Shown: one piece after another, positions 1-64,000 of the stretch
Layout of the letters: every line of letters begins with the position of its first letter
How positions within the stretch are numbered: position 1 is the stretch's first letter
Source: Natronospirales bacterium
GTDB lineage: Bacteria; Pseudomonadota; Gammaproteobacteria; Natronospirales; REEB76
Length of the DNA: 64,000 nucleotides
Direction of reading: 5' to 3'
Assembly: GCA_021792635.1 (NCBI GenBank)
Contig: JAJYUH010000012.1
Span: 1 to 64,000 of the forward strand
Notes under the pieces: model-generated
What the model was told of the DNA's origin: nothing
The model's database searches: none
What the model saw: the letters and a program-made list of their open reading frames with translations, nothing else
Position numbers and translations under genes: made by a program

Positions 1-65
1 CGTCGCGTGACTTTGCGGTACTGTTCAAACCCCACTTCCGCAAATGTCGCTTGTCTCTCGCGCAT
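1..65 (-). mobile_element. IS5-family transposase, N-terminal fragment cut by window edge
   Basis: Reading leftwards from ATG at 65 (another ATG at 68) the peptide contains ATFAEVGFEQYRKVTRR, the typical opening of IS5-family DDE transposases. A GAGGAG ribosome-binding site (72-77, minus strand) lies at suitable distance and favours the ATG at 65. Only about 21 residues are inside the window, so the catalytic residues cannot be seen. The assignment rests on this N-terminal pattern plus the inverted-repeat-like end at 108-127. Confidence 0.6.
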
Positions 66-107
66 CATCGTCTCCTCAGAACGAAAATGGATGTACGCTA
101 TGACAAC

Positions 108-131
108 GGGAATAAATCAGAGTTTCCTTAA
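108..131 (-). mobile_element. Probable terminal inverted repeat and target site of the IS5-family element
   Basis: On the minus strand 127-108 reads GGAAACTCTGATTTATTCCC, which resembles IS5-type termini. It is directly followed outwards by TTAA (128-131), the kind of short AT-rich target that IS5-group elements duplicate. The IS would extend left out of the window. The matching right end and the second TTAA copy are not visible, so the boundary is inferred. Confidence 0.45.
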
Positions 132-189
132 ATCAATGGGCCAGGTTCGCTCACTGAACCCCAACCCGCCGCCCAGGATGCACCGCGCG

Positions 190-1038
190 TCAGGCTCCCG
201 GTTTTGGCGCTGCCGCTGGCAAGGGATAGATAGATTGCGGCCATGGGATCGGGTGCCGCTGCTGCAGCTTCACGATGGCAGCCAGCGGCACCAGCGCCAC
301 GTGCCGGGCGGCGAGTCGGGGAAGCTCCGCCTCCAGCACGCTCAGGGTCGCCGGTCGGGGATGACCGATGGCGATGGCAAAGCCCTTGTCGCGCGCGATG
401 TCCAGCAGCCGGTTGAACTGGAACCTGACCGCCCGGGGTGTATTCACGTCATCCAGGAATACGTCGCGGCGCGCCGCCGGCACGCCATTTTCCAGTGCGA
501 TCTGGTAGGCGATGCTATCGGCGGTCGTGTAGCTGTCTATATAGAAGAGATGCCCGATGTGATGCAGTGTCTGCATGACCCAGGCGAGATCACCGGGGTG
601 CATGCTGATGAGGCTGCCTTCATGGTTGTTGACGCCCACCCGGTAGGGAATGGACGCCACATCGTCGCGCACCGTGTCCTGGATCTGCCGTCTGGTCATA
701 TCCAGCGTGATACCGCCGGGACCGAGGGGCGCGTCATCAATGGCTTGCATGGGCAGGTGCAGCAGCACTTCCTTGCCGCGCGCATGGGCAAGGTCCGCGA
801 TACGCACCGCAAAAGGCGTATGCGGCAGAATGGCGCAGGCCACCGGACCCGGCAGATCCACTGCGCGCCGGTCTTCCTCCAGGGTATTGCCCAAATCATC
901 AATGATGATGGCGATGACGGGATGCCGCACCGCTGCCGCCGACACGGCGCGCGGCAGGAAGCCGCACACCGCGAGCAGCGCCGATAACAGCGCCGCGGCT
1001 GTCCGCCTGCGTTGCCGCCACGCGTCGCGCGGTATCAT
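190..1038 (-). CDS. yibQ: Divergent polysaccharide deacetylase family protein (YibQ)
   Basis: The 282-residue protein has a basic N-terminus and hydrophobic signal segment (about 12-35). The fold of divergent polysaccharide deacetylases follows: IAIIIDDLG at 42-50, LLHLPMQ near 92-98, GVNNHEGS near 135-142 and a late AIGHPRP motif. It is probably a periplasmic or envelope protein; its substrate is not established and activity should not be assumed. The start codon overlaps the ctpA stop by 4 bases (ATGA), so it is translationally coupled to ctpA. The order envC-ctpA-yibQ is typical of non-enteric gammaproteobacteria. The IS5-like element begins about 60 bases downstream. Confidence 0.9.
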   Translation of the reverse strand: MIPRDAWRQRRRTAAALLSALLAVCGFLPRAVSAAAVRHPVIAIIIDDLGNTLEEDRRAVDLPGPVACAILPHTPFAVRIADLAHARGKEVLLHLPMQAIDDAPLGPGGITLDMTRRQIQDTVRDDVASIPYRVGVNNHEGSLISMHPGDLAWVMQTLHHIGHLFYIDSYTTADSIAYQIALENGVPAARRDVFLDDVNTPRAVRFQFNRLLDIARDKGFAIAIGHPRPATLSVLEAELPRLAARHVALVPLAAIVKLQQRHPIPWPQSIYPLPAAAPKPGA

Positions 1039-2357
1039 CCCGACCCGTCGCTACTTGCCAGGCTCAGGCCCTTGAGAATATTCAGGGCCTCATAGAGCTG
1101 AAAATCCTGCGACGCCAATTGATCGCCGGCCTTGACATCCGACGACGCTTCCGGTGTGGGCGCCGTGTTGCCGAGATGGCCTGCCAGATTGGCTTCCCTG
1201 ATGGTTGCGCCGGCTGTATTCGCCACGCTTACGTTGAAAGCCGGCACCACGATATCCGGCTTGATGCCTTCCGCCTGGATGGAATGCCCCGAAGGCGTGT
1301 AATACAAGGAGGTGGTGAGCTTGATGGCGGCGCCCTGCGGCAGCGGAATCACGGTCTGCACCGACCCCTTGCCGAAAGTCTGGGTGCCCAGGATGAGCGC
1401 ACGGTGATTGTCCTGGAGTGCACCGGCGGTGATTTCCGCCGCCGAGGCGGTACCGCCGTTTACCAGCACCACCATGGGCGCATCGGCGAGTATGTCCCCC
1501 GGCGTGGCGCGGCGCACAAAATTGGAATCCGGCGCGCGGCCTTTCGCCGAGACAATGATGCCGCTGTTCAGAAACGCGTCGGACACTTCCACCGCCGCAT
1601 CCACCAGGCCGCCGGGGTTGTTGCGCAAGTCCAATATCAGGCCCTTGAGTGCGCCGTGGTTCTCCTTGATCAGGGTTTTCACCGCCTTTACCACCCCGTT
1701 GCCCGTGTCTCCGCTGAACTGACTGATGCGCACGTAACCGTAGCCCGGCTCCAGCAGGCGGCTGCGCACGCTGGCCACATGGACTTCAGAACGTGTGAGC
1801 CTGAAATCCAGCGGCTTGTTCACACCGCGGCGCAGAATGGTCAGTGTCACGCCGGTACCGGGTGCGCCGCGCATGAGCGCCACCGCGTCATCCAGGCTCA
1901 TGCCGTCGAGGGCGGTGCCGTTCACGCGCACGATGACGTCGCCGGCCTGGATGCCGGCCCGGGCGGCGGGGGTGCCATCTATCGGGGATATCACCACCAC
2001 GGCGCCGTTCTGCTGCGTGACTTCGAGTCCCAGACCGCCGAATTGCCCCGTGGTCAGGGTCTGCATTTGCAGATAATCGGCCTTATCCAGAAAGGCGGAA
2101 TGGGGATCCAAGCCCGCGAGCATTCCGCCAATGGCGTTGTCGATGAGCGTCTTGTCGCTCACCGGCTGCACATAGTCTTCCTTGACAAGCTGCATCACAT
2201 CCGCCAGCAGCCGTACTTGCTGCCAGGGCAAGCGGGATTGCGGCTGCGTAGCGGGAGTGGGGGGGGCAGCGGCAAAGACGGGCGCCGGTGCGGCGAGAGC
2301 GATTCCCAGTGCGAAACCGATCACCCTCACGACTGACTTGCGGAACACGCTGGACAT
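1035..2357 (-). CDS. ctpA: S41 carboxyl-terminal processing protease (CtpA)
   Basis: This 440-residue periplasmic serine protease has a signal peptide (about 1-30), a PDZ domain (about 105-180, with GLGLEVTQQNG and GIQAGDVIVRVNG) and an S41 catalytic core. The Ser-Lys dyad is visible: Ser305 in GGTASAAEI and Lys330 in TFGKGSVQT. NNPGG near 246-250 is the expected S41 motif. CtpA-type proteases cut exported proteins and control peptidoglycan hydrolases, which fits its place between envC and yibQ. The length is normal for the short bacterial CtpA class. The C-terminal tail is low-complexity and Ala/Ser-rich. Confidence 0.95.
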   Translation of the reverse strand: MSSVFRKSVVRVIGFALGIALAAPAPVFAAAPPTPATQPQSRLPWQQVRLLADVMQLVKEDYVQPVSDKTLIDNAIGGMLAGLDPHSAFLDKADYLQMQTLTTGQFGGLGLEVTQQNGAVVVISPIDGTPAARAGIQAGDVIVRVNGTALDGMSLDDAVALMRGAPGTGVTLTILRRGVNKPLDFRLTRSEVHVASVRSRLLEPGYGYVRISQFSGDTGNGVVKAVKTLIKENHGALKGLILDLRNNPGGLVDAAVEVSDAFLNSGIIVSAKGRAPDSNFVRRATPGDILADAPMVVLVNGGTASAAEITAGALQDNHRALILGTQTFGKGSVQTVIPLPQGAAIKLTTSLYYTPSGHSIQAEGIKPDIVVPAFNVSVANTAGATIREANLAGHLGNTAPTPEASSDVKAGDQLASQDFQLYEALNILKGLSLASSDGSG

Positions 2358-2420
2358 GGGAAATATTCTCCGGCTGCGAACAGCCTGCTGAAGTACGCAA
2401 TCAAGATAACACAGCGGCGC

Positions 2421-3587
2421 TTAGCCGCGTGGCAGACGGCCGCTACACCACTCGCGCGGATTGAGCGCCACGTTGCGATGGCGTATTTCAAAATACAGCG
2501 CGGGCTTGTTCTGGCCGCCGCTGTCTCCCAGGGTGGCGATGGTCTCGCCGGCCTGCACCCAGTCTCCCACGTGCACGTACACGCTTTGGTTGTGCGCGTA
2601 GATGCTCATGTACCCGTCACCATGATCAATAATCACCAGCAGGCCGAAATGCGGCAGCCAGTCCGCGAATACCACGCGTCCATAGGACACGGCGCGCACC
2701 GGCGTGCCCTGCGGCGCGGCGATGAGATCGCCCTGGGCATGCAGGCGGCCGTCCGCCAGCGGTTCACCGAAGTACTGGATCACCCGGCCCAGCACCGGCC
2801 AGGGCAGACGCCCGCGCAACCTGGCGAAGCGCTGATGTTTTGTCAGATCCGCGGGGATATCCGCCAATGCCCGCTGCAGATTCGCCAGCAGATCTTCAAT
2901 GGAACGCGCATTGCGCTGCATGCGCACGAGCTGCTCGCCGCGGTTATGGATATTAACGTCTAGTTTCGCAAGCAATCGCCTGCGCGCGGCGCGTGTCCGC
3001 TGCAGGCCGGCGAGTGCCCGGGCACGCTGATCACGCAGGCTGGTAAGTCTGTTCACCTGCCGTTCGACCCGTGCGTTGATTCTGGCGAGGGCATCAAGTT
3101 TGTTGCGTACCACCCGGATACGCGCCGCCCGCGCCTTGTTGAAATAGCTGTAATAGGTCAGCAACCGGCTGATGGTGGCGGGGTCCTGGGCATTCAACAG
3201 CAACTGCAGTTGCGAATCCCGGCCTTGCATGTAGGCGGCGCGGATCTGTTGCGCCAGCGCCGCCTTCTGCGCATCCAGCGCCGCCTGCTTCTGCATCTGC
3301 CGGCGATGTAATGCATCGAGTTTTGATTGCGCCTGCGTCACCGAACGATCCAGGTCGTGCAAATTCTCGGCCAGTTGTGCGATCCCCCGCTCATTCTTGC
3401 GCAACTGCAACTGCAGCTTGCTGCGCCGCTGCACGTCGCGATCCATACGCGCCTGCACTTCGGCGATACGTGCGCGCAGCAGCTTGAGTTCCGCCTGTTT
3501 GACCGCCGCAGTGTCAGCGGCGGCGCGGAGCGCGCCGCCCAGCAAAAGAAACGCGCACAGCACCGCAACGATGCGTGCGCGCGTCAT
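2421..3587 (-). CDS. envC: Murein hydrolase activator EnvC
   Basis: From ATG at 3587 the 388-residue protein has a signal peptide (about 1-24), a long coiled coil rich in Lys, Arg, Gln and Leu (about 25-235) and a C-terminal LytM/M23 domain. The LytM domain is degenerate: the HxH position before FEIR reads ALYFEIR, so the zinc site is incomplete. This is the hallmark of EnvC, which activates amidases and does not cut peptidoglycan itself. The frame stays open to 3812, but the extra 75 residues are Pro-rich, have no signal sequence and would overlap yibN, so the internal start is preferred. The gene lies 63 bases upstream of ctpA. Confidence 0.92.
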   Translation of the reverse strand: MTRARIVAVLCAFLLLGGALRAAADTAAVKQAELKLLRARIAEVQARMDRDVQRRSKLQLQLRKNERGIAQLAENLHDLDRSVTQAQSKLDALHRRQMQKQAALDAQKAALAQQIRAAYMQGRDSQLQLLLNAQDPATISRLLTYYSYFNKARAARIRVVRNKLDALARINARVERQVNRLTSLRDQRARALAGLQRTRAARRRLLAKLDVNIHNRGEQLVRMQRNARSIEDLLANLQRALADIPADLTKHQRFARLRGRLPWPVLGRVIQYFGEPLADGRLHAQGDLIAAPQGTPVRAVSYGRVVFADWLPHFGLLVIIDHGDGYMSIYAHNQSVYVHVGDWVQAGETIATLGDSGGQNKPALYFEIRHRNVALNPREWCSGRLPRG

Positions 3588-3779
3588 GGTCTGCGGCGGG
3601 GCGCAAGGCACCGCGTCCGGTGATGGATAAGGCGGAAGGCCTGCCTTAAGCGGGCGGTCATGGCTGGTTTCCGGCACGGGATACGCGGCCATTCTAGGGG
3701 ATTCCCCCGGCTCCTCAAAGGCTGGCGCAGCAAGCTGATATACTACGCGCCCCTTAACACGTGATTCTGTGCATAATCC

Positions 3780-4202
3780 ATGCTGCACCTGCTTGAATTC
3801 ACCCATCACCATCCCTATCTCATTGCCGCCGCCGCCGCCATCATCCTGCTCATCATCGGTGATGAGTTGCTGCGGCGCCTGCGCAAGTACCAGGAGGTGG
3901 CGCCGGCGCAGGGTGTGCTTCTTATAAACAAGGGTGCCACGGTATTGGACATCCGGTCAGCCAAGGAATTCGGCGACGGCCATGTGATCGGTGCGCGCAA
4001 TATTCCCGCAGCGGAGCTCGGCAGTCGCGTGGCGGAATTGGATAAATTCAAGGAGCAGCCGCTGATCATTTATTGCGACAGCGGGCAGACGAGCCACGGC
4101 GCAGCCGGCGTCCTGATCAAGCATGGCTTCAGGAATGTGCATACGCTGAAAGGCGGTATCCGGGCCTGGCGGAGCGAGCGCTTTCCGCTGGAGCGGGATT
4201 AG
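3780..4202 (+). CDS. yibN: Membrane-anchored rhodanese-like protein (YibN)
   Basis: The 140-residue protein has a His-rich start, one transmembrane helix (about 13-27) and a single rhodanese domain. The active-site loop is IIYCDSGQTS with the catalytic Cys at 99, so sulfurtransferase chemistry is possible. It heads the conserved yibN-grxC-secB-gpsA series (gaps of 19, 27 and 15 bases), suggesting one operon. A TATACT hexamer at 3739-3744 could be its -10 box, but no convincing -35 was found. In enterics gpmI lies between envC and yibN; it is absent here. Confidence 0.9.
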   Translation: MLHLLEFTHHHPYLIAAAAAIILLIIGDELLRRLRKYQEVAPAQGVLLINKGATVLDIRSAKEFGDGHVIGARNIPAAELGSRVAELDKFKEQPLIIYCDSGQTSHGAAGVLIKHGFRNVHTLKGGIRAWRSERFPLERD

Positions 4203-4221
4203 ATTTGCGAGGAACCAAGAC

Positions 4222-4476
4222 ATGAAGCCTGTCGTCATCTACAGCACACGCGTGTGCCCGTATTGCATGCGCGCCAAGGCGTTGTTGCAATCCAAGCGGG
4301 TACCCTATACCGAATTCCTCGTAGATGCGGATCCCGCCAAACGCGAGGAAATGGAGCAGAAAAGCAATCAGCGCAGCGTGCCGCAGATTTTCATCGGCGA
4401 ACGCCACGTGGGCGGCTGCGACGAGCTTTATGCTCTCAACCGCAAAGGCGAGCTGGACACGCTGCTCACCGGTTAA
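4222..4476 (+). CDS. grxC: Glutaredoxin 3 (GrxC)
   Basis: This small cytosolic thiol-disulfide oxidoreductase has 84 residues. The redox motif CPYC is at 12-15, with the cis-Pro segment SVPQIFIG and the glutathione-binding GGCDEL further on, all as in class I glutaredoxins. It would reduce protein disulfides and mixed disulfides using glutathione. It sits 19 bases after yibN and 27 before secB, in the order seen across gammaproteobacteria. The length matches the family. Confidence 0.96.
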   Translation: MKPVVIYSTRVCPYCMRAKALLQSKRVPYTEFLVDADPAKREEMEQKSNQRSVPQIFIGERHVGGCDELYALNRKGELDTLLTG

Positions 4477-4503
4477 ATTCATTCAACGTTTCAAGGAAAC
4501 ATC

Positions 4504-4998
4504 ATGGCTGACACTCCCTCATCCACATCTGTCACCCCGGGCAACGGCCAGGCCGGCGGCAAGCAGGTGCTGCTGCAACGCATCTATATCAGGGACTGCT
4601 CTTTCGAATCGCCGCGCGCGCCGGCGGTATTCGCTTCACAGTTCAGCCCCGAGGTGCAGGTAAATATGCGCAGCGACATCAACAAACTCGGGGAGGATAA
4701 CTTCGAGGTGGTGCTCACTGTCACGATCGAAGCGCAGGCCGAAAGCCGCAGCATTTTCCTGGTGGAAATCCACCAGGCGGGCCTGTTCACCATCAGCGGC
4801 TTCACGGAAGCGGAATTGGGTGCGGTGCTTGGCAGCTATTGCCCCAACATCCTGTTCCCTTACGCGCGGGAGGCGGTGGCGGACCTGGTGCAGAAGGGCG
4901 GCATGCCGGCGCTGCTGTTGCAGCCGGTGAATTTCGACGCCATCTATATGCAGAGTACCGCTCAGACGGCCGCCGCGGACGGCGCGGTACAGGCCTGA
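4504..4998 (+). CDS. secB: Protein-export chaperone SecB
   Basis: The 164-residue cytosolic chaperone keeps preproteins unfolded and hands them to SecA. Family signatures are visible: QRIYIRDCSFESPRAP near the N-terminus, the strand VVLTVTIEAQAE, and SYCPNILFPYAREAVADLV, then the GGMPALLLQPVNFDAIY tail. The N-terminus (Ser/Thr/Gly-rich) is a little longer than in E. coli. It lies inside the yibN-grxC-secB-gpsA operon, 15 bases before gpsA. Confidence 0.97.
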   Translation: MADTPSSTSVTPGNGQAGGKQVLLQRIYIRDCSFESPRAPAVFASQFSPEVQVNMRSDINKLGEDNFEVVLTVTIEAQAESRSIFLVEIHQAGLFTISGFTEAELGAVLGSYCPNILFPYAREAVADLVQKGGMPALLLQPVNFDAIYMQSTAQTAAADGAVQA

Positions 4999-5013
4999 GT
5001 CTTTCGCCCGGCC

Positions 5014-6015
5014 ATGGCCGTTCCGGCTCCCATCGGCATTCTCGGCGCCGGCTCCTGGGGGACGGCGCTCGCCATCCTGTTTGCGCGCAACGGCCGCGGG
5101 GTGCGGCTATGGTCGGTGGAGGCGAAGGAACTCATACCGCTCGCGGGCGAACGTGAGAACCGCCAGTATCTGCCGGGAATGCGATTCCCCGAGCAGCTTG
5201 CCATCGAACCGCAACTGCAGGTACTCACCGCCGCTGTCAGTGACGTGCTGGTGGCAGTGCCGAGCCATGGTTTTCGCGCTACCCTGCAACAGCTCGCCGC
5301 ATGTGCACCCGGGAACCTGCGTCTCGTCTGGGCCACCAAAGGCTTCGAGCATGACAGCGGCAAACTGCTGCACCAGGTGGCGCGCGAAGTTCTGGGCGAA
5401 CAGGTGCCGCTGGCGGTGATTTCCGGTCCCACCTTCGCGCGCGAAGTGGCGGCGGGCCTGCCCACGGCCGTGACCGTGGCATCTACGCATGCGGATTTTG
5501 CACGCGACTTGGCGCAAAGCCTGCACAGCCCGTGGTTCCGCGCCTACACTTCCAGCGACATGGCCGGCGTGGAAACGGGCGGCGCGGTAAAGAACATCAT
5601 CGCCATCGGCTGCGGCATCAGCGACGGTCTGAAATTCGGCGCCAATGCGCGCGCCGCACTTATTACCCGCGGCCTGGTGGAAATCACGCGTCTCGGCCTG
5701 GCCCTCGGCGCCCATGCCGAGACTTTCCAGGGGCTCGCCGGCCTGGGCGATCTGGTGCTCACCTGCACCGACGACCAGTCGCGTAACCGGCGTCTGGGTC
5801 TCGCCCTCGCCGCCGGCCGCGACGTGAAACGCATCGAGCGTGACATCGGCCAAGTCGTGGAAGGAGTGTACGCCGCCGAGGCGGTGTATAAGCTGGCGCA
5901 CCGGCTCGGCGTGGAAATACCGATCACCGAGCAGATCTACCGCATTCTCTATGCGGGGCTGAGCCCGCGCACCGCGGTGGAAGCCCTCATGACGCGCAAC
6001 CTCAAAGCGGAATGA
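5014..6015 (+). CDS. gpsA: NAD(P)-dependent glycerol-3-phosphate dehydrogenase
   Basis: This 333-residue cytosolic enzyme reduces dihydroxyacetone phosphate to sn-glycerol 3-phosphate for phospholipid synthesis. The N-terminal Rossmann motif is GAGSWG (11-16). The substrate-domain signatures GPTFAREVAAGLPTAV, the VKNIIAIGCGISDGL segment with its catalytic Lys, and GLAGLGDLVLTC are all intact. It ends the yibN-grxC-secB-gpsA operon and converges on trmL with 54 bases between. No clear terminator hairpin was seen in that gap. Confidence 0.97.
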   Translation: MAVPAPIGILGAGSWGTALAILFARNGRGVRLWSVEAKELIPLAGERENRQYLPGMRFPEQLAIEPQLQVLTAAVSDVLVAVPSHGFRATLQQLAACAPGNLRLVWATKGFEHDSGKLLHQVAREVLGEQVPLAVISGPTFAREVAAGLPTAVTVASTHADFARDLAQSLHSPWFRAYTSSDMAGVETGGAVKNIIAIGCGISDGLKFGANARAALITRGLVEITRLGLALGAHAETFQGLAGLGDLVLTCTDDQSRNRRLGLALAAGRDVKRIERDIGQVVEGVYAAEAVYKLAHRLGVEIPITEQIYRILYAGLSPRTAVEALMTRNLKAE

Positions 6016-6069
6016 TTCTGCGCGCGTGAACTACGGCGGTGCAACCTCCGCGCGTTGCGCCTGAACGCC

Positions 6070-6534
6070 TCAATCGCCTCCTGCAAACCCAAGCTGCCGC
6101 CAGGCTTCGTACACGATCACCGCCACGGCGTTGGAAAGGTTGAGGCTGCGATTACCGGGTCGCATCGGGATACGCAGTACCTGCTCCGGCGGCAAGCCAG
6201 CCAGCAGCGCTTGCGGCAGGCCACGGGTCTCGGGGCCGAACAGAAATCCGTCGCCGGGCTGGAACTGCACTTCCGCATAGCCATGCCGGCCGCGGGTGGA
6301 AACAGCGAATAATCGCGCCGGCGCCGTCTCTTTTATAAAGGCATCGAAGTCGGTGTGCTCGTACACGCATGCCATATCACGGTAATCAAGGCCGGCACGT
6401 TTCACCCGGGTTTCGGTAATCTCGAATCCCAGCGGATGGATGAGGTGCAGCCGAGCACCCGCATTGGCGCACAGGCGTATGATATTGCCGGTATTCGGCG
6501 GGATTTCCGGCTGATAGAGGACCACATGCAGCAT
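6070..6534 (-). CDS. trmL: tRNA (cytidine(34)-2'-O)-methyltransferase TrmL
   Basis: The 154-residue protein is a minimal SPOUT-class enzyme that 2'-O-methylates the wobble base of certain tRNA-Leu species with S-adenosylmethionine. It shows the family opening [19 protein letters not shown], the middle segment [10 protein letters not shown] and the C-terminal knot motif [19 protein letters not shown]. The length is typical. It is a single gene that converges on gpsA and diverges from pyrD across about 108 bases. Confidence 0.96.
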
Positions 6535-6642
6535 GCTTGAGCGTTTATTCCCTTGCGAAACAGGGGTACTCCTTATCCTAACCTGCTCTCATCACGCGGA
6601 GAAGGAAAGCAAGCGCGGGATATTTGATACGGGGATCGAGGC

Positions 6643-7617
6643 ATGACCGAACACAAGCTTCCCGAATCGCTGAAAACCGGCTTCTGCGACCTGGAATTCC
6701 GCTCGCCGCTGGTGCTGCTGTCGGGTTGCGTCGGCTTCGGCGAGGAATACACGCGTGTGGCCGGCTTTTCCAACCGCGACGTGGGTGCGGTGTGCCTCAA
6801 GGGCACGACGCTCAAGGCCCGGCTTGGTAACAAACCGCATCGTATCTTCGAGACGCCTGCGGGCATGCTCAACGCCATCGGCCTGCAGAACCCCGGCGTG
6901 GACCATGTGGTGAAGCATATCCTGCCGACGCTCGACTTTTCCGAAACGCATTTCATCGCCAATGTGTCCGGCTCCACGCTGGAGGAGTACGTGGAGGTCA
7001 CACGGCGTTTCGACGACTCCCCCATCAACGCCATCGAGATCAACATTTCCTGCCCCAATGTGCGGGAGGGCGGCGCGGCCTTCGGCAACAGCCCGGAAAT
7101 GTCAGCGCGGGTGGTGGCGGCCTGCCGCAAGGTGACCCAAAAACCCCTCATTACCAAGCTCTCCCCCAATCAGACCGATATCGCCGAGAACGCGCGCCGC
7201 TGCCTGGAGGCCGGCAGCGACGCATTCGCGGCCATTAACACCTTCACCGGCATGGCCATTGACGTGGAAACCCGCAAACCCGTCATCGGCAATGTGCAGG
7301 GCGGCCTGTCCGGTCCGGCCATCAAACCCATGGCGCTCCTCAAGGTGCTGCAGGTCTATCAGGTGGCCCGGCCCCACCAGGTGCCCATCATCGGACAGGG
7401 CGGCATCACCACCGCCCGTGATGCCCTGGAATTCCTCATGGCCGGGGCGAGCGCCGTAGGTGTCGGCACCGCGCTCTTCTACGATCCGCTGGTCTGCCGC
7501 AAAATCAATGCCGGTATCGCCGACTTTCTCGCCCGCCGGCGCATCCGGCGGGTGGAGGATTTGGTGGGCACACTGGATGCGGATACACTGCCATTGCCCC
7601 TGTGTGCGGCAGGATAA
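6643..7617 (+). CDS. pyrD: Dihydroorotate dehydrogenase, class 1 (1B-like) catalytic subunit
   Basis: This 324-residue flavoprotein TIM barrel oxidises dihydroorotate to orotate in pyrimidine synthesis. The active-site loop INISCPNVREGG carries the catalytic Cys of class 1 enzymes (class 2 uses Ser). FMN phosphate-binding segments GQGGITTARDALEF and GASAVGVGTALFYDP are intact. Class 1B normally needs the PyrK Fe-S/FAD partner, which is not in this window. Most gammaproteobacteria use the membrane-bound class 2 enzyme, so this is somewhat unusual. It stands alone between trmL and the pilus locus. Other class 1-like flavoproteins such as dihydropyrimidine dehydrogenase-type enzymes are a less likely alternative. 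Confidence 0.85.
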   Translation: MTEHKLPESLKTGFCDLEFRSPLVLLSGCVGFGEEYTRVAGFSNRDVGAVCLKGTTLKARLGNKPHRIFETPAGMLNAIGLQNPGVDHVVKHILPTLDFSETHFIANVSGSTLEEYVEVTRRFDDSPINAIEINISCPNVREGGAAFGNSPEMSARVVAACRKVTQKPLITKLSPNQTDIAENARRCLEAGSDAFAAINTFTGMAIDVETRKPVIGNVQGGLSGPAIKPMALLKVLQVYQVARPHQVPIIGQGGITTARDALEFLMAGASAVGVGTALFYDPLVCRKINAGIADFLARRRIRRVEDLVGTLDADTLPLPLCAAG

Positions 7618-7688
7618 TCACGCACGCCGGCACGCCCATTGCGTGGCGGATGTGTCTGCACGGCGAGTCGAAGACCGGCATCATGCGA

Positions 7689-7717
7689 TTTACTTGTTAC
7701 ATATTCTTGGCTATGCT
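7689..7717 (+). promoter_or_regulatory. Candidate sigma70 promoter for the msh pilus locus
   Basis: TTTACT at 7689-7694 and TATGCT at 7712-7717 are separated by 17 bases, in the 216-base gap between pyrD and mshI. Each hexamer matches the consensus at four of six positions, so the call is tentative. It is the best-spaced pair seen upstream of the long + strand pilus cluster. Confidence 0.3.
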
Positions 7718-7820
7718 TCGCGCCGCCAGCCTACCAATCAGACCGGGCTCGCAATGGTGCTGCACAACCGGGCCGCCACCGCCAGTACCGGCCAGGGATA
7801 AATCCGTGTACTGTCCTGAC

Positions 7821-7826
7821 AGGAGG
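7821..7826 (+). promoter_or_regulatory. Strong ribosome-binding site that places the mshI start at a CTG
   Basis: A perfect AGGAGG lies at 7821-7826. The only in-frame codons at correct distance are CTG at 7834 (7-base gap) and CTG at 7837 (10-base gap); ATT at 7828 is too close. There is no nearby in-frame ATG, GTG or TTG. The site therefore decides the start of mshI. Confidence 0.7.
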
Positions 7827-7833
7827 AATTGCT

Positions 7834-8781
7834 CTGCTGCCATTCTTCAAGCCACGCATTAGAACCGAGGGACTGACCGGAGTCAGCTTCGAAGCCGGCG
7901 GCGTCGCCATTGCCCGAATCGTACGTGACCGATCCCGTCGCCCGCTGCTTGAATGTCTGCACTTCGCCACCGTTAAACGGGATGAGGAGCCGGCGCGTAT
8001 CCTGCGCAACCATATTGAAAGCCTGAAACTCGAACACACGATCTGCAGCACGGTGATGGGTTCGCAGGAATACCAGTTGCTGCTGTTGGAGGCACCCGAT
8101 GTTCCCCCCGCCGAGCTCAAGGCTGCCGTCCGCTGGCGCATCAAAGACCTCATCGGCTTCCACATAGATGACGCGGTCATTGATGTCTTCGAAATCCCCG
8201 GTCAATACCGTGCCGGGCAGTCGCACATGATGTATGCGGTGGTGGCGCGTTCCAAGATCGTCCAGGAGCGCGTCGGCCTCATCGAGAATTCCGCTGCCCA
8301 GCTTGAGATCATTGATATACCGGAGATGTGCCTGCGCAACGTGACCGCCCTCACCGAAGAGGATGTGCAGGGCGTGGCACTGCTGTACCTCGCCCGCAAG
8401 CATGGCCTGGTGATTTTCACCCGTCAGCACACGCTGTATCTCGCCCGCAAACTGGATATCGGATCCGATGCTCTTGCCGACGCCGCTGCAGGCGGACAGG
8501 GAACCGCTGCACTGGACAACCTGTTGCTGGAGATACAGCGTTCACTGGACTACTACGACAGCCATTTCTCGCAACCGCCGATCTCCGCATTGCTGCTGGC
8601 GCCCAGCGAATCCCCGTTGCCGCACCTGCAGCCTTATCTCGCGCAGAATCTTTCGGTAGCCGTCAGAAAACTGGAGCTTGCCAAACTGCTGCAGAGCCCG
8701 GACACCAGTGATGAGACCATCCAGGCCCGTTGTCTGAATGCACTGGGGGCGGCGTTACGCATGGAGAATGTGGCGTTGTGA
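7834..8781 (+). CDS. mshI: MSHA pilus assembly protein MshI (PilM-like actin fold)
   Basis: The 315-residue PilM/MshI-type protein opens (M/L)LPFFKPRIRTEGLTGVSFE, a typical PilM/GspL cytoplasmic-domain start. It has an actin-like fold, lacks transmembrane helices, and would sit on the inner face of the membrane and bind the N-terminus of the PilN-like protein. Start choice: CTG at 7834 after AGGAGG at 7821-7826. The in-frame ATG at 7639 would add 65 residues that look like non-coding DNA (Cys/Arg-rich, no family match). The stop overlaps the next start (GTGA, 8778-8781), so the two are coupled. It is the first gene of the pilus locus. Confidence 0.88.
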   Translation: MLPFFKPRIRTEGLTGVSFEAGGVAIARIVRDRSRRPLLECLHFATVKRDEEPARILRNHIESLKLEHTICSTVMGSQEYQLLLLEAPDVPPAELKAAVRWRIKDLIGFHIDDAVIDVFEIPGQYRAGQSHMMYAVVARSKIVQERVGLIENSAAQLEIIDIPEMCLRNVTALTEEDVQGVALLYLARKHGLVIFTRQHTLYLARKLDIGSDALADAAAGGQGTAALDNLLLEIQRSLDYYDSHFSQPPISALLLAPSESPLPHLQPYLAQNLSVAVRKLELAKLLQSPDTSDETIQARCLNALGAALRMENVAL

Positions 8782-9413
8782 ACCAGCAGATCAACCTCTA
8801 CCAGCCGATCTTCCGTAAACAGCCGAAGATCTTTTCCGCCGTCACGGTGCTGCAGATGTCGGGCATATTCGTGCTGGCACTGCTGCTTATCTATATATAC
8901 AGCCTGTGGCAAAGCACCATGCTCGGGCGCCAAGCCACCCAGCTCAACCAGCAATTGCGGGCGGATACCGCGCGTCTGGCGCAGTTGGAGAAAGTGCTGC
9001 CGTCGCATGCCGTGAACCCCGCGCTGCAGGCGGCCCTCAAGTCCGCGATGGCACAACTCGATCTCAAGCAGCAGGCGCTGTCAGCGCTGGCGAAACGCAC
9101 TTACGGCGTCACCGGCGGTTTCTCGGGTCAGCTTGCGGGTCTCGCCCGTCAGCACCTCAACGGCTTGTGGTTGACCGAGATCCGGCTGGCGCGCGGCGGC
9201 GCAGATTTCGAGATGCGCGGCGAAACCGTGGATCCGCGCCTGCTGCCCGAGTATCTGCAGAGACTGGCGGCGGTGCCTGTCTTCCAGGGCACGGAGTTCG
9301 GAATGCTGCGCATCGAGCGCCCGAAGAAAGACCGCCGGGTGCTGAGTTTCCGCATCAGCACCGCACTCAACGGAATCTCCGCACAGGAATCCGCACATGC
9401 AAGCCCGCATTAA
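8778..9413 (+). CDS. PilN-like MSHA assembly protein (MshI1-type)
   Basis: From GTG at 8778 the 211-residue protein begins MNQQINLYQPIFRKQ, the PilN motif (INL) that binds the PilM-like partner. One transmembrane helix (about 26-46) and a periplasmic coiled coil plus ferredoxin-like domain follow. It is bitopic, with most of the protein in the periplasm. An ATG 48 bases upstream is in frame but lies inside mshI, and the 4-base GTGA overlap is preferred. It belongs to the alignment complex with MshJ and MshK and overlaps mshJ by 17 bases. Confidence 0.88.
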   Translation: MNQQINLYQPIFRKQPKIFSAVTVLQMSGIFVLALLLIYIYSLWQSTMLGRQATQLNQQLRADTARLAQLEKVLPSHAVNPALQAALKSAMAQLDLKQQALSALAKRTYGVTGGFSGQLAGLARQHLNGLWLTEIRLARGGADFEMRGETVDPRLLPEYLQRLAAVPVFQGTEFGMLRIERPKKDRRVLSFRISTALNGISAQESAHASPH

Positions 9414-10062
9414 GCAACTGCTGGCACGTATGGATGAGCTGAGCCTGCGGGAGCGCGTGATCCTCTTCGTCGGCATCCTGGTTACGCTGTTCGTGGTGTG
9501 GGATGTGGTGCTGATGGGCCCCGTGACGCTGCACGAAAAAAGCGCGCAGCAACGCATAGATAATCTGCACTCCCAGATCGCCACGCTCAACAAATCCATC
9601 CGCCAGTTGGTCGCTTCCCGCAGCAGCACCCCCAACGTGGAGTTGCGCGCCAAGCTGGAAACCGTGCAGGCGGACAGTGCCAGGCTGGACGCACAGCTGA
9701 GCAGCGCTACCGCGGGTCTGGTACCGCCCAATCGGATGGCGAATCTGCTGGAACAGGTGCTGGCGCGGCAGCGCGGACTGCGCCTCGTCAGCGTGGAAAA
9801 TGAACCGCCTCAGCCGCTGCTGAAGGTCGCAGACGGGACGGGTACGGAGGCCGTGGAGAGCGGCAGCCTGTATGAACACGGCCTGCAAATCGTATTCCAG
9901 GGGAACTACGCTGATATCATGGCGTACCTGCAAGCGCTGGAGCACCTGAAATGGCGCTTCTATTGGGATGCGCTGGATTTGCAGGTGAAGAAATACCCCA
10001 TCAGTCAGGTCACGATTCGGGTACACACCCTGAGCCTGCACAAGGGTTACATCGGTGTCTAG
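9397..10062 (+). CDS. mshJ: MSHA assembly protein MshJ (PilO-like)
   Basis: This 221-residue bitopic inner-membrane protein has a short cytoplasmic tail, a transmembrane helix (about 20-40, VILFVGILVTLFVVWDVVL), a coiled coil (about 45-115) and a C-terminal ferredoxin-like domain ending in ITIRVHTLSL-type strands. This is the layout of PilO/GspM/MshJ. It would pair with the PilN-like protein and link the inner-membrane platform to the secretin through MshK. It overlaps its neighbours on both sides, consistent with one polycistronic message. Confidence 0.88.
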   Translation: MQARIKQLLARMDELSLRERVILFVGILVTLFVVWDVVLMGPVTLHEKSAQQRIDNLHSQIATLNKSIRQLVASRSSTPNVELRAKLETVQADSARLDAQLSSATAGLVPPNRMANLLEQVLARQRGLRLVSVENEPPQPLLKVADGTGTEAVESGSLYEHGLQIVFQGNYADIMAYLQALEHLKWRFYWDALDLQVKKYPISQVTIRVHTLSLHKGYIGV

Positions 10063-10405
10063 ACTTCGCACAGCCGGGCTATTTGCGACCGCGCTGCTGG
10101 CACTGGCGGCGGTGACCGGGCATGCCGGTCCGCTTCCGGATCCGACCCGGCCTGACTACCTGAACCACGCCTCCCGGGCGGCGGTAACGCCCGGCTGGCA
10201 GGTGACTTCCATCATCGTCTCGCCCAGCCGGCGCCTCGCGAGCATCAACGGCCGGACGGTGAAGCCCGGCGATCGCGTGGATGGGGCCACGGTGCTGGAA
10301 ATCATGCCCTACGCGGTGAAACTCGAAAACAAACATGGCATATTCACCGCTTACCTGCTGGCGGGAGACATAAAACGGCCGCTTGCGGGCCCGCATGGGA
10401 CTTGA
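10055..10405 (+). CDS. mshK: MSHA biogenesis protein MshK (PilP-like)
   Basis: The 116-residue exported protein starts at GTG 10055, eight bases inside mshJ. A signal peptide (about 1-24) precedes the DPTRPDYL motif characteristic of MshK-type proteins, then a small HR/PilP-like beta domain (VTSIIVSPSRRLASINGRTVKPGDRV and on). It would contact the secretin MshL in the periplasm. No lipobox is visible, unlike many PilP proteins. mshL starts three bases after its stop. Confidence 0.82.
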   Translation: MSRLRTAGLFATALLALAAVTGHAGPLPDPTRPDYLNHASRAAVTPGWQVTSIIVSPSRRLASINGRTVKPGDRVDGATVLEIMPYAVKLENKHGIFTAYLLAGDIKRPLAGPHGT

Positions 10406-10408
10406 GAC

Positions 10409-12142
10409 ATGATGCACAGCAAATCCATCCTCATCCTGATGTGCGCAGCCGCGCTCATGGCGGCGTGCGCGCATACTCCCAGCATGAATACGCCGCATAA
10501 GAACGTACCCGCGGGCGGCAAGACAGGGCCCACGCCGCCGCCCGCACCGCCTGCGGCGGTGAGCAACGCGCTGCTGCCAACGGTGGGTCCGAAACTGCCC
10601 ACGAATGAAACTGCGAATGCAGACGAGCATTTCGACATCTCGGTGCAGAACGCCGCGGCACACGATTTCTTCATGAGCCTGGTGAAGGACACCCCCTACA
10701 ACATGGTGGTGAATCCGGCGGTTACCGGCAGCATCTCCCTTACCCTCAAGAACGTCACCGTGCCCGAAGTCATGGAAACGGTGCGCGACGTTTACGGTTA
10801 TGAATACCAGCGCCGCGGCGACACCTTCATGGTGCTGCCTGCCAGCATGCGCACGCGGATATTCCAGGTGAATTACCTGGATTTCATCCGCAAGGGCAAG
10901 TCCATCACCCGCGTCACCTCCGGCGAGACCACCCAGAACCAGAGCAGCCCCTACGGCGGCGGCTACGGCGGCTACGGCGGATCAATGCCCGCCGCCACCG
11001 GCAACAACAGCCAGCAGCAGTCCACCGGCAGTGAAGTCACCACCAAGACGGATTCCAACTTCTGGAAGGACCTGCAAACCACCTTGAGCGGCATCATCGG
11101 CCCGGGCGGCGGCCGCAAAGTGGTGGTGGACCCGGATTCCGGCGTGGTCGTGGTGCGCGCGATGCCCGCCGAATTGCGCGAGGTGCGGCAGTACCTGAGC
11201 GCGGTGCAGAACAGCGTCTCGCGCGAAGTGGTGCTGGAAGCCCGCATCATCGAGGTGGACCTCAATCACAACTTCCAGTCGGGCATCAACTGGGGGGCTT
11301 TGGGTCAGCCGGGTACCGGTAAAACCGTCTTTATCGGCAACGTCGGCGGTCAGAACCTGTTCGGCAACACGGCGGGCACGGCCAACGGTCAGGGCCTCTC
11401 GGATCTGAAGGGCTTGCCATTGACCCTCACTCCGGGTAACGCCGTCACCAGCTACCCGAGTTCGGCTTTCGGCGGCACCTTCGCCGCCGCCCTGAATCTG
11501 GGTGATTTCAACGGCTTCATCGAACTGCTGGACACCCAGGGTAACGTGCATGTGCTGTCGAGTCCGCGCGTGGCCACACTCAACAACCAGAAAGCGATAA
11601 TCAAGGTCGGTTCCGATCAATTCTTCGTCACCGGCCTTCTCAGCAATACTCTGGGTGGGGGCCTGGCCGGCGCAGCCACCAGTCAGAACATCATCCTGCA
11701 GCCGTTCTTCTCCGGCATCGCCCTGGACGTAACCCCGGAGATCGACGCTGACGGTTTCGTGACCCTGCACATCCATCCCACGGTCAGCCAGGTGACCAGT
11801 CAGTTGACAAATCTCACTTTCTCCGGCCAAGCCACCAGCGTGCCGCTGGCTTTCAGCCAGGTGCGCGAGTCGGACAGCGTGGTGCGCGCCAAGAGCGGTC
11901 AGATTGTGGTCATCGGCGGATTGATGAAAACCCAGATCCAGGATGTGGTGAACAAAACCCCGTTCCTGAGTGACATTCCGCTGCTCGGGGACTTGTTCAC
12001 CCAGGTTCACAAAGTGCGTGTGAAGAGCGAACTGGTGATTCTGCTGAAGCCGATGGTAATAGAGAACGGACGCGGCTGGTCGGCACTCACAAAGCAACAG
12101 CTCCACCGCATACACTCGCTGGAGAATGGTGGAAATCCGTAA
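10409..12142 (+). CDS. mshL: MSHA secretin MshL, outer-membrane lipoprotein
   Basis: The 577-residue pore protein has a lipoprotein signal with lipobox LMAAC (Cys20). A Pro/Gly-rich linker is followed by an N-terminal STN-like domain (about 75-130), a Gly/Tyr/Ser/Gln-rich insert near 180-210 and the secretin beta-barrel (about 250-560). The barrel keeps VLEARIIEVDLN, LSSPRVATLNNQKAIIKVG and the terminal VVIGGLMK-PFLSDIPLLGDLF signature. It forms the multimeric outer-membrane channel through which the pilus leaves. It starts 3 bases after mshK; two adjacent ATGs (10409, 10412) are equally possible. Confidence 0.95.
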   Translation: MMHSKSILILMCAAALMAACAHTPSMNTPHKNVPAGGKTGPTPPPAPPAAVSNALLPTVGPKLPTNETANADEHFDISVQNAAAHDFFMSLVKDTPYNMVVNPAVTGSISLTLKNVTVPEVMETVRDVYGYEYQRRGDTFMVLPASMRTRIFQVNYLDFIRKGKSITRVTSGETTQNQSSPYGGGYGGYGGSMPAATGNNSQQQSTGSEVTTKTDSNFWKDLQTTLSGIIGPGGGRKVVVDPDSGVVVVRAMPAELREVRQYLSAVQNSVSREVVLEARIIEVDLNHNFQSGINWGALGQPGTGKTVFIGNVGGQNLFGNTAGTANGQGLSDLKGLPLTLTPGNAVTSYPSSAFGGTFAAALNLGDFNGFIELLDTQGNVHVLSSPRVATLNNQKAIIKVGSDQFFVTGLLSNTLGGGLAGAATSQNIILQPFFSGIALDVTPEIDADGFVTLHIHPTVSQVTSQLTNLTFSGQATSVPLAFSQVRESDSVVRAKSGQIVVIGGLMKTQIQDVVNKTPFLSDIPLLGDLFTQVHKVRVKSELVILLKPMVIENGRGWSALTKQQLHRIHSLENGGNP

Positions 12143-12165
12143 CGGATGCGCCTGGCGGATGTGGC

Positions 12166-13077
12166 ATGTACCTGCAACACTTCGGTTTTCGTGAGTATCC
12201 ATTTTCGCTCACGCCGGATACGAGCTTCTTTTACGGTTACGCCAGCCACCAGGAGGCGCTCAACGTCCTCTTGGTAGCCCTGCGCAGCGGCGAGGGCTTT
12301 ATCAAGGTTACCGGCGAGGTGGGTCTCGGCAAGACCTTGCTGTGCCGCAAGCTGCTTGATTCCCTGGGCGACGGTTTCGTGACCGCCTTTCTGCCCAATC
12401 CGCATCTGTCTCCGGGTTCCATGCGCCTCGCGCTCGCTGAAGAGCTTGGGGCCGGGGTGTCTAACCGCGCCACCCAGGAAGACATGTTGCGTGCCATCAC
12501 CCGGCGCCTGCTGCAGCTCGCGGGTGCGGGTACGCAGGTGGTCGTGTGTCTCGATGAGGTACAGGCCATGCCGAATTACACGCTGGAGGCGGTGCGCCTG
12601 CTCACCAATCTGGAAACGGAAAAGTTCAAATTGCTGCAGGTGGTCATGTTCGGCCAGCCGGAACTGGACGCGCGCCTCAAGGGGATACATTTGCGGCAAC
12701 TGCAGCAACGCATTACGTTTTCCTACCGGCTTGTGCCGCTGGACAAACAGGCTGTGGCTGAATATGTACGCCACCGCCTGCGTGTGGCCGGCTATCACGG
12801 CGCTCCGTTATTCACTGAGCGCGCGCTGGCAGCCGTGTACCGCGGCAGCGGGGGTATTCCGCGACTGGTGAATATCCTGTGCCACAAAGCGCTGCTGGCG
12901 GCCTTCGGCCCCGGCGAGGATTACATCACGCTGCGGCACGTGCGCCGTGCGGTGGCGGATACGGAAGGGGCGCGGCGGCTCACGCCGCGTTTTCTGCATC
13001 CGCTGATCTATGCGGCGGTGATCGGAGCGGTAGGCCTGGTGGCGGGAATGATGTATTGGCTGGAGACATGGCGATGA
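12166..13077 (+). CDS. mshM: MshM, ExeA-like AAA+ ATPase
   Basis: The 303-residue protein opens MYLQHFGFREYPFSLTPD, the ExeA/MshM signature. Walker A is GEVGLGKT (50-57) and Walker B is VVVCLDEVQAM (the run before it is hydrophobic). A C-terminal transmembrane helix (about 278-298) anchors it, with very little beyond it. ExeA-type ATPases help insert or assemble secretins with an ExeB partner, here MshN. Unlike ExeA no peptidoglycan-binding domain follows the helix. It overlaps mshN by 4 bases (ATGA). Confidence 0.92.
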   Translation: MYLQHFGFREYPFSLTPDTSFFYGYASHQEALNVLLVALRSGEGFIKVTGEVGLGKTLLCRKLLDSLGDGFVTAFLPNPHLSPGSMRLALAEELGAGVSNRATQEDMLRAITRRLLQLAGAGTQVVVCLDEVQAMPNYTLEAVRLLTNLETEKFKLLQVVMFGQPELDARLKGIHLRQLQQRITFSYRLVPLDKQAVAEYVRHRLRVAGYHGAPLFTERALAAVYRGSGGIPRLVNILCHKALLAAFGPGEDYITLRHVRRAVADTEGARRLTPRFLHPLIYAAVIGAVGLVAGMMYWLETWR

Positions 13078-14423
13078 GCCTCATCAATCAGATGCTGCGC
13101 GACCTGGAAGAGCGCCGGCGCCGTGAGCAAGCACCGCTCTCCCAGGTACGTGCCGTGGAGCGGGTGTCGCACCGGGGGCGCTACCTGCTCAGCACCGGGC
13201 TCGGCTTGCTGCTCCTGCTTGCGGGTCTTACGGGCTATTCTCTCTGGCAACAGAAAAGCCTGCCGGCGGTGCAGCGGGCGGCAAACCGCCCGCAACCAAT
13301 CGTGGCCGCGGTGGGCGGCGGGGTCACGCTGCATCACGAGCTGCACGTTGCCACCGCTTCGGCGGCACCCGGCGCAGCGGTGACATCCCCGCTGAAAGCG
13401 CCTGCTCTGCCCCTGCCTGCCCCTCCCGTCGCGTTGGCCAATGGCCGCCCGGCAAGCTCACCCTCCCCCACGCGCCTGCTGGATGCGCGCCTGCAACAGC
13501 ACGGCATCCGACAGGGTCTGTACTTTGATTTCAACAGGCCGGTGCGCTGGAAACTGCGGGAGTTTCCCGCCCGCCACCGTATCAGTCTGTCCGTCACTCC
13601 TGTGGACGGCCTGTCCGCGGTGATCCACACCCTGCCGCTGCCGCCGGCAGTAACGGGCATAAAGTACGCGCTCACCCCGGAACACCGCTTGCTGCTGGTG
13701 TTCAGCGTGCAACCGGGTACGCGCGCGTATACCGCACCGATCAACAGCAACAAGCAACTGGAAATCGTTTTCACACCTGCCGCAGCGCCGTCCGCCCCTG
13801 CGCCCGTTGCAGACAGCCGCGTCACCAAACTGCCGGCGCAGATCACGCCTGCGGCGCGTTCGATACACGCATATAACCACGGGATTCAGGCACTGCGACA
13901 AGGACGCATCCATGCAGCGGAAGGATTTTTCCGCAGCGCCCTGGACGGTAATCCGCACAATGGTGCGGCCCGTGAAGCATTGGCGGAACTATACGCGCGC
14001 AACGGGCTCGAGCCCGAAGCCGAAACCCTGCTCCGCGCCGGCCTCGCCCTCGGCGGTGCAAACCAGCCGGCGTTCGCCAAACTCTATGCCAGCCTGCTGG
14101 CGCGGCAGGGCGCCGCCTCCCAAGCCATCCGCATGCTGCGTGCCCATGAACCACACATGCGGACGGATCCCGAATATTATGCACTGCTGGCGGGCCTGTT
14201 GCAGCACAGCGGTGATTACGCGGCGGCGGCTGAGCTATACCGCCGGCTGGTGGCGCTGGATCCCGCCCAGGGGGTATGGTGGGCCGGACTGGGTATCTCG
14301 CTTGAGCAAACCGGCAAACCCGATGCCGCCCTGCATGCCTATCTCCAGGCGCGTGCCGCCGGCGGCTTGAGTGACGCCGTGGCCCAATACGTGCAAAATC
14401 GCATCGACGCCTTGAAACACTGA
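13074..14423 (+). CDS. mshN: MshN, ExeB-like TPR protein
   Basis: Starting at ATG 13074 (overlapping the mshM stop), the 449-residue protein opens MSLINQMLRDLEERRRRE, the ExeB/MshN cytoplasmic motif. A transmembrane helix (about 38-57), a Pro/Ala-rich periplasmic linker, an AMIN-like region (about 140-240) and four or so tetratricopeptide repeats (about 260-440) follow. It probably works with MshM in the envelope to assemble the secretin. Another ATG six bases upstream (13068) is possible. The frame continues upstream to 12879 but only as the shadow of mshM. Confidence 0.9.
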   Translation: MSLINQMLRDLEERRRREQAPLSQVRAVERVSHRGRYLLSTGLGLLLLLAGLTGYSLWQQKSLPAVQRAANRPQPIVAAVGGGVTLHHELHVATASAAPGAAVTSPLKAPALPLPAPPVALANGRPASSPSPTRLLDARLQQHGIRQGLYFDFNRPVRWKLREFPARHRISLSVTPVDGLSAVIHTLPLPPAVTGIKYALTPEHRLLLVFSVQPGTRAYTAPINSNKQLEIVFTPAAAPSAPAPVADSRVTKLPAQITPAARSIHAYNHGIQALRQGRIHAAEGFFRSALDGNPHNGAAREALAELYARNGLEPEAETLLRAGLALGGANQPAFAKLYASLLARQGAASQAIRMLRAHEPHMRTDPEYYALLAGLLQHSGDYAAAAELYRRLVALDPAQGVWWAGLGISLEQTGKPDAALHAYLQARAAGGLSDAVAQYVQNRIDALKH

Positions 14424-14442
14424 GTAACGCCGGGAGTTCCAT

Positions 14443-16221
14443 GTGGCCACTGCAGCACCCCGCAAACAGAAAATCCGCATCGGCGATTTGCTGGTGCAGA
14501 ACAAAATCATCTCCGAAGGGCAGCTCGAAGCCGCCCTGGCGGAACAGAAGAAGAGCGGCCGGAAACTGGGACGCGTGCTGGTGGATCTGGGATTCATCGA
14601 GGAAACGCAACTGCTTACCTTCCTGTCGCGACAGCTGAATACGCCCCTGATTGATCTGAAACACTTCAAGTTCAGCCCGGACACCATGCGGCTGCTGCCG
14701 GAAACCTATGCCCGACGCTATCGCGCCATCGTGCTGAGTACGGGATCCACCGACGTGCTGGTGGGGATGGCCGATCCTACCGACATCTTCGGCTATGACG
14801 AAATCACGCGCATCCTGCAGCGTCCTCTGCGTCTCGCGCTGGTGCGCGAAGCGGATCTGCTGCGCGCCATAGACATCGTTTACCGGCATACCGAGGAAAT
14901 ATCCTCGCTAGCCGAAGAACTGGGTGAGGAACTGGCGGCCGGTGACTACGACCTGGCGCAACTGGTGGCCGAAGAGAGCAGCGTGGATGCGCCGGTCGCC
15001 AAACTGCTGCAATCCATGTTCGAGGATGCGGTACAGGTGAACGCCTCGGATATCCACATCGAGCCGGATGAGAAAGTGTTGCGTATCCGCCAGCGCATTG
15101 ACGGCGTGCTGCATGAGCACATCATCGAGGGCCGCCGCGTGGCGGGTGCACTGGTGACGCGCCTCAAACTCATGTCCGGCCTGGATATCTCCGAGAAACG
15201 CATGCCCCAAGACGGCCGTTTCAGCATCCACGTCAAGGACCGTTCGGTGGATGTACGCGTGGCCACCATGCCGATCCAGTTCGGCGAGTCCGTGGTGCTG
15301 CGTCTGCTGGACCAGTCCACCAACCTGCTGTCACTGGAAAACCTCGGCATGCCGGAGGAGATGCGCGCGCGTTTCACACACCTGATTCAGCTCCCCTACG
15401 GCATGATCCTGGCCACCGGCCCCACCGGCAGCGGCAAGACCACCACCCTGTATGCGGCGCTCAATTTCATCAACAAATCGGACATCAAGATTATCTCCGT
15501 CGAGGATCCCATCGAGTACCACCTGTCCCGCATCAACCAAGTGCAGGTCAACCCGCGCATCGGGCTCGACTTCAGCCGGGTGTTGCGTAATGCTCTGCGC
15601 CAGGACCCGGATGTGATCATGGTGGGTGAGATCCGTGACCACGAAACCGCCGAGATCACGCTGCGCGCCGCCATGACCGGTCATCTGGTACTGTCCACCG
15701 TGCACACCAACGACGCCGTCACCACCGTGAGCCGGCTGCTGGACATGGGCGCCGAAGGGTATCTCATCGCGGCCGGTCTGCGTGCGGTGGTGGCGCAACG
15801 TCTGGTGCGCCGCATATGCGATGCGTGTACCGTGCCTGCGCACGTGAATGCCAACCAGCAGGCCTGGCTCAACTCGGTACCCGAGGCGGGGAACATTGAC
15901 CCCACCCGGTTTCGCCAGGGTCGCGGCTGCACCTACTGCAACGGCACCGGTTATCGCGGCCGCATCGGCGTCTATGAACTGCTGGAACTGGATGAGGGAC
16001 TGACCGACGCGCTGCGACGCAGTGACAGTGCGGAGTTCGCGCAGCGTGCGCGCCACAAGCGGGATTTCCGTCCGTTCGTGCTGTGTGCGCTCGAATATGC
16101 CGTGGCCGGTATCACCACGGTGGAAGAAACCATGCGCATCTCCAGCGGCATCGAAAAATACACGGAAGATGTCCCTGAACCGGCAGCGCCCGCCGGCTCC
16201 CTTTCCACATCGCGAGATTGA
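14443..16221 (+). CDS. mshE: MshE extension ATPase with MshEN-type c-di-GMP-binding N-terminus
   Basis: The start is GTG at 14443, with GGGAG a few bases upstream. This 592-residue GspE-family hexameric ATPase powers pilus extension. The N-terminal about 60 residues hold two tandem MshEN-like motifs, RIGDLLVQNKIISEGQL and KLGRVLVDLGFIEETQL, the element that binds c-di-GMP in Vibrio MshE. The core has Walker A GPTGSGKT (326-333), Asp and His boxes, and a zinc motif with CDAC and CTYC. All catalytic parts look intact. c-di-GMP control is inferred from the motif. Confidence 0.95.
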   Translation: MATAAPRKQKIRIGDLLVQNKIISEGQLEAALAEQKKSGRKLGRVLVDLGFIEETQLLTFLSRQLNTPLIDLKHFKFSPDTMRLLPETYARRYRAIVLSTGSTDVLVGMADPTDIFGYDEITRILQRPLRLALVREADLLRAIDIVYRHTEEISSLAEELGEELAAGDYDLAQLVAEESSVDAPVAKLLQSMFEDAVQVNASDIHIEPDEKVLRIRQRIDGVLHEHIIEGRRVAGALVTRLKLMSGLDISEKRMPQDGRFSIHVKDRSVDVRVATMPIQFGESVVLRLLDQSTNLLSLENLGMPEEMRARFTHLIQLPYGMILATGPTGSGKTTTLYAALNFINKSDIKIISVEDPIEYHLSRINQVQVNPRIGLDFSRVLRNALRQDPDVIMVGEIRDHETAEITLRAAMTGHLVLSTVHTNDAVTTVSRLLDMGAEGYLIAAGLRAVVAQRLVRRICDACTVPAHVNANQQAWLNSVPEAGNIDPTRFRQGRGCTYCNGTGYRGRIGVYELLELDEGLTDALRRSDSAEFAQRARHKRDFRPFVLCALEYAVAGITTVEETMRISSGIEKYTEDVPEPAAPAGSLSTSRD

Positions 16222-16227
16222 GACAGG

Positions 16228-17454
16228 ATGGCGACTTTTCGTTACCGTGGACGCAGCAGCCGGGGCGAGCTGATCCTGGGCGAGCTGGATGCCGATACCG
16301 CCGATGCGGTGGCCACGCAACTCTTCAACAGCGGCATCACGCCGATAGACATCGGCCTGAAACCGCCAGAACGCCAGACCCTGGGCAGCCTGTGGCGTCG
16401 TCTCACCGGCAACCAACCCCGGCTCGATGATCTGATCCTGTTCGCGCGCCAGATGTATGCGCTGGTCAAGGCGGGCGTGCCGCTGGTGCGCGGCCTCACC
16501 AGCCTGGAGCAGTCCAGTCACAACGAAACGCTGCGCACCGCCCTGCGGGATATCGTGGACAATCTCGAATCCGGACGCGACCTGGCGGGCTCCCTGGCGC
16601 GCCACCCCAATGTGTTTTCGCCGCTGTTCGTGAGCGTGGTGCGCGTGGGTGAAAATTCCGGCAACCTGGAGGAGGCTTTCCTGCGCATCTTCAATTATCT
16701 CAGTCTCGAGAAAGACATCCGCACACGCATCAAGACCGCCTTCCGCTATCCGATCTTCGTGGTCACGGCCATCGTGGTGGCGATCACCATCATCACGCTG
16801 TTCGTGGTGCCGCGTTTCGTGGCTTTCTTCAAGTCGGTGCACATGCGCCTGCCGTGGCCGACGCGCCTCATCATGGGCGTTTCGGATTTTGCGCAGCATT
16901 ACTGGTGGCTGGTGCTCCTGGTCAGCGTCGTGTCGCTGTTCTTCCTGCGACGCTACATCCACACCGAGCGGGGACGCTATCGCTGGGACGGTTTCAAGTT
17001 GCGCGTCCCGGTCGTCGGCAGCATCATCATGCAGGCGACACTGGCGCGGTTCGCGCGCGCCTTCGCCCTGTGTTACCGCTCGGGTGTGCCTCTGGTGCAG
17101 GCATTGACGCTGGTGGCGAAAGCGGTCGGCAACGAGTATGTTGCTGAACGCGTGCTGCAGATGCGTACCGGCGTGGAACGCGGCGAGAGCCTGACGCGCA
17201 CTTCCCGCGCCGTGGGCGTGTTCACGCCGCTGGTGATCCAGATGATTTCCGTGGGTGAGGAGACCGGCAACGTGGCCGAGATGCTGGACGAGACCGGCGG
17301 TTACTACGAACGCGAGGTGGATTACGAGCTGCAGACCCTGAGCACCAACATCGAGCCCGTGCTGCTGGTGATCATGGGCGCGATGGTTCTGATCCTCGCC
17401 CTGGGCGTGTTCCTGCCCATGTGGAACCTGGCGGCGAACGCTTCACACCTCTGA
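16228..17454 (+). CDS. mshG: MSHA platform protein MshG (GspF/PilC family)
   Basis: This 408-residue polytopic inner-membrane protein has two GspF domains (about 70-190 and 270-395), each with the FARQMYALVKAGVPL- or ARFARAFALCYRSGVPL-type motif. Transmembrane helices lie near 170-195, 220-240 and 375-395. It forms the base on which pilin subunits are stacked and couples to MshE. It starts six bases after mshE. The length and two-domain layout are standard. Confidence 0.94.
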   Translation: MATFRYRGRSSRGELILGELDADTADAVATQLFNSGITPIDIGLKPPERQTLGSLWRRLTGNQPRLDDLILFARQMYALVKAGVPLVRGLTSLEQSSHNETLRTALRDIVDNLESGRDLAGSLARHPNVFSPLFVSVVRVGENSGNLEEAFLRIFNYLSLEKDIRTRIKTAFRYPIFVVTAIVVAITIITLFVVPRFVAFFKSVHMRLPWPTRLIMGVSDFAQHYWWLVLLVSVVSLFFLRRYIHTERGRYRWDGFKLRVPVVGSIIMQATLARFARAFALCYRSGVPLVQALTLVAKAVGNEYVAERVLQMRTGVERGESLTRTSRAVGVFTPLVIQMISVGEETGNVAEMLDETGGYYEREVDYELQTLSTNIEPVLLVIMGAMVLILALGVFLPMWNLAANASHL

Positions 17455-17456
17455 GC

Positions 17457-18035
17457 ATGCGCGACGCGACCCCAGTTCCTCATTCTTCCCAACGGGGATT
17501 CAGCCTGCTCGAACTCACCATCGTGGTGGGTATTATCGCGGTGCTGTTCGCCGTGGCGCTCGATCGCTTCCTCGCCCTGCGGGTACAGGCGGAGCGGGTC
17601 AGCCTGATGCAGATGGAGGGCACGCTGGAAAGCGCGCTCGGCATCCAGCTCGCCGCCTACATCGCCCGCGGCGACATGGCCGACGTCGCCAGGATGCGCG
17701 GCATGAATCCCATGGACCTGCTGATGCAACCGCCCGGCAACTATGTGGGCGCCCTGGACCACCCGGATCCCGCCAGCATCAAGGGCGGACATTGGTATTT
17801 TGACACCCGCACCCGCATCCTGGTTTACCGGGTCCGGAGCAGCGGTTATTTCCACGACGCGCTGGGCAAACCCGCCCGCGCCGAATACCGCATCCAGCTC
17901 CTGTACAGCGGTGCAAAGAAAGACGGCCGTTACGATCCACACCGGGATGAACTCTACGGCGTGCGTCTCGTCAACCTGGCGCCTTATCAATGGAGCAACT
18001 CGCCGCCCAGGAGCGCCTGGTTCCTGAACTGGTGA
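17457..18035 (+). CDS. Type IV pilin-like protein at the MshF position
   Basis: From ATG 17457, two bases after the mshG stop, the 192-residue protein has a short leader ending in QRG and then FSLLELTIVVGIIAVLFAVA. This is a prepilin peptidase site with Glu at +5 and the hydrophobic pilin helix. The rest is a soluble domain with few Cys and no repeat. In Vibrio the gene here is mshF, but I cannot establish homology beyond position, so it is called a pseudopilin. It could prime the pilus or modify the platform. Confidence 0.8.
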   Translation: MRDATPVPHSSQRGFSLLELTIVVGIIAVLFAVALDRFLALRVQAERVSLMQMEGTLESALGIQLAAYIARGDMADVARMRGMNPMDLLMQPPGNYVGALDHPDPASIKGGHWYFDTRTRILVYRVRSSGYFHDALGKPARAEYRIQLLYSGAKKDGRYDPHRDELYGVRLVNLAPYQWSNSPPRSAWFLNW

Positions 18036-18078
18036 GCCGCGCTGCACCGGAGCGGCGCTCTGCTATGCTGCATCCGCC

Positions 18079-18711
18079 ATGAACGCGCACCTGCTGGTGG
18101 AAGCCATCGCGGAAGCGTCCCTCGGGACGCTGTTCACCGCCTTGCTGCTGGGCGCCCTGTTCGCCCTGGTGACGGGCCTGTGGCTGCTCTGCGCCCCGGC
18201 AAATTTTTTCCGCTTCACGGCCGGCTGGAACCGCTGGTTCTCCCTGCGTCCCTGGTTGCGCTTCCTGGAAGTGCCGCGCTACTGGGAAAGCGTTTTCTAC
18301 CGTAATCACCGCCTTTCCGGAACCCTGCTGCTGCTGGCGGCCGGCGGGGTATTCGTTTATTTCTGGATCCTGTATGACCGGGCGCGCGTGTTGCAACAGC
18401 TCGACCTGACGAGCGGTGGTGTCTGGGCGCTGGACGGCGCGGTCTTTCTGTTGCGGGGGGCGAGCCTCCTCATCGCCGCCGTGGGATTGCTGGTGCTGCT
18501 GCGCCCGAGTCTGCTGAAAACACCGGAGAGCCGCGCCAACCGCTGGGTTTCCACGCGCCGCTGGCTGCGACCCCTGGAGATCAGCCGCCCCGTGACTGAC
18601 CGGCTCGCCCAGCGCCGGCCGCGCCTGGCGGGCTTCATCATCACCGTGTTGAGTCTCTATGCCCTGGTGGGTCTCGGCCTGATGGCCTTGCGCTGGCTGG
18701 GCAAGACTTGA
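18079..18711 (+). CDS. Unknown polytopic membrane protein with an internal duplication
   Basis: The family of this 210-residue protein is not recognised. It has about four to five transmembrane helices (near 13-38, 78-96, 115-135 and 180-200). Two soluble segments resemble each other: NRWFSLRPWLRFLEVPRYWE (about 50-69) and NRWVSTRRWLRPLEISRPVT (about 154-173). Each is followed by a basic stretch, a LSG or LAG turn and a new helix, which suggests duplication of a helix-loop unit. It lies in the pilus operon direction, 43 bases after the pseudopilin and 169 before the first pilin. A role in pilus assembly is suggested only by location. Confidence 0.75.
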   Translation: MNAHLLVEAIAEASLGTLFTALLLGALFALVTGLWLLCAPANFFRFTAGWNRWFSLRPWLRFLEVPRYWESVFYRNHRLSGTLLLLAAGGVFVYFWILYDRARVLQQLDLTSGGVWALDGAVFLLRGASLLIAAVGLLVLLRPSLLKTPESRANRWVSTRRWLRPLEISRPVTDRLAQRRPRLAGFIITVLSLYALVGLGLMALRWLGKT

Positions 18712-18738
18712 ACTCCCCGGCAAGCAACACATGCCGCA

Positions 18739-18768
18739 TTGCTTTCACCCCGGATAATTGGTCATAAT
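18739..18768 (+). promoter_or_regulatory. Candidate promoter ahead of the major pilin genes
   Basis: TTGCTT (18739-18744) and CATAAT (18763-18768) are 18 bases apart, in the 169-base gap before the first pilin. The -10 box matches five of six positions. A separate promoter here would fit the need for high pilin expression. A GGAG ribosome-binding site lies just before the pilin ATG at 18881. Confidence 0.35.
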
Positions 18769-18880
18769 TCGCCCCGTCGGCTTGGGGACTTCATCCATAG
18801 GATTTGGGCCTGCCGCTGCGGCGGTGGGGTAGGGTAGCCGGCAATTACGGGCTGCGGCCCTCAACCAAATCGGAGTTTTT

Positions 18881-19300
18881 ATGCGCAAGCAACACGGTTT
18901 CACGCTCATCGAACTGGTGGTGGTCATCGCCATCCTGGGCATTCTGGCGGCCTTCGCCCTGCCCCGCTTCCTCAACCTCACGTCCCAGGCCCGTGCGGCG
19001 GCTATTGGTGGCGTGGCTGGCAGCGTCAACACCGCCTCAGCCCTGGCCCACGCGGGCTGGCTGGTAAAAGGCGGCAGCGGCACCACCGTGACCCTGGATG
19101 GCCAGAGCGTTGCCCTAACCTTCGGTTATCCCACGCTCACCGGTATTCGTAACGCCATCCAGCTTAGCGCACCGGCAACCTACGCCTCCGGTACCGGCGT
19201 GTTCAGCGTGAGCAGCAACAGCAATTGCCAAGTAACCTATGTGGCGGCGACCTCGGCTACCAGTCCGGCGACCGTAACTTCCGTCACCACGGGTTGCTGA
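18881..19300 (+). CDS. MSHA major-type pilin 1 (MshA/MshB family)
   Basis: This 139-residue prepilin has the leader MRKQHG, cut before FTLIELVVVIAILGILAAFA, a perfect class IVa pilin start with Glu5. It continues PRFLNLTSQARAAAIGGVAGSVN, the MshA/MshB pattern. The mature part is about 133 residues and ends in Cys. The only other Cys (in NSNCQVTY) would make a C-terminal disulfide loop. It is one of two adjacent major-type pilins; which corresponds to MshA and which to MshB cannot be decided from sequence alone. A GC-rich hairpin follows the gene. Confidence 0.92.
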   Translation: MRKQHGFTLIELVVVIAILGILAAFALPRFLNLTSQARAAAIGGVAGSVNTASALAHAGWLVKGGSGTTVTLDGQSVALTFGYPTLTGIRNAIQLSAPATYASGTGVFSVSSNSNCQVTYVAATSATSPATVTSVTTGC

Positions 19301-19312
19301 CCGGTACCAGAC

Positions 19313-19332
19313 AGGGGCGCGCAAGCGCCCCT
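19313..19332 (+). terminator. Hairpin between the two pilin genes (terminator or attenuator)
   Basis: AGGGGCGC (19313-19320), loop GCAA and GCGCCCCT (19325-19332) form an 8-bp perfect stem with a stable GNRA-type loop, followed by GAATTTTC. The T-run is short, so termination may be partial. It could raise the ratio of pilin 1 to the downstream genes or protect the upstream mRNA end. Confidence 0.5.
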
Positions 19333-19398
19333 GAATTTTCGGCCGCGCGCCCAGTTGCAGCCATCGCGCTACCCTCAGGGTACGCTGAGGTACGTCCC

Positions 19399-19887
19399 AT
19401 GAAAATCAGCAAGGGTTTCACGCTCATCGAACTCGTCATCGTTATCGCGATTCTCGCGATCCTCGCGGCCTTCGCGCTGCCGCGCTTCGTGAACCTCACG
19501 GTACAGGCCCGCCAGGCCACCCTGCAGGCGGTGGTGGGGGCCCTCAACAGCGCCTCCGCCATCACCCATGCCGCCTGCATCGCCACGGTGGGCAACGGCA
19601 CCACGGCGGCGTGTACCGACACTACCGCCAGCATCCAATTGGACGGCGCCCTGGTAAGCCTGCTGCACGAATATCCGGACGCCAGCATAACCGGCATCGG
19701 CAATGCGCTGCAGAACAATTTCGTCACCAGCGGTACGGGCAGCAGTGTGCTCGTCACCTACGGCGGTGCGGGCGGCCCGACGAAATACCAGGTAGGCGCC
19801 CTCACGGACTGCGAAGTGGACTATACCGCCGCCCCGGCTGCGGGTTCCGCCCCCCTGATCGCGGTGGTGGGCAATACCTGCTCATAA
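19399..19887 (+). CDS. mshA: MSHA major-type pilin 2 (MshA family)
   Basis: This 162-residue prepilin starts at ATG 19399. The leader MKISKG is cut before FTLIELVIVIAILAILAAFA. The segment QARQATLQAVVGALNSASAI matches the MshA pattern (ARxxTLQxxxGAxxxA) slightly better than pilin 1 does, so the mshA symbol is placed here with caution. Four Cys are present, two near ITHAACIATVGNGTTAAC and two in the C-terminal LTDCE and NTCS, allowing two disulfides. Upstream reading frame to 19225 is non-coding. It shares its helix with pilin 1 almost exactly, indicating duplication. Confidence 0.9.
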   Translation: MKISKGFTLIELVIVIAILAILAAFALPRFVNLTVQARQATLQAVVGALNSASAITHAACIATVGNGTTAACTDTTASIQLDGALVSLLHEYPDASITGIGNALQNNFVTSGTGSSVLVTYGGAGGPTKYQVGALTDCEVDYTAAPAAGSAPLIAVVGNTCS

Positions 19888-19979
19888 ACGGCGGCATCCC
19901 GCATGGGCGGGAGGGATTCCCCGCTGCGAGTGGGCGGCACCATGCCCGTGTCCGTGCACCTCAATCACTCCATTTCACA

Positions 19980-19999
19980 CGGCGGCGTGTTTGCCGCCG
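19980..19999. repeat. Inverted repeat in the pilin-mshC gap
   Basis: CGGCGGC (19980-19986) and GCCGCCG (19993-19999) form a 7-bp stem with a 6-base loop, in the 267-base gap between pilin 2 and mshC. There is no T-run, so a simple terminator is unlikely. A smaller stem, GCCGG with CCGGC, lies near 20120. No gene was recognised in the gap. Confidence 0.4.
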
Positions 20000-20154
20000 C
20001 TGGGCACGAGCGCTTCCACCGTCCGGTGAGCGGGCATCCGCCGCCATTGGCCGGATTCCACACCTCGCCTTTCCGGCAAACACAGGGGATGAACGCACCG
20101 AAATCCCGGCTGGACGGTGCCGGAAAATCCGGCTGTCATGGTAAATAATCATTC

Positions 20155-20661
20155 ATGGACGCCTTGACGCCTTCCCTTGCGGCACGCCGGCGGGGCTTTA
20201 CCCTGGTGGAGCTCATTGTCATCCTCGCCATCGTCGCCATTCTGGCCGTGTATGTGAGCGCGCGTTTTTTTTCCTTCGGCCAGTACCAAGCGCGCAGCTA
20301 CTTCGATACGGTGGTGGCGGCCACCCGTTACGCCCAGAAAGTCGCGCTCGCCAGCGGCTGCCCGGTGAAGGTGTCTTTCAGCGGCAGCAATTACAGCCTC
20401 GCCCAGCAAACGCCCCCCTGCACTCCCAGCCCCTGCAGCGTGTCCGGCGCGTACTCCCCCGTAACACAAGCGGCGGCGGGGGTGTCGGCCAGCGGCGTAG
20501 CTCCGAATGGCGTGACACTCAGCTCCGGCCAATTTTGTTTCGATGGCAACGGGCTGGTGAGCGACCCGTCCCTCGGCACCACCGTCTTCACGGTGGCGGG
20601 CGGCGGTTTCAGCCGCAGCTTTACGCTCAATGTACCCAGCGGTTACGTGGCTGCACCATGA
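20155..20661 (+). CDS. mshC: Minor pilin MshC
   Basis: The 168-residue prepilin has the leader MDALTPSLAARRRG, cut before FTLVELIVILAIVAILAVYV, with Glu5 present. The mature domain continues ARSYFDTVVAATRYAQKVALASGCP, like GspH/FimT-type and MshC minor pilins. There are several Cys, including two in a PPCTPSPCS loop. It likely helps initiate the pilus tip. It overlaps mshD by 4 bases (ATGA), and all genes from here to mshQ are tightly packed. Confidence 0.85.
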   Translation: MDALTPSLAARRRGFTLVELIVILAIVAILAVYVSARFFSFGQYQARSYFDTVVAATRYAQKVALASGCPVKVSFSGSNYSLAQQTPPCTPSPCSVSGAYSPVTQAAAGVSASGVAPNGVTLSSGQFCFDGNGLVSDPSLGTTVFTVAGGGFSRSFTLNVPSGYVAAP

Positions 20662-21128
20662 CACTGCATGCATCACGACGCGGTGTTTCCCCGCACAGGA
20701 TGTGCGGCTTCACCCTGGTGGAACTGGTGGTGAGCATCGCCGTACTCGCCATCGCCGCCGGCGGCATCCTCCTGGGGATCGCCTACACCACCCGTCACAG
20801 CGCCGATCCCGTGATGGAACAGCAGAGCATCAACATCGCCGAAGCCTATCTGGACGAGATCGAGGCGCAATCCTACTTCGCGCTGCCCAATCCTCCGGGC
20901 CGGCAGAACTATAACGATATCTGCGACTACAACGGCCTCAGCCAACCGCCCACCGACCAGACGGGCGCGGCGGTGTCGGGTGTCACCAATTACAGCGTGG
21001 CGGTGTCGGTGAGCCCGTGCCCGACTTCCGCCACCAGCACGCCGTATGCGCCCGCCACCATCAGCGTCAGCGTGACGCCGCCGGCCGGGCCGGCCGTCAC
21101 ACTATCGGTTTTGCGGGCCAACTACTGA
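20658..21128 (+). CDS. mshD: Minor pilin MshD
   Basis: This 156-residue prepilin starts at ATG 20658, which overlaps the mshC stop. The cleavage site is in HRMCG before FTLVELVVSIAVLAIAAGGI, with Glu5 present. A later ATG (20700) would leave only a three-residue leader and is less likely. The region DPVMEQQSINIAEAYLDEIEAQSY resembles PilV/GspI/MshD minor pilins. The stop overlaps the mshO start (TGATG). Confidence 0.85.
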   Translation: MTLHASRRGVSPHRMCGFTLVELVVSIAVLAIAAGGILLGIAYTTRHSADPVMEQQSINIAEAYLDEIEAQSYFALPNPPGRQNYNDICDYNGLSQPPTDQTGAAVSGVTNYSVAVSVSPCPTSATSTPYAPATISVSVTPPAGPAVTLSVLRANY

Positions 21129-22036
21129 TGCGCGTCATTACGCCTCATCCTGCCCCCGCTTCCGGTTTCACGCTGGTGGAACTCATCATCGTCATCGTCA
21201 TCACCGGCATCCTCGCCATCGTGGCGGCCGCCCTCATCCGCGGGCCGGTGGAGGGCTACTTCGCCCAGGCCAATCGCGCGGACCTGGTGGATATGGCGCA
21301 GCAAGCCCTGAACGAAATGGCCACGGATATCCGCGGCGCCCTGCCCAACAGCGTGCGCGTGTCCGGCAGCAACGCGCTGGAACTGATCCACGTGGTGGAC
21401 GGCGCCCGCTACCGCAGCGGCCCCGCGCCGCGGGTCGCCGGAGACACCCATTCGCCCCAGTACTACTACCTGCAGTTCAACACCGCCGACACGGACTTCA
21501 ATCTGCTCGGCACCTTCACCCAGCTCGGTGCCTCGCGCCCGGTGACGCTCAGCAACGACTATCTTGTAATTTATAATCTCGGCATCAGCGGCAGCGGCGG
21601 CGCCTGCGGCACCAGCTCCGGCGGCGCCAATGCCTACGATGCCAGCTGCGTGATCACGCCCCCGGGCACCAGCATCACGGTGAGCACCAGCAGCCCCTCC
21701 TTCCCCAACGAGGACCACATCCATCTGAGCAGTGGCTTTAAGTTCGCCTACCCCTCGCCCGACGACCGCATTTATCTCGTGGACACGCCGGTTTCCTATA
21801 TCTGCACCGGTGGCAGTCTCACCCGTTACTGGAACTACGCGCTTTCCAGCACGCAGCCGGTGCCTCCCACCGGGGCGGCATCCGGACTGGTGGTGGACCA
21901 TGTTTCGGCTTGCCGCTTCACCTACACCCCCGGCACAGCGCAGCGCAACGGTCTCGCCACGCTGGAACTGACGATCACGCGCCACGGCGAAAGCGTCAAC
22001 CTCGTGGAGCAGGTCCATGTGGACAATGCGCCCTGA
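21128..22036 (+). CDS. mshO: Minor pilin MshO
   Basis: This 302-residue prepilin of GspJ/PilW class has a leader ending PAPASG, cut before FTLVELIIVIVITGILAIVA, with Glu5 present. The large C-terminal domain includes QQALNEMATDIRGALPNSVR and the VVDGARYRSGPAP segment typical of MshO. It has one Cys pair, CGTSSGG and SCVI, plus later Cys. It is part of the predicted tip complex with MshC, MshD and MshP. Starting at ATG 21128, it shares one base with the mshD stop. Confidence 0.87.
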   Translation: MRVITPHPAPASGFTLVELIIVIVITGILAIVAAALIRGPVEGYFAQANRADLVDMAQQALNEMATDIRGALPNSVRVSGSNALELIHVVDGARYRSGPAPRVAGDTHSPQYYYLQFNTADTDFNLLGTFTQLGASRPVTLSNDYLVIYNLGISGSGGACGTSSGGANAYDASCVITPPGTSITVSTSSPSFPNEDHIHLSSGFKFAYPSPDDRIYLVDTPVSYICTGGSLTRYWNYALSSTQPVPPTGAASGLVVDHVSACRFTYTPGTAQRNGLATLELTITRHGESVNLVEQVHVDNAP

Positions 22037-22046
22037 GGAACCGAAC

Positions 22047-22445
22047 ATGCCGCACCCCCGGACCCATGCCGGCTTCTCCCTGGTGATGGCACTGTTCCTC
22101 ATCGTGATACTGGCGTTGCTGGGAACCGTGATTGTGATGCTGGCCGGCGTGCAACGGCAGAGTGTGAATCTGTCGTTGCTCGAAACCCGCGGGTACTACG
22201 CGGCGCGCAGCGGCATCGAGTGGGGCACCTGGCAGGCGGTGGACGGCGGCGGCGCTTGCAACACCGGCGGCAGTCCGCTGACGCTCAACGGGTTTTCCGT
22301 GACGGTAAGCTGCACCTCGGGCACCCACACGGAATCCGGCAAAACCTACACGGTGTATGTACTGAACTCCACCGCCGGCTTCAGCAGCTACGGCCAGCCG
22401 GACTACGTCTCGCGCACCATCCAGGCGACGGTAATCGCGCCATGA
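22047..22445 (+). CDS. mshP: Minor pilin-like MshP (PilX/GspK class)
   Basis: The start at ATG 22047 is favoured by GAGGA at 22035-22039, eight bases upstream; earlier ATGs at 22017 and 22026 lie inside mshO. The 132-residue protein has the pilin-like helix AGFSLVMALFLIVILALLGT but lacks Glu at +5, as is usual for PilX/GspK-type tip proteins. QRQSVNLSLLETRGYYAARSGIEWG is the family pattern after the helix. It overlaps mshQ by 4 bases. Confidence 0.85.
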   Translation: MPHPRTHAGFSLVMALFLIVILALLGTVIVMLAGVQRQSVNLSLLETRGYYAARSGIEWGTWQAVDGGGACNTGGSPLTLNGFSVTVSCTSGTHTESGKTYTVYVLNSTAGFSSYGQPDYVSRTIQATVIAP

Positions 22446-25339
22446 ACGGCAAAGCAGCCGATTCTCCCACCGCCGGCTCCAATCATCCGGTCCGGCGGCT
22501 TCTGGCCTGCAGCCGGAATCTTCGCTGGTCACTCGCGCTGCTGCTGGGCTGCCTCGTGCTCCTGTCCGCGCCGCGACTTCCAGCCGCGACCGTGAGTTAC
22601 GCCGCCGCACCCACGACCTTCAGTTGGATCAACACCACCACGCAAACATTAATCGTAACCGGACCCACGGGCGGCGCCTGGTCCGGCGGTGCTGCCTGCA
22701 CCAGCGGTTACGACGGTGCGACACCAGACGATGACATCACCTGGCAGGTTCCCCTGGGATTCACCTTCACCTTCGCCAGCACTCCCTACACCCAAGTGCA
22801 AATTGATGCCAACGGGCGACTGCAGTTCAACAACGGCGCGTGTGGGTTCGGCGGGCCGTTCATCCAGATCCCGACCACGGCGGGCAACACTATCAATACA
22901 CCGACCACCACGATCATTCCTTACAGTCTGGACTTCGATCCGGGTAATCCAACCAACTTTCCCGGTGAAAACACTACTTGTGCGCCTCCGGGTTGCGGAG
23001 TGTTCTATGGCACGGGAACGACGTCCGGTGGCATGCAGTACTTCGTGGTGACTTGGTATAACGTGCCCGAGTCTGGCCAGGGTCCATGCCCTGGGTGCCT
23101 GGTTTTCAGTGTCCAGGCGATCCTGTATGCCAACGGCACGTTTGAATTCCAGTATCAGAACAACAGCAGCGATCCGCCCACAGACTCCAATGGAAACCTG
23201 CCGGCTATCGGCTGGGTGGTTAATACGACGGGCAATTACTACAACTATCCTTACATCGCCAATATTAATAACACCAACAACATCACGGCACTTAACAACA
23301 CCGCTATCCTGTTCGGCCCCAACCTGCTGGATCACTTCGCCATCACGGCGTCGGCCTACGGTAGCACCTGTTCCACTTCATCCGTGCCGGTAACCATCAC
23401 CGCGGCAGACGTTCTGAACAACGTCATCCCCAATTACACGGGTCTCGTCACCATCACCGTCAGCTCGGGTTCGGGCAACGCGACACTGAGTGTGAACAAG
23501 GCCAACGGCACACTCACTTTTCTCGGCTTCGATCCGAATACCGGCTATCCTCAGTGGAGTTACCAGTTCGTCGCCGCCGACGCCGGCGGCATTATCCTCA
23601 ATATGTCCGACACCAGCGGTGAGACCGTCAACGTCACGGTGACGGATTTCGGTACCGGCATCTCCAACACCTCGACCAACACCACGTTCCGAGGCGGAAC
23701 CTTGGTGGTCGCCAATGCTCCGAGTGAAATTCCGGTGCCGGTGGCCGGCCGGCCGCAGAACATGACCGTGACCAAATATAATGGCTGCAACATCGCCACG
23801 GGGTTCAACCCCAATAATCAGAAGATGACGGTATGGCTGACGCTGGACCCGAGCCAACCTGCGGGGGCGGGCCTGCCCGGCGTCACCGGCAACGACGGGA
23901 ACCCAAAAATTGTGGCGCCGTTACCAACTGCCAAACCCGGCAGCTTCAACATCCGGCTGAAATTCACGCGGGGAGTGGCTGACTTCACCCTGAATACCAC
24001 CGACGTGGGCAAATACCTGCTCAACTGGTGCCAGGGCAACGGTAACACCTGCGGCAGCGCGCCGATCACCGTTATTCCTTACGATCTGCTCGTCAACGTA
24101 AGTGGCAATGCGGGTGCCCAGTCCCTCGCCGATCCCAAGTTCATGCCCGCCGGGAGGAATTTCACGGCTACGGTAACCGCCTACGCCTGGTCATCGGCGG
24201 ATGCCTGCAATCCACCGGGCTGCTCGCCTCCCACGGGATCGGGCATCAGCGTGGACACCAGCCCCGGCCTTGCCCTCAGCCACTTCTCATCGCCGGTAAC
24301 TATTACTGCCGCAACCCCGTTCCTGCCAAGCGCTGGCACGCAGGGAGTCATCGCCAACGGCACGCTCACGGTCACCAATGGCAGCGGCACGGCGAATAGC
24401 CTGCAATACAGCGAGGTGGGCAGCGTTACGCTTCAGGCCACGGCACAGAACTATCTCAACACTCCGGGCGTGAACGCCACCGGCTACAGTTACTACACCG
24501 GTGCCCCCGCCAACAGCAGCTACGTGGGCCGCTTCTATCCGGACCATTTCTTCGTAAGTTACGTGGACGGCTGCAACGTCGTGAACCCCAATAATTTCAC
24601 GTATTCCGGCCAGCCTTTCAAAACATTCACGGTGACGGCGATGAACGCTTACGGCAGTTTGCCCGCCGACGTCACACACAACTACGACGGCAAGCTCGGT
24701 TTCGCGCAGAACGTGACCCTTTCCGATGCGAGCTCGCCGCCCGCCGCCGGAAGCTTCACTCCCAATCCGATTCCCGCTGCCAGCTTCACCTCGGGCGCGT
24801 TCATGAGTACCGGCGTCACGTTCACCTTCACCACCCAGGAGACCGCCCCGGCGACGCTCACCCTGAGAGCCACGGATCCGGACGGCACCAGTTCGGCCGG
24901 AACGGCGGAACCCCTGGCACCCATCCAATCCGGTCGCGTGCACCTGCTGGGTGCGGTGGGTTCGGAACTCCTCGATCTGCCGCTGCCGCTGTACCTCGAG
25001 GCCTTCCAGGGTGCCGACAGCGGCTGGCAGGTGAATGCAAATGACACCTGCACCACGCTCGCAACCTCGGACTTCTCGCTGAGCTACCTCCCCGGCGGCC
25101 TGCCCGGCGGCACCACCTCTGTCAAGGGCGTGAGCCTCACGAACGGCCAGGGCAGCGTGACGCTCGCCTCCCCCGGTGCCGGCAACACGGGCGATGTGGA
25201 CGTAGCGGGCAGCGGCATTCCTGCCTGGCTGCAGTTCGACTGGCAGACCAGCGGCACGCTCGCCGATCCCACGGCGCGGGCGAGTTTTGGCGTGTACCAG
25301 GGCGACTCCCACCAGATTTACATTCAGGTGATTCACTAG
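22442..25339 (+). CDS. mshQ: MshQ, large secreted tip protein with NIDO-like and DUF6701-like domains
   Basis: This 965-residue protein has a signal or anchor helix (about 30-48). The N-terminal 50-300 region is Asn/Thr/Gly-rich with VQIDANGRLQFNNG, YFVVTWYNVP and SVQAILYANGTFEFQYQN, which look like a nidogen-type (NIDO) beta domain. Repeated Ig-like beta segments fill the middle. The C-terminal about 180 residues (RVHLLGAVGSELLDLPLPLY through the final FGVYQGDSHQIYIQVIH) match the MshQ/DUF6701 end. It is the probable tip adhesin. The start at ATG 22442 overlaps mshP; the longer open frame upstream is a shadow of mshP. Confidence 0.88.
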   Translation: MNGKAADSPTAGSNHPVRRLLACSRNLRWSLALLLGCLVLLSAPRLPAATVSYAAAPTTFSWINTTTQTLIVTGPTGGAWSGGAACTSGYDGATPDDDITWQVPLGFTFTFASTPYTQVQIDANGRLQFNNGACGFGGPFIQIPTTAGNTINTPTTTIIPYSLDFDPGNPTNFPGENTTCAPPGCGVFYGTGTTSGGMQYFVVTWYNVPESGQGPCPGCLVFSVQAILYANGTFEFQYQNNSSDPPTDSNGNLPAIGWVVNTTGNYYNYPYIANINNTNNITALNNTAILFGPNLLDHFAITASAYGSTCSTSSVPVTITAADVLNNVIPNYTGLVTITVSSGSGNATLSVNKANGTLTFLGFDPNTGYPQWSYQFVAADAGGIILNMSDTSGETVNVTVTDFGTGISNTSTNTTFRGGTLVVANAPSEIPVPVAGRPQNMTVTKYNGCNIATGFNPNNQKMTVWLTLDPSQPAGAGLPGVTGNDGNPKIVAPLPTAKPGSFNIRLKFTRGVADFTLNTTDVGKYLLNWCQGNGNTCGSAPITVIPYDLLVNVSGNAGAQSLADPKFMPAGRNFTATVTAYAWSSADACNPPGCSPPTGSGISVDTSPGLALSHFSSPVTITAATPFLPSAGTQGVIANGTLTVTNGSGTANSLQYSEVGSVTLQATAQNYLNTPGVNATGYSYYTGAPANSSYVGRFYPDHFFVSYVDGCNVVNPNNFTYSGQPFKTFTVTAMNAYGSLPADVTHNYDGKLGFAQNVTLSDASSPPAAGSFTPNPIPAASFTSGAFMSTGVTFTFTTQETAPATLTLRATDPDGTSSAGTAEPLAPIQSGRVHLLGAVGSELLDLPLPLYLEAFQGADSGWQVNANDTCTTLATSDFSLSYLPGGLPGGTTSVKGVSLTNGQGSVTLASPGAGNTGDVDVAGSGIPAWLQFDWQTSGTLADPTARASFGVYQGDSHQIYIQVIH

Positions 25340-25405
25340 CCTTTCATTTGCGGCTCATACACGCGGCGGATAATCTGCAACCATGACCTCAACGTTTCAC
25401 CGCCG

Positions 25406-27403
25406 ATGAACCTGAGCCCTGCGGTCCGCCGCTGCCTGACCGGAGCGGCGATGCTGCTGCCGTTTGTGGCGGCATTCGCCGCGTACTACCCCGGCCTGCA
25501 CGGCGGCTTTCTGTTCGACGACTACGCCAGCATCGTCAATAATCAGGCGCTCACCCTGCCGTCGCTGGCCTGGCATAACCTGGCGGCAGCGGCCCTGTCC
25601 GCCCCGACGGGCCCTCTGGACCGTCCGCTGAGCGTGCTGAGCTTCGCCCTGGACCGGTATTTCTTCGGCCCGGGCCCGTTGAGCTTCAAGCTCACCAACC
25701 TGCTGATCCACCTCGCGACGGGCGCGGTATTGTTGCTGCTCACCCGCGAGCTGCTGCTGGCCTGGCGGCGCATTCGCCCGCAGGTGCCCGCGCAGGATGT
25801 GTTGTTTGCCGCGCTCGCGGTCACCGCCGCCTGGCTGCTGCATCCGCTCAACCTCACAGCGGTGCTGTACGTGGTGCAGCGCGAAGCCAGTCTCGCGGCA
25901 CTGTTCACCGCCCTCGGCGTGCTCTGCTACACGCTCGGCCGCAACCGCGAGCTCGACGGAAAACGCGGCTGGCCGCTGATCTGGATCGCCGCGCCGCTCG
26001 CGGGACTGGTGGGCCTGTTCTGCAAGGAGACGGCGGTGCTGTTACCGCTGTTCCTGTTCGCCGTCGAGCTCACGTTGTTCCGCTTTCGCACCGGTGAGGG
26101 ACGAGTCGCCCGTCTGCTGATTGTTTATTTCATCCTCGGGCTCGGCGGCCCGGCGCTCATCGCAGGTTGGTTACTGGTGTTTCACCCGGCGTTTCTGCTC
26201 GGCGGCTACGCCATCCGCCCGTTCACGCTCGGCGAGCGGCTGCTGACCGAAGGCCGGGTCGTAACTCTCTACATTCTCTACACACTCTGGCCGCTGCCTC
26301 ACTGGCTCGGCCTCTATCATGATGATCTCGCGGTCTCGACCGGACTGCTCACGCCCCCCACGACGCTTATCGCATTTCTGTTTCTCGCCGCCCTGCTTGC
26401 CGCGGCCGTGTGGCTGCGCCGGCGCCAGCCGCTCGTCACACTCGGCATCCTGTGGTTCTTTGCGGGACAGGTACTGGAATCGAGCTTCATACCGCTTGAC
26501 TTGATGTATGAGCACCGCGCCTACCTGTCGGATTACGGCCTGCTGCTGGCACTCGCCGCCGGCCTGCTGCTTTGGCATCCGGCGCGGCTGAGATTTTCAC
26601 GCCGCACGCTCGCCATCACGGCCATTGTGGTGCTCGGCTGCCTCACCTGGCTGCGGTCCGTGCAGTGGTCCAATGACCTCAGCCAGGCGCTGTTCGAGGC
26701 GAAATATCATCCCGCGTCGCCGCGCGCCACCTTTGCGCTTGCCTTCGAATATGCGCTCGCCGCCGAACACGGCGACCGCAGCGCCTATCCGCTGGCACTC
26801 GAACATTTTGAACGGGCGGCGAAACTCCAGCCGCAGGCACTCGCCCCCTACGTGGCGATGATCGAACTCGCCTCCGGGCTGCATCAACCCGTGCAGCCCG
26901 CGTGGATGCGGGAGCTGCGGCAGCGGGCCGGGCGCACGCTGATGCCGCCGCTGGATCTGGTTTATCTCGGTTATTGGGTACAGTGCGCCCGCAGTACCTG
27001 CGGGATCCCGGCGGCTGCAACACTGCCGGTTCTCGAACGCGCCCTGGATAATCCCCATGTGCAGAAATCAGGTTGCGCGCGCGGCAACCTGCTGGACCTC
27101 TACGCCGAGGTGCTGGGCGATGCGCGCCAGATCGGCCCCGCATTCCAGGCACTGCAATCCGCAGTGCGCCTGTGCCCGCAGCAGCCGCAACTGCGCATCA
27201 ATCTGATCAACTCTTACCTGAATGCCGGCGCACTGGCCGCGGCGCGGTTTGAGCTGCGGCAACTGGAGGCCCGCAACCGCTTCGGCCAACTGGACAATCC
27301 GATCGCCAAACTGAAGCAGCGGCTGCAAACGATAAAAACTGCTGCGCCCGTTCGCCACGGTAAACCGACGGTGCCGGTTACTCGCCGCGGGAAACCGGCC
27401 TGA
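25406..27403 (+). CDS. GT-C-fold membrane protein with C-terminal TPRs (TMTC/Wzy-like), possible pilin glycosyltransferase
   Basis: The 665-residue protein has about ten to twelve transmembrane helices in the first 430 residues. An early loop holds GGFLFDDYASIVNN, whose acidic pair is where GT-C glycosyltransferases place catalytic Asp. VQREASLAALFTALGVLCY and FCKETAVLLPLFLF match TMTC-type bacterial proteins. The C-terminal 220 residues are TPR-like (ALEHFERAAKLQPQALAPY, AFQALQSAVRLCPQQPQLR). It follows mshQ by 66 bases on the same strand. O-glycosylation of pilins is a reasonable guess from fold and place, not shown. Its 3' end overlaps ntrC by 26 bases tail to tail. Confidence 0.75.
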   Translation: MNLSPAVRRCLTGAAMLLPFVAAFAAYYPGLHGGFLFDDYASIVNNQALTLPSLAWHNLAAAALSAPTGPLDRPLSVLSFALDRYFFGPGPLSFKLTNLLIHLATGAVLLLLTRELLLAWRRIRPQVPAQDVLFAALAVTAAWLLHPLNLTAVLYVVQREASLAALFTALGVLCYTLGRNRELDGKRGWPLIWIAAPLAGLVGLFCKETAVLLPLFLFAVELTLFRFRTGEGRVARLLIVYFILGLGGPALIAGWLLVFHPAFLLGGYAIRPFTLGERLLTEGRVVTLYILYTLWPLPHWLGLYHDDLAVSTGLLTPPTTLIAFLFLAALLAAAVWLRRRQPLVTLGILWFFAGQVLESSFIPLDLMYEHRAYLSDYGLLLALAAGLLLWHPARLRFSRRTLAITAIVVLGCLTWLRSVQWSNDLSQALFEAKYHPASPRATFALAFEYALAAEHGDRSAYPLALEHFERAAKLQPQALAPYVAMIELASGLHQPVQPAWMRELRQRAGRTLMPPLDLVYLGYWVQCARSTCGIPAAATLPVLERALDNPHVQKSGCARGNLLDLYAEVLGDARQIGPAFQALQSAVRLCPQQPQLRINLINSYLNAGALAAARFELRQLEARNRFGQLDNPIAKLKQRLQTIKTAAPVRHGKPTVPVTRRGKPA

Positions 27404-28781
27404 GTTTGCGGGTGAGCGTGTTGCGGCCGATGCCGAGCCGGCGCGAGGCCTCCTGACGGTGTCCGCCGCTGGTTTCCAGCGCCGCTTCAATCAAAATCTT
27501 CTGCAGATCATTCGAAGCCACGGAAAAAATATCCGTTTTTCCGGCCATCAATTGCTGTCGTGTCCAGGCACGCAACACAACCCGCCAGTCGTCACTCATT
27601 TCGCCGGCTGATGTGTTTTTGTGCAGCAACTCCGCAACATCGTTGCGATGCACGATGCGGCCCGGCGCCATGAGTGTCAGCCGGCGGCAGGCATTCCTGA
27701 GCTCGCGCACGTTGCCGGGCCAGGAACGTTCCCGCAGCGCGGCCATGGCATCCGCCGTGAGCCGCTTGGGCTCAAGCGCAAGTTCCCGCGCCGCCGCCGC
27801 CATGCAATGCTCCAGCAACAGCGGAATATCCTCGCGGCGCTCACGCAGCGCCGGCATGCGGATCTGCGCCACGTTCAGACGGTGGAACAGGTCCTCGCGA
27901 AAGCGGCCCTCCTCCACCTGCTTTTCCAGATCCTGGTGCGTGGCGGCGATGATGCGCACATCCACCTTCACCGGCTCATGACCGCCCACGCGGTAGAATT
28001 CGCCTTCCGCCAGCACCCGCAATAGCCGCGTCTGCAAGCCGGCCGGCATATCGCCGATCTCGTCCAGGAACAGTGTGCCGCCATGGGCCTGCTCGAAACG
28101 TCCCACACGGCGCGCATTGGCCCCGGTGAAGGCGCCGCGTTCATGTCCGAACAGTTCGGACTCCAGCAATTCAGCGGGAATGGCGGCGGTATTCAGGGCG
28201 ATGAGGGGGCGCTGGCGGCGCGTACTGTGACGATGCAGGGCACGTGCCACCAGTTCCTTGCCGGTGCCGGATTCCCCGCTGATGAGTACCGTGAGATGCG
28301 TGCCCGCCAGCCGGCCGATGGCGCGAAACACCGTCTGCATGGCGGGCGCCTCGCCGATCAGGGCATCCGCCGCGGCGGTTTCCCCGGACCGGGGGCCGCC
28401 CGGTGGCGACGCTGTCTGCATGGCACGCGTCACCACCGCCGTGAGTTCATCCACGTCAAAGGGTTTGGGCAGATATTCAAAGGCGCCGCTCTGATAGGCC
28501 GCCACCGCGCTTTGCAGGTCGCTGTGGGCGGTAACCACCACCACCGGCACGGACGGATGCGATGCACGCAGTTCGCGCAACAGCTCGAGCCCGTCATCGC
28601 CAGGCAGGCGGATGTCGGTTACCAGCGTGTCCGGCACGGTTTCTTGCAGCGCACCGCGGACTTCTTCCGTGCTGTTGAAATCGCGCACCGTGTGGCCGGC
28701 TTCCCGCAGTGCTTCGCTCATCACCCAGCGCAGTGAGGGATCGTCGTCCACCACCCATACGCTATGTTGCTTGCTGCTCAT
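27378..28781 (-). CDS. ntrC: Nitrogen regulation response regulator NtrC (GlnG)
   Basis: This 467-residue sigma54-dependent activator has an N-terminal receiver domain ([12 protein letters not shown]; phospho-acceptor Asp56 in LVTDIRLPG). The AAA+ domain has Walker A GESGTGKE and the sigma54-contact loop GAFTGA. The C-terminal Fis-type helix-turn-helix ([27 protein letters not shown]) follows. Phosphorylated by NtrB under nitrogen limitation, it would activate glnA, whose sigma54 promoter and NtrC box lie at 41837-41929. The start overlaps the end of ntrB by 20 bases. The 3' end overlaps the convergent GT-C gene. Confidence 0.97.
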
Positions 28782-29856
28782 ATTGATTCCCCATCGGCAG
28801 TAAAATCGAAAACACCGTGTTGCCTGCTGTGCTCGTACACTCGATCAACCCGCCATGGCGGCTGACGAGTTCCTGGGCGATGCTGAGCCCCAATCCCGCA
28901 CCGTGGGGCTTGCTGCTGACCAGCGGTGAAAACAGCCGCGGCAGTGCGTCCGCCGCAATGCCGGGGCCGTTATCCGCGATATCCACACGGGCCACCAGCC
29001 TGTGACGCGTTCCGTTGAGGGTGAATTGGCGCAATACGCGCGTGCGAAAGGTGATGCAACCGTGCTCAGCCACCGCCTCGCGCGCATTCTTGGCGAGATT
29101 GAGCATGGCCTGGATGATCTGGTCGCGATCCAGTTGCAGTTCCGGCAGGCTGGGATCGTAGTCGCGGATGATCTTGAGCGCCGGCGTCAACGGCGTTTCC
29201 GTGAGATGCACCACATGCTCCACCAGTTCGTGAAGATTCACCGTGATTCGGCGTGGCGCCTGCGGTGGCCCGAGCAAGGTGTCCGCGAGTGCGGCGAGAC
29301 GATCCGCCTCCATCATGATGACGCGTGTGTACTCGACGAGTTTCGCATCCTGCAGCCGTCGTGCCAGAAGCTGGGCTGCACCGCGCACCCCGCCCAGCGG
29401 GTTTTTGATTTCATGGGCGAGGTTGCGGGCCAGAATGCGGTTGGCGTCACTCTGGGCGGTGAGTGCCTGTTCGCGGCTGATGCGCAGGTGACGATCCAAC
29501 GGCACCAGCTCCACCAGGAGCCCCAGCACTCCCTGTCTTTCCACCACCGGTGTAACCGTGCAATCCGCCGTCACCGTCTGCGGGGTCTCCGGCCTGCCCA
29601 GCATCAGTTCCAGCTCTCGCCGCGTCACGGTTTCCCGGGTGGCCATGGCACGTTGTAAAATCGAAGCGAATGCGTCGTCTTGCGCAAAAAAGTCCGTCAC
29701 AGCTTTGCCTATGGTGCTCTGCCCATCCAGATTCAGCAGGGTTTCAGCAGCAGGGTTCAGGTAGCGCAGATGCAGTGTTCCGTCCAGCCAGAGAAGACCC
29801 GTGGTCTGGTTTTCCAGCAGAAGGTCGGAAAGGATGAGTTCGGCAGTATCCGACAT
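28762..29856 (-). CDS. ntrB: Nitrogen regulation sensor kinase NtrB (GlnL)
   Basis: This 364-residue cytosolic histidine kinase has an N-terminal PAS domain (about 10-110, LLENQTTGLLWLDGTLHLRY), the H-box LAHEIKNPLGGVRGAAQLL with the phosphorylated His, an N-box LNLAKNAREAV and a G-box DNGPGIAADALP. It has no membrane segment, as expected for NtrB, which is controlled by PII. The start ATG 29856 was chosen by family length; the frame remains open to 30138 but that stretch lies under the DUF4124 gene and NtrC boxes. No clear ribosome-binding site precedes it. Confidence 0.96.
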   Translation of the reverse strand: MSDTAELILSDLLLENQTTGLLWLDGTLHLRYLNPAAETLLNLDGQSTIGKAVTDFFAQDDAFASILQRAMATRETVTRRELELMLGRPETPQTVTADCTVTPVVERQGVLGLLVELVPLDRHLRISREQALTAQSDANRILARNLAHEIKNPLGGVRGAAQLLARRLQDAKLVEYTRVIMMEADRLAALADTLLGPPQAPRRITVNLHELVEHVVHLTETPLTPALKIIRDYDPSLPELQLDRDQIIQAMLNLAKNAREAVAEHGCITFRTRVLRQFTLNGTRHRLVARVDIADNGPGIAADALPRLFSPLVSSKPHGAGLGLSIAQELVSRHGGLIECTSTAGNTVFSILLPMGNQYEQQAT

Positions 29857-29857
29857 T

Positions 29858-29874
29858 TGCACTATTGTAGTGCA
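29858..29874 (-). promoter_or_regulatory. NtrC-type box 1 at the ntrB start
   Basis: TGCACTATTGTAGTGCA is a perfect inverted repeat (TGCAC, seven bases, GTGCA), matching the enteric NtrC operator pattern. It ends one base before the ntrB start codon. In this position bound NtrC would be expected to block transcription or translation entry, that is autoregulation; this is inferred. Confidence 0.7.
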
Positions 29875-29876
29875 AA

Positions 29877-29893
29877 TGCACTTTAATGGTGCG
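29877..29893 (-). promoter_or_regulatory. NtrC-type box 2 at the ntrB start
   Basis: TGCACTTTAATGGTGCG matches the same TGCAC-N7-GTGCA pattern except for its last base. Its centre is 19 bases from that of box 1, so the two could bind adjacent dimers. It overlaps the last codons of the DUF4124 gene. Confidence 0.65.
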
Positions 29894-30422
29894 ATTTGGG
29901 GCCTATAATTGTCTTCTGATGAACATAGAAGGTGACCGGACCGGCAGACAGGCCGGCACCGTTGGCGGCATTGAGTGTGGCGGAGACGGTATGCGTGCCG
30001 CGATAAACATGTTTGAAGGTCGCGGACGTATTGGTAGTGGGCCCGATGGTCTGACCGTCCAGATGGTAGGTAATGGTATCTCCGGACTGCAGTGACGGAG
30101 ACACGCTGACTGACACCGTAACCTGATGCACATACCACAGATTCGCCTGACTGGCGGGTGAGGTAATGGAGAACCGGGTATACGCTGCCGTGGGCACGGC
30201 GGCGGAAGCCTGGGAGGGTGCAGCAGGCATATCAGCCGCCGTCAAGGAGGGGGGGGCATAGGTCTGGGTCCGGGGCAGCTGCACCTTCTGGGAGCCCGGG
30301 TGCGGATGATCGGAATAGTGCACATTGCCCTGGGCATCCACCCATCTGTAAATGCCGTCCGCCTGGGCCATGCCTGCGCCCAAGAAAAAAGCCAAAAGAA
30401 TAATGGAGACCATTCGATACAT
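29883..30422 (-). CDS. DUF4124 domain periplasmic protein upstream of ntrB
   Basis: This 179-residue exported protein has a signal peptide (MYRMVSIILLAFFLGAGMAQA), then the DUF4124 motif DGIYRWVDAQGNVHYSDHPH, a Pro/Ala linker and a C-terminal Ig-like beta domain (FSITSPASQANLWYVHQVTV to FYVHQK). The function is unknown. Such genes often sit beside ntrBC in gammaproteobacteria. It ends 26 bases before ntrB, so they may share a message. Start choice between ATG 30422, ATG 30413 and an upstream frame to 30458 is uncertain; the signal peptide favours 30422 or 30413. Confidence 0.85.
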   Translation of the reverse strand: MYRMVSIILLAFFLGAGMAQADGIYRWVDAQGNVHYSDHPHPGSQKVQLPRTQTYAPPSLTAADMPAAPSQASAAVPTAAYTRFSITSPASQANLWYVHQVTVSVSVSPSLQSGDTITYHLDGQTIGPTTNTSATFKHVYRGTHTVSATLNAANGAGLSAGPVTFYVHQKTIIGPKSHH

Positions 30423-30719
30423 GAGCTGAAGCCTAGCCAGAATACCGGGGGCAGGCAAGTGTTCTTAGTGCAGCCAAAAGTGCATGGCCCGCGGAACTGT
30501 TGACGTTTCTCTGACTGTAGGTCATTAAACCTTATTAAGGGACCCTGTCAGGGACAAGCGCCGCTGCAACCGAGGGTTCGGCAATTCAGCCTGACTCCCA
30601 GTCAGCGAGTGTTTCATTTTTGAAGGCGGGGCGGGAAAGGTTAACCGCATGTTTGTGGAAGCTTCTGTTAAGAGCGGTTTTTACAGGCAACTCCTCCGTG
30701 GCCGCAACGGTCCGCTGCA
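30423..30719. other. Non-coding gap with several dyads
   Basis: No gene was recognised here. The gap holds the palindrome CCTTATTAAGG (30530-30540), a CCCTGTCAGGG dyad (30543-30553), a CCGA/TCGG hairpin near 30571-30582 and a CTGACT-CCC-AGTCAG hairpin (30591-30605) followed by a T-rich run on the + strand. TTGACG at 30500-30505 with CATTAA 17 bases on could be a weak + strand promoter. The whole could be the DUF4124-ntrBC promoter region, a small RNA, or both. Confidence 0.4.
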
Positions 30720-31700
30720 TCAAACGCCGATTTGGGGCCGCAATAGAATCTTCCCGGCACTTTGACGCGAGGCCAGCCGGGTCTGGGCGGCAGCGGCTTC
30801 GGCCAAGGGAAGCTCGCTGTCAATGCGCAATTTCAGGCTCCCATCCGCCGCCCAGCCGAAGATGTCGCCGGCGCGCCACTGCAGTTCGTCACGCGAGCGG
30901 GTGTAGTGCGCCAGAGTGGGACGGGTCACGAACAGACTGCCTTTGCGGTTCAGTACCTGCAGATCGAAGGGCGGCACAGGTCCCGAGGATTGGCCGAAGA
31001 GCACCAGATAGCCGCGCGGGGCGAGGCAGTCCAGGCTCTTGTCGAAGGTACTGCGCCCCACCGAGTCATACACCACCGCCACGCCTGCACCGGCCGTAAG
31101 GCGGTGCACTTCGGCGACGAAATCCTGCCGTTCATAGAAAATCACCTCATCGGCACCCGCCGCATGCGCCAGCGCGGCTTTCTCTTCGCTGGAAACCGTG
31201 GCGAGGATGCGTGCGCCCAGGCGCCTGGCCACCTGCACCAGCAGCAGCCCCACACCGCCGGCCGCCGCATGCACCAGACAGATCTCGCCGCGTTTGAGCG
31301 GGTAACTGCTGTGCGTAAGGTAGTGGGCGGTCATGCCCTGGAGCATGAGCGCCGCCCCGGCACGCACGTCCAGCCCCGCCGGGAGCTTCACCAGTTGCCG
31401 GGCGGGCACACACGCCATTTCGGCGTAAGCGCCCAGTGCCCCGCACCAGGCTACCCGGTCACCCACCATGAAATCGCTGACCCCTGCGCCGAGCGCCTCC
31501 ACCGTGCCGGCGCCCTCGTTACCGGGCACAAACGGCAGGGGCATGGGATACAGCCCCTGGCGCTGATAGATATCTATGAAATTGACACCGGCGGCTCCGA
31601 CCTTCACCCGCACCTCGCCAGCGCCGGGTTCGGGCCGCGGGCGCTCGGCGGGCCGGAGCACCTCCGGCCCGCCGGTCTTCTCCACCAGGATCAGGCGCAT
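30720..31700 (-). CDS. qor: NADPH:quinone oxidoreductase, zinc-free MDR family
   Basis: The 326-residue cytosolic protein belongs to the medium-chain reductase family. It has GroES-like N-terminal part ([19 protein letters not shown]) and a nucleotide-binding motif ([20 protein letters not shown]). There are no zinc ligands, as in quinone oxidoreductase type 1. It would reduce quinones or enones with NADPH. It follows lctP by 7 bases and so is probably cotranscribed with the permease and malate synthase. Its real substrate cannot be judged from sequence. Confidence 0.9.
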
Positions 31701-31707
31701 GAAGCGC

Positions 31708-33315
31708 TCAGAGCATCATCGCCCCGGGCGCGAGGAAGTAGTAGAACAGCCCCACGATGATCAACCAGCCGAGGATCACCAGCGCCCAGCCGAAATTGTA
31801 ACGGATCACCGTACCCTCCTTGCGTACGTAGCTGGTAGTGGACACCCCCACACTCGCGGTCTGCGGCGCGATCGGCTTGCCCACCTCGGCGCCCACCGAG
31901 TTCAGGCTTGGCAGCAGCAGGAGGGGAAAATTGAGCAGTTTTCCGGCCATGAGCTGGATGGTGCCGAACATGGCGTTAGTGGAGGTATTGCTGCCCGACA
32001 GCGCCACGCCGATCAATCCCACCACCGGAGCCAGCAGGATGTACCACGGCCCGATGCGCGACAGGCTGTAGGCAAGCGACCCCGCCATGCCCGAGTAGTT
32101 GTACACGAAGGCCAGACCGAAAATGAAAAAGCCCACTAACAACGCACCCCACATCTGGTGGAAGGTGCGTTTGAACACCTCGGTGTACTGCGCGGGTTTG
32201 AGGCCCACCACGAAGGTGATCAGTATCCAGGAAATCAGAATCCAGGTGCCGCCTGCGAACGGCGTGAACAGAAATGCCGAGCTCATGGTCTTGCCGGTCA
32301 CCGCCGAAACTGCATCCACGTGCGCCGCGAACAGCTTGAGCGCAGGCAGATGCGACCAGGGACCGGTGCCGGCCACCACCACCACGATCAGAATGATGAA
32401 CGGCAGCCAGATCTTAAGCAGCTCGCCGCCCGTGACCTTGTGATCGCCATGCGCGCTCACCTGTGCCGCGCTGAGGGGGGCGCCACCGTAGCCGAGTATG
32501 CTCGCCGGCCGCCACACGCGCGTGAACAGCAGAATAACGATGAAAGCCACGATGGCACCGGCCACGTCGGGAAGATAGGGGCCTACGAATACCGCCACCG
32601 GCAACTGCCCGGCAATGTAACCGAGGGAGGCGACGATCGCGAGCGGCCAGCCATCACGCAGTCCGCGCTTGCCGGCCACGAGATAGATGAGTATCCAAGG
32701 CGGCAGAAATGCCAGCAACGCCACCACCTTGCCGACCGAGGCGCTGAGGGCCAGCAGCGGCAGACCGGTGACCGCCGCAAGCGCGATGATCGGCGTGCCG
32801 AGAGCACCATAGGAAACCGGCGCGTTGTTGGCGATGGCGGACACACGCAGCGAATCCAGCTCCGGAATACCGAGCGCGATCAGGATCGGTGCCACGAACG
32901 CCCATGGATAGCCGAAACCCACCAGCCCCTCAAGCAGGGCGCCGAACGCCCAGGCAAACAGCAGCGTCTGGATGCGCACATCGGCGGTGCCCACGCTCAC
33001 CAGCCAGGTACGGAAACGCTCGAACATGCCGGTGAGGACCAGTGTGTTGAAGATCATCACGCCCCAGAAGGTAATCCAGTCAATCGCCCAGGCCCCGGTC
33101 AGGGCTCCGTACAGGTAGGAACGGATACCCTCGGAAAAGGGCATGTGCCACGCCCAGAGCGCGATTACGAAAGTGACGATGGAGCCGATGATCGCCGCGA
33201 TCCATGCGGAACGGCGCAGCACCGGCAGGAGCAGCAGCAGCACCGCGAGCGGAATCACGGCGACGACGAAGGTAAGCCAAAGCGGACCGACGGGACTCAG
33301 GACTTGCGTGAACAT
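31708..33315 (-). CDS. lctP: LctP-family L-lactate/glycolate permease
   Basis: The 535-residue polytopic inner-membrane protein has about 13 helices and the LctP signatures [33 protein letters not shown] and [15 protein letters not shown]. These carriers take up lactate or glycolate with protons (LldP/GlcA group). The start ATG 33315 is set by GGAGGGGG just upstream on the minus strand; an upstream extension to 33411 lacks coding character. With malate synthase upstream and glcDEF nearby, glycolate is the likelier cargo (inference). Confidence 0.93.
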
Positions 33316-33437
33316 GTTACCCCCTCCCATGTGACAACCCCGGCGGCTTGTACTACTCCCCGGGTATCCCGCCGTCAAGACTCCCCCCGGCCGGCCTGAC
33401 TCGCAGGCCATACCACTCGCCGGAAAATACCAATGGA

Positions 33438-35048
33438 CTAGGAGAGACGAGTGTAGGCCGGCAGCGTCAGAAACTCGGTGAACTCCCCGTCGAGCGCCAG
33501 CGAGCGCAGGATGTCGGCGGCTTGCCCTGCCTGTTCCGAGACCTCCGGCTCGACGGCAAAACGCGCGCGGAATGCCGCAAGTTCCTCGCCGAGGATGCGC
33601 TCAATGAGTGCCGCGTCCACGCGGCGGCCATCATCGAGCCGCGCACCGTGGGTGCGCCATTGCCAGAGTTGAGCGCGGGAAATCTCGGCGGTGGCCGCAT
33701 CCTCCATCAGGTGGTCAATCGGTACACAGCCGTTGCCGCCGAGCCAAACTGAAAGGTAATGCAGCGCTACGCGCACATTGGTGCGCAGCCCGTACTCGGT
33801 AATCCGCCCCTGCGGCACTTGCAGCAGGTCGCGCGCACCCAAGGCGAATCCTTCACCGAGCTTGGCAAGCTGGTTCGGCCCCGGCATGAGCCGGTCGAAA
33901 ACCTCGCGCGCCAGCGGCACCAGCCCCGGGTGTGCCACCCAGGTGCCGTCATGGCCGTCGCCGGCTTCGCGCTCCTTGTCGGCGCGCACCTTGGCGAGTG
34001 CTTCCTCGTTGGCTATGGCATCGTTTTTGATGGGAATCTGCGCCGCCATCCCGCCCATGGCGAACGCTCCGCGCCGGTGGCAGGTAGCAATAAGCAGGCG
34101 CGAATAGCTTCTCAGGAAGTGCGTAGTCATGCTCACCTGGGCACGATCGGGCAGCACCGCCCTGGGATCGCGGCGGAATTTCTTGATGAAGCTGAAAATG
34201 TAATCCCAGCGCCCGCAATTGAGCCCGAGAATATGCTCGCGCAGGGCATAGAGGATCTCATCCATCTCGAATGCCGCTGGCAGGGTCTCGATAAGCACCG
34301 TGGCACGGATTGTGCCGCGTGCAAGGCCGAGTCTGTCCTCGGCATGGACAAATACATCGCGCCACCATTCGGCTTCGTGGTGGCTTTCGAGTTTCGGCAG
34401 GTAAAAATAGGGCCGCGAGCCGCGTGCCAGCAGCTCACGGGCATTGTGAAACACATACAGCCCGAAATCGAGCAATGCCCCGGCCACCGGTCGCTCGCCG
34501 GCAAGCGCGTGCTTCTCGAGGAGGTGCAGCCCGCGCGGGCGCACCATGAGTACTGCGATCTCAGGATTAAGACGGTAATTCCTGCCCTCGGGACTGTGAA
34601 AAGCGATCGTGCGCCGCACTGTGTCGTACAGGTTTGCCTGGCCGGCGGCGACGTTTCTCCAGGTAGGAGCGAGAGAATCCTCGAAATCCGACATGAAAAC
34701 CCGCGCCCCCGAGTTGAGGGCGTTGATGATCATTTTGCGGTCCACGGGCCCGGTGATCTCGACCCGCCGGTCGGCCGTTTCTTCGGGGATGGGTGCAACT
34801 TTCCAGTCAGCCGCGCGCAGCGCGCGCGTTTCCGCGGGAAACTCCGGTTTTTCTCCGCCATCAAACCGCTGCTGACGCTCCGCACGTGCGGTCAGCAGCG
34901 CTGCACGCCGCGGCTCAAAGCGGGCGTCAAGTTCGGCGATAAAGGCCAGGGCTTCAGGAGTGAATATGCCGCGCTCGGCGGCCTCAAGCGCGCCGGTCAG
35001 ACGGATGGGGATCGGCTCGTCTGCGGGACGGGTGGAGGATATGGCCAT
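33438..35048 (-). CDS. aceB: Malate synthase A
   Basis: This 536-residue cytosolic enzyme condenses glyoxylate with acetyl-CoA to malate. The length and motifs are of type A, not the 720-residue type G: MSDFEDSLAPTW, IRATVLIETLPAAFEM, LNCGRWDYIFSFIKK and GGMAAQIPIKND. GAGGAGGT before ATG 35048 sets the start. No isocitrate lyase is nearby; the partner genes are glcDEF, so it probably consumes glyoxylate made from glycolate. It is divergent from the TSUP-glcDEF cluster across 117 bases. Confidence 0.96.
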   Translation of the reverse strand: MAISSTRPADEPIPIRLTGALEAAERGIFTPEALAFIAELDARFEPRRAALLTARAERQQRFDGGEKPEFPAETRALRAADWKVAPIPEETADRRVEITGPVDRKMIINALNSGARVFMSDFEDSLAPTWRNVAAGQANLYDTVRRTIAFHSPEGRNYRLNPEIAVLMVRPRGLHLLEKHALAGERPVAGALLDFGLYVFHNARELLARGSRPYFYLPKLESHHEAEWWRDVFVHAEDRLGLARGTIRATVLIETLPAAFEMDEILYALREHILGLNCGRWDYIFSFIKKFRRDPRAVLPDRAQVSMTTHFLRSYSRLLIATCHRRGAFAMGGMAAQIPIKNDAIANEEALAKVRADKEREAGDGHDGTWVAHPGLVPLAREVFDRLMPGPNQLAKLGEGFALGARDLLQVPQGRITEYGLRTNVRVALHYLSVWLGGNGCVPIDHLMEDAATAEISRAQLWQWRTHGARLDDGRRVDAALIERILGEELAAFRARFAVEPEVSEQAGQAADILRSLALDGEFTEFLTLPAYTRLS

Positions 35049-35165
35049 GGGTGGGACCTCCTCGCGCGCAAGCGCGTCGGAATACAGGGCACGGTGACCG
35101 CGCTCCTCGGCACAGTGGTATAAGTATAAGCCCATGGCGCCGGCGGTTTTTCAAGGAAACAAAAC

Positions 35166-35930
35166 GTGCCTCCCGTTTCATTTCCCGTGCTCACGCTGCT
35201 GTTCGTCCTGGGCGCCCTCGCCGCGGTGCTCAATGTGTTTGCCGGCGGTGGCTCGATGCTCACCCTGCCGGCCCTCATATTCGTTGGTCTTGACCCGACG
35301 GTTGCCAACGGCACCAACCGCGTGTCTATCGCTTTGCAGAACCTCGCCGCCACCGGCGGCTTCAGCCGCTGGCACGGCGCAGAACTCGGCGAAAGTTTCA
35401 AGCTTGCGCTGCTCACCCTGCCGGGTGCGATCCTGGGCGCCTGGTTAGGTGCACGCATCAGCGACACACTTTTCCGGTACGTGCTCATCGGAGTGCTGGT
35501 ACTGAGCACGATGACACTGTTTCTGCCCGCGCGCCGCCTCGGCGCCGGCGCCCCCTCCGCGCAGCGGCGCTGGCTAATCTATCCCGCGATGCTCGCGACT
35601 GGCCTGTACGGGGGCTTTATTCAGGTAGGCGTTGGTTTCCTGTTCATGGCGGCGCTGCGCGGCATCCTGAAACTCGATTTGGTACGCGTAAACGTATACA
35701 AGGTGTTCATCGTATTCCTGTACACGCTGCCGGCGCTCGCGATATTTATCGCCCTGGACAAGGTGGCCTGGGGCGATGGCCTTGCACTCGGCGCAGGCGG
35801 CATGGTGGGTGCGTTGCTTGCCACCCGCTTGCACCTGCGCGGCGGTGAGCGCTGGGTGAAGGTGGTACTGGCAATCGCCATCCTGCTGATGTCGGCGAAA
35901 CTCCTCTGGCCCGGTCTTGGGGGCGGCTGA
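35166..35930 (+). CDS. TSUP-family (TauE/SafE) membrane transporter
   Basis: The start is GTG 35166 after AAGGAAAC. The 254-residue protein has about eight transmembrane helices and the TSUP motif AGGGSMLTLPALIFVGLDPTVANGTNR in its first half, with GLYGGFIQVGVGFLFMAALRG repeating the pattern in the second half. TSUP proteins move sulfite, sulfonates or small organic acids, including 2-hydroxyacids. It is nine bases before glcD, so an organic acid linked to glycolate is possible. The cargo is unknown. Confidence 0.9.
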   Translation: MPPVSFPVLTLLFVLGALAAVLNVFAGGGSMLTLPALIFVGLDPTVANGTNRVSIALQNLAATGGFSRWHGAELGESFKLALLTLPGAILGAWLGARISDTLFRYVLIGVLVLSTMTLFLPARRLGAGAPSAQRRWLIYPAMLATGLYGGFIQVGVGFLFMAALRGILKLDLVRVNVYKVFIVFLYTLPALAIFIALDKVAWGDGLALGAGGMVGALLATRLHLRGGERWVKVVLAIAILLMSAKLLWPGLGGG

Positions 35931-35939
35931 GGCGGCTCC

Positions 35940-37400
35940 ATGAGCGACGCCCGCACCACCCTGCTTGCCGAGCTGCGCGCCGCGCTGCCCGGGGACGCGT
36001 TGCTCACCTGCGAGGAAGAATTGCGTCCCTACGAATGTGACGGCCTTACCGCCTACCGCGCGCTGCCGTTGGCGGTGGTGCTGCCGCACACGGTCGGGGA
36101 GGTTGTCAGCGTGCTGCGGCTGTGTCGCACGCATGGCGTGCCGGTGGTGGCGCGCGGCGCGGGCACCGGGCTTTCAGGCGGCGCACTGCCGCACGCCGGG
36201 GGCATGGTACTGTCGCTGGCGCGTTTCAACCGCATTCTCGAAATCAATCCGCTGGCGCGCAGCGCGCGCGTCGAGCCCGGTGTGCGCAATCTCGCCATCA
36301 GCGAGGCAGCGCGCCCCTACGGGCTGTACTACGCCCCGGACCCCTCCTCGCAGATCGCCTGCACCATCGGCGGCAATGTGGCGGAAAATTCGGGCGGCGT
36401 GCACTGCCTCAAATACGGCCTGACAGTGCACAACGTGCTCGCCCTGGAGGCGCTCACCATCGAAGGTGAGCGCCTGTCGCTCGGCGGGCACGCAGCGGAC
36501 GCTCCGGGCTACGATCTGCTGGCGTTGCTCACCGGCTCCGAGGGGCTGTTGGCGGTGGTGGTGGAGGCGACGCTGCGTCTGCTACCACTGCCACAATGCG
36601 CGCGCGTGCTGCTCGCTGCCTTCGACTCGGTGGCGACGGCGGGCAACGCCGTGGGCGCGATCATTGCCGCCGGCGTGATCCCCGCCGGACTCGAGATGAT
36701 GGATCGGCTCGCGGTAGAGGCAGCGGAAGACTTCGTGCATGCCGGTTACCCGCGCGACGCCGAAGCTATCCTGTTGTGCGAGCTGGACGGCGATGAAAAG
36801 GAGGTCGCGGTCGCGCTGGCGCGTGTCGAGGAGATTCTCAAGCGCGCCGGCGCAAGCGGGTTGCGCGTGGCCCGCGATGAGGCCGAACGGCAGCTTTTCT
36901 GGAAGGGACGCAAGGCCGCATTCCCGGCGGTCGGACGCCTCTCACCCGATTACTACTGCATTGACGGTACCATTCCGCGCTCCAAACTTGCCGAGGTACT
37001 GACCCGCATCGCGGAACTTTCCCGCGAGCACGGCCTGCGGGTCGCCAACGTGTTTCATGCGGGCGATGGCAACCTGCATCCGCTCATTCTCTACGACGCC
37101 AACACGCCGGACGAACTGGTACGCGCTGAGGCGCTCGGCGCCGCCATCATGGAACTGTGCATCGCGGCCGGCGGCACCATCACCGGTGAACACGGCGTCG
37201 GTATCGAGAAAATCAATCAGATGTGCGTGCAGTTCACGCCCGCGGAACTTGAGCAGTTCCATGCCGTCAAGCGCGCCTTCGATCCCGCCGGACTGCTCAA
37301 TCCCGGCAAGGCGGTGCCAACATTGGCGCGCTGCGCCGAATACGGCCGCATGCACGTGCACCGGGGCGAATTGCGCTTTCCGGATCTCGAGCGCTACTGA
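35940..37400 (+). CDS. glcD: Glycolate oxidase FAD subunit GlcD
   Basis: The 486-residue flavoprotein has the FAD-binding PCMH fold: [40 protein letters not shown] and the later GEHGVGIEK with the C-terminal FAD-oxidase domain ending in [11 protein letters not shown]. It oxidises glycolate (and D-lactate) to glyoxylate as part of the membrane-associated GlcDEF complex. It lies nine bases after the TSUP gene and three before glcE. Confidence 0.95.
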
Positions 37401-37403
37401 GCA

Positions 37404-38477
37404 ATGGACCAAGACGACCACAGCGAAACGATTGCGGCACGGGTGCGTGAGGCGGCCGCGGCGCACACGCCGTTGATGCTTGCCGGCGGCGGCAGCAAGC
37501 ACTTCCTCGGCCGCCGCGTTGCGGGCACCCCTCTTGCCGTGGGCGGGCACTGCGGCGTCCTGCATTACGTCCCCGAGGAACTGGTGTTGAGCGCCCGCGC
37601 CGGCACGCCGCTCGCCGAAATCGAGACGGCGCTCGCCGAACGCGGACAGATGCTCGCCTTTGAGCCGCCCTACTTCGGCGCGACAGCGACCCTCGGTGGC
37701 ACTATTGCCGCCAACCTCAGCGGCCCGCGCCGTGCCTACGCGGGCGCGGCCCGGGACTTCGTCCTGGGCTGCCGCCTGGTCAACGGCAAGGGTGAGATCC
37801 TGCACTTCGGCGGCGAGGTCATGAAAAACGTCGCGGGCTACGACCTCTCGCGCCTCATGGCCGGTGCCTTCGGCACGCTGGGTGTGCTGCTCGAGGTCTC
37901 TCTCAAGGTGCTGCCCCGGCCCGAGGCGGAAACCACGCTGGTCTGCGAGCAGGATGAGACCTCTGCCATTGAGCTCATGAACCGCTGGGCGGGCCGGCCG
38001 TTGCCGCTCTCGGCCACAGCCTGGAGCGAGGGCCGGCTCTATGTACGCCTCTCGGGTCCCGCACCGGTAATTGCCACAGCAGCGGCCGGACTCGGCGGTG
38101 AGCGCCTGCCGCAGGCGGAGAAGTTCTGGTCCGATCTGCGCGAACACACGAGCGCATTTTTCACCGATCCACGCCCCTTGTGGCGCCTGGGGTTGCCCGT
38201 CACCGCCCCGCCGCTGGCCCTGGACGGACCTGAAATCGTTACCTGGGGCGGGGCGCAGCGCTGGGTGAAAACCGGGATTCCCGCGGACCAAGTGCGCGCA
38301 CACGCCGCCGCTGTTGGAGGTCATGCGACCCTGTTCCGACCTGCCCGGGACGCGCCCCCTGCCGAGGACCCCTTCACACCACTCACGCCTGCGCTGCATC
38401 ACCTGCACCAGCGGCTGAAAGCCGCCTTCGATCCGGCCGGTATTCTCAACCCCGGGCGTCTATACGCGGGACTCTAG
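37404..38477 (+). CDS. glcE: Glycolate oxidase subunit GlcE
   Basis: The 357-residue second FAD-binding subunit of the GlcDEF complex is shorter than GlcD and shares its PCMH domain: LAGGGSKHFLGR, TPLAEIETALAERGQ, GATATLGGTIAANLSGPRR and GEVMKNVAGYDLSRLMAGAFG. The C-terminus ends FDPAGILNPGRLY. It starts three bases after glcD and ends nine before glcF, consistent with one operon. Confidence 0.94.
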   Translation: MDQDDHSETIAARVREAAAAHTPLMLAGGGSKHFLGRRVAGTPLAVGGHCGVLHYVPEELVLSARAGTPLAEIETALAERGQMLAFEPPYFGATATLGGTIAANLSGPRRAYAGAARDFVLGCRLVNGKGEILHFGGEVMKNVAGYDLSRLMAGAFGTLGVLLEVSLKVLPRPEAETTLVCEQDETSAIELMNRWAGRPLPLSATAWSEGRLYVRLSGPAPVIATAAAGLGGERLPQAEKFWSDLREHTSAFFTDPRPLWRLGLPVTAPPLALDGPEIVTWGGAQRWVKTGIPADQVRAHAAAVGGHATLFRPARDAPPAEDPFTPLTPALHHLHQRLKAAFDPAGILNPGRLYAGL

Positions 38478-38486
38478 AACGACGTC

Positions 38487-39701
38487 ATGGAAGCCCACCT
38501 CGCCGATTTTATCCGGGATACGCCCGAGGGCCGCGAGGCGGAGGCGATCCTGCGCGCTTGCGTGCACTGCGGTTTCTGCACCGCCACTTGTCCCACCTAC
38601 CAGCTTCTGGGCGATGAGCTGGATGGTCCGCGCGGGCGCATTTATCTCATCAAACGGGTACTCGAGGGCGAAACCCCCAGCGCTATCACCGCACAACATC
38701 TCGACCGCTGCCCCACCTGCCGCGCCTGTGAAACCACCTGTCCCTCGGGAGTACGCTACGCGCGGCTCGCCGATATCGGCCGCGCGGTGGTGGCACGGCA
38801 GGTACCTCGTCCCTGGCGCGCGCGGCTCCGAGGCGCCGGCATCCGCTGGCTGTTCACCCACCCCTGGCGGCTGCGTCTCATGCTCGCGCTGCTACGCCCC
38901 CTGCGCCCGCTGCTACCGGCGCAGTTCGCTGAAAAACTGCCGGTGCGCCAACACCTGCTGCTGCAACCGGCGGTACACCACCCGCGACAGGTGCTGCTAC
39001 TGGAGGGCTGCGTACAAGCGATCGCCACGCCCGCGACCAACGCTTCGTTAACGCGCGTACTGGACCGTCTGGGTTGCGGTACGGAATTCATTGCGGGCTG
39101 TTGCGGCGCATTAGCCTGGCACAGCGGTGCACAGGAAGAGGGTCAAAAGCGCATGCGTCGCCTCATCACGCGGGTGGAAGGCGGGTTGCGGGCCGGTGCC
39201 GAGGCGTTCGTGGTGAGCGCCTCGGGCTGCGCCGCCATGATCGGCGAGTATCCGGACATCTTCCGCCACCAGCCGGTCTGGGCGGAACGCGCGCAACGCA
39301 TGGCTGCGGCACTGCGGGATCCCTCGGAGCTGATTGCACCGGCGATCGAACACTGGGACGGGGTTGGTAAGGCTAAGCGCATTGCCTTTCACGCGCCCTG
39401 CACGCTGCAACATGCCCTGCACCGTGCCGCCGCGGTGGAGACGATCCTCACACGTGCCGGTTATGTGCTCACGCCGGTGCCCGAGGCGCATCTGTGCTGC
39501 GGCTCCGCCGGAAGCTATTCGCTCACCCAGCCGGAAATTGCCGCAGCATTGCGGACGCGCAAGCTCGCCGCGCTCGCCAGCGGTGGTCCCACAGTCATCG
39601 CCACCGCCAACGTCGGTTGCGAACTGCACCTGGCCGCCCGCGCTTCTGTGCCCGTGTGTCACTGGCTGGAGCTTCTCGAGCCGGCCAATTCCTTGCCATG
39701 A
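38487..39701 (+). CDS. glcF: Glycolate oxidase iron-sulfur subunit GlcF
   Basis: This 404-residue protein has two 4Fe-4S motifs at its N-terminus, CVHCGFCTATCPTY and CPTCRACETTCPSG. Two CCG-type domains follow (CCGALAWHSG and CCGSAGSYSL). It passes electrons from GlcDE to the quinone pool. It completes glcDEF; no glcG or glcC regulator is present in the window. It converges on the GNAT gene with 15 bases between. Confidence 0.95.
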   Translation: MEAHLADFIRDTPEGREAEAILRACVHCGFCTATCPTYQLLGDELDGPRGRIYLIKRVLEGETPSAITAQHLDRCPTCRACETTCPSGVRYARLADIGRAVVARQVPRPWRARLRGAGIRWLFTHPWRLRLMLALLRPLRPLLPAQFAEKLPVRQHLLLQPAVHHPRQVLLLEGCVQAIATPATNASLTRVLDRLGCGTEFIAGCCGALAWHSGAQEEGQKRMRRLITRVEGGLRAGAEAFVVSASGCAAMIGEYPDIFRHQPVWAERAQRMAAALRDPSELIAPAIEHWDGVGKAKRIAFHAPCTLQHALHRAAAVETILTRAGYVLTPVPEAHLCCGSAGSYSLTQPEIAAALRTRKLAALASGGPTVIATANVGCELHLAARASVPVCHWLELLEPANSLP

Positions 39702-39716
39702 GCACCTGCTGCCCTG

Positions 39717-40298
39717 TCATGCAGCGACCCACGGGCTGCATTGTCCCGACAGTGGACACTGAAGTGCAACAAGCGAAACGGGAGGTTGTGGCGGAACCGG
39801 GCGCATACCCAGCGATTTTTGCCACCAACTCACATCGTACCATGCGCCGAGCTTGTATCCGGCGCCACGGAACACACCTACGGACTCGAAGCCGACAGCG
39901 GCATGCAAGCGTTCGCTGGCGGGGTTGGGCAGACTGATACCCGCATAGGCGGTGACATAACCTTGCCGGCGCAGTAGTTCCATCAGCTGAATGTACAAGG
40001 TACGGCCGATACCTTGGTGGCGGGATTCCGCACGCACATATACCGAGGTCTCCACCGACCAGAGATAGGCGGGCCGCTCGCGGTGGGCGGTAGCGTATGC
40101 GTATCCCTGCACGCGGTCATGCTGTACACACACCAGCCAGGGATAGTGCGGCAGGGTTTTGCTGACGCGCGCAGCCATGGTTGCCGCGTCCGGCGGCTCT
40201 ATCTCAAAGGAGATGGCGCTCCCCAGTACCGCGGGCCGGTAAATGTCTGCCAGTTCCGGCGCATCGGCAGAGGTGGCAAAGCGCAGAGTAGTGGGCAT
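39717..40298 (-). CDS. GNAT N-acetyltransferase, phosphinothricin/PAT-like
   Basis: The 193-residue cytosolic protein is a GNAT enzyme. Its motif A region is VRAESRHQGIGRTLYIQLM (acetyl-CoA pyrophosphate loop) and the C-terminal segment SERLHAAVGFESVGVFRGAGYKLG is the PAT-like pattern. Such enzymes acetylate amino-acid-like compounds (methionine sulfoximine, phosphinothricin), inhibitors of glutamine synthetase. It lies directly downstream of glnA, which is suggestive. A TTG start at 40319 is an alternative to ATG 40298. Confidence 0.85.
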   Translation of the reverse strand: MPTTLRFATSADAPELADIYRPAVLGSAISFEIEPPDAATMAARVSKTLPHYPWLVCVQHDRVQGYAYATAHRERPAYLWSVETSVYVRAESRHQGIGRTLYIQLMELLRRQGYVTAYAGISLPNPASERLHAAVGFESVGVFRGAGYKLGAWYDVSWWQKSLGMRPVPPQPPVSLVALQCPLSGQCSPWVAA

Positions 40299-40375
40299 GC
40301 TGCGTTGTACGTTGGGCAAGTCCCCATTCCGCGGCTGAGCCGGGGGCGGGGCATAGGTGTATTACTGACCTGCGG

Positions 40376-41794
40376 TCAGAGGCTGTAATACAGATCGAAC
40401 TCCACCGGGTGGGTGGTCATGCGCAGGCGCGTGACCTCCTGCATCTTGAGCTTGATGTAGGCGTCAATTACATCGTCGGTAAACACGCCGCCGGCTTTGA
40501 GGAAAGCACGGTCTTTGTCCAGATGTTCCAGGGCCATGTCGAGCGCATAGCAAACCTGCGGAATATTTTTCTCCTCTTCCGGCGGCAGGTCGTAAAGGTC
40601 CTTGTCCATGGCCTCCCCCGGATGGATCTTGTTCAAGATGCCGTCGAGACCGGCGAGCATCATGGCGCTGAAGGCGAAATAGGGGTTGGCGGTGGCATCG
40701 GGGAAACGCACTTCGATGCGGCGTTTCTGCGGGCTCGACACATACGGGATGCGGATGGATGCCGAGCGGTTGCGTGCCGAATAGGCGAGCATCACCGGTG
40801 CCTCAAATCCCGGCACCAGACGCTTGTAACTGTTGGTACTGGCGTTGGTGAGCGCGTTAAGCGCCTTGGCGTGCCTGATGATGCCGCCGATGTAATGCAG
40901 CGCCAGCTCCGAGAGACCTCCGTAGAGATTGCCACTGAACAGGTTTTTGCCGTTCTTCGCCAGGGACTGGTGCACATGCATGCCGCTGCCGTTGTCCCCC
41001 ACCAGCGGCTTCGGCATGAAGGTGGCTGTCTTGCCGTAAGCATGGGCCACATTCATCACCACATATTTCAGAACCTGCACTTCGTCCGCCTTCTGCAGCA
41101 GGTGACCGAAAGCGACGCCGATCTCACATTGGCCGGCGGTGGCCACCTCGTGATGGTGTACCTCGGTCTTGAGTCCCATGTCCTCCATCGCCAGACACAT
41201 GGCGGAGCGGATGTCCTGCAGTGCGTCCACCGGCGGCACCGGGAAATACCCGCCTTTGATGCCCGGGCGGTGACCGATATTGCCGCCTTCATATACCCGC
41301 TCGGAATTCCAGCCGGCCTCCTGGGAATCAATCTTGCAGAACGAACCGCTGATGTCAGCACCCCAACGCACGTCATCAAAAATGAAAAATTCGTTCTCGG
41401 GACCGAAGTAAGCGGTATCGGCGATGCCGGTGGACTTGAGATACGCCTCGGCGCGTTTGGCCAGCGACCGGGGATCACGCTCATAGCCCTGCATGGTGGT
41501 GGGTTCGATGACATCGCAGCGCAGGATTACACTGGCTTCCTCGAAGAACGGGTCAATGACGGCGCTGGCGGGATCCGGCATGAGGATCATGTCGGACTCA
41601 TTGATGCCTTTCCAGCCGGCGATGGAAGAGCCATCGAACATTTTGCCGTCCTCAAACAACTCCTCATCCACCGTGTGAGAGGGCACGCTGACATGCTGCT
41701 CCTTGCCACGGGTATCGGTGAAGCGGAAGTCTACAAACTTCACGCTTTCCTTGCTGATCAGGTCCAATACATCTTTGGCGATCTTGGTGGTCAT
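40376..41794 (-). CDS. glnA: Glutamine synthetase type I (GlnA)
   Basis: The 472-residue enzyme makes glutamine from glutamate, ammonia and ATP as a dodecamer. Signatures are FDGSSIAGW, the metal and ATP sites ([25 protein letters not shown]) and the adenylylation loop LYDLPPEE with Tyr at about 401, so it should be subject to GlnE control. CGGAG before ATG 41794 sets the start. A sigma54 promoter (41837-41852) and NtrC box (41913-41929) lie upstream. A weak CTGACC/GGTCAG hairpin overlaps its stop codon (40365-40379). Confidence 0.98.
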
Positions 41795-41836
41795 GGAAAA
41801 CTCCGGAGTGGGTGAGCGATATTCCCCTTAACTGTG

Positions 41837-41852
41837 TGCAAGTGGTATGCCA
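41837..41852 (-). promoter_or_regulatory. Sigma54 (-24/-12) promoter of glnA
   Basis: On the minus strand the site reads TGGCATACCACTTGCA. GG and GC are exactly 10 bases apart, as in the sigma54 consensus TGGCAC-N5-TTGCA. Transcription would start near 41826, leaving a leader of about 32 bases before the glnA ATG. It is supported by the NtrC box upstream. Confidence 0.85.
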
Positions 41853-41912
41853 ATGTTGAACCCCTGCTATCCGGGGCTGTCACAGGAACAGGATGCTTGA
41901 ACATAGTGCGTA

Positions 41913-41929
41913 TGCACCATCACGGTGCA
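41913..41929 (-). promoter_or_regulatory. NtrC-type enhancer box of glnA
   Basis: TGCACCATCACGGTGCA is a TGCAC-N7-GTGCA dyad centred about 95 bases upstream of the predicted glnA start, in the usual enhancer range. A weaker half-match with TGCACATACTGGTG lies further up (about 41957-41970, minus strand) and could be a second degenerate site. glyQ diverges just beyond. Confidence 0.8.
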
Positions 41930-42040
41930 TGATAATGCTCAGGGTAGTAGATGCCCCACCAGTATGTGCAAGCAAGTCTTTGAAGAGGCTATACTTGGCG
42001 GCCTTTGAGCCGGGCGGGACGCCAGCCGTATCCTACAAAA

Positions 42041-42970
42041 ATGAGCGCCAGAATCCCCGCAAGCTTCCAGAACCTTGTCCTCGCCTTGCAGCAGTATTGG
42101 GCCCGTCAGGGCTGCGTGCTGCTCCAGCCCTTGGACATGGAAGTGGGGGCGGGAACCTTCCATCCGGCCACCTTTCTGCGGGCTATTGGTCCCGAGCCCT
42201 GGAGCGCCGCCTACGTGCAGCCCTGCCGCCGGCCCACGGACGGCCGTTACGGCGAAAATCCCAACCGCCTACAGCACTATTACCAGTTTCAAGTCATCAT
42301 CAAACCCTCCCCGGACAATTTTCAGGAGTTGTACCTGGACTCCCTGAAGACTCTGGGGCTGGATCCCCTGGTACATGACATCCGTTTTGTGGAAGACAAC
42401 TGGGAGTCGCCGACGCTGGGCGCCTGGGGACTCGGCTGGGAAGTATGGCTGAATGGCATGGAGGTGAGCCAGTTCACCTATTTCCAGCAGGTGGGCGGCC
42501 TCGAATGCCGGCCGGTGAGCGGCGAAATCACTTACGGCCTTGAGCGCATCGCCATGTACCTGCAGGAAGTGGAAAGCGTCTTTGATCTGGCATGGAGTGA
42601 CGGGCCCCCGGCCCGGGTAAAATACGGCGATGTATTCCATCAGAATGAAGTGGAACAATCCCAATATAATTTTGAGGAAGCCGATCCGACAAGCCTGTTT
42701 GCCTGGTTCGACACCTGCGAACGGGAATGCCGGCGGCTTTTGGAAAAGAATTTGCCGCTGCCTGCTTACGAGCAGGTATTGAAGACCTCCCACACCTTCA
42801 ATCTGCTGGATGCGCGCCATGCCATTTCGGTGACCGAGCGCCAGCGCTTCATCCTGCGGGTACGCACGCTAGCCCGCGGTGTGGCGAAAGCCTATTTGAA
42901 GAGCCGCGAAACACTCGGTTTTCCGCTATTACGTGCCGGAACTCAAAAAAAGAAACGCGCTCATGGCTGA
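42041..42970 (+). CDS. glyQ: Glycyl-tRNA synthetase alpha subunit
   Basis: This 309-residue catalytic subunit of the alpha2beta2 glycyl-tRNA synthetase has the signature [52 protein letters not shown] and [17 protein letters not shown]. The start ATG 42041 fits the family; an ATG 36 bases upstream would add unlike residues. A TATACT hexamer at 41990-41995 may be its -10 box. It overlaps glyS by 8 bases. It is divergent from glnA. Confidence 0.97.
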
Positions 42971-45065
42971 CACACAAGCGTTTCTGGTGGAGATCGGCAC
43001 CGAGGAGCTGCCGCCAAAATCCTTGCCACGTTTGGCCACAGATTTTCATTACCTGATCCTGAGCGGCCTGGAAGACGCAAAACTCACGCCTCCAAACAAT
43101 CCACCTGAGAACGGTGAAAGATATTTTTCGCCCCGACGGTTAGCTGTATATATGCCAGCAGTGCGGTTAAAGCAACCGGATATCAACGAAGAGCGTATCG
43201 GCCCCAATGTAAATGCGGCTTTTGACAAAGACGGCAAGCCGACTCCGGCTGCCGAAGGTTTCGCTCGCTCCTGCGGTGTGACCGTCAATCAGTTGGAGCG
43301 CCGGCAGACCGAGCAGGGTGAGCGACTGGCATACGCGCAGAAAACCAAGGGTAAAACCGCCGCTGAACTCGTGCCACAGATCGTGAGCGAAGCCTTGGCA
43401 AAACTGCCGATCCCCAAACGCATGCGCTGGGGAACGGGGCAGGCGGAATTCATACGCCCGGTGCACTGGGTGCTGATGCTCCTGGGCGACCGTCCGTTGA
43501 AAGCCGAAATCCTGGGCGTGCCCGCCGGCAACAAGACCTATGGCCATCGCTTTCATTATCCTGCGGCGATCACGCTCAAGCGCCCTGCGGACTATCGCAA
43601 GACTCTGGACATTATCGGCAAAGTGCTGGTGGAAGACCGCCAGGGCACACTGGCGAAAAAGATCGGCACTCTGGTCACACGGGCCGCCAAACGCGCGCGG
43701 GGTAAGGCGCAACTGGATCAGGCTTTATTGGAGGAGGTGGCGGCACTGGTGGAATGGCCGATGCCGGTCACGGGTAACTTCGACAAAAAGTTTCTGGCGC
43801 TGCCGGACGAAGTGATCGTGGCGGTGCTGGAAACCCAGCAACGTTACTTCCCGCTGCGCGACGCCAAGGGCAAGCTGCTGCCTCATTTCGTCGCCATCAG
43901 CAACATCCAGAGCCGTAAACCGGCGGAGGTGCGTCGCGGCAACGAACGCGTCATCGTCCCGCGGCTCACGGACGCCATGTTCTTCTGGAACACGGATCGC
44001 AAAACGCGACTCGAAGCCCGCATTCCGGAACTGGATCGCGTGGTGTTCCAGAAGGAACTAGGCTCCTACGGCGACAAATCGCGCCGTGTGGCGAAGCTGG
44101 CCGTGCAAATCACCCAACAGATCGGCGGCACTCCACAACTGGCGGAGCGGGCCGCGCGGCTTGCCAAATGCGATCTCGTCACCGGCATGGTAGGCGAGTT
44201 CCCGGAACTTCAGGGCAGCATAGGCGGTTATTACGCCCAACACGATGGTGAACCGGTGGAAGTGGCTATCGCCATCGCCGAACATTACCAACCACGTTTT
44301 GCGGGCGATAAGTTGCCAAAGACCAAAACCGGCCAGACCCTGGCTATCGCCGACAAGCTGGATACCATCGTCGGTATCTTTACCATCGGCGGGAAACCCA
44401 CGGGTGAAAAGGACCCTTTTGGATTGCGGCGCGCCGCCTTGGGCCTGCTGCGCATCGCCATCGAGTGTGAACTGGATATCGACCTGATGGAGCTTATCCA
44501 AACATCACTTGCAGCTCAGACAGCACAGAGCAGGGCTGAACAGCCCTTGGTGATGGAGATTTTCGAATTCCTGCTGGAACGGCTGCGTATCTACTATCTG
44601 GAGACAGGTATCCGCGCCGATGTGTTCGAGGCAGTGCGCAGCAAACAGCCACGCAAACCGCTGGATTTCCACCACCGCGTACAGGCGGTGAATGCGTTTC
44701 TCGCGCTGCCGCAAGCGGCCAGCCTCGCCGTTGCCAACAAGCGCATCACCAATATCCTGCGACAGGCGGGCAGGTGCCAACAAGTGGAGGTACTGGCCGC
44801 CAAACTCAACGTACCTGAGGAGCAGGCCTTGCATGAAAAAATCCTTGCTCTTCGACAGGACATAGCGCCCTTGCTGGAGCAGGGCGATTACGCGGAAACG
44901 CTGCGCCGTCTCGCTGCCTTGCGTACACCGGTGGACAAGTTCTTCGAAACGGTACTGGTAATGGACACGGATCCCGGCGTACGTGAAAACCGCTTGGCAT
45001 TACTCGCAAGCCTGTCGGCACTGTTTCTGCACACCGCCGATTTGTCACTCATCCAGGTTGAATGA
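42963..45065 (+). CDS. glyS: Glycyl-tRNA synthetase beta subunit
   Basis: This 700-residue tRNA-binding subunit opens [16 protein letters not shown], and includes RMRWG, HPVHWV-like [32 protein letters not shown] and the HD-like motif typical of GlyS ([24 protein letters not shown]). The C-terminal DALR-like part binds the anticodon. The start ATG 42963 overlaps the end of glyQ. It is translated as one of the glyQ-glyS-gmhB-plsC set. Confidence 0.97.
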
Positions 45066-45066
45066 C

Positions 45067-45615
45067 GTGCGTCTGGTGGTGCTGGACCGCGACGGTGTCA
45101 TCAATCATGAATCCGATGCCTACATCAAGTCGCCTGACGAATGGATTCCCATCCCCGGCAGCCTCGAAGCCGTCGCCCGTCTCAATCAGGACGGTTTCAG
45201 CGTAGTGGTGGCGACCAATCAGGCGGGCGTGGGGCGGGGGTTCTTCGATCTTGCCGCACTGGCGAAAATCCATGCAAAGATGACAGTCTCACTCGCAAAG
45301 GTCGGCGGTCATCTGGACGGCATTTTTTTCTGTCCTCACCGCCCCGAGGAAAATTGCGGATGTCGCAAGCCTGGGCCGGGTCTGTTCCGGCAGATCGCGG
45401 AGAGCTTTCACGTCAGCTTGAGCGGCGTGCCGGTAATCGGCGATTCATTGCGCGACATAGAAGCCGCGGAAACCGTAGGCGCCCGCCCGATTCTGGTGCG
45501 TACTGGCTACGGAGAAGAGACGCTGCGGCAGCTGACAGACCAGTCCCGTGCAGAAGTGTTCGCTAACCTGTCCCGGGTGGTGGATTACCTGATCAAACAA
45601 GGAAAGCACACGTGA
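45067..45615 (+). CDS. gmhB: D-glycero-beta-D-manno-heptose 1,7-bisphosphate 7-phosphatase
   Basis: The 182-residue HAD phosphatase makes heptose 1-phosphate for lipopolysaccharide core. The catalytic motif is VVLDRDGVIN, and the zinc motif is CPHRPEENCGCRKPGPG; the third HAD motif is VIGDSLRDIEAA. GTG at 45067, one base after the glyS stop, is the best start; TTG 45058 is an alternative. It overlaps plsC by 4 bases (GTGA). Confidence 0.93.
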   Translation: MRLVVLDRDGVINHESDAYIKSPDEWIPIPGSLEAVARLNQDGFSVVVATNQAGVGRGFFDLAALAKIHAKMTVSLAKVGGHLDGIFFCPHRPEENCGCRKPGPGLFRQIAESFHVSLSGVPVIGDSLRDIEAAETVGARPILVRTGYGEETLRQLTDQSRAEVFANLSRVVDYLIKQGKHT

Positions 45616-46364
45616 TTTTCATCCGCTCGCTGCTTTTCAATTTATTCATGGTGCTCAGCGTCGCGCTGTGCTGCATACCGGTGGCGCTGGCGGCACCCTT
45701 CGCTTTCGGCAAGCGTTTTGGCCACTGGATTGCGGTCAACTGGGTGCGCGGGCAGCTCTTCGTGCTGAAGCATCTCTGCCGGCTCGATTACCGCGTGGAG
45801 GGGCGGGAAAACATCCCGCAGCAGAATGCCATCGTCTATTGGAAACATCAGTCGGCTTGGGAAACGCTGGCTCAGTTTCTGGTTTTCCCGGCTCAGTCCT
45901 GGGTGATAAAGCGCGAGCTGATGTGGGTGCCATTACTGGGCCAGGCGCTCTACACCCTTAAGCCCATCGCCATTAACCGCAAGGCCGGGCATTCAGCCGT
46001 ACAGCAAGTGTTGGAGATCGGGGTCGCGCGCTTGAAAGAGGGTTTGTGGATCGCGATCTTCCCCGAGGGCACGCGCATGCCGCCAGGCACCACGCGCCGC
46101 TACGGACTCTCTGGCGCACTGCTGGCGAAGCGCACCGGCCGGCCCATCGTGCCGGTGGCCCACAACGCCGGGGATTTCTGGAAACGCAACGCCTTCCTGA
46201 AATACCCCGGCACCGTGAAGGTGCGCATCGGCAAGCCGGTATATGCGAACGGCCGCAGGCCGGAAGAGGTAAACGCCGAAATCCAGGACTGGATTGAGAC
46301 GCAGATGAAAGACATCAGCCCCGGTTATGCGGGCATCATGCTGGAACGTAAGCGGCGGACGTAA
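45612..46364 (+). CDS. plsC: 1-acyl-sn-glycerol-3-phosphate acyltransferase (PlsC-like)
   Basis: This 250-residue inner-membrane protein has an N-terminal helix (about 4-28). Motif I reads KHQSAWE, that is HX4E instead of the common HX4D; motif III FPEGTR is intact and VPVAHNAG follows. It would acylate lysophosphatidate to phosphatidate. The HX4E form is seen in some proteobacterial paralogues and is likely functional, but lowers certainty about the substrate. The start is GTG 45612 in a GTGA overlap. It abuts gyrB tail to tail with no gap. Confidence 0.9.
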   Translation: MIFIRSLLFNLFMVLSVALCCIPVALAAPFAFGKRFGHWIAVNWVRGQLFVLKHLCRLDYRVEGRENIPQQNAIVYWKHQSAWETLAQFLVFPAQSWVIKRELMWVPLLGQALYTLKPIAINRKAGHSAVQQVLEIGVARLKEGLWIAIFPEGTRMPPGTTRRYGLSGALLAKRTGRPIVPVAHNAGDFWKRNAFLKYPGTVKVRIGKPVYANGRRPEEVNAEIQDWIETQMKDISPGYAGIMLERKRRT

Positions 46365-49882
<3,518 letters not shown>

Positions 49883-49894
49883 GGTGACTCTAAG

Positions 49895-50995
49895 TTAGAG
49901 CCGCATAGGCATAACCACATAGCGACACTGCTCATTTTGTGGAGTACGTATCAGACAGCTGCTATTAGCGTCGGTGAGGGTAATATGTACCCGCTCCCCC
50001 TCCAAGGCAGACAAGGCATCCAGGAGATACGTTACATTGAAACCTATTTCCAACTCACTGCCTTGGTACTGAACCTCTATTTCATCTTCTGCTTCTTCCT
50101 GTTCCGGGTTATGAGCCAGTACTTTCAAGCGGTTAGCAGCCAACTGCAGACGTACCCCCCGGTACTTTTCATTGGAAAGGATAGCAGCACGACTTAATGC
50201 TTCTCTTAACAGGAGCCGATCCGCCGTAAAAATCTTGTCTCCGCCTTTTGGCACCACACGCTCATACTCCGGGAACCGTCCATCAATCAACTTAGAAGTA
50301 AAACGCAAACTCGGTAAATGGATTCGTATATGATTCGTGCCAAGTTCGATTTTTGCCTGTGTATCGCCTTCACCCAGCAGTCTTTGCAGTTCCAGCACCC
50401 CCTTGCGTGGGACGATCACCTGCTGGACTGTGACATCACCCAAATCTGTCCCCAAGTCACAAAGCGCCAGCCTGTGGCCATCTGTTGCCACAGCACGCAG
50501 GCGTTTTTCGCTAGTTTCCAGCAATAAGCCATTCAGGTAATAACGCACATCCTGTTGAGCCATGGAAAAAGCTGTGCGAGTAAAAAGATCACGTAGGTGC
50601 TCTTGTCCCACGCAAAAGCTGCGTTGTACATGAATATCCTCCACAGCCGGGAAATCCGCCGCCGGAAGCGTAACCAAGCTGAACCGGCTATGACCCGAAC
50701 GTAATGACAGCTTACCTTTGTCCAGGTAGACGGTGATTTTCGCGCCCTCCGGTAATGCGCGGCAGATATCCAAGAGCTTACGTGCTGGTACTGTAACTTC
50801 ACCCTTTTCCTGTATTTCCACTGCGGTATTAGCTACCAATTCTACTTCCATGTCGGTCCCCGTCAGTGATAGACCTGTATCACCAACCACAACCAGCAGG
50901 TTGGCGAGTATCGGCATGGTTTGACGTTTTTCCACCACGCCAACTACTGCCTGGACCGGAGAAAGAAGAGTATCCCGCAGCGTTTCAAATTTCAT
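49895..50995 (-). CDS. dnaN: DNA polymerase III sliding clamp (beta subunit)
   Basis: This 366-residue clamp opens MKFETLRDTLLSPVQAVVGV and has three similar domains with LLDICRALPEG, SFKLIDGRFPEY-like TSKLIDGRFPEYERVVP and the terminal CRYVVMPMRL, the standard end that contributes to the binding pocket. AGGTGG precedes the ATG. The start codon is directly next to a near-perfect DnaA box (50996-51004), part of the oriC candidate. Confidence 0.98.
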   Translation of the reverse strand: MKFETLRDTLLSPVQAVVGVVEKRQTMPILANLLVVVGDTGLSLTGTDMEVELVANTAVEIQEKGEVTVPARKLLDICRALPEGAKITVYLDKGKLSLRSGHSRFSLVTLPAADFPAVEDIHVQRSFCVGQEHLRDLFTRTAFSMAQQDVRYYLNGLLLETSEKRLRAVATDGHRLALCDLGTDLGDVTVQQVIVPRKGVLELQRLLGEGDTQAKIELGTNHIRIHLPSLRFTSKLIDGRFPEYERVVPKGGDKIFTADRLLLREALSRAAILSNEKYRGVRLQLAANRLKVLAHNPEQEEAEDEIEVQYQGSELEIGFNVTYLLDALSALEGERVHITLTDANSSCLIRTPQNEQCRYVVMPMRL

Positions 50996-51217
50996 TTATC
51001 CACCTGCCTTGTCAATCTTAGGTTAAAGGTGTTTTAGAAACATAATAGTAATTACCATATCGGACTTTTTTGTTGAAATCTGTTTTTTATTTTTAAAATC
51101 ATTAACTTATATGTATTTCAACCTGTTAAGTTCCAGCCTGGAAACCCAGTTCGAGCTTGTGCATGAAATGTGTATGATTTGCTTCGGTTTATTACCACAC
51201 AGTTTATGCACACCCCA
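50996..51217. other. Candidate chromosomal replication origin (oriC), dnaA-dnaN gap
   Basis: The 222-base gap is the most AT-rich stretch seen here, with long A/T runs at about 51031-51120 that could serve as the unwinding element. DnaA-box-like 9-mers are TTATCCACC (50996-51004, +), TGTGCATGA (51158-51166, minus-type), TGTGTATGA (51169-51177, minus-type) and TTATGCACA (51204-51212, +); the last fits TTATNCACA fully, the others have one mismatch. Xanthomonas has its origin in the same gap. Function is inferred. Confidence 0.55.
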
Positions 51218-52543
51218 TCAAGCTGTTAATGTCCTTATTAGGGTCATGTAATCCTGATCGAATTTTTGGTCCAAGCCCCGTAGTTCTTGTACCTTGCGAC
51301 AGGCATGTATCACGGTAGTGTGATCTCTTCCTCCAAAGGCATCCCCAATCTCCGGAAGACTGTGGGTAGTGAGTTCCTTAGCAATTCCCATGGCTATTTG
51401 GCGGGGCCGGGCAATAGAACGACTGCGTTTTTTGGAAAGCATATCCCCCACCCGCACATGGAAGTAGTCCGCGACGGTTTTCTGTATGTTATCCAATGTC
51501 ACCAACCTATCCTGCCGGGCAAGAATGTCTTTAAGCCATTCTTTGGTATTCTCCAGAGTCACCTCTTGTCCAGTAAACTGAGCGTTGGCTGCGACTCTGC
51601 GCAGAGCGCCCTCCAGTTCACGGATATTAGAGCTGACCCGTTGGGCGATGAAAAAAGCCACTTCACTGGGTAAAGCCACACTTTCCATAGTGGCTTTTTT
51701 CATGAGGATTGCTACCCTAGTTTCCAGCTCCGGTGGCTCAATGGGCACCGTAAGCCCCCAGCCGAAGCGGGATTTCAGGCGCTCCGCCAAACCTTCCACC
51801 TCCTTTGGATAACGGTCACAGGTGAGAATCACCTGCTGCTGGCCTTCCAGCAAGGCGTTAAATGTATGGAAGAACTCCTCTTGGGAGCGTTCCTTACCAA
51901 CGAAAAACTGGATATCGTCTATTAATAGGGCATCCAGGGTACGGTATTGCCGCTTAAACTCATTCATGGTGTTGTGCTGCAGCGCCCGCACCATATCATT
52001 CACGAAGCGCTCGGAGTGTACGTAAGCCACACGTGCCCGCGGATTGCGCTGCTGAACCAGTTGACCGACGCTGTGCATAAGATGAGTCTTGCCCAAACCG
52101 ACGCCGCCGTAAATAAACAGCGGGTTATAGGCCCGCCCCGGGTTCTCAGCCACTTGGCGCGCAGCGGCCAAGGCAAACTGATTGGATTTACCCTCCACGA
52201 ACGTTTCGAAGGCATACAGAGGATTAAGGCCGCTACCAGGCGTGGGCATTGTTATGCCATCCGTTGCAGCCTGGGGATGGAAGATGACTGGCGCTTCTTC
52301 ACGCCCGGTACCTACTTCCAATAACACACGCCGCTCCCGGTCCTCGGCCAGTTCCCTGGCCAAATTGGAGATACGTGGCAAAAAACGGTCCCGCACCCAG
52401 TCCATAACAAAGCGATTGGGAGCGAGCAAGCGCAACGTGTGAGCGTCTTCCAGGGCGTGCAGTGGCCGGATCCAGGTATTGAGTTCCTGTTCGGTGAGCT
52501 CATGCTCCAAATGATCCACACACCGCGTCCATAGCGATGCCAT
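51218..52543 (-). CDS. dnaA: Chromosomal replication initiator DnaA
   Basis: This 441-residue initiator has an N-terminal domain (about 1-75, interacting with DnaB), a short variable linker, the AAA+ domain (Walker A GGVGLGKT, Walker [11 protein letters not shown]) and the C-terminal helix-turn-helix with the DnaA signature [14 protein letters not shown]. It binds TTATNCACA boxes. The start ATG 52543 follows a G-rich ribosome-binding site. It is transcribed away from rpmH, with 224 bases between. Confidence 0.98.
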
Positions 52544-52642
52544 GCCCAGACCCCCAGTAGTTGCGATTAATTAATCCGGATCGCGGGTGGGTACAGAATA
52601 CCGCACGAAAGAGGGGAGGCAGTCTATACCGGTTTTCGCGAG

Positions 52643-52651
52643 TTATCCACA
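52643..52651 (+). promoter_or_regulatory. Perfect DnaA box upstream of dnaA
   Basis: TTATCCACA is a consensus DnaA box in the dnaA-rpmH gap, about 100 bases upstream of dnaA. A single box is more consistent with autoregulation of dnaA than with an origin. The gap holds no second perfect copy. Confidence 0.55.
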
Positions 52652-52682
52652 GGCCGCAAGCCACAAAAGACAGTGTTGCATA

Positions 52683-52711
52683 TTGACAGCGACACGGCAG
52701 GCACGTTTAAT
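52683..52711 (+). promoter_or_regulatory. Strong sigma70 promoter of rpmH
   Basis: TTGACA (52683-52688) is a perfect -35 box. TTTAAT (52706-52711) matches five of six in the -10 box and the spacer is 17 bases. It lies about 57 bases before the rpmH ATG. It probably drives rpmH, rnpA, yidD and yidC. Confidence 0.75.
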
Positions 52712-52767
52712 ATCGCGCCTTTGCCCGAGCATCTGACACAGAGCGGCAAGTCACATCGGTTATCACC

Positions 52768-52902
52768 ATGAAAAGAACCTACCAGCCCAGTAACCTGCAC
52801 CGCAAGCGCACGCACGGATTTCGTGCGCGCATGGCGACAAAGAACGGGCGGCAGGTATTGAGTGCCCGTCGCGCCAAGGGCCGAGTGAGACTCTGCCCTT
52901 AA
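52768..52902 (+). CDS. rpmH: 50S ribosomal protein L34
   Basis: The short 44-residue ribosomal protein reads [20 protein letters not shown] at its start and then [19 protein letters not shown], the universal L34 sequence, ending RLCP. The C-terminus is a little unusual (Cys-Pro). It is a small basic protein of the large subunit. It is followed two bases later by rnpA. Confidence 0.98.
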
Positions 52903-52904
52903 GT

Positions 52905-53264
52905 CTGTCCAATACCGGTTTTCCGTCTGAAGTACGGCTGCGAACGCCAGCTTACTTCAGCCGTGCTTTTCGTAGCGGGTTTTGCAGCACAGATTCCTGC
53001 TTTCGTGTGTATGCTTGCCGGAACCATGTGAGCACCGCCCGGCTTGGCATTACCGTGGCGCGCAGGGCCGTGCCGAGTGCGGTGTCACGCAATCGTCTCA
53101 AGCGGCTGGTGCGCGAAAGTTTTCGCAACCGACGTTGGATGATGCCAGCGCTGGATGTCGTGGTACAGGTCAAATCACCTGCCACCGCAGCCGGTAATGA
53201 AAAAATACGCGTCAGTCTGGAAAGCCACTGGCAGGAATTGGAAAAGCGATGCGCAGTCTCCTGA
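52905..53264 (+). CDS. rnpA: Ribonuclease P protein component, CTG start
   Basis: In frame from CTG at 52905 the product is [18 protein letters not shown], then [27 protein letters not shown] and RLVRESFRN. The RNR motif binds the precursor tRNA and RNase P RNA, and [13 protein letters not shown] is the normal RnpA opening. The 119 residues equal the E. coli length. The only ATG/GTG/TTG start in frame is GTG 53007, which would delete 34 residues including this opening. CTG lies two bases after the rpmH stop, so re-initiation is likely. It overlaps yidD by 16 bases. Confidence 0.88.
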
Positions 53265-53479
53265 TCCTTTTCATCCGCGGCTACCGCTATTTCCTCAGCC
53301 CGTTGCTGGGTTCCCATTGCCGTTTCGAGCCCTCCTGTTCCGTATATGCCATGCAGGCTATCCAGCGGTTCGGTATTTTTCGCGGCGGTGGGTTTGCGGT
53401 ATGCCGAATTTTGCGCTGTCATCCTCTGCATCCAGGTGGTTTCGATCCCGTGCCCGATGTGAAGCATCGCCATGGATAA
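53249..53479 (+). CDS. yidD: Membrane protein insertion efficiency factor YidD
   Basis: The 76-residue small protein is peripheral on the inner membrane, with an amphipathic N-terminus. It carries the conserved [11 protein letters not shown] motif and [14 protein letters not shown]. It aids YidC-dependent insertion. It overlaps rnpA by 16 bases and yidC by 8, as expected for this cluster. Confidence 0.96.
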
Positions 53480-55166
53480 TCGTCGATTATTCCTGTTTAC
53501 AGCGCTGGTTTTTGTCGCATTTCTGATTTATCAGGCATGGATGCGCGACTACGGACCGAAACCGGCGGTGCCACCCCTACAGACTTCAGCCACCAGCACG
53601 GCGCCCGCTCCCGGAGGCAGTGCGGTACCTGCCGCCAGCAATGTAGGCACCGCGCCGATTCCGGCTTCGGCAAGTGCGATCCTACCGCCCAAGGGCCGGC
53701 GAATTCACGTGCGCACGGATGTGCTGGATGTAGTGATTAATACCATCGGTGGGGACATCCGCCAGGCCGAGCTCCTCAAGTATCCGATCGAACTCAAAAC
53801 GCCGACAGCACTTGTCAAGGTGTTGAACACCGACAATGCAACACTGCTGATCGCGCAATCCGGCCTGCAGACGCTGTCAGGCCCCGACGCTCCTGGTTAT
53901 CAGACGCTCTACACCGCGAGTCGGACGCGCTATAGCTTGGCGCCCGGCGAAAAGACGCTCGCGGTCAGCTTGACTTGGAAAGGGCCTCGGGGCCTTGAAG
54001 TAGAGAAAACCTACACCTTTACCCGCGGCAGTTATCAGGTTGATATGCATTACCGGGTGCAGAACCGCGCCGGTGAGCCATGGAAGGGCGCTGAATACGT
54101 ACAGTTTGAAAACCACTACGTGCCGGAAAGCCACAGCCTGTTCAGCGCGCATCGCTATGACTATCAGCGCGTGGCCGTCCACGGCGTAGGCGGTTACCGT
54201 CAATACGAATTCGGTGATCTGGCGGAAACACCGGTAAACATGACCACTCCGGGGGGCTGGACCGCCGTAGTGGATCATTATTTCCTTGCCGCCGTGATCC
54301 CTGAAGACCGGCAACAGGCGAGAAATGCGGCGGAAAACCGTTACTACAGCAAATCGCTCGGTGATTCGCGTTTTTTGGCGGGTACCATCACCTCGGTGAA
54401 GACCGTCATGCCCAGCACGACCGGTGTCTTCGCCGATACGTTCTATATCGGCCCGAAACTGCAGACGCGTCTTGCACACGTGGCCCCCGGGCTGGAACTC
54501 ACGGTGGACTACGGCAAGCTCACTATTATTTCCGAGCCGATTTTCAAACTGCTGAATTTCATCCATCGCTTCATCGGCAATTGGGGCTGGTCCATATTGA
54601 TTCTTACATTGCTGTTCAAGCTGGCATTTTTTCCGTTGAACCAGATCAGCGGCCGCTCCATGGCGAAGATGCGGCGCGTGCAGCCGCGTATCAAGGCACT
54701 GCAGGAGCGCTACAAGGACGACAAGCAGCACTTAAGCCAGGCGATGATGGAACTGTATAAGAAAGAGAAGATCAATCCCATGAGCGGCTGTCTGCCCATG
54801 ATCGTCCAGATGCCGATTTTCTTCGCGCTCTATTACGTGCTGGTGTACAGCGTGGAACTGCGTCAATCGCCGTGGATCGGCTGGATACACGACCTGTCCG
54901 CGCCGGATCCGTACTATATCCTGCCGGTAGCGTATGCCATCGTGATGTTCATCCAGTTCCAAGTAAACCCGCAGCCGACTACCGACAAGATACAGCGGCG
55001 CGTAATGATGGTCATGCCGCTGGCGCTCGGCGTTTTGTATGCGTTTCTGCCCTCGGGCCTGGCGCTCTATTACGTGGCCAATTCCATCATTTCCATCGGC
55101 CAGCAGTGGCACATTAACCGCATAATTCAGCGCGAAAACCGCAAACTTGCCGTCAAGAGCGGTTGA
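53472..55166 (+). CDS. yidC: Membrane protein insertase YidC
   Basis: This 564-residue insertase has an N-terminal transmembrane helix (about 6-22), a Pro/Ser/Ala-rich linker, a large periplasmic domain (about 70-340) and a conserved C-terminal core with five helices, beginning near [21 protein letters not shown]. The motif [21 protein letters not shown] is characteristic. It inserts and folds inner-membrane proteins with or without SecYEG. It ends 11 bases before the convergent hydrolase gene. Confidence 0.97.
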
Positions 55167-55177
55167 TTACATCGTCA

Positions 55178-56401
55178 TCATTTCTTGAGATATGTTTCTA
55201 TGAGCACTTCCGACGAACGCAGCGTCTGATGCACGGGACACTTGTTGGCAATTTCCAGTAAGCGCCGCTGCTGTTCTGCGTCCAGATCACCCAGTAATTC
55301 GATTTCCCGCTCGAATCGGTCAAGCTTGCCCTCCCTGGTTTCGCAGCTGGCACAATCGCTGGCGTGAATCTTCTCGTGCTTCAGATGCACGGTCACGGCT
55401 TCCAATGGCCATTGCTTGCGGTCGGCATACATGCGCAAAGTGATGGCCGTACAGGCGCCCAGCGCACCGGTGAGCAGCCCGTAAGGCGAGGGACCGGTAT
55501 TGCCGCCGCCCGTGTTCTGAGGTTCATCCGCCACCAGTACGTGCGTGCCGGCGTACACATCCGTGCGGTAATGTTCCCGGCTCGTATGCACCACCACCTC
55601 ACCCTCCGCGGCGGGGCTTGCAGCCGATTTCACGCCTAGTTCACCCAGGTACTTGCTCGCCCAGGCGGCCAGCATCACGCCCACGTATTCCGAATCCTCC
55701 CTGCGCGTCAGCAGATGATCCGCACCGCTCAGGGCGACGAAGCTCTTGGGATGCAATGCAGCGGTGAAAATTTGTGACGCATTGCTGATGTCCACCGTGG
55801 TATCGGCGGGCGAATGGAAGATCAACAGCGGCTTGCGCAGGGCATGGATGTTCTGCTGCCATTGCTGGGATACCAGATCGTCCAGAAAGGCCTTCTTGAA
55901 ATGGAACTTGCGGCCGACAAGCATGACATCCGCCTCACCCCGGGTTTCGATCATAGTACGTGCCGGTCCCAACAACCGTGCCACATGTTCCGGAGTGGCC
56001 GGCGCAGCCACAGTGGCCACCGCGATGCAGCTTGGCACTTGATGAGCCGCTTCCAGCACCGCAGTACCGCCCAGCGAGTGGCCCACCAGTATTTTTGGTG
56101 CCTGATAATGTTCCTCCAGGAATCCGGCGGCGCATAAGAGGTCGGAGATGTTGCTGGAAAAAGTCGTATCGGCAAAATCACCCGCACTTTCACCCAGGCC
56201 GGTAAAATCGAAACGCAATACCGCGATACCCCGCATGCACAGGGCGCGGCAGATATCCACTGCCGCGCGCACATCCTTGCCGCAGGTGAAGCAATGGGCG
56301 TAGAGCGCATAGGCGCGTGGCTTGCCGTGGGCGGGCATCTCGATACGTCCGGTCAGTAATTGGCCGGACGCATTTGGAAAATGAACGGGTTCACCGGACA
56401 T
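55178..56401 (-). CDS. Alpha/beta hydrolase-OsmC fusion protein
   Basis: This 407-residue two-domain protein has an N-terminal alpha/beta hydrolase (about 1-255) with the nucleophile elbow GHSLGG, and catalytic Asp and His regions (HSPADTTVD and SGADHLL). The C-terminal OsmC domain (about 265-405) has the peroxidatic Cys in [15 protein letters not shown] and the resolving Cys in NKCPVHQTL. OsmC proteins reduce organic hydroperoxides; the hydrolase partner's substrate is unknown. Such fusions are widespread in proteobacteria. It diverges from mnmE. Confidence 0.93.
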
Positions 56402-56456
56402 GTTCTTCCTGCCTGTGTTTACCGTTATGATGCGGAGCAGCGCTCCGCATTTTTAC

Positions 56457-57818
56457 ATGAAATCCGCCGTGCCGTCCGTGACTGAGACCATCGCCGCCAT
56501 AGCCACGCCTGCCGGCCGAGGCGGCATCGGTATCGTGCGCGTGTCCGGTCCCGCGGTCAGTGGCATTGCGACGGCAATACTCGGTGGTTTGCCGGCCCCG
56601 CGGCGGGCGGTGTTTCAGCCATTCACCGATGCCCAGGGCGCACAGATTGACGTCGGCGTCGCGGTGTTTTTCCCCGGTCCGCAATCCTTCACCGGCGAGG
56701 ATGTTCTAGAGTTGCACGGTCACGGCGGCCCGGTGGTGCTGTCGCTGTTGCTCAAGCGAACCTGTGAACTGGGCGCACGTCTGGCACGGCCCGGCGAATT
56801 TTCCGAACGCGCCTTCCTCAATGACAAGCTGGACCTCGTCCAGGCCGAAGCCATCGCCGATCTCATAGACAGCGGTTCCGAGCAGGCAGCCCGCGCCGCC
56901 ATGCGTTCCCTGCGCGGCGAGTTCTCGATGCGTATTCGCGAATTGGTGGAATCATTGATTGCTTTGCGCCTGTATGTTGAAGCCGCCATTGATTTTCCGG
57001 ATGAAGAGCTCGATTTCCTGAGCGATGGCAAGGTGGCGAAACGGCTTGCGGATATCCGCAGCTGTTTTGCGGCCTTGCTGGAAAGGGCCGCCCAAGGCAG
57101 TCTCCTGCGCGAAGGCATGAGCGTAGTCATCGCCGGCCGGCCCAATGCCGGCAAGTCCAGCCTGCTCAACCGGCTGGCGGGCCACGAGGCCGCCATTGTC
57201 ACCGAGATTCCCGGCACCACCCGGGATGTGTTGCGTGAGCACGTGAATCTGGACGGTCTGCCGCTGCATGTCATTGACACCGCGGGCCTGCGGGACAGCG
57301 GCAACGCAGTGGAGCAGGAAGGCGTGCGCCGCGCCTGGAACGAGATCCGCTCCGCGGACCGGGTGCTGCTGGTGGTGGATGACAGCCGCGGGTTGTCTAC
57401 TGATGACCAACACATACTGGAACAATTTCCGGTGAATCTGCCGGTGACGCTTGTTTATAACAAGATTGATTTGACCGGCCGCAAGCCGGAAACCGATACA
57501 ACCCACCTGCCTGCTCACGTAGCACTGTCAGTCAGGACCGGTCAGGGTATGGAATTGCTTGGAGCCCACCTCAAAGACGTCGCCGGTTACCACGCAGCCG
57601 GTGAAGATGCGTTTATTGCTCGCCGCCGGCATCTGGATGCGCTGAGCCGGGCACGCCCGCATCTTGATGAAGCGGAGCAGCGCTTGCGGGAAGATGCCGG
57701 TGAATTGCTGGCGGAAGAGCTGCAACTGGCCCAACAGTGCTTGAGCGAGATTACCGGAGAATTCAGCAGCGAGGATTTGCTGGGACGGATTTTTTCCAGC
57801 TTCTGTATCGGCAAGTAA
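56457..57818 (+). CDS. mnmE: tRNA modification GTPase MnmE (TrmE)
   Basis: The 453-residue GTPase works with MnmG to add a cmnm5 group to the wobble uridine. The start ATG 56457 gives the family opening [22 protein letters not shown]. The formyl-THF-binding domain follows; the G domain has [16 protein letters not shown] (in VIDTAGLRD) and NKID. The C-terminus ends FCIGK, where the Cys is conserved. The frame extends upstream to 56400 but lacks family similarity. It follows yidC order in most gammaproteobacteria, here interrupted by the hydrolase gene. Confidence 0.97.
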
Positions 57819-57946
57819 CCCGGGCATCTGCCAGCCATCGTGCCGGCATCATTGTATCCACGGTCATTGTTTTCGGTGGCTGCGAAGTACATGCCGATTC
57901 TGTGACGTGGGAAATGCGGCGATCAGAGTAATCGGCAGAGACGGGT

Positions 57947-58510
57947 CTAGGGCTTGTGCTGCTCTCCCGGAAAGGAACTGGGCAAGGTGTCAGAGGGGAA
58001 AGCACTGGGCTGCGTATTCCAAAGGGAGGAGTGGAATGCCGGTGGCGTATTGTCAGGATTCCCAAGGAGAGGGTGCATGAAATCATCGTGGTCGGGTTCG
58101 TGATGGCGGTGTCTGAATCCGAAGCGACGGTAGCCCCAATACAGCGGGGTGACATAGGGCATCTGCTGTGTATGTGGGTATGCCCCCGCGGCCAGCCGGG
58201 CCTGGGCGTTCTCCCAGGCAATTTCCTGTTTTTGCTGTTGAGCCTGTTGCCGGAGCACACTCTGGTACCACTTGTTGATACTCGTGATCCAGGCCTGGGT
58301 TTTTGCTTGCTGCAGTGGATTCGGCGGCGATGGGGCGCGCAGTGCCACGAGTTTGACCGCCTGTTGCGGTTTGGCGGGCGCATGGTCGCTGTAATGCAGG
58401 ACACCTTGGCTGTCCACCCATTTGTACACGTGCAGATTATTCGCCGACCCGATCCCAGGAAACAGGCACGTGGTGCAGACGACAAACAGTATGGCGCTCG
58501 GTTTTCTCAT
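57947..58510 (-). CDS. DUF4124 domain exported protein with His-rich segment
   Basis: The 187-residue exported protein has a signal peptide from ATG 58510 (MRKPSAILFVVCTTCLFPGI) and a DUF4124 motif HVYKWVDSQGVLHYSDHAP. A Gln-rich helix, and then a His/Asp-rich run (HRHHEPDHDDFMHP) and a Pro/Ser-rich tail follow. Its function is unknown; the His-rich part might bind metal. An ATG 12 bases upstream (58522) is equally possible. It is the second DUF4124 gene in the window, and converges on mnmE. Confidence 0.75.
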   Translation of the reverse strand: MRKPSAILFVVCTTCLFPGIGSANNLHVYKWVDSQGVLHYSDHAPAKPQQAVKLVALRAPSPPNPLQQAKTQAWITSINKWYQSVLRQQAQQQKQEIAWENAQARLAAGAYPHTQQMPYVTPLYWGYRRFGFRHRHHEPDHDDFMHPLLGNPDNTPPAFHSSLWNTQPSAFPSDTLPSSFPGEQHKP

Positions 58511-58680
58511 GGTCACAGCCATTGCTGGCCAAGTCCGGTATGAAGTATAGACCCGCCGGCAGCGGTTTTGTCTCAATGAAAAATAGTTAATCCACGGGCC
58601 GGCCCGGCCTGTGTCCGGGTCGGCAAGCGCGGAATTTCCGTGTTTGTTGCCCTTGGCAAGGTCGTACCGGGGCTCAACGC

Positions 58681-58860
58681 TTACGTGTCGCGGGAGATTG
58701 CCGTGGTGAACAGCGGTTCCAGTGAACCGCGCTCGCGTTCACCGGTGGTGGTGTCAATGGCGAGATAGAAAGCACCCATGATGGCGGCAAACAGGAAGAA
58801 ATACGGTACGAAGCTGAGGATCATGGCAGTGCGGGACTGAGGCGTGGATACGTCCACATT
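58681..58860 (-). pseudogene. Remnant of an ABC-2/NatB-type permease
   Basis: Within an open frame the segment reads VSTPQSRTAMILSFVPYFFL and then AIDTTTGERERGSLEPLFTT, the very recognisable NatB/ABC-2 permease pattern (helix, AIDTTxGERERGSLEPLL). About 55 residues survive and end at a stop codon at 58681. The upstream part of the open frame is not similar to the family. No ATPase partner is nearby. The flanking DNA 58511-58680 and 58861-59140 has no other recognised gene. Confidence 0.6.
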
Positions 58861-59140
58861 ATGATGCCTATGGCTTCCGCAAGCGTCAATTCGGTGGGAC
58901 AGCACACTAGTTTGACGGGTAATAGGATTCTGAGTGGGGGAAATCCATCCCATATGACTGTTGTCGCAGTCGATTGCAGGCGCAATGTTGTAGCCGCTAC
59001 TGGTTGAAACCGTCAGCGCGTAAGGTAGTATCCGTTTCGGCCATCTGCTTACAGTCATCACTGACTCGCCGCGCCTGTGGTATTCATCTGCAGCGCGTTC
59101 CGAGAATCGGATCAGCGTAATCCAATGATATCATCCTGCG

Positions 59141-60319
59141 ATGATCATCAATTCGTTGCTCGATACCGATCTCTATAAATTCACCATGATGCAGGCGGTG
59201 CTGCACCAGTTCCCGGCCGCACAGGCCGAATACCGTTTTCAGTGCCGTCACCCGATGGCGAATCTGGCGCCGCTTGCGGAGGAAATCCGTACCGAGATCC
59301 GCCACCTGTGTACGCTGTGTCTGCAGGATGAAGAACTCGACTGGCTCGGCCGGCTGCGTTACATGAAGACGGACTTTGTGGAATTCCTGCGCATCTTCCA
59401 TCTGCAAGAGCGATTCATCGAGGTAGATGGTACAAACGGTGAGCTGCGTATCCTGATCCGCGGACCATGGTTGCACACCATTCTGTTTGAAGTGCCGGTG
59501 CTTGCCATCGTCAATGAGGTGTATTTCCGCAACACCGTGCGCGCACCGGACCTAGAGAAAGGCCGCCACCGGCTGGTGCACAAGATTGCCGTGATCCGAG
59601 GGCTGCCGGATGCGGCAGAATTTGCGCTTGCCGAGTTCGGCACGCGCCGGCGCTTCAGCCGCGTTTGGCAGCGGGAAGTGGTGAAGACCCTGGCACAGGA
59701 GCTGCCGCAGAGCCTGCGCGGTAGCAGCAATCTGCTGTGGGCGCGCGAGTTCGGCCTGATTCCCATCGGTACCATGGCGCACGAATGGATGCAGGCGGCA
59801 CAGGTGCTGGGGCCGCGGCTCGCGCTGGCGCAGCGTTTCGCGCTGCAGTCCTGGGCCCAGGAATACCGCGGTGATCTCGGGGTCGCACTCAGCGACAACT
59901 ACGGGATCGAGGCCTTTTTGCGCGACTTCGACCTGTACTTCTGCAAATTGTTCGACGGTGCCCGCCAGGATTCCGGCGATCCCTTCATTTGGGCGGAGCG
60001 CGTCATTGCCCATTACCGGTCGAACCGTGTGGATCCGGGCACCAAGTCACTGGTATTCAGCGACAGTCTTACCATCACACGTGCCATCGACATCTTCAAC
60101 CGCTTCAAACACGAGGCGCGGATCGGTTTTGGCATCGGAACACACCTCACCAATGACCTTGGTTACACGCCGCTCAATATCGTCATCAAGATGACCCGCT
60201 GCAACGGCCAGCCGGTGGCCAAGCTGAGCGACGACCCGGAAAAAACCCTGTGTGACGACCCGGTCTATCTCGCCTACCTGCGGGAGGTCTATGGACTTGA
60301 TGCACGGGTCCGCGGTTAA
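59141..60319 (+). CDS. pncB: Nicotinate phosphoribosyltransferase
   Basis: This 392-residue enzyme of NAD salvage converts nicotinate and PRPP to nicotinate mononucleotide. It opens [20 protein letters not shown], as PncB does. [10 protein letters not shown] carries the His that becomes phosphorylated, and the later [17 protein letters not shown] and [11 protein letters not shown] segments are conserved. Its stop overlaps the convergent gene by 4 bases. Confidence 0.96.
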
Positions 60320-60657
60320 CCGCCGGCCGCCTCTCGATCCAGCTCATCCAGGGCAAGTGCGGAGTGCGCGTAGGCGCCGCCGGCACGCATCTCCGCCGCC
60401 ACCCAGATGGCCTCCATGATTTCCTCGGGTGTGGCGCCGCTGCGGCGAGCGGCACGAGTGTGGCCGCGAATGCAATAGGGACACTGGGTAGTGTGCGCTA
60501 CGGCGACAGCGATGAGATGCTTGGTTCTCTCGGGTAGCGCACCGTCGGCAAATACCGCCTTGCTGAACATCTGAAAAGCCTCCAGTGGCTTGGGTGCCAG
60601 CGTCTTGCGGCGTGCCGAGATCGCGGTGGATGATTCTGGATACATTGCATGGGTCAT
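60316..60657 (-). CDS. Carboxymuconolactone decarboxylase family (AhpD-like) protein
   Basis: This small protein of 113 residues has the CMD/AhpD fold. The redox pair CPYCIRGH and the helix [21 protein letters not shown] are visible. Such proteins act as peroxidase-like or alkylhydroperoxidase partners, but this one lacks evidence of a specific partner. GGAGAAAG precedes the ATG. It converges with pncB. Confidence 0.9.
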
Positions 60658-60702
60658 GGCCTTTCTCCGTTTGTGTTTGCACGATGTCTCGATCGGCGAT
60701 TG

Positions 60703-61065
60703 TCAGTCCCGCAGACTGCGGCGCAGGTAGGCAGCCAGCACCACAGCTTGGTTATGTTCCTCGTCATGAGCGCCGAACAGCAGCGTCACCGTGGTCCGGG
60801 ATTTGAGAATTGCATGTAGAGCCTTGGTGGCCATGCGGTTGGCGCGCAGCTCGGCGGTATAGCGGCGCCTGAACCCGGTCCATTTTTCCGGATCATGGCC
60901 AAACCACTGGCGTAACTTGATACTGGGGGCCACATCCTTCAGCCAGTAGTCAACAGCGGCCTTCTTCTTGGTCAGGCCACGGGGCCACATGCGATCCACC
61001 AGCACTCGGCAGCCGTCACGACTCGCTGGGGGAAGATAAACACGTTTCAGTTTGAGTATCGTCAT
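60703..61065 (-). CDS. DUF488 family protein (YeaO-like)
   Basis: The 120-residue cytosolic protein has the YeaO/DUF488 signature: RVLVDRMWPRGLTKKKAAVDYWLKD-type opening (shown in part) and WFGHDPEKWTGFRRRYTAEL, then LLFGAHDEEHNQAVVLAAYL. The function is not established. The start is ATG 61065, seven codons inside a longer frame. It is in the minus-strand run from lipA to here. Confidence 0.9.
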   Translation of the reverse strand: MTILKLKRVYLPPASRDGCRVLVDRMWPRGLTKKKAAVDYWLKDVAPSIKLRQWFGHDPEKWTGFRRRYTAELRANRMATKALHAILKSRTTVTLLFGAHDEEHNQAVVLAAYLRRSLRD

Positions 61066-61128
61066 ATCGAACCTCCATTTCTCCATGGGTTGAGGTTGGT
61101 GCCGATACCTTGTCGGGTTGTTGCGGGC

Positions 61129-61779
61129 TCAGTACCGTATCCCGGTAACGGCGGCTTTGGGATGCAGGCTGACAGGAGCGGACGGGCGGTTGTCCATGGC
61201 CGCGAACCACGCGTGCAGGTTTCGCAGTCCATTGTCGCAGGGCTGGCCGACGCGGGAACCGAAATCAAGTGCGGTATAAAGCACAATATCCACAACCGTG
61301 AAACGATGCGGTACGATCACTGTACGCCACGCCAGCAGGGCATCCAGCCAGAGCAACCCATCGTGCACGAGCTTTTCAAGTCCGGGAACGCATTCCGGCA
61401 GGATGAGCATGCGGTTCCTGTACATCGCTGCGACCGGTCCGTAGTGGAAGGTGGCGTACAGCGGCTCGGTAATGCGCCGTTCGATGCGGCGTTGCCACAT
61501 CCGCGTCTCGGCACGCTCTTCGGGTGTTGCACCCAGCAGTGACGGTACCGGATATTTCTCTTTCAGGTATTGGAAAATCGCACCGGTTTCCGCCAGCCAG
61601 AAACCGTCGTCGAGGATAAGCACCGGCACTTGACCGCCCGGATTGTGCTGAATGAATTCTGGATGGCGGTTTTCTCCGGCATCCACATCAATCTCGCGTA
61701 TCGGCAGTGTGAGACGCTTTTCCAACAGATACATGCGGAGGCAGCGGGGGTTTGGACGCGCCGCATTACAAAATATCAT
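61129..61779 (-). CDS. Glutathione S-transferase family protein
   Basis: The 216-residue protein has a thioredoxin-like N-terminal domain (NPGGQVPVLILDDGFWLAET with the cis-Pro and Glu/Thr glutathione contacts) and an alpha-helical C-terminal domain (VVDIVLYTALDFG motif). The residue near the start that would activate glutathione is not clear (CNAARPNPRC). Substrate unknown. Its start is 10 bases after the end of the sdhB remnant. Confidence 0.88.
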   Translation of the reverse strand: MIFCNAARPNPRCLRMYLLEKRLTLPIREIDVDAGENRHPEFIQHNPGGQVPVLILDDGFWLAETGAIFQYLKEKYPVPSLLGATPEERAETRMWQRRIERRITEPLYATFHYGPVAAMYRNRMLILPECVPGLEKLVHDGLLWLDALLAWRTVIVPHRFTVVDIVLYTALDFGSRVGQPCDNGLRNLHAWFAAMDNRPSAPVSLHPKAAVTGIRY

Positions 61780-61789
61780 TACCGCATTC

Positions 61790-61915
61790 TCACTTCTGAT
61801 GAGTCAGATCACCGTTGTCGGGATCATAACGATAGATATGAAATTCCTTGACCCGCGCGGCATTTTGAGACTGCGGCCACTGCTTGCCCTTGCGGATACG
61901 CGAGCCATCAGGCAG
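61790..61915 (-). pseudogene. sdhB: N-terminal remnant of succinate dehydrogenase iron-sulfur subunit (sdhB)
   Basis: The frame reads LPDGSRIRKGKQWPQ, then VKEFHIYRYDPDNGD before LTHQK and stop. SdhB proteins of proteobacteria open with similar LPxxSRIxKGK and KxFxIYRYDPD segments. About 40 residues remain of a normal 230-260, with no Fe-S cysteine motifs, so this is a broken gene. The upstream part of the frame (to 62011) is not similar. No other sdh genes are present. Confidence 0.55.
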
Positions 61916-62040
61916 CCCGGATGACCGCGTGGGGAGATACGCGATACGGGGCAGGATTCGATGTGGCGTATGCGTCATGGCAGTTCTTCTGTCCGCCGCT
62001 TGCGGATGCACAGGATATGATTTCGGTGCATTTGCGTAGC

Positions 62041-62991
62041 TCAGGCAAAATGGGTCGTATCTACGGGCACACTGTCCGTGCGCATGAAGTGCTCATTCAG
62101 ATATTTCTCGCCTTCATCACAGAACAAGGTCACCACCGTACGCAATGCAGGATGATTCTCGCGGACTCGCTTCGCCGCCAGCAGATGGGCGCCGGAGCTG
62201 GGGCCGCAGAACAGGCCGTGATGCCGCGCCAGATCGCGCATGGCCTGCACTGCCTCCTGGCTCGACACCGTGAGTACCTGATCCACGAGGTCGGCATGAC
62301 GCGCAAAGATGCCCGGCACAAAACCGTCGGAAATACCCTCGATCTGGTGCTGTGCGATCTCGCCGCATAAAAGCGTGCAGGATTCCGAGGGCTCCATGGC
62401 GAACAGGCGCACCTTGGGATTCACCGCACGGAACGCTTGGCCCACACCCACCAGTGTGCCACCGGTACCGACGCCCATCACCAGTGCGTCCGGGAGCGTA
62501 GCGGAGGGTAACTGCGCGAGGATTTCCGGACCCAGCAACAACCGGTTTTCCTCCACGTTCCATTCCGATTCGAACTGGTGAGGACAGAAAAAGCCGGGTT
62601 GCTGACCGAGTTCGCGGGCCTTCTGCAAGGCATCGTTCACATGAAAGCGGCCGCAGAACCGTACCTCGGCACCGTAGGCGCGCGAGATAGCCACGCGCTC
62701 GCTGGACATGCCCTCGGGCATCACCACCAGCATGCGATAACCCTTGACTGCCGCCACCAGGGCAAGCGCATTACCGGTGTTGCCGCTGGTGGCTTCCACT
62801 ACGGTATCGCCGGAATGCAGCAAGCCCTCGCGTTCGGCCTTCTCCAGTATGTATTTGGCGATGCGTGCCTTGATGGAGCCGGAAGGGTTCAGGAATTCCA
62901 GTTTGGCGAAAATACCGTCCACACACACCAGCGGCGTGTTACCGATGGCGTCCAGGATATTGGTCGAAACGGATGGATAGCGTGTGGCCAT
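62041..62991 (-). CDS. cysM: Cysteine synthase B-type PLP enzyme
   Basis: The 316-residue protein has the PLP Lys in NPSGSIKARIAK (about Lys41) and a SGNTGNAL loop. The Gly-rich phosphate clamp GVGTGGTLVGVG and a C-terminal GPSSGAHLLA complete the fold. It would make cysteine from O-acetylserine or O-phosphoserine with sulfide or thiosulfate. The SxK context (SGSIKAR instead of GGSVKDR) is slightly unusual, so a related beta-replacement enzyme is possible. A start at 63000 (TTG) is an alternative. It follows the small protein by 11 bases. Confidence 0.85.
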   Translation of the reverse strand: MATRYPSVSTNILDAIGNTPLVCVDGIFAKLEFLNPSGSIKARIAKYILEKAEREGLLHSGDTVVEATSGNTGNALALVAAVKGYRMLVVMPEGMSSERVAISRAYGAEVRFCGRFHVNDALQKARELGQQPGFFCPHQFESEWNVEENRLLLGPEILAQLPSATLPDALVMGVGTGGTLVGVGQAFRAVNPKVRLFAMEPSESCTLLCGEIAQHQIEGISDGFVPGIFARHADLVDQVLTVSSQEAVQAMRDLARHHGLFCGPSSGAHLLAAKRVRENHPALRTVVTLFCDEGEKYLNEHFMRTDSVPVDTTHFA

Positions 62992-63002
62992 AAGGGACAA
63001 GT

Positions 63003-63389
63003 TCAGTGCTTGCCTCTTCTGCTCGCCAGAGAACCGCCCAGGGTCCAGGACGGTGGATCACTGGCGGGAAAGCTGCCGGCCAGTTCTTCATCAATCAACT
63101 GTTCGCACTCTTTGGTGTCTCTGGCTTTCGACTTGGTAGTTGCGGGTGTATGTGGGTTATCGAATCGCTTGCCGGTCGCGCCCGGCGGAACCACATGAGT
63201 GCCCAGATAATGTTTATAGAACTGGTACGACATAATGAAGGCCCTCCGGTACGGCGGCATGGAGGCGAAATGCCGTGGATTGAGTACTGCCTTACGGTAC
63301 ACCCGCCGTGTCTGCCGCGCATAACGGCGCGCGGTCTCCCGGCCGGCCCGTGCGGTAATGCCGGCAATGATGAACTCATCGGTGCTCAT
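63003..63389 (-). CDS. Small hypothetical protein with SFPASDPP motif
   Basis: This 128-residue basic protein has no signal peptide. The first half is Arg/Tyr-rich ([16 protein letters not shown]), and the tail has [17 protein letters not shown], a motif found in many short bacterial proteins of unknown role. It overlaps the lipA stop by 4 bases (ATGA), so it is likely cotranslated with lipA. No function can be given. Confidence 0.7.
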
Positions 63390-64000
63390 GCGCCGAGACC
63401 CACATTATCGCGTTCCAGCACATGCTCGGCGCGGTAGCTGGAACGCACCAGCGGTCCGGCCACCGCTTCCATGAAGCCCTTGGACAGTGCCAGTTCGCGG
63501 TAATTTCGGAACTCCTCTGGGGTTATGAAACGTGCTACTGGCAGGTGATTCCGTGTCGGGCGCAGGTACTGGCCGAGCGTAATAATATCCACATTGGCGG
63601 CGCGCGCGTCCTCCAGTGTGAACTCGATCTCCGCTTCGGTCTCACCCAAGCCCAGCATCAGACTGGTCTTGCTGAGCACGTCGGGGCGTTCACGCTTGGC
63701 GAATGCCAGCACTTCAAGGGTTTGCCGGTAACCGGCACGCGGATCGCGGGCATAACGAGTGAGCCGCTCCACAGTTTCGAGATTCTGCGCGTAAGTCACT
63801 ACGCCCGCGGCCAGTACCGTAGCCACTGACTTGAAGTTTCCGCCAAAATCCGGCGTCAAAGCTTCCACTGACGTTTGCGGTGTATGTGCATGGATCGCAC
63901 GGATACAGGCCGCGTAATGCGCCGCACCGCCATCGGGGAGATCATCGCGGTCTACCGAGGTCAGCACCACGTATTTAAGGTGCATGAGCTCCACCGCCTC
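63386..64000 (-). CDS. lipA: Lipoyl synthase LipA, 3' part (runs off window)
   Basis: The visible part (about 204 residues) is the C-terminal half of the radical-SAM enzyme that inserts sulfur into octanoyl-protein. It has [48 protein letters not shown]-like [19 protein letters not shown] and the end [10 protein letters not shown] with the conserved RSSYRA motif. The N-terminal radical-SAM CxxxCxxC and the auxiliary cluster lie outside the window. It is the first visible gene of the minus-strand run. Confidence 0.95.

Follow-up and report, generated by a model that had tools for sequence, protein, structure and literature searches.

A candidate promoter within a conserved putative NtrC operator that abuts the ntrB start codon in Natronospirales

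Overall, we believe that the ntrB start region of this Natronospirales bacterium probably holds a weak sigma-70 promoter within an NtrC operator, one that would give rise to a leaderless ntrBC mRNA and would be repressed by NtrC. The window, by which we mean the whole stretch of DNA that was analysed (64,000 nucleotides, positions 1 to 64,000 of contig JAJYUH010000012.1), contains the features listed in Table 1. A box, a -10-like hexamer, their spacing, their conservation and the absence of a Shine-Dalgarno (SD) sequence are all directly visible in the letters. The NtrBC circuit is textbook material from the enteric bacteria, whose ntrB is preceded by both a leader and an SD. Feedback by NtrC on ntrBC is already known, and the anatomy described here is a variant.

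Table 1. Features of the ntrBC and glnA regions, by position in the window
Feature	Position	Strand	Remarks
Proximal NtrC box, predicted	29858..29874	(-)	10/10 arm bases; TGCACTATTGTAGTGCA; ntrB strand TGCAC-TACAAT-AGTGCA
Distal NtrC box, predicted	29877..29893	(-)	9/10 arm bases; TGCACTTTAATGGTGCG; 19 bp from proximal box
Candidate sigma-70 -10 element TACAAT, within proximal box	29864..29869	(-)	Candidate promoter; TANNNT phase kept in 15/17
Region of the predicted transcription start, for a leader of 0-2 nt	29856..29858	(-)	Placed by -10 spacing
ntrB start codon ATG, without SD	29854..29856	(-)	
ntrB, histidine kinase (PAS, HisKA, HATPase_c)	28762..29856	(-)	
ntrC, sigma-54 activator (GAFTGA, HTH_8)	27378..28781	(-)	Overlaps the end of ntrB
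DUF4124 gene upstream of ntrB	29883..30422	(-)	PF13511, E 1.6e-12
glnA	40376..41794	(-)	10.5 kb upstream of ntrB; adjacent to ntrB in most relatives
glnA sigma-54 promoter	41837..41852	(-)	TGGCATACCACTTGCA; begins at -58
glnA NtrC enhancer box	41913..41929	(-)	TGCACCGTGATGGTGCA; 10/10; begins at -135
Weak second glnA box	41894..41910	(-)	CGCACTATGTTCAAGCA; 7/10; 19 bp from enhancer box

NtrC recognizes the dyad TGCAC-N7-GTGCA. The original prediction placed two such boxes at the start of ntrB, 19 bp apart from centre to centre, with the proximal one a single nucleotide off the ATG, and both are found exactly there, in the ntrB-strand order CGCACCATTAAAGTGCA-tt-TGCACTACAATAGTGCA-a-ATG. Both satisfy the dyad (10/10 and 9/10 arm bases), which also occurs at the glnA genes of the order and at E. 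coli glnL, and the distal box encloses the stop codon (TAA, 29885-29883) of the upstream DUF4124 gene.

Our sample of the order comprised 19 genomes, 17 of them with ntrB, and in all 17 the proximal box abuts the ntrB start codon, with an arm score of at least 9/10 in 16 loci and 7/10 in the other (G012). The distal box, on the other hand, is intact at 19 bp in only four of the 17 (G000, G008, G011 and G016), and we reject it as a conserved partner. The expectation that the boxes would be conserved in relatives holds for the proximal box and in only a minority of genomes for the distal one, and of the proposed two-box unit only the proximal half is general in the order. The exact tandem GCAC-N7-GTGC-N4-GCAC-N7-GTGC has four matches in the 19 genomes, each at an ntrB start; when one or two mismatches are allowed, the matches become many and lie mostly away from that start. 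Judged by sequence, two things raise the evidence above chance, namely the exact tandem and a perfect proximal box whose place does not vary among relatives, and an NtrC operator at ntrB is very likely. In several same-genus relatives without the distal box (loci L006-L009 and L011), a dyad of the GCCCC...GGGGC type spans the DUF4124 stop codon at the equivalent place (29877-29893), GCCCCGTTAAGGGGC in G009 being one example; relative to the GCAC...GTGC of the window, both arms have changed together.

The candidate promoter lies in the centre of the proximal box, where the TACAAT of the window, which reads TATAAT in relatives, ends 7 nt before the ntrB ATG. In 15 of the 17 order loci, a TANNNT hexamer ends 5 nt (three loci), 6 nt (two) or 7 nt (ten) before the start codon, while G013 and G017 retain the box at the ATG and lack the hexamer. 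At the same phase, TANNNT is present in none of 16 glnA enhancer boxes from the same order genomes (one box hand-picked per promoter, L135 dropped), a difference with a Fisher p of 1.5e-7 that is not corrected for phylogeny. Likewise, 16 of 18 boxes that touch the start codon contain TANNNT, against 14 of 38 distant enhancer boxes of sigma-54-type ntrB genes (p 4e-4); because those 14 share it, the hexamer proves little alone, and as a stand-alone argument it is weak. The inner dyad of NtrC seems by itself to be near a -10, with selection at ntrB having completed the hexamer. No conventional -35/-10 pair was found upstream of ntrB or of the DUF4124 gene, a generic promoter scan returned nothing at ntrB, and in 16 of the 17 order loci the -35 region has at most 2/6 matches to TTGACA; with no -35 visible, the promoter should therefore be weak. 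A wider pattern, in which a box with TANNAT is followed by ATG within 5 nt, occurs in 27 of 369 class genomes versus one of 369 for a reversed-pattern control, though many of the matches in those 27 genomes are found at glnA or a long way upstream of ntrB. On these grounds, a promoter embedded in the NtrC operator appears likely.

The absence of a clear ribosome-binding site at the ntrB ATG, also part of the original prediction, is borne out: the best six-mer between -16 and -5 matches AGGAGG at only three of six positions, and the place of an SD is taken up by the proximal box. Few ntrB loci show an SD whatever their type, the same rule detecting one in just 19 of 115 other loci, which makes its absence weak as a stand-alone argument. 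A -10 that ends 5-8 nt before the start codon, with no SD, is the sequence pattern of leaderless genes, and a -10-like hexamer so placed is found in the window (7 nt) and in 15 of the 17 order loci (5-7 nt). Since transcription would start some 6-8 nt after the -10, the 5' end of the mRNA would fall within 0-2 nt of the AUG, and this leaderless-promoter spacing would account for the missing ribosome-binding site. Starts were assigned by rule as the ATG nearest to the alignment-expected start, and in G011, G012 and G014 the reading frame meets a stop 9-12 nt ahead of that start, which makes the codon at the box the first possible one. In G046 (L026), an SD-like stretch precedes an ATG that is located inside the box. 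From these features we can reasonably infer leaderless translation of ntrB and, with it, a gating of read-through.

The general scheme can be outlined as follows. On the ntrB strand, TGCAC-TACAAT-AGTGCA-A-ATG, the centre of the NtrC dyad would serve as the -10 element, and the transcript would begin at the ATG or 0-2 nt before it, producing a leaderless ntrB-ntrC mRNA. Once abundant, NtrC (probably NtrC~P) would occupy the proximal box, aided in the window by the second box 19 bp off, and would mask the -10 and exclude RNA polymerase, resulting in negative autoregulation. Read-through mRNA from glnA and the DUF4124 gene would give poor translation of ntrB because the ATG has no SD, and the supply of NtrB would depend mainly on transcripts initiated at the ntrB start. 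NtrC binding, promoter activity, the start site, the direction of regulation and the mode of translation are the parts of this scheme that we infer. Direct feedback by NtrC on ntrBC, as originally predicted, is well supported by the conservation of the box, by the precedent of E. coli glnLp and by the NtrC of the window, which is 58% identical to that of E. coli through the C-terminal helix-turn-helix. The further suggestion that ntrBC is uncoupled from the DUF4124 gene is plausible, given a proximal box that would have its own -10 and that persists in G013, where there is no room for DUF4124.

The position of glnA bears on how much such a promoter might matter. Fifteen order genomes have glnA and ntrB on one contig; the two genes are 0.2-1.6 kb apart on the same strand in 13 of these, and the 10.5 kb gap is confined to the window species and its nearest relative, G008, in which the local ntrB promoter should matter most. 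The distal box is best formed in these same two genomes, and the tandem is also present in two others, G011, which has glnA close by, and G016, which has glnA and ntrB on separate contigs. Within the intervening region of the window (29857-40375) lie, among others, quinone oxidoreductase, lactate permease-like and malate synthase-like genes, the last two named by eye. In G013, by comparison, glnA is just 220 bp from ntrB, and a DUF4124 gene cannot fit between them. The 19-bp tandem recurs in partial form at two glnA genes, that of the window (7/10) and that of G008 (9/10), and other glnA promoters of the order have box pairs 20 or 22 bp apart. We also considered the PII genes of the order as support for a wider NtrC regulon and rejected them: a box scoring at least 9/10 is present in two of 26 loci (L166-L191), and no sigma-54 site was found near the PII gene in any of the 26. 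The pattern of sites suggests a very small NtrC regulon in the order, namely glnA and ntrBC.

A rival model might dispense with the promoter altogether. In such a model, the operator is a roadblock or governor on read-through from glnA and the DUF4124 gene, and ribosomes that terminate at the DUF4124 stop reinitiate to translate ntrB. The closeness of glnA in 13 of 15 genomes, the lack of a -35 at ntrB and the -10 likeness already inherent in the inner dyad of NtrC would all be compatible with it. We nonetheless regard a pure roadblock as unlikely: the TANNNT phase is kept in 15 of the 17 ntrB boxes and in none of the 16 glnA boxes, glnA is 10.5 kb off in the window genome and in G008, the DUF4124 stop lies 26 nt ahead of an ATG that has no SD, and the box of G013 sits at the ATG with no DUF4124 gene to reinitiate from. 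It is also improbable that ntrB has a leadered start, with the ATG at the box unused and another codon, further down or 6 nt upstream, in its place. The window does have an in-frame GTG 6 nt upstream, in a frame open for 378 nt, but this codon likewise lacks an SD, the frame is closed 9-12 nt upstream in G011, G012 and G014, and a protein begun at the ATG of the box needs no more than about 13 residues to enter the conserved PAS region.

More remote still is a model wherein the boxes act as enhancers and, as elsewhere in the Gammaproteobacteria, bring about positive feedback on ntrBC by way of sigma-54. Such an arrangement is common in the class: under a strict rule, 38 of 133 loci have ntrB sigma-54 sites with boxes more than 60 nt upstream, and it is there, rather than on the start, that an enhancer would be positioned. 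We searched for a sigma-54 promoter at the ntrB gene of the window and found none; all 17 order loci are without a GG-N10-GC site near ntrB, and the sole good site of this kind by a gene start in the window is that of glnA. These observations make the enhancer model very improbable. Finally, single boxes with one mismatch occur in the window at chance frequency (24, compared with a mean of 20.8 in shuffles, which is not significant), as they would if the ntrB boxes were compositional dyads without function. Given conservation in every ntrB-bearing genome of the order and an exact tandem found solely at ntrB, this last explanation can scarcely be credited. A weak, NtrC-repressed promoter within the operator is the reading that we retain.

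Short leaders at ntrB may extend well beyond the order. Sigma-54 promoters have GG at -24 and GC at -12. Our class set contained 135 loci and was enriched for the order of the window; two had no start, leaving 133, and partial or weak places (G124, G144, G160 and G171) were left out. Outside the order, a good sigma-54 site precedes ntrB in 76 class loci, and in 46 of these the TGG of that site stands 26-28 nt ahead of the ATG (at -27 in 24 loci, -28 in 19 and -26 in three), which would place +1 at the AUG or 0-2 nt before it. A pyrimidine (C or T) directly precedes the ATG in 45 of these 46 loci, and SD-like letters are seen in eight. By the same rule, none of 38 glnA sites falls at -26 to -28, all being at -56 or further, and an SD is present in 37 of 41 glnA loci. 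Under a mechanical choice of start, the peak holds 41 of 75 loci with the most upstream ATG and 33 of 75 with the most downstream. A second, named set, rich in Pseudomonas, comprised 79 of 80 loci (L055 had too little upstream sequence), of which 78 had a start and 61 a sigma-54 score of at least 13; 11 of these 61 good sites lie at -27 or -28, among them those of Hydrocarboniphaga, Solimonas, Thiogranum, a Methylococcus and an Ectothiorhodospiraceae MAG, and the ntrB genes of Pseudomonas have long leaders. A leaderless or near-leaderless ntrB seems, on this evidence, to be widespread and not universal.

We therefore offer, tentatively and as a possibility that we would not yet call probable, a broader proposal: that ntrB is leaderless across much of the Gammaproteobacteria, and that this state is kept while the promoter switches between sigma-54 (positive feedback) and a -10 embedded in an NtrC box (negative feedback), each starting on the AUG. 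Synthesis of NtrB would thereby be tied to local transcripts and largely blind to read-through from glnA, with the kinase gated separately from ntrC. On a tree built from 58 NtrB proteins, the type in which the box touches the start codon requires three changes, compared with 17.8 in shuffles, and clusters chiefly in the order of the window and in families f121 and f158, with G026 separate. A single origin is rejected, since at least two of the three changes are forced by well supported branches; the deep branches are poorly supported. A third layout is seen in L018, L216, L239, L255, L261, L264, L279 and L288, where an NtrC box ends 13-17 nt before the ntrB start and is often followed by AT-rich letters such as AATAAT, possibly a -10 placed just past the box, in which case the leader would be very short. 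In L139, L141, L205 and L208, distant NtrC boxes upstream of ntrB read TGCACTATAATGGTGCA-like; by analogy with E. coli glnAp1, such boxes may double as repressed sigma-70 promoters.

If ntrB is indeed often leaderless outside the enterics, translation of the kinase would follow a route of its own, and transcripts reading through from glnA would contribute more to NtrC than to NtrB, shifting the kinase-to-regulator ratio in starvation. The case also illustrates how an operator with a -10-like inner dyad could be turned into a self-repressing promoter by small changes. Our search of the open-access literature found no report of a leaderless ntrB. Both ntrB and ntrC are placed in the core NtrC regulon of Proteobacteria in the accessible portion of one study (PMC5343134), and negative control of E. 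coli glnLp by NtrC is described in the accessible portions of two others (PMC3870243; PMC9731577).

A close counterpart would be glnLp, which serves ntrB within glnALG: it is a sigma-70 promoter repressed by NtrC, and its NtrC box (TGCACTAAAATGGTGCA) is nearly identical in sequence. Its anatomy differs, however. The E. coli glnL region reads TATAAT, then the box, then a leader with CAGGAG, so that the -10 lies just 5' of the box and the ATG, served by that SD, follows 21 nt past it, whereas in the window the -10 would lie within the box, the box abuts the ATG and there is no SD. The sigma-54 ntrB promoters of other Gammaproteobacteria resemble the present case in their upstream NtrC boxes and, in the 46 of 76 loci described above, in an implied leader of 0-2 nt; unlike it, they would be activated from a distance through sigma-54 with no occlusion of a -10, and their Pseudomonas versions have long leaders with an SD-like sequence. 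The '-10 adjacent to ORF' promoters of Deinococcus-Thermus offer a parallel for the start itself: in D. radiodurans, the TANNNT of leaderless genes is located some 6-7 bp ahead of the ORF (PMC12340547), and the present case would share with such promoters a TANNNT 5-7 nt before the start, no need for a -35 and no ribosome-binding site. There, leaderless transcription is genome-wide, whereas here it would concern one gene, whose -10 would sit within the operator for the regulator that the operon itself encodes.
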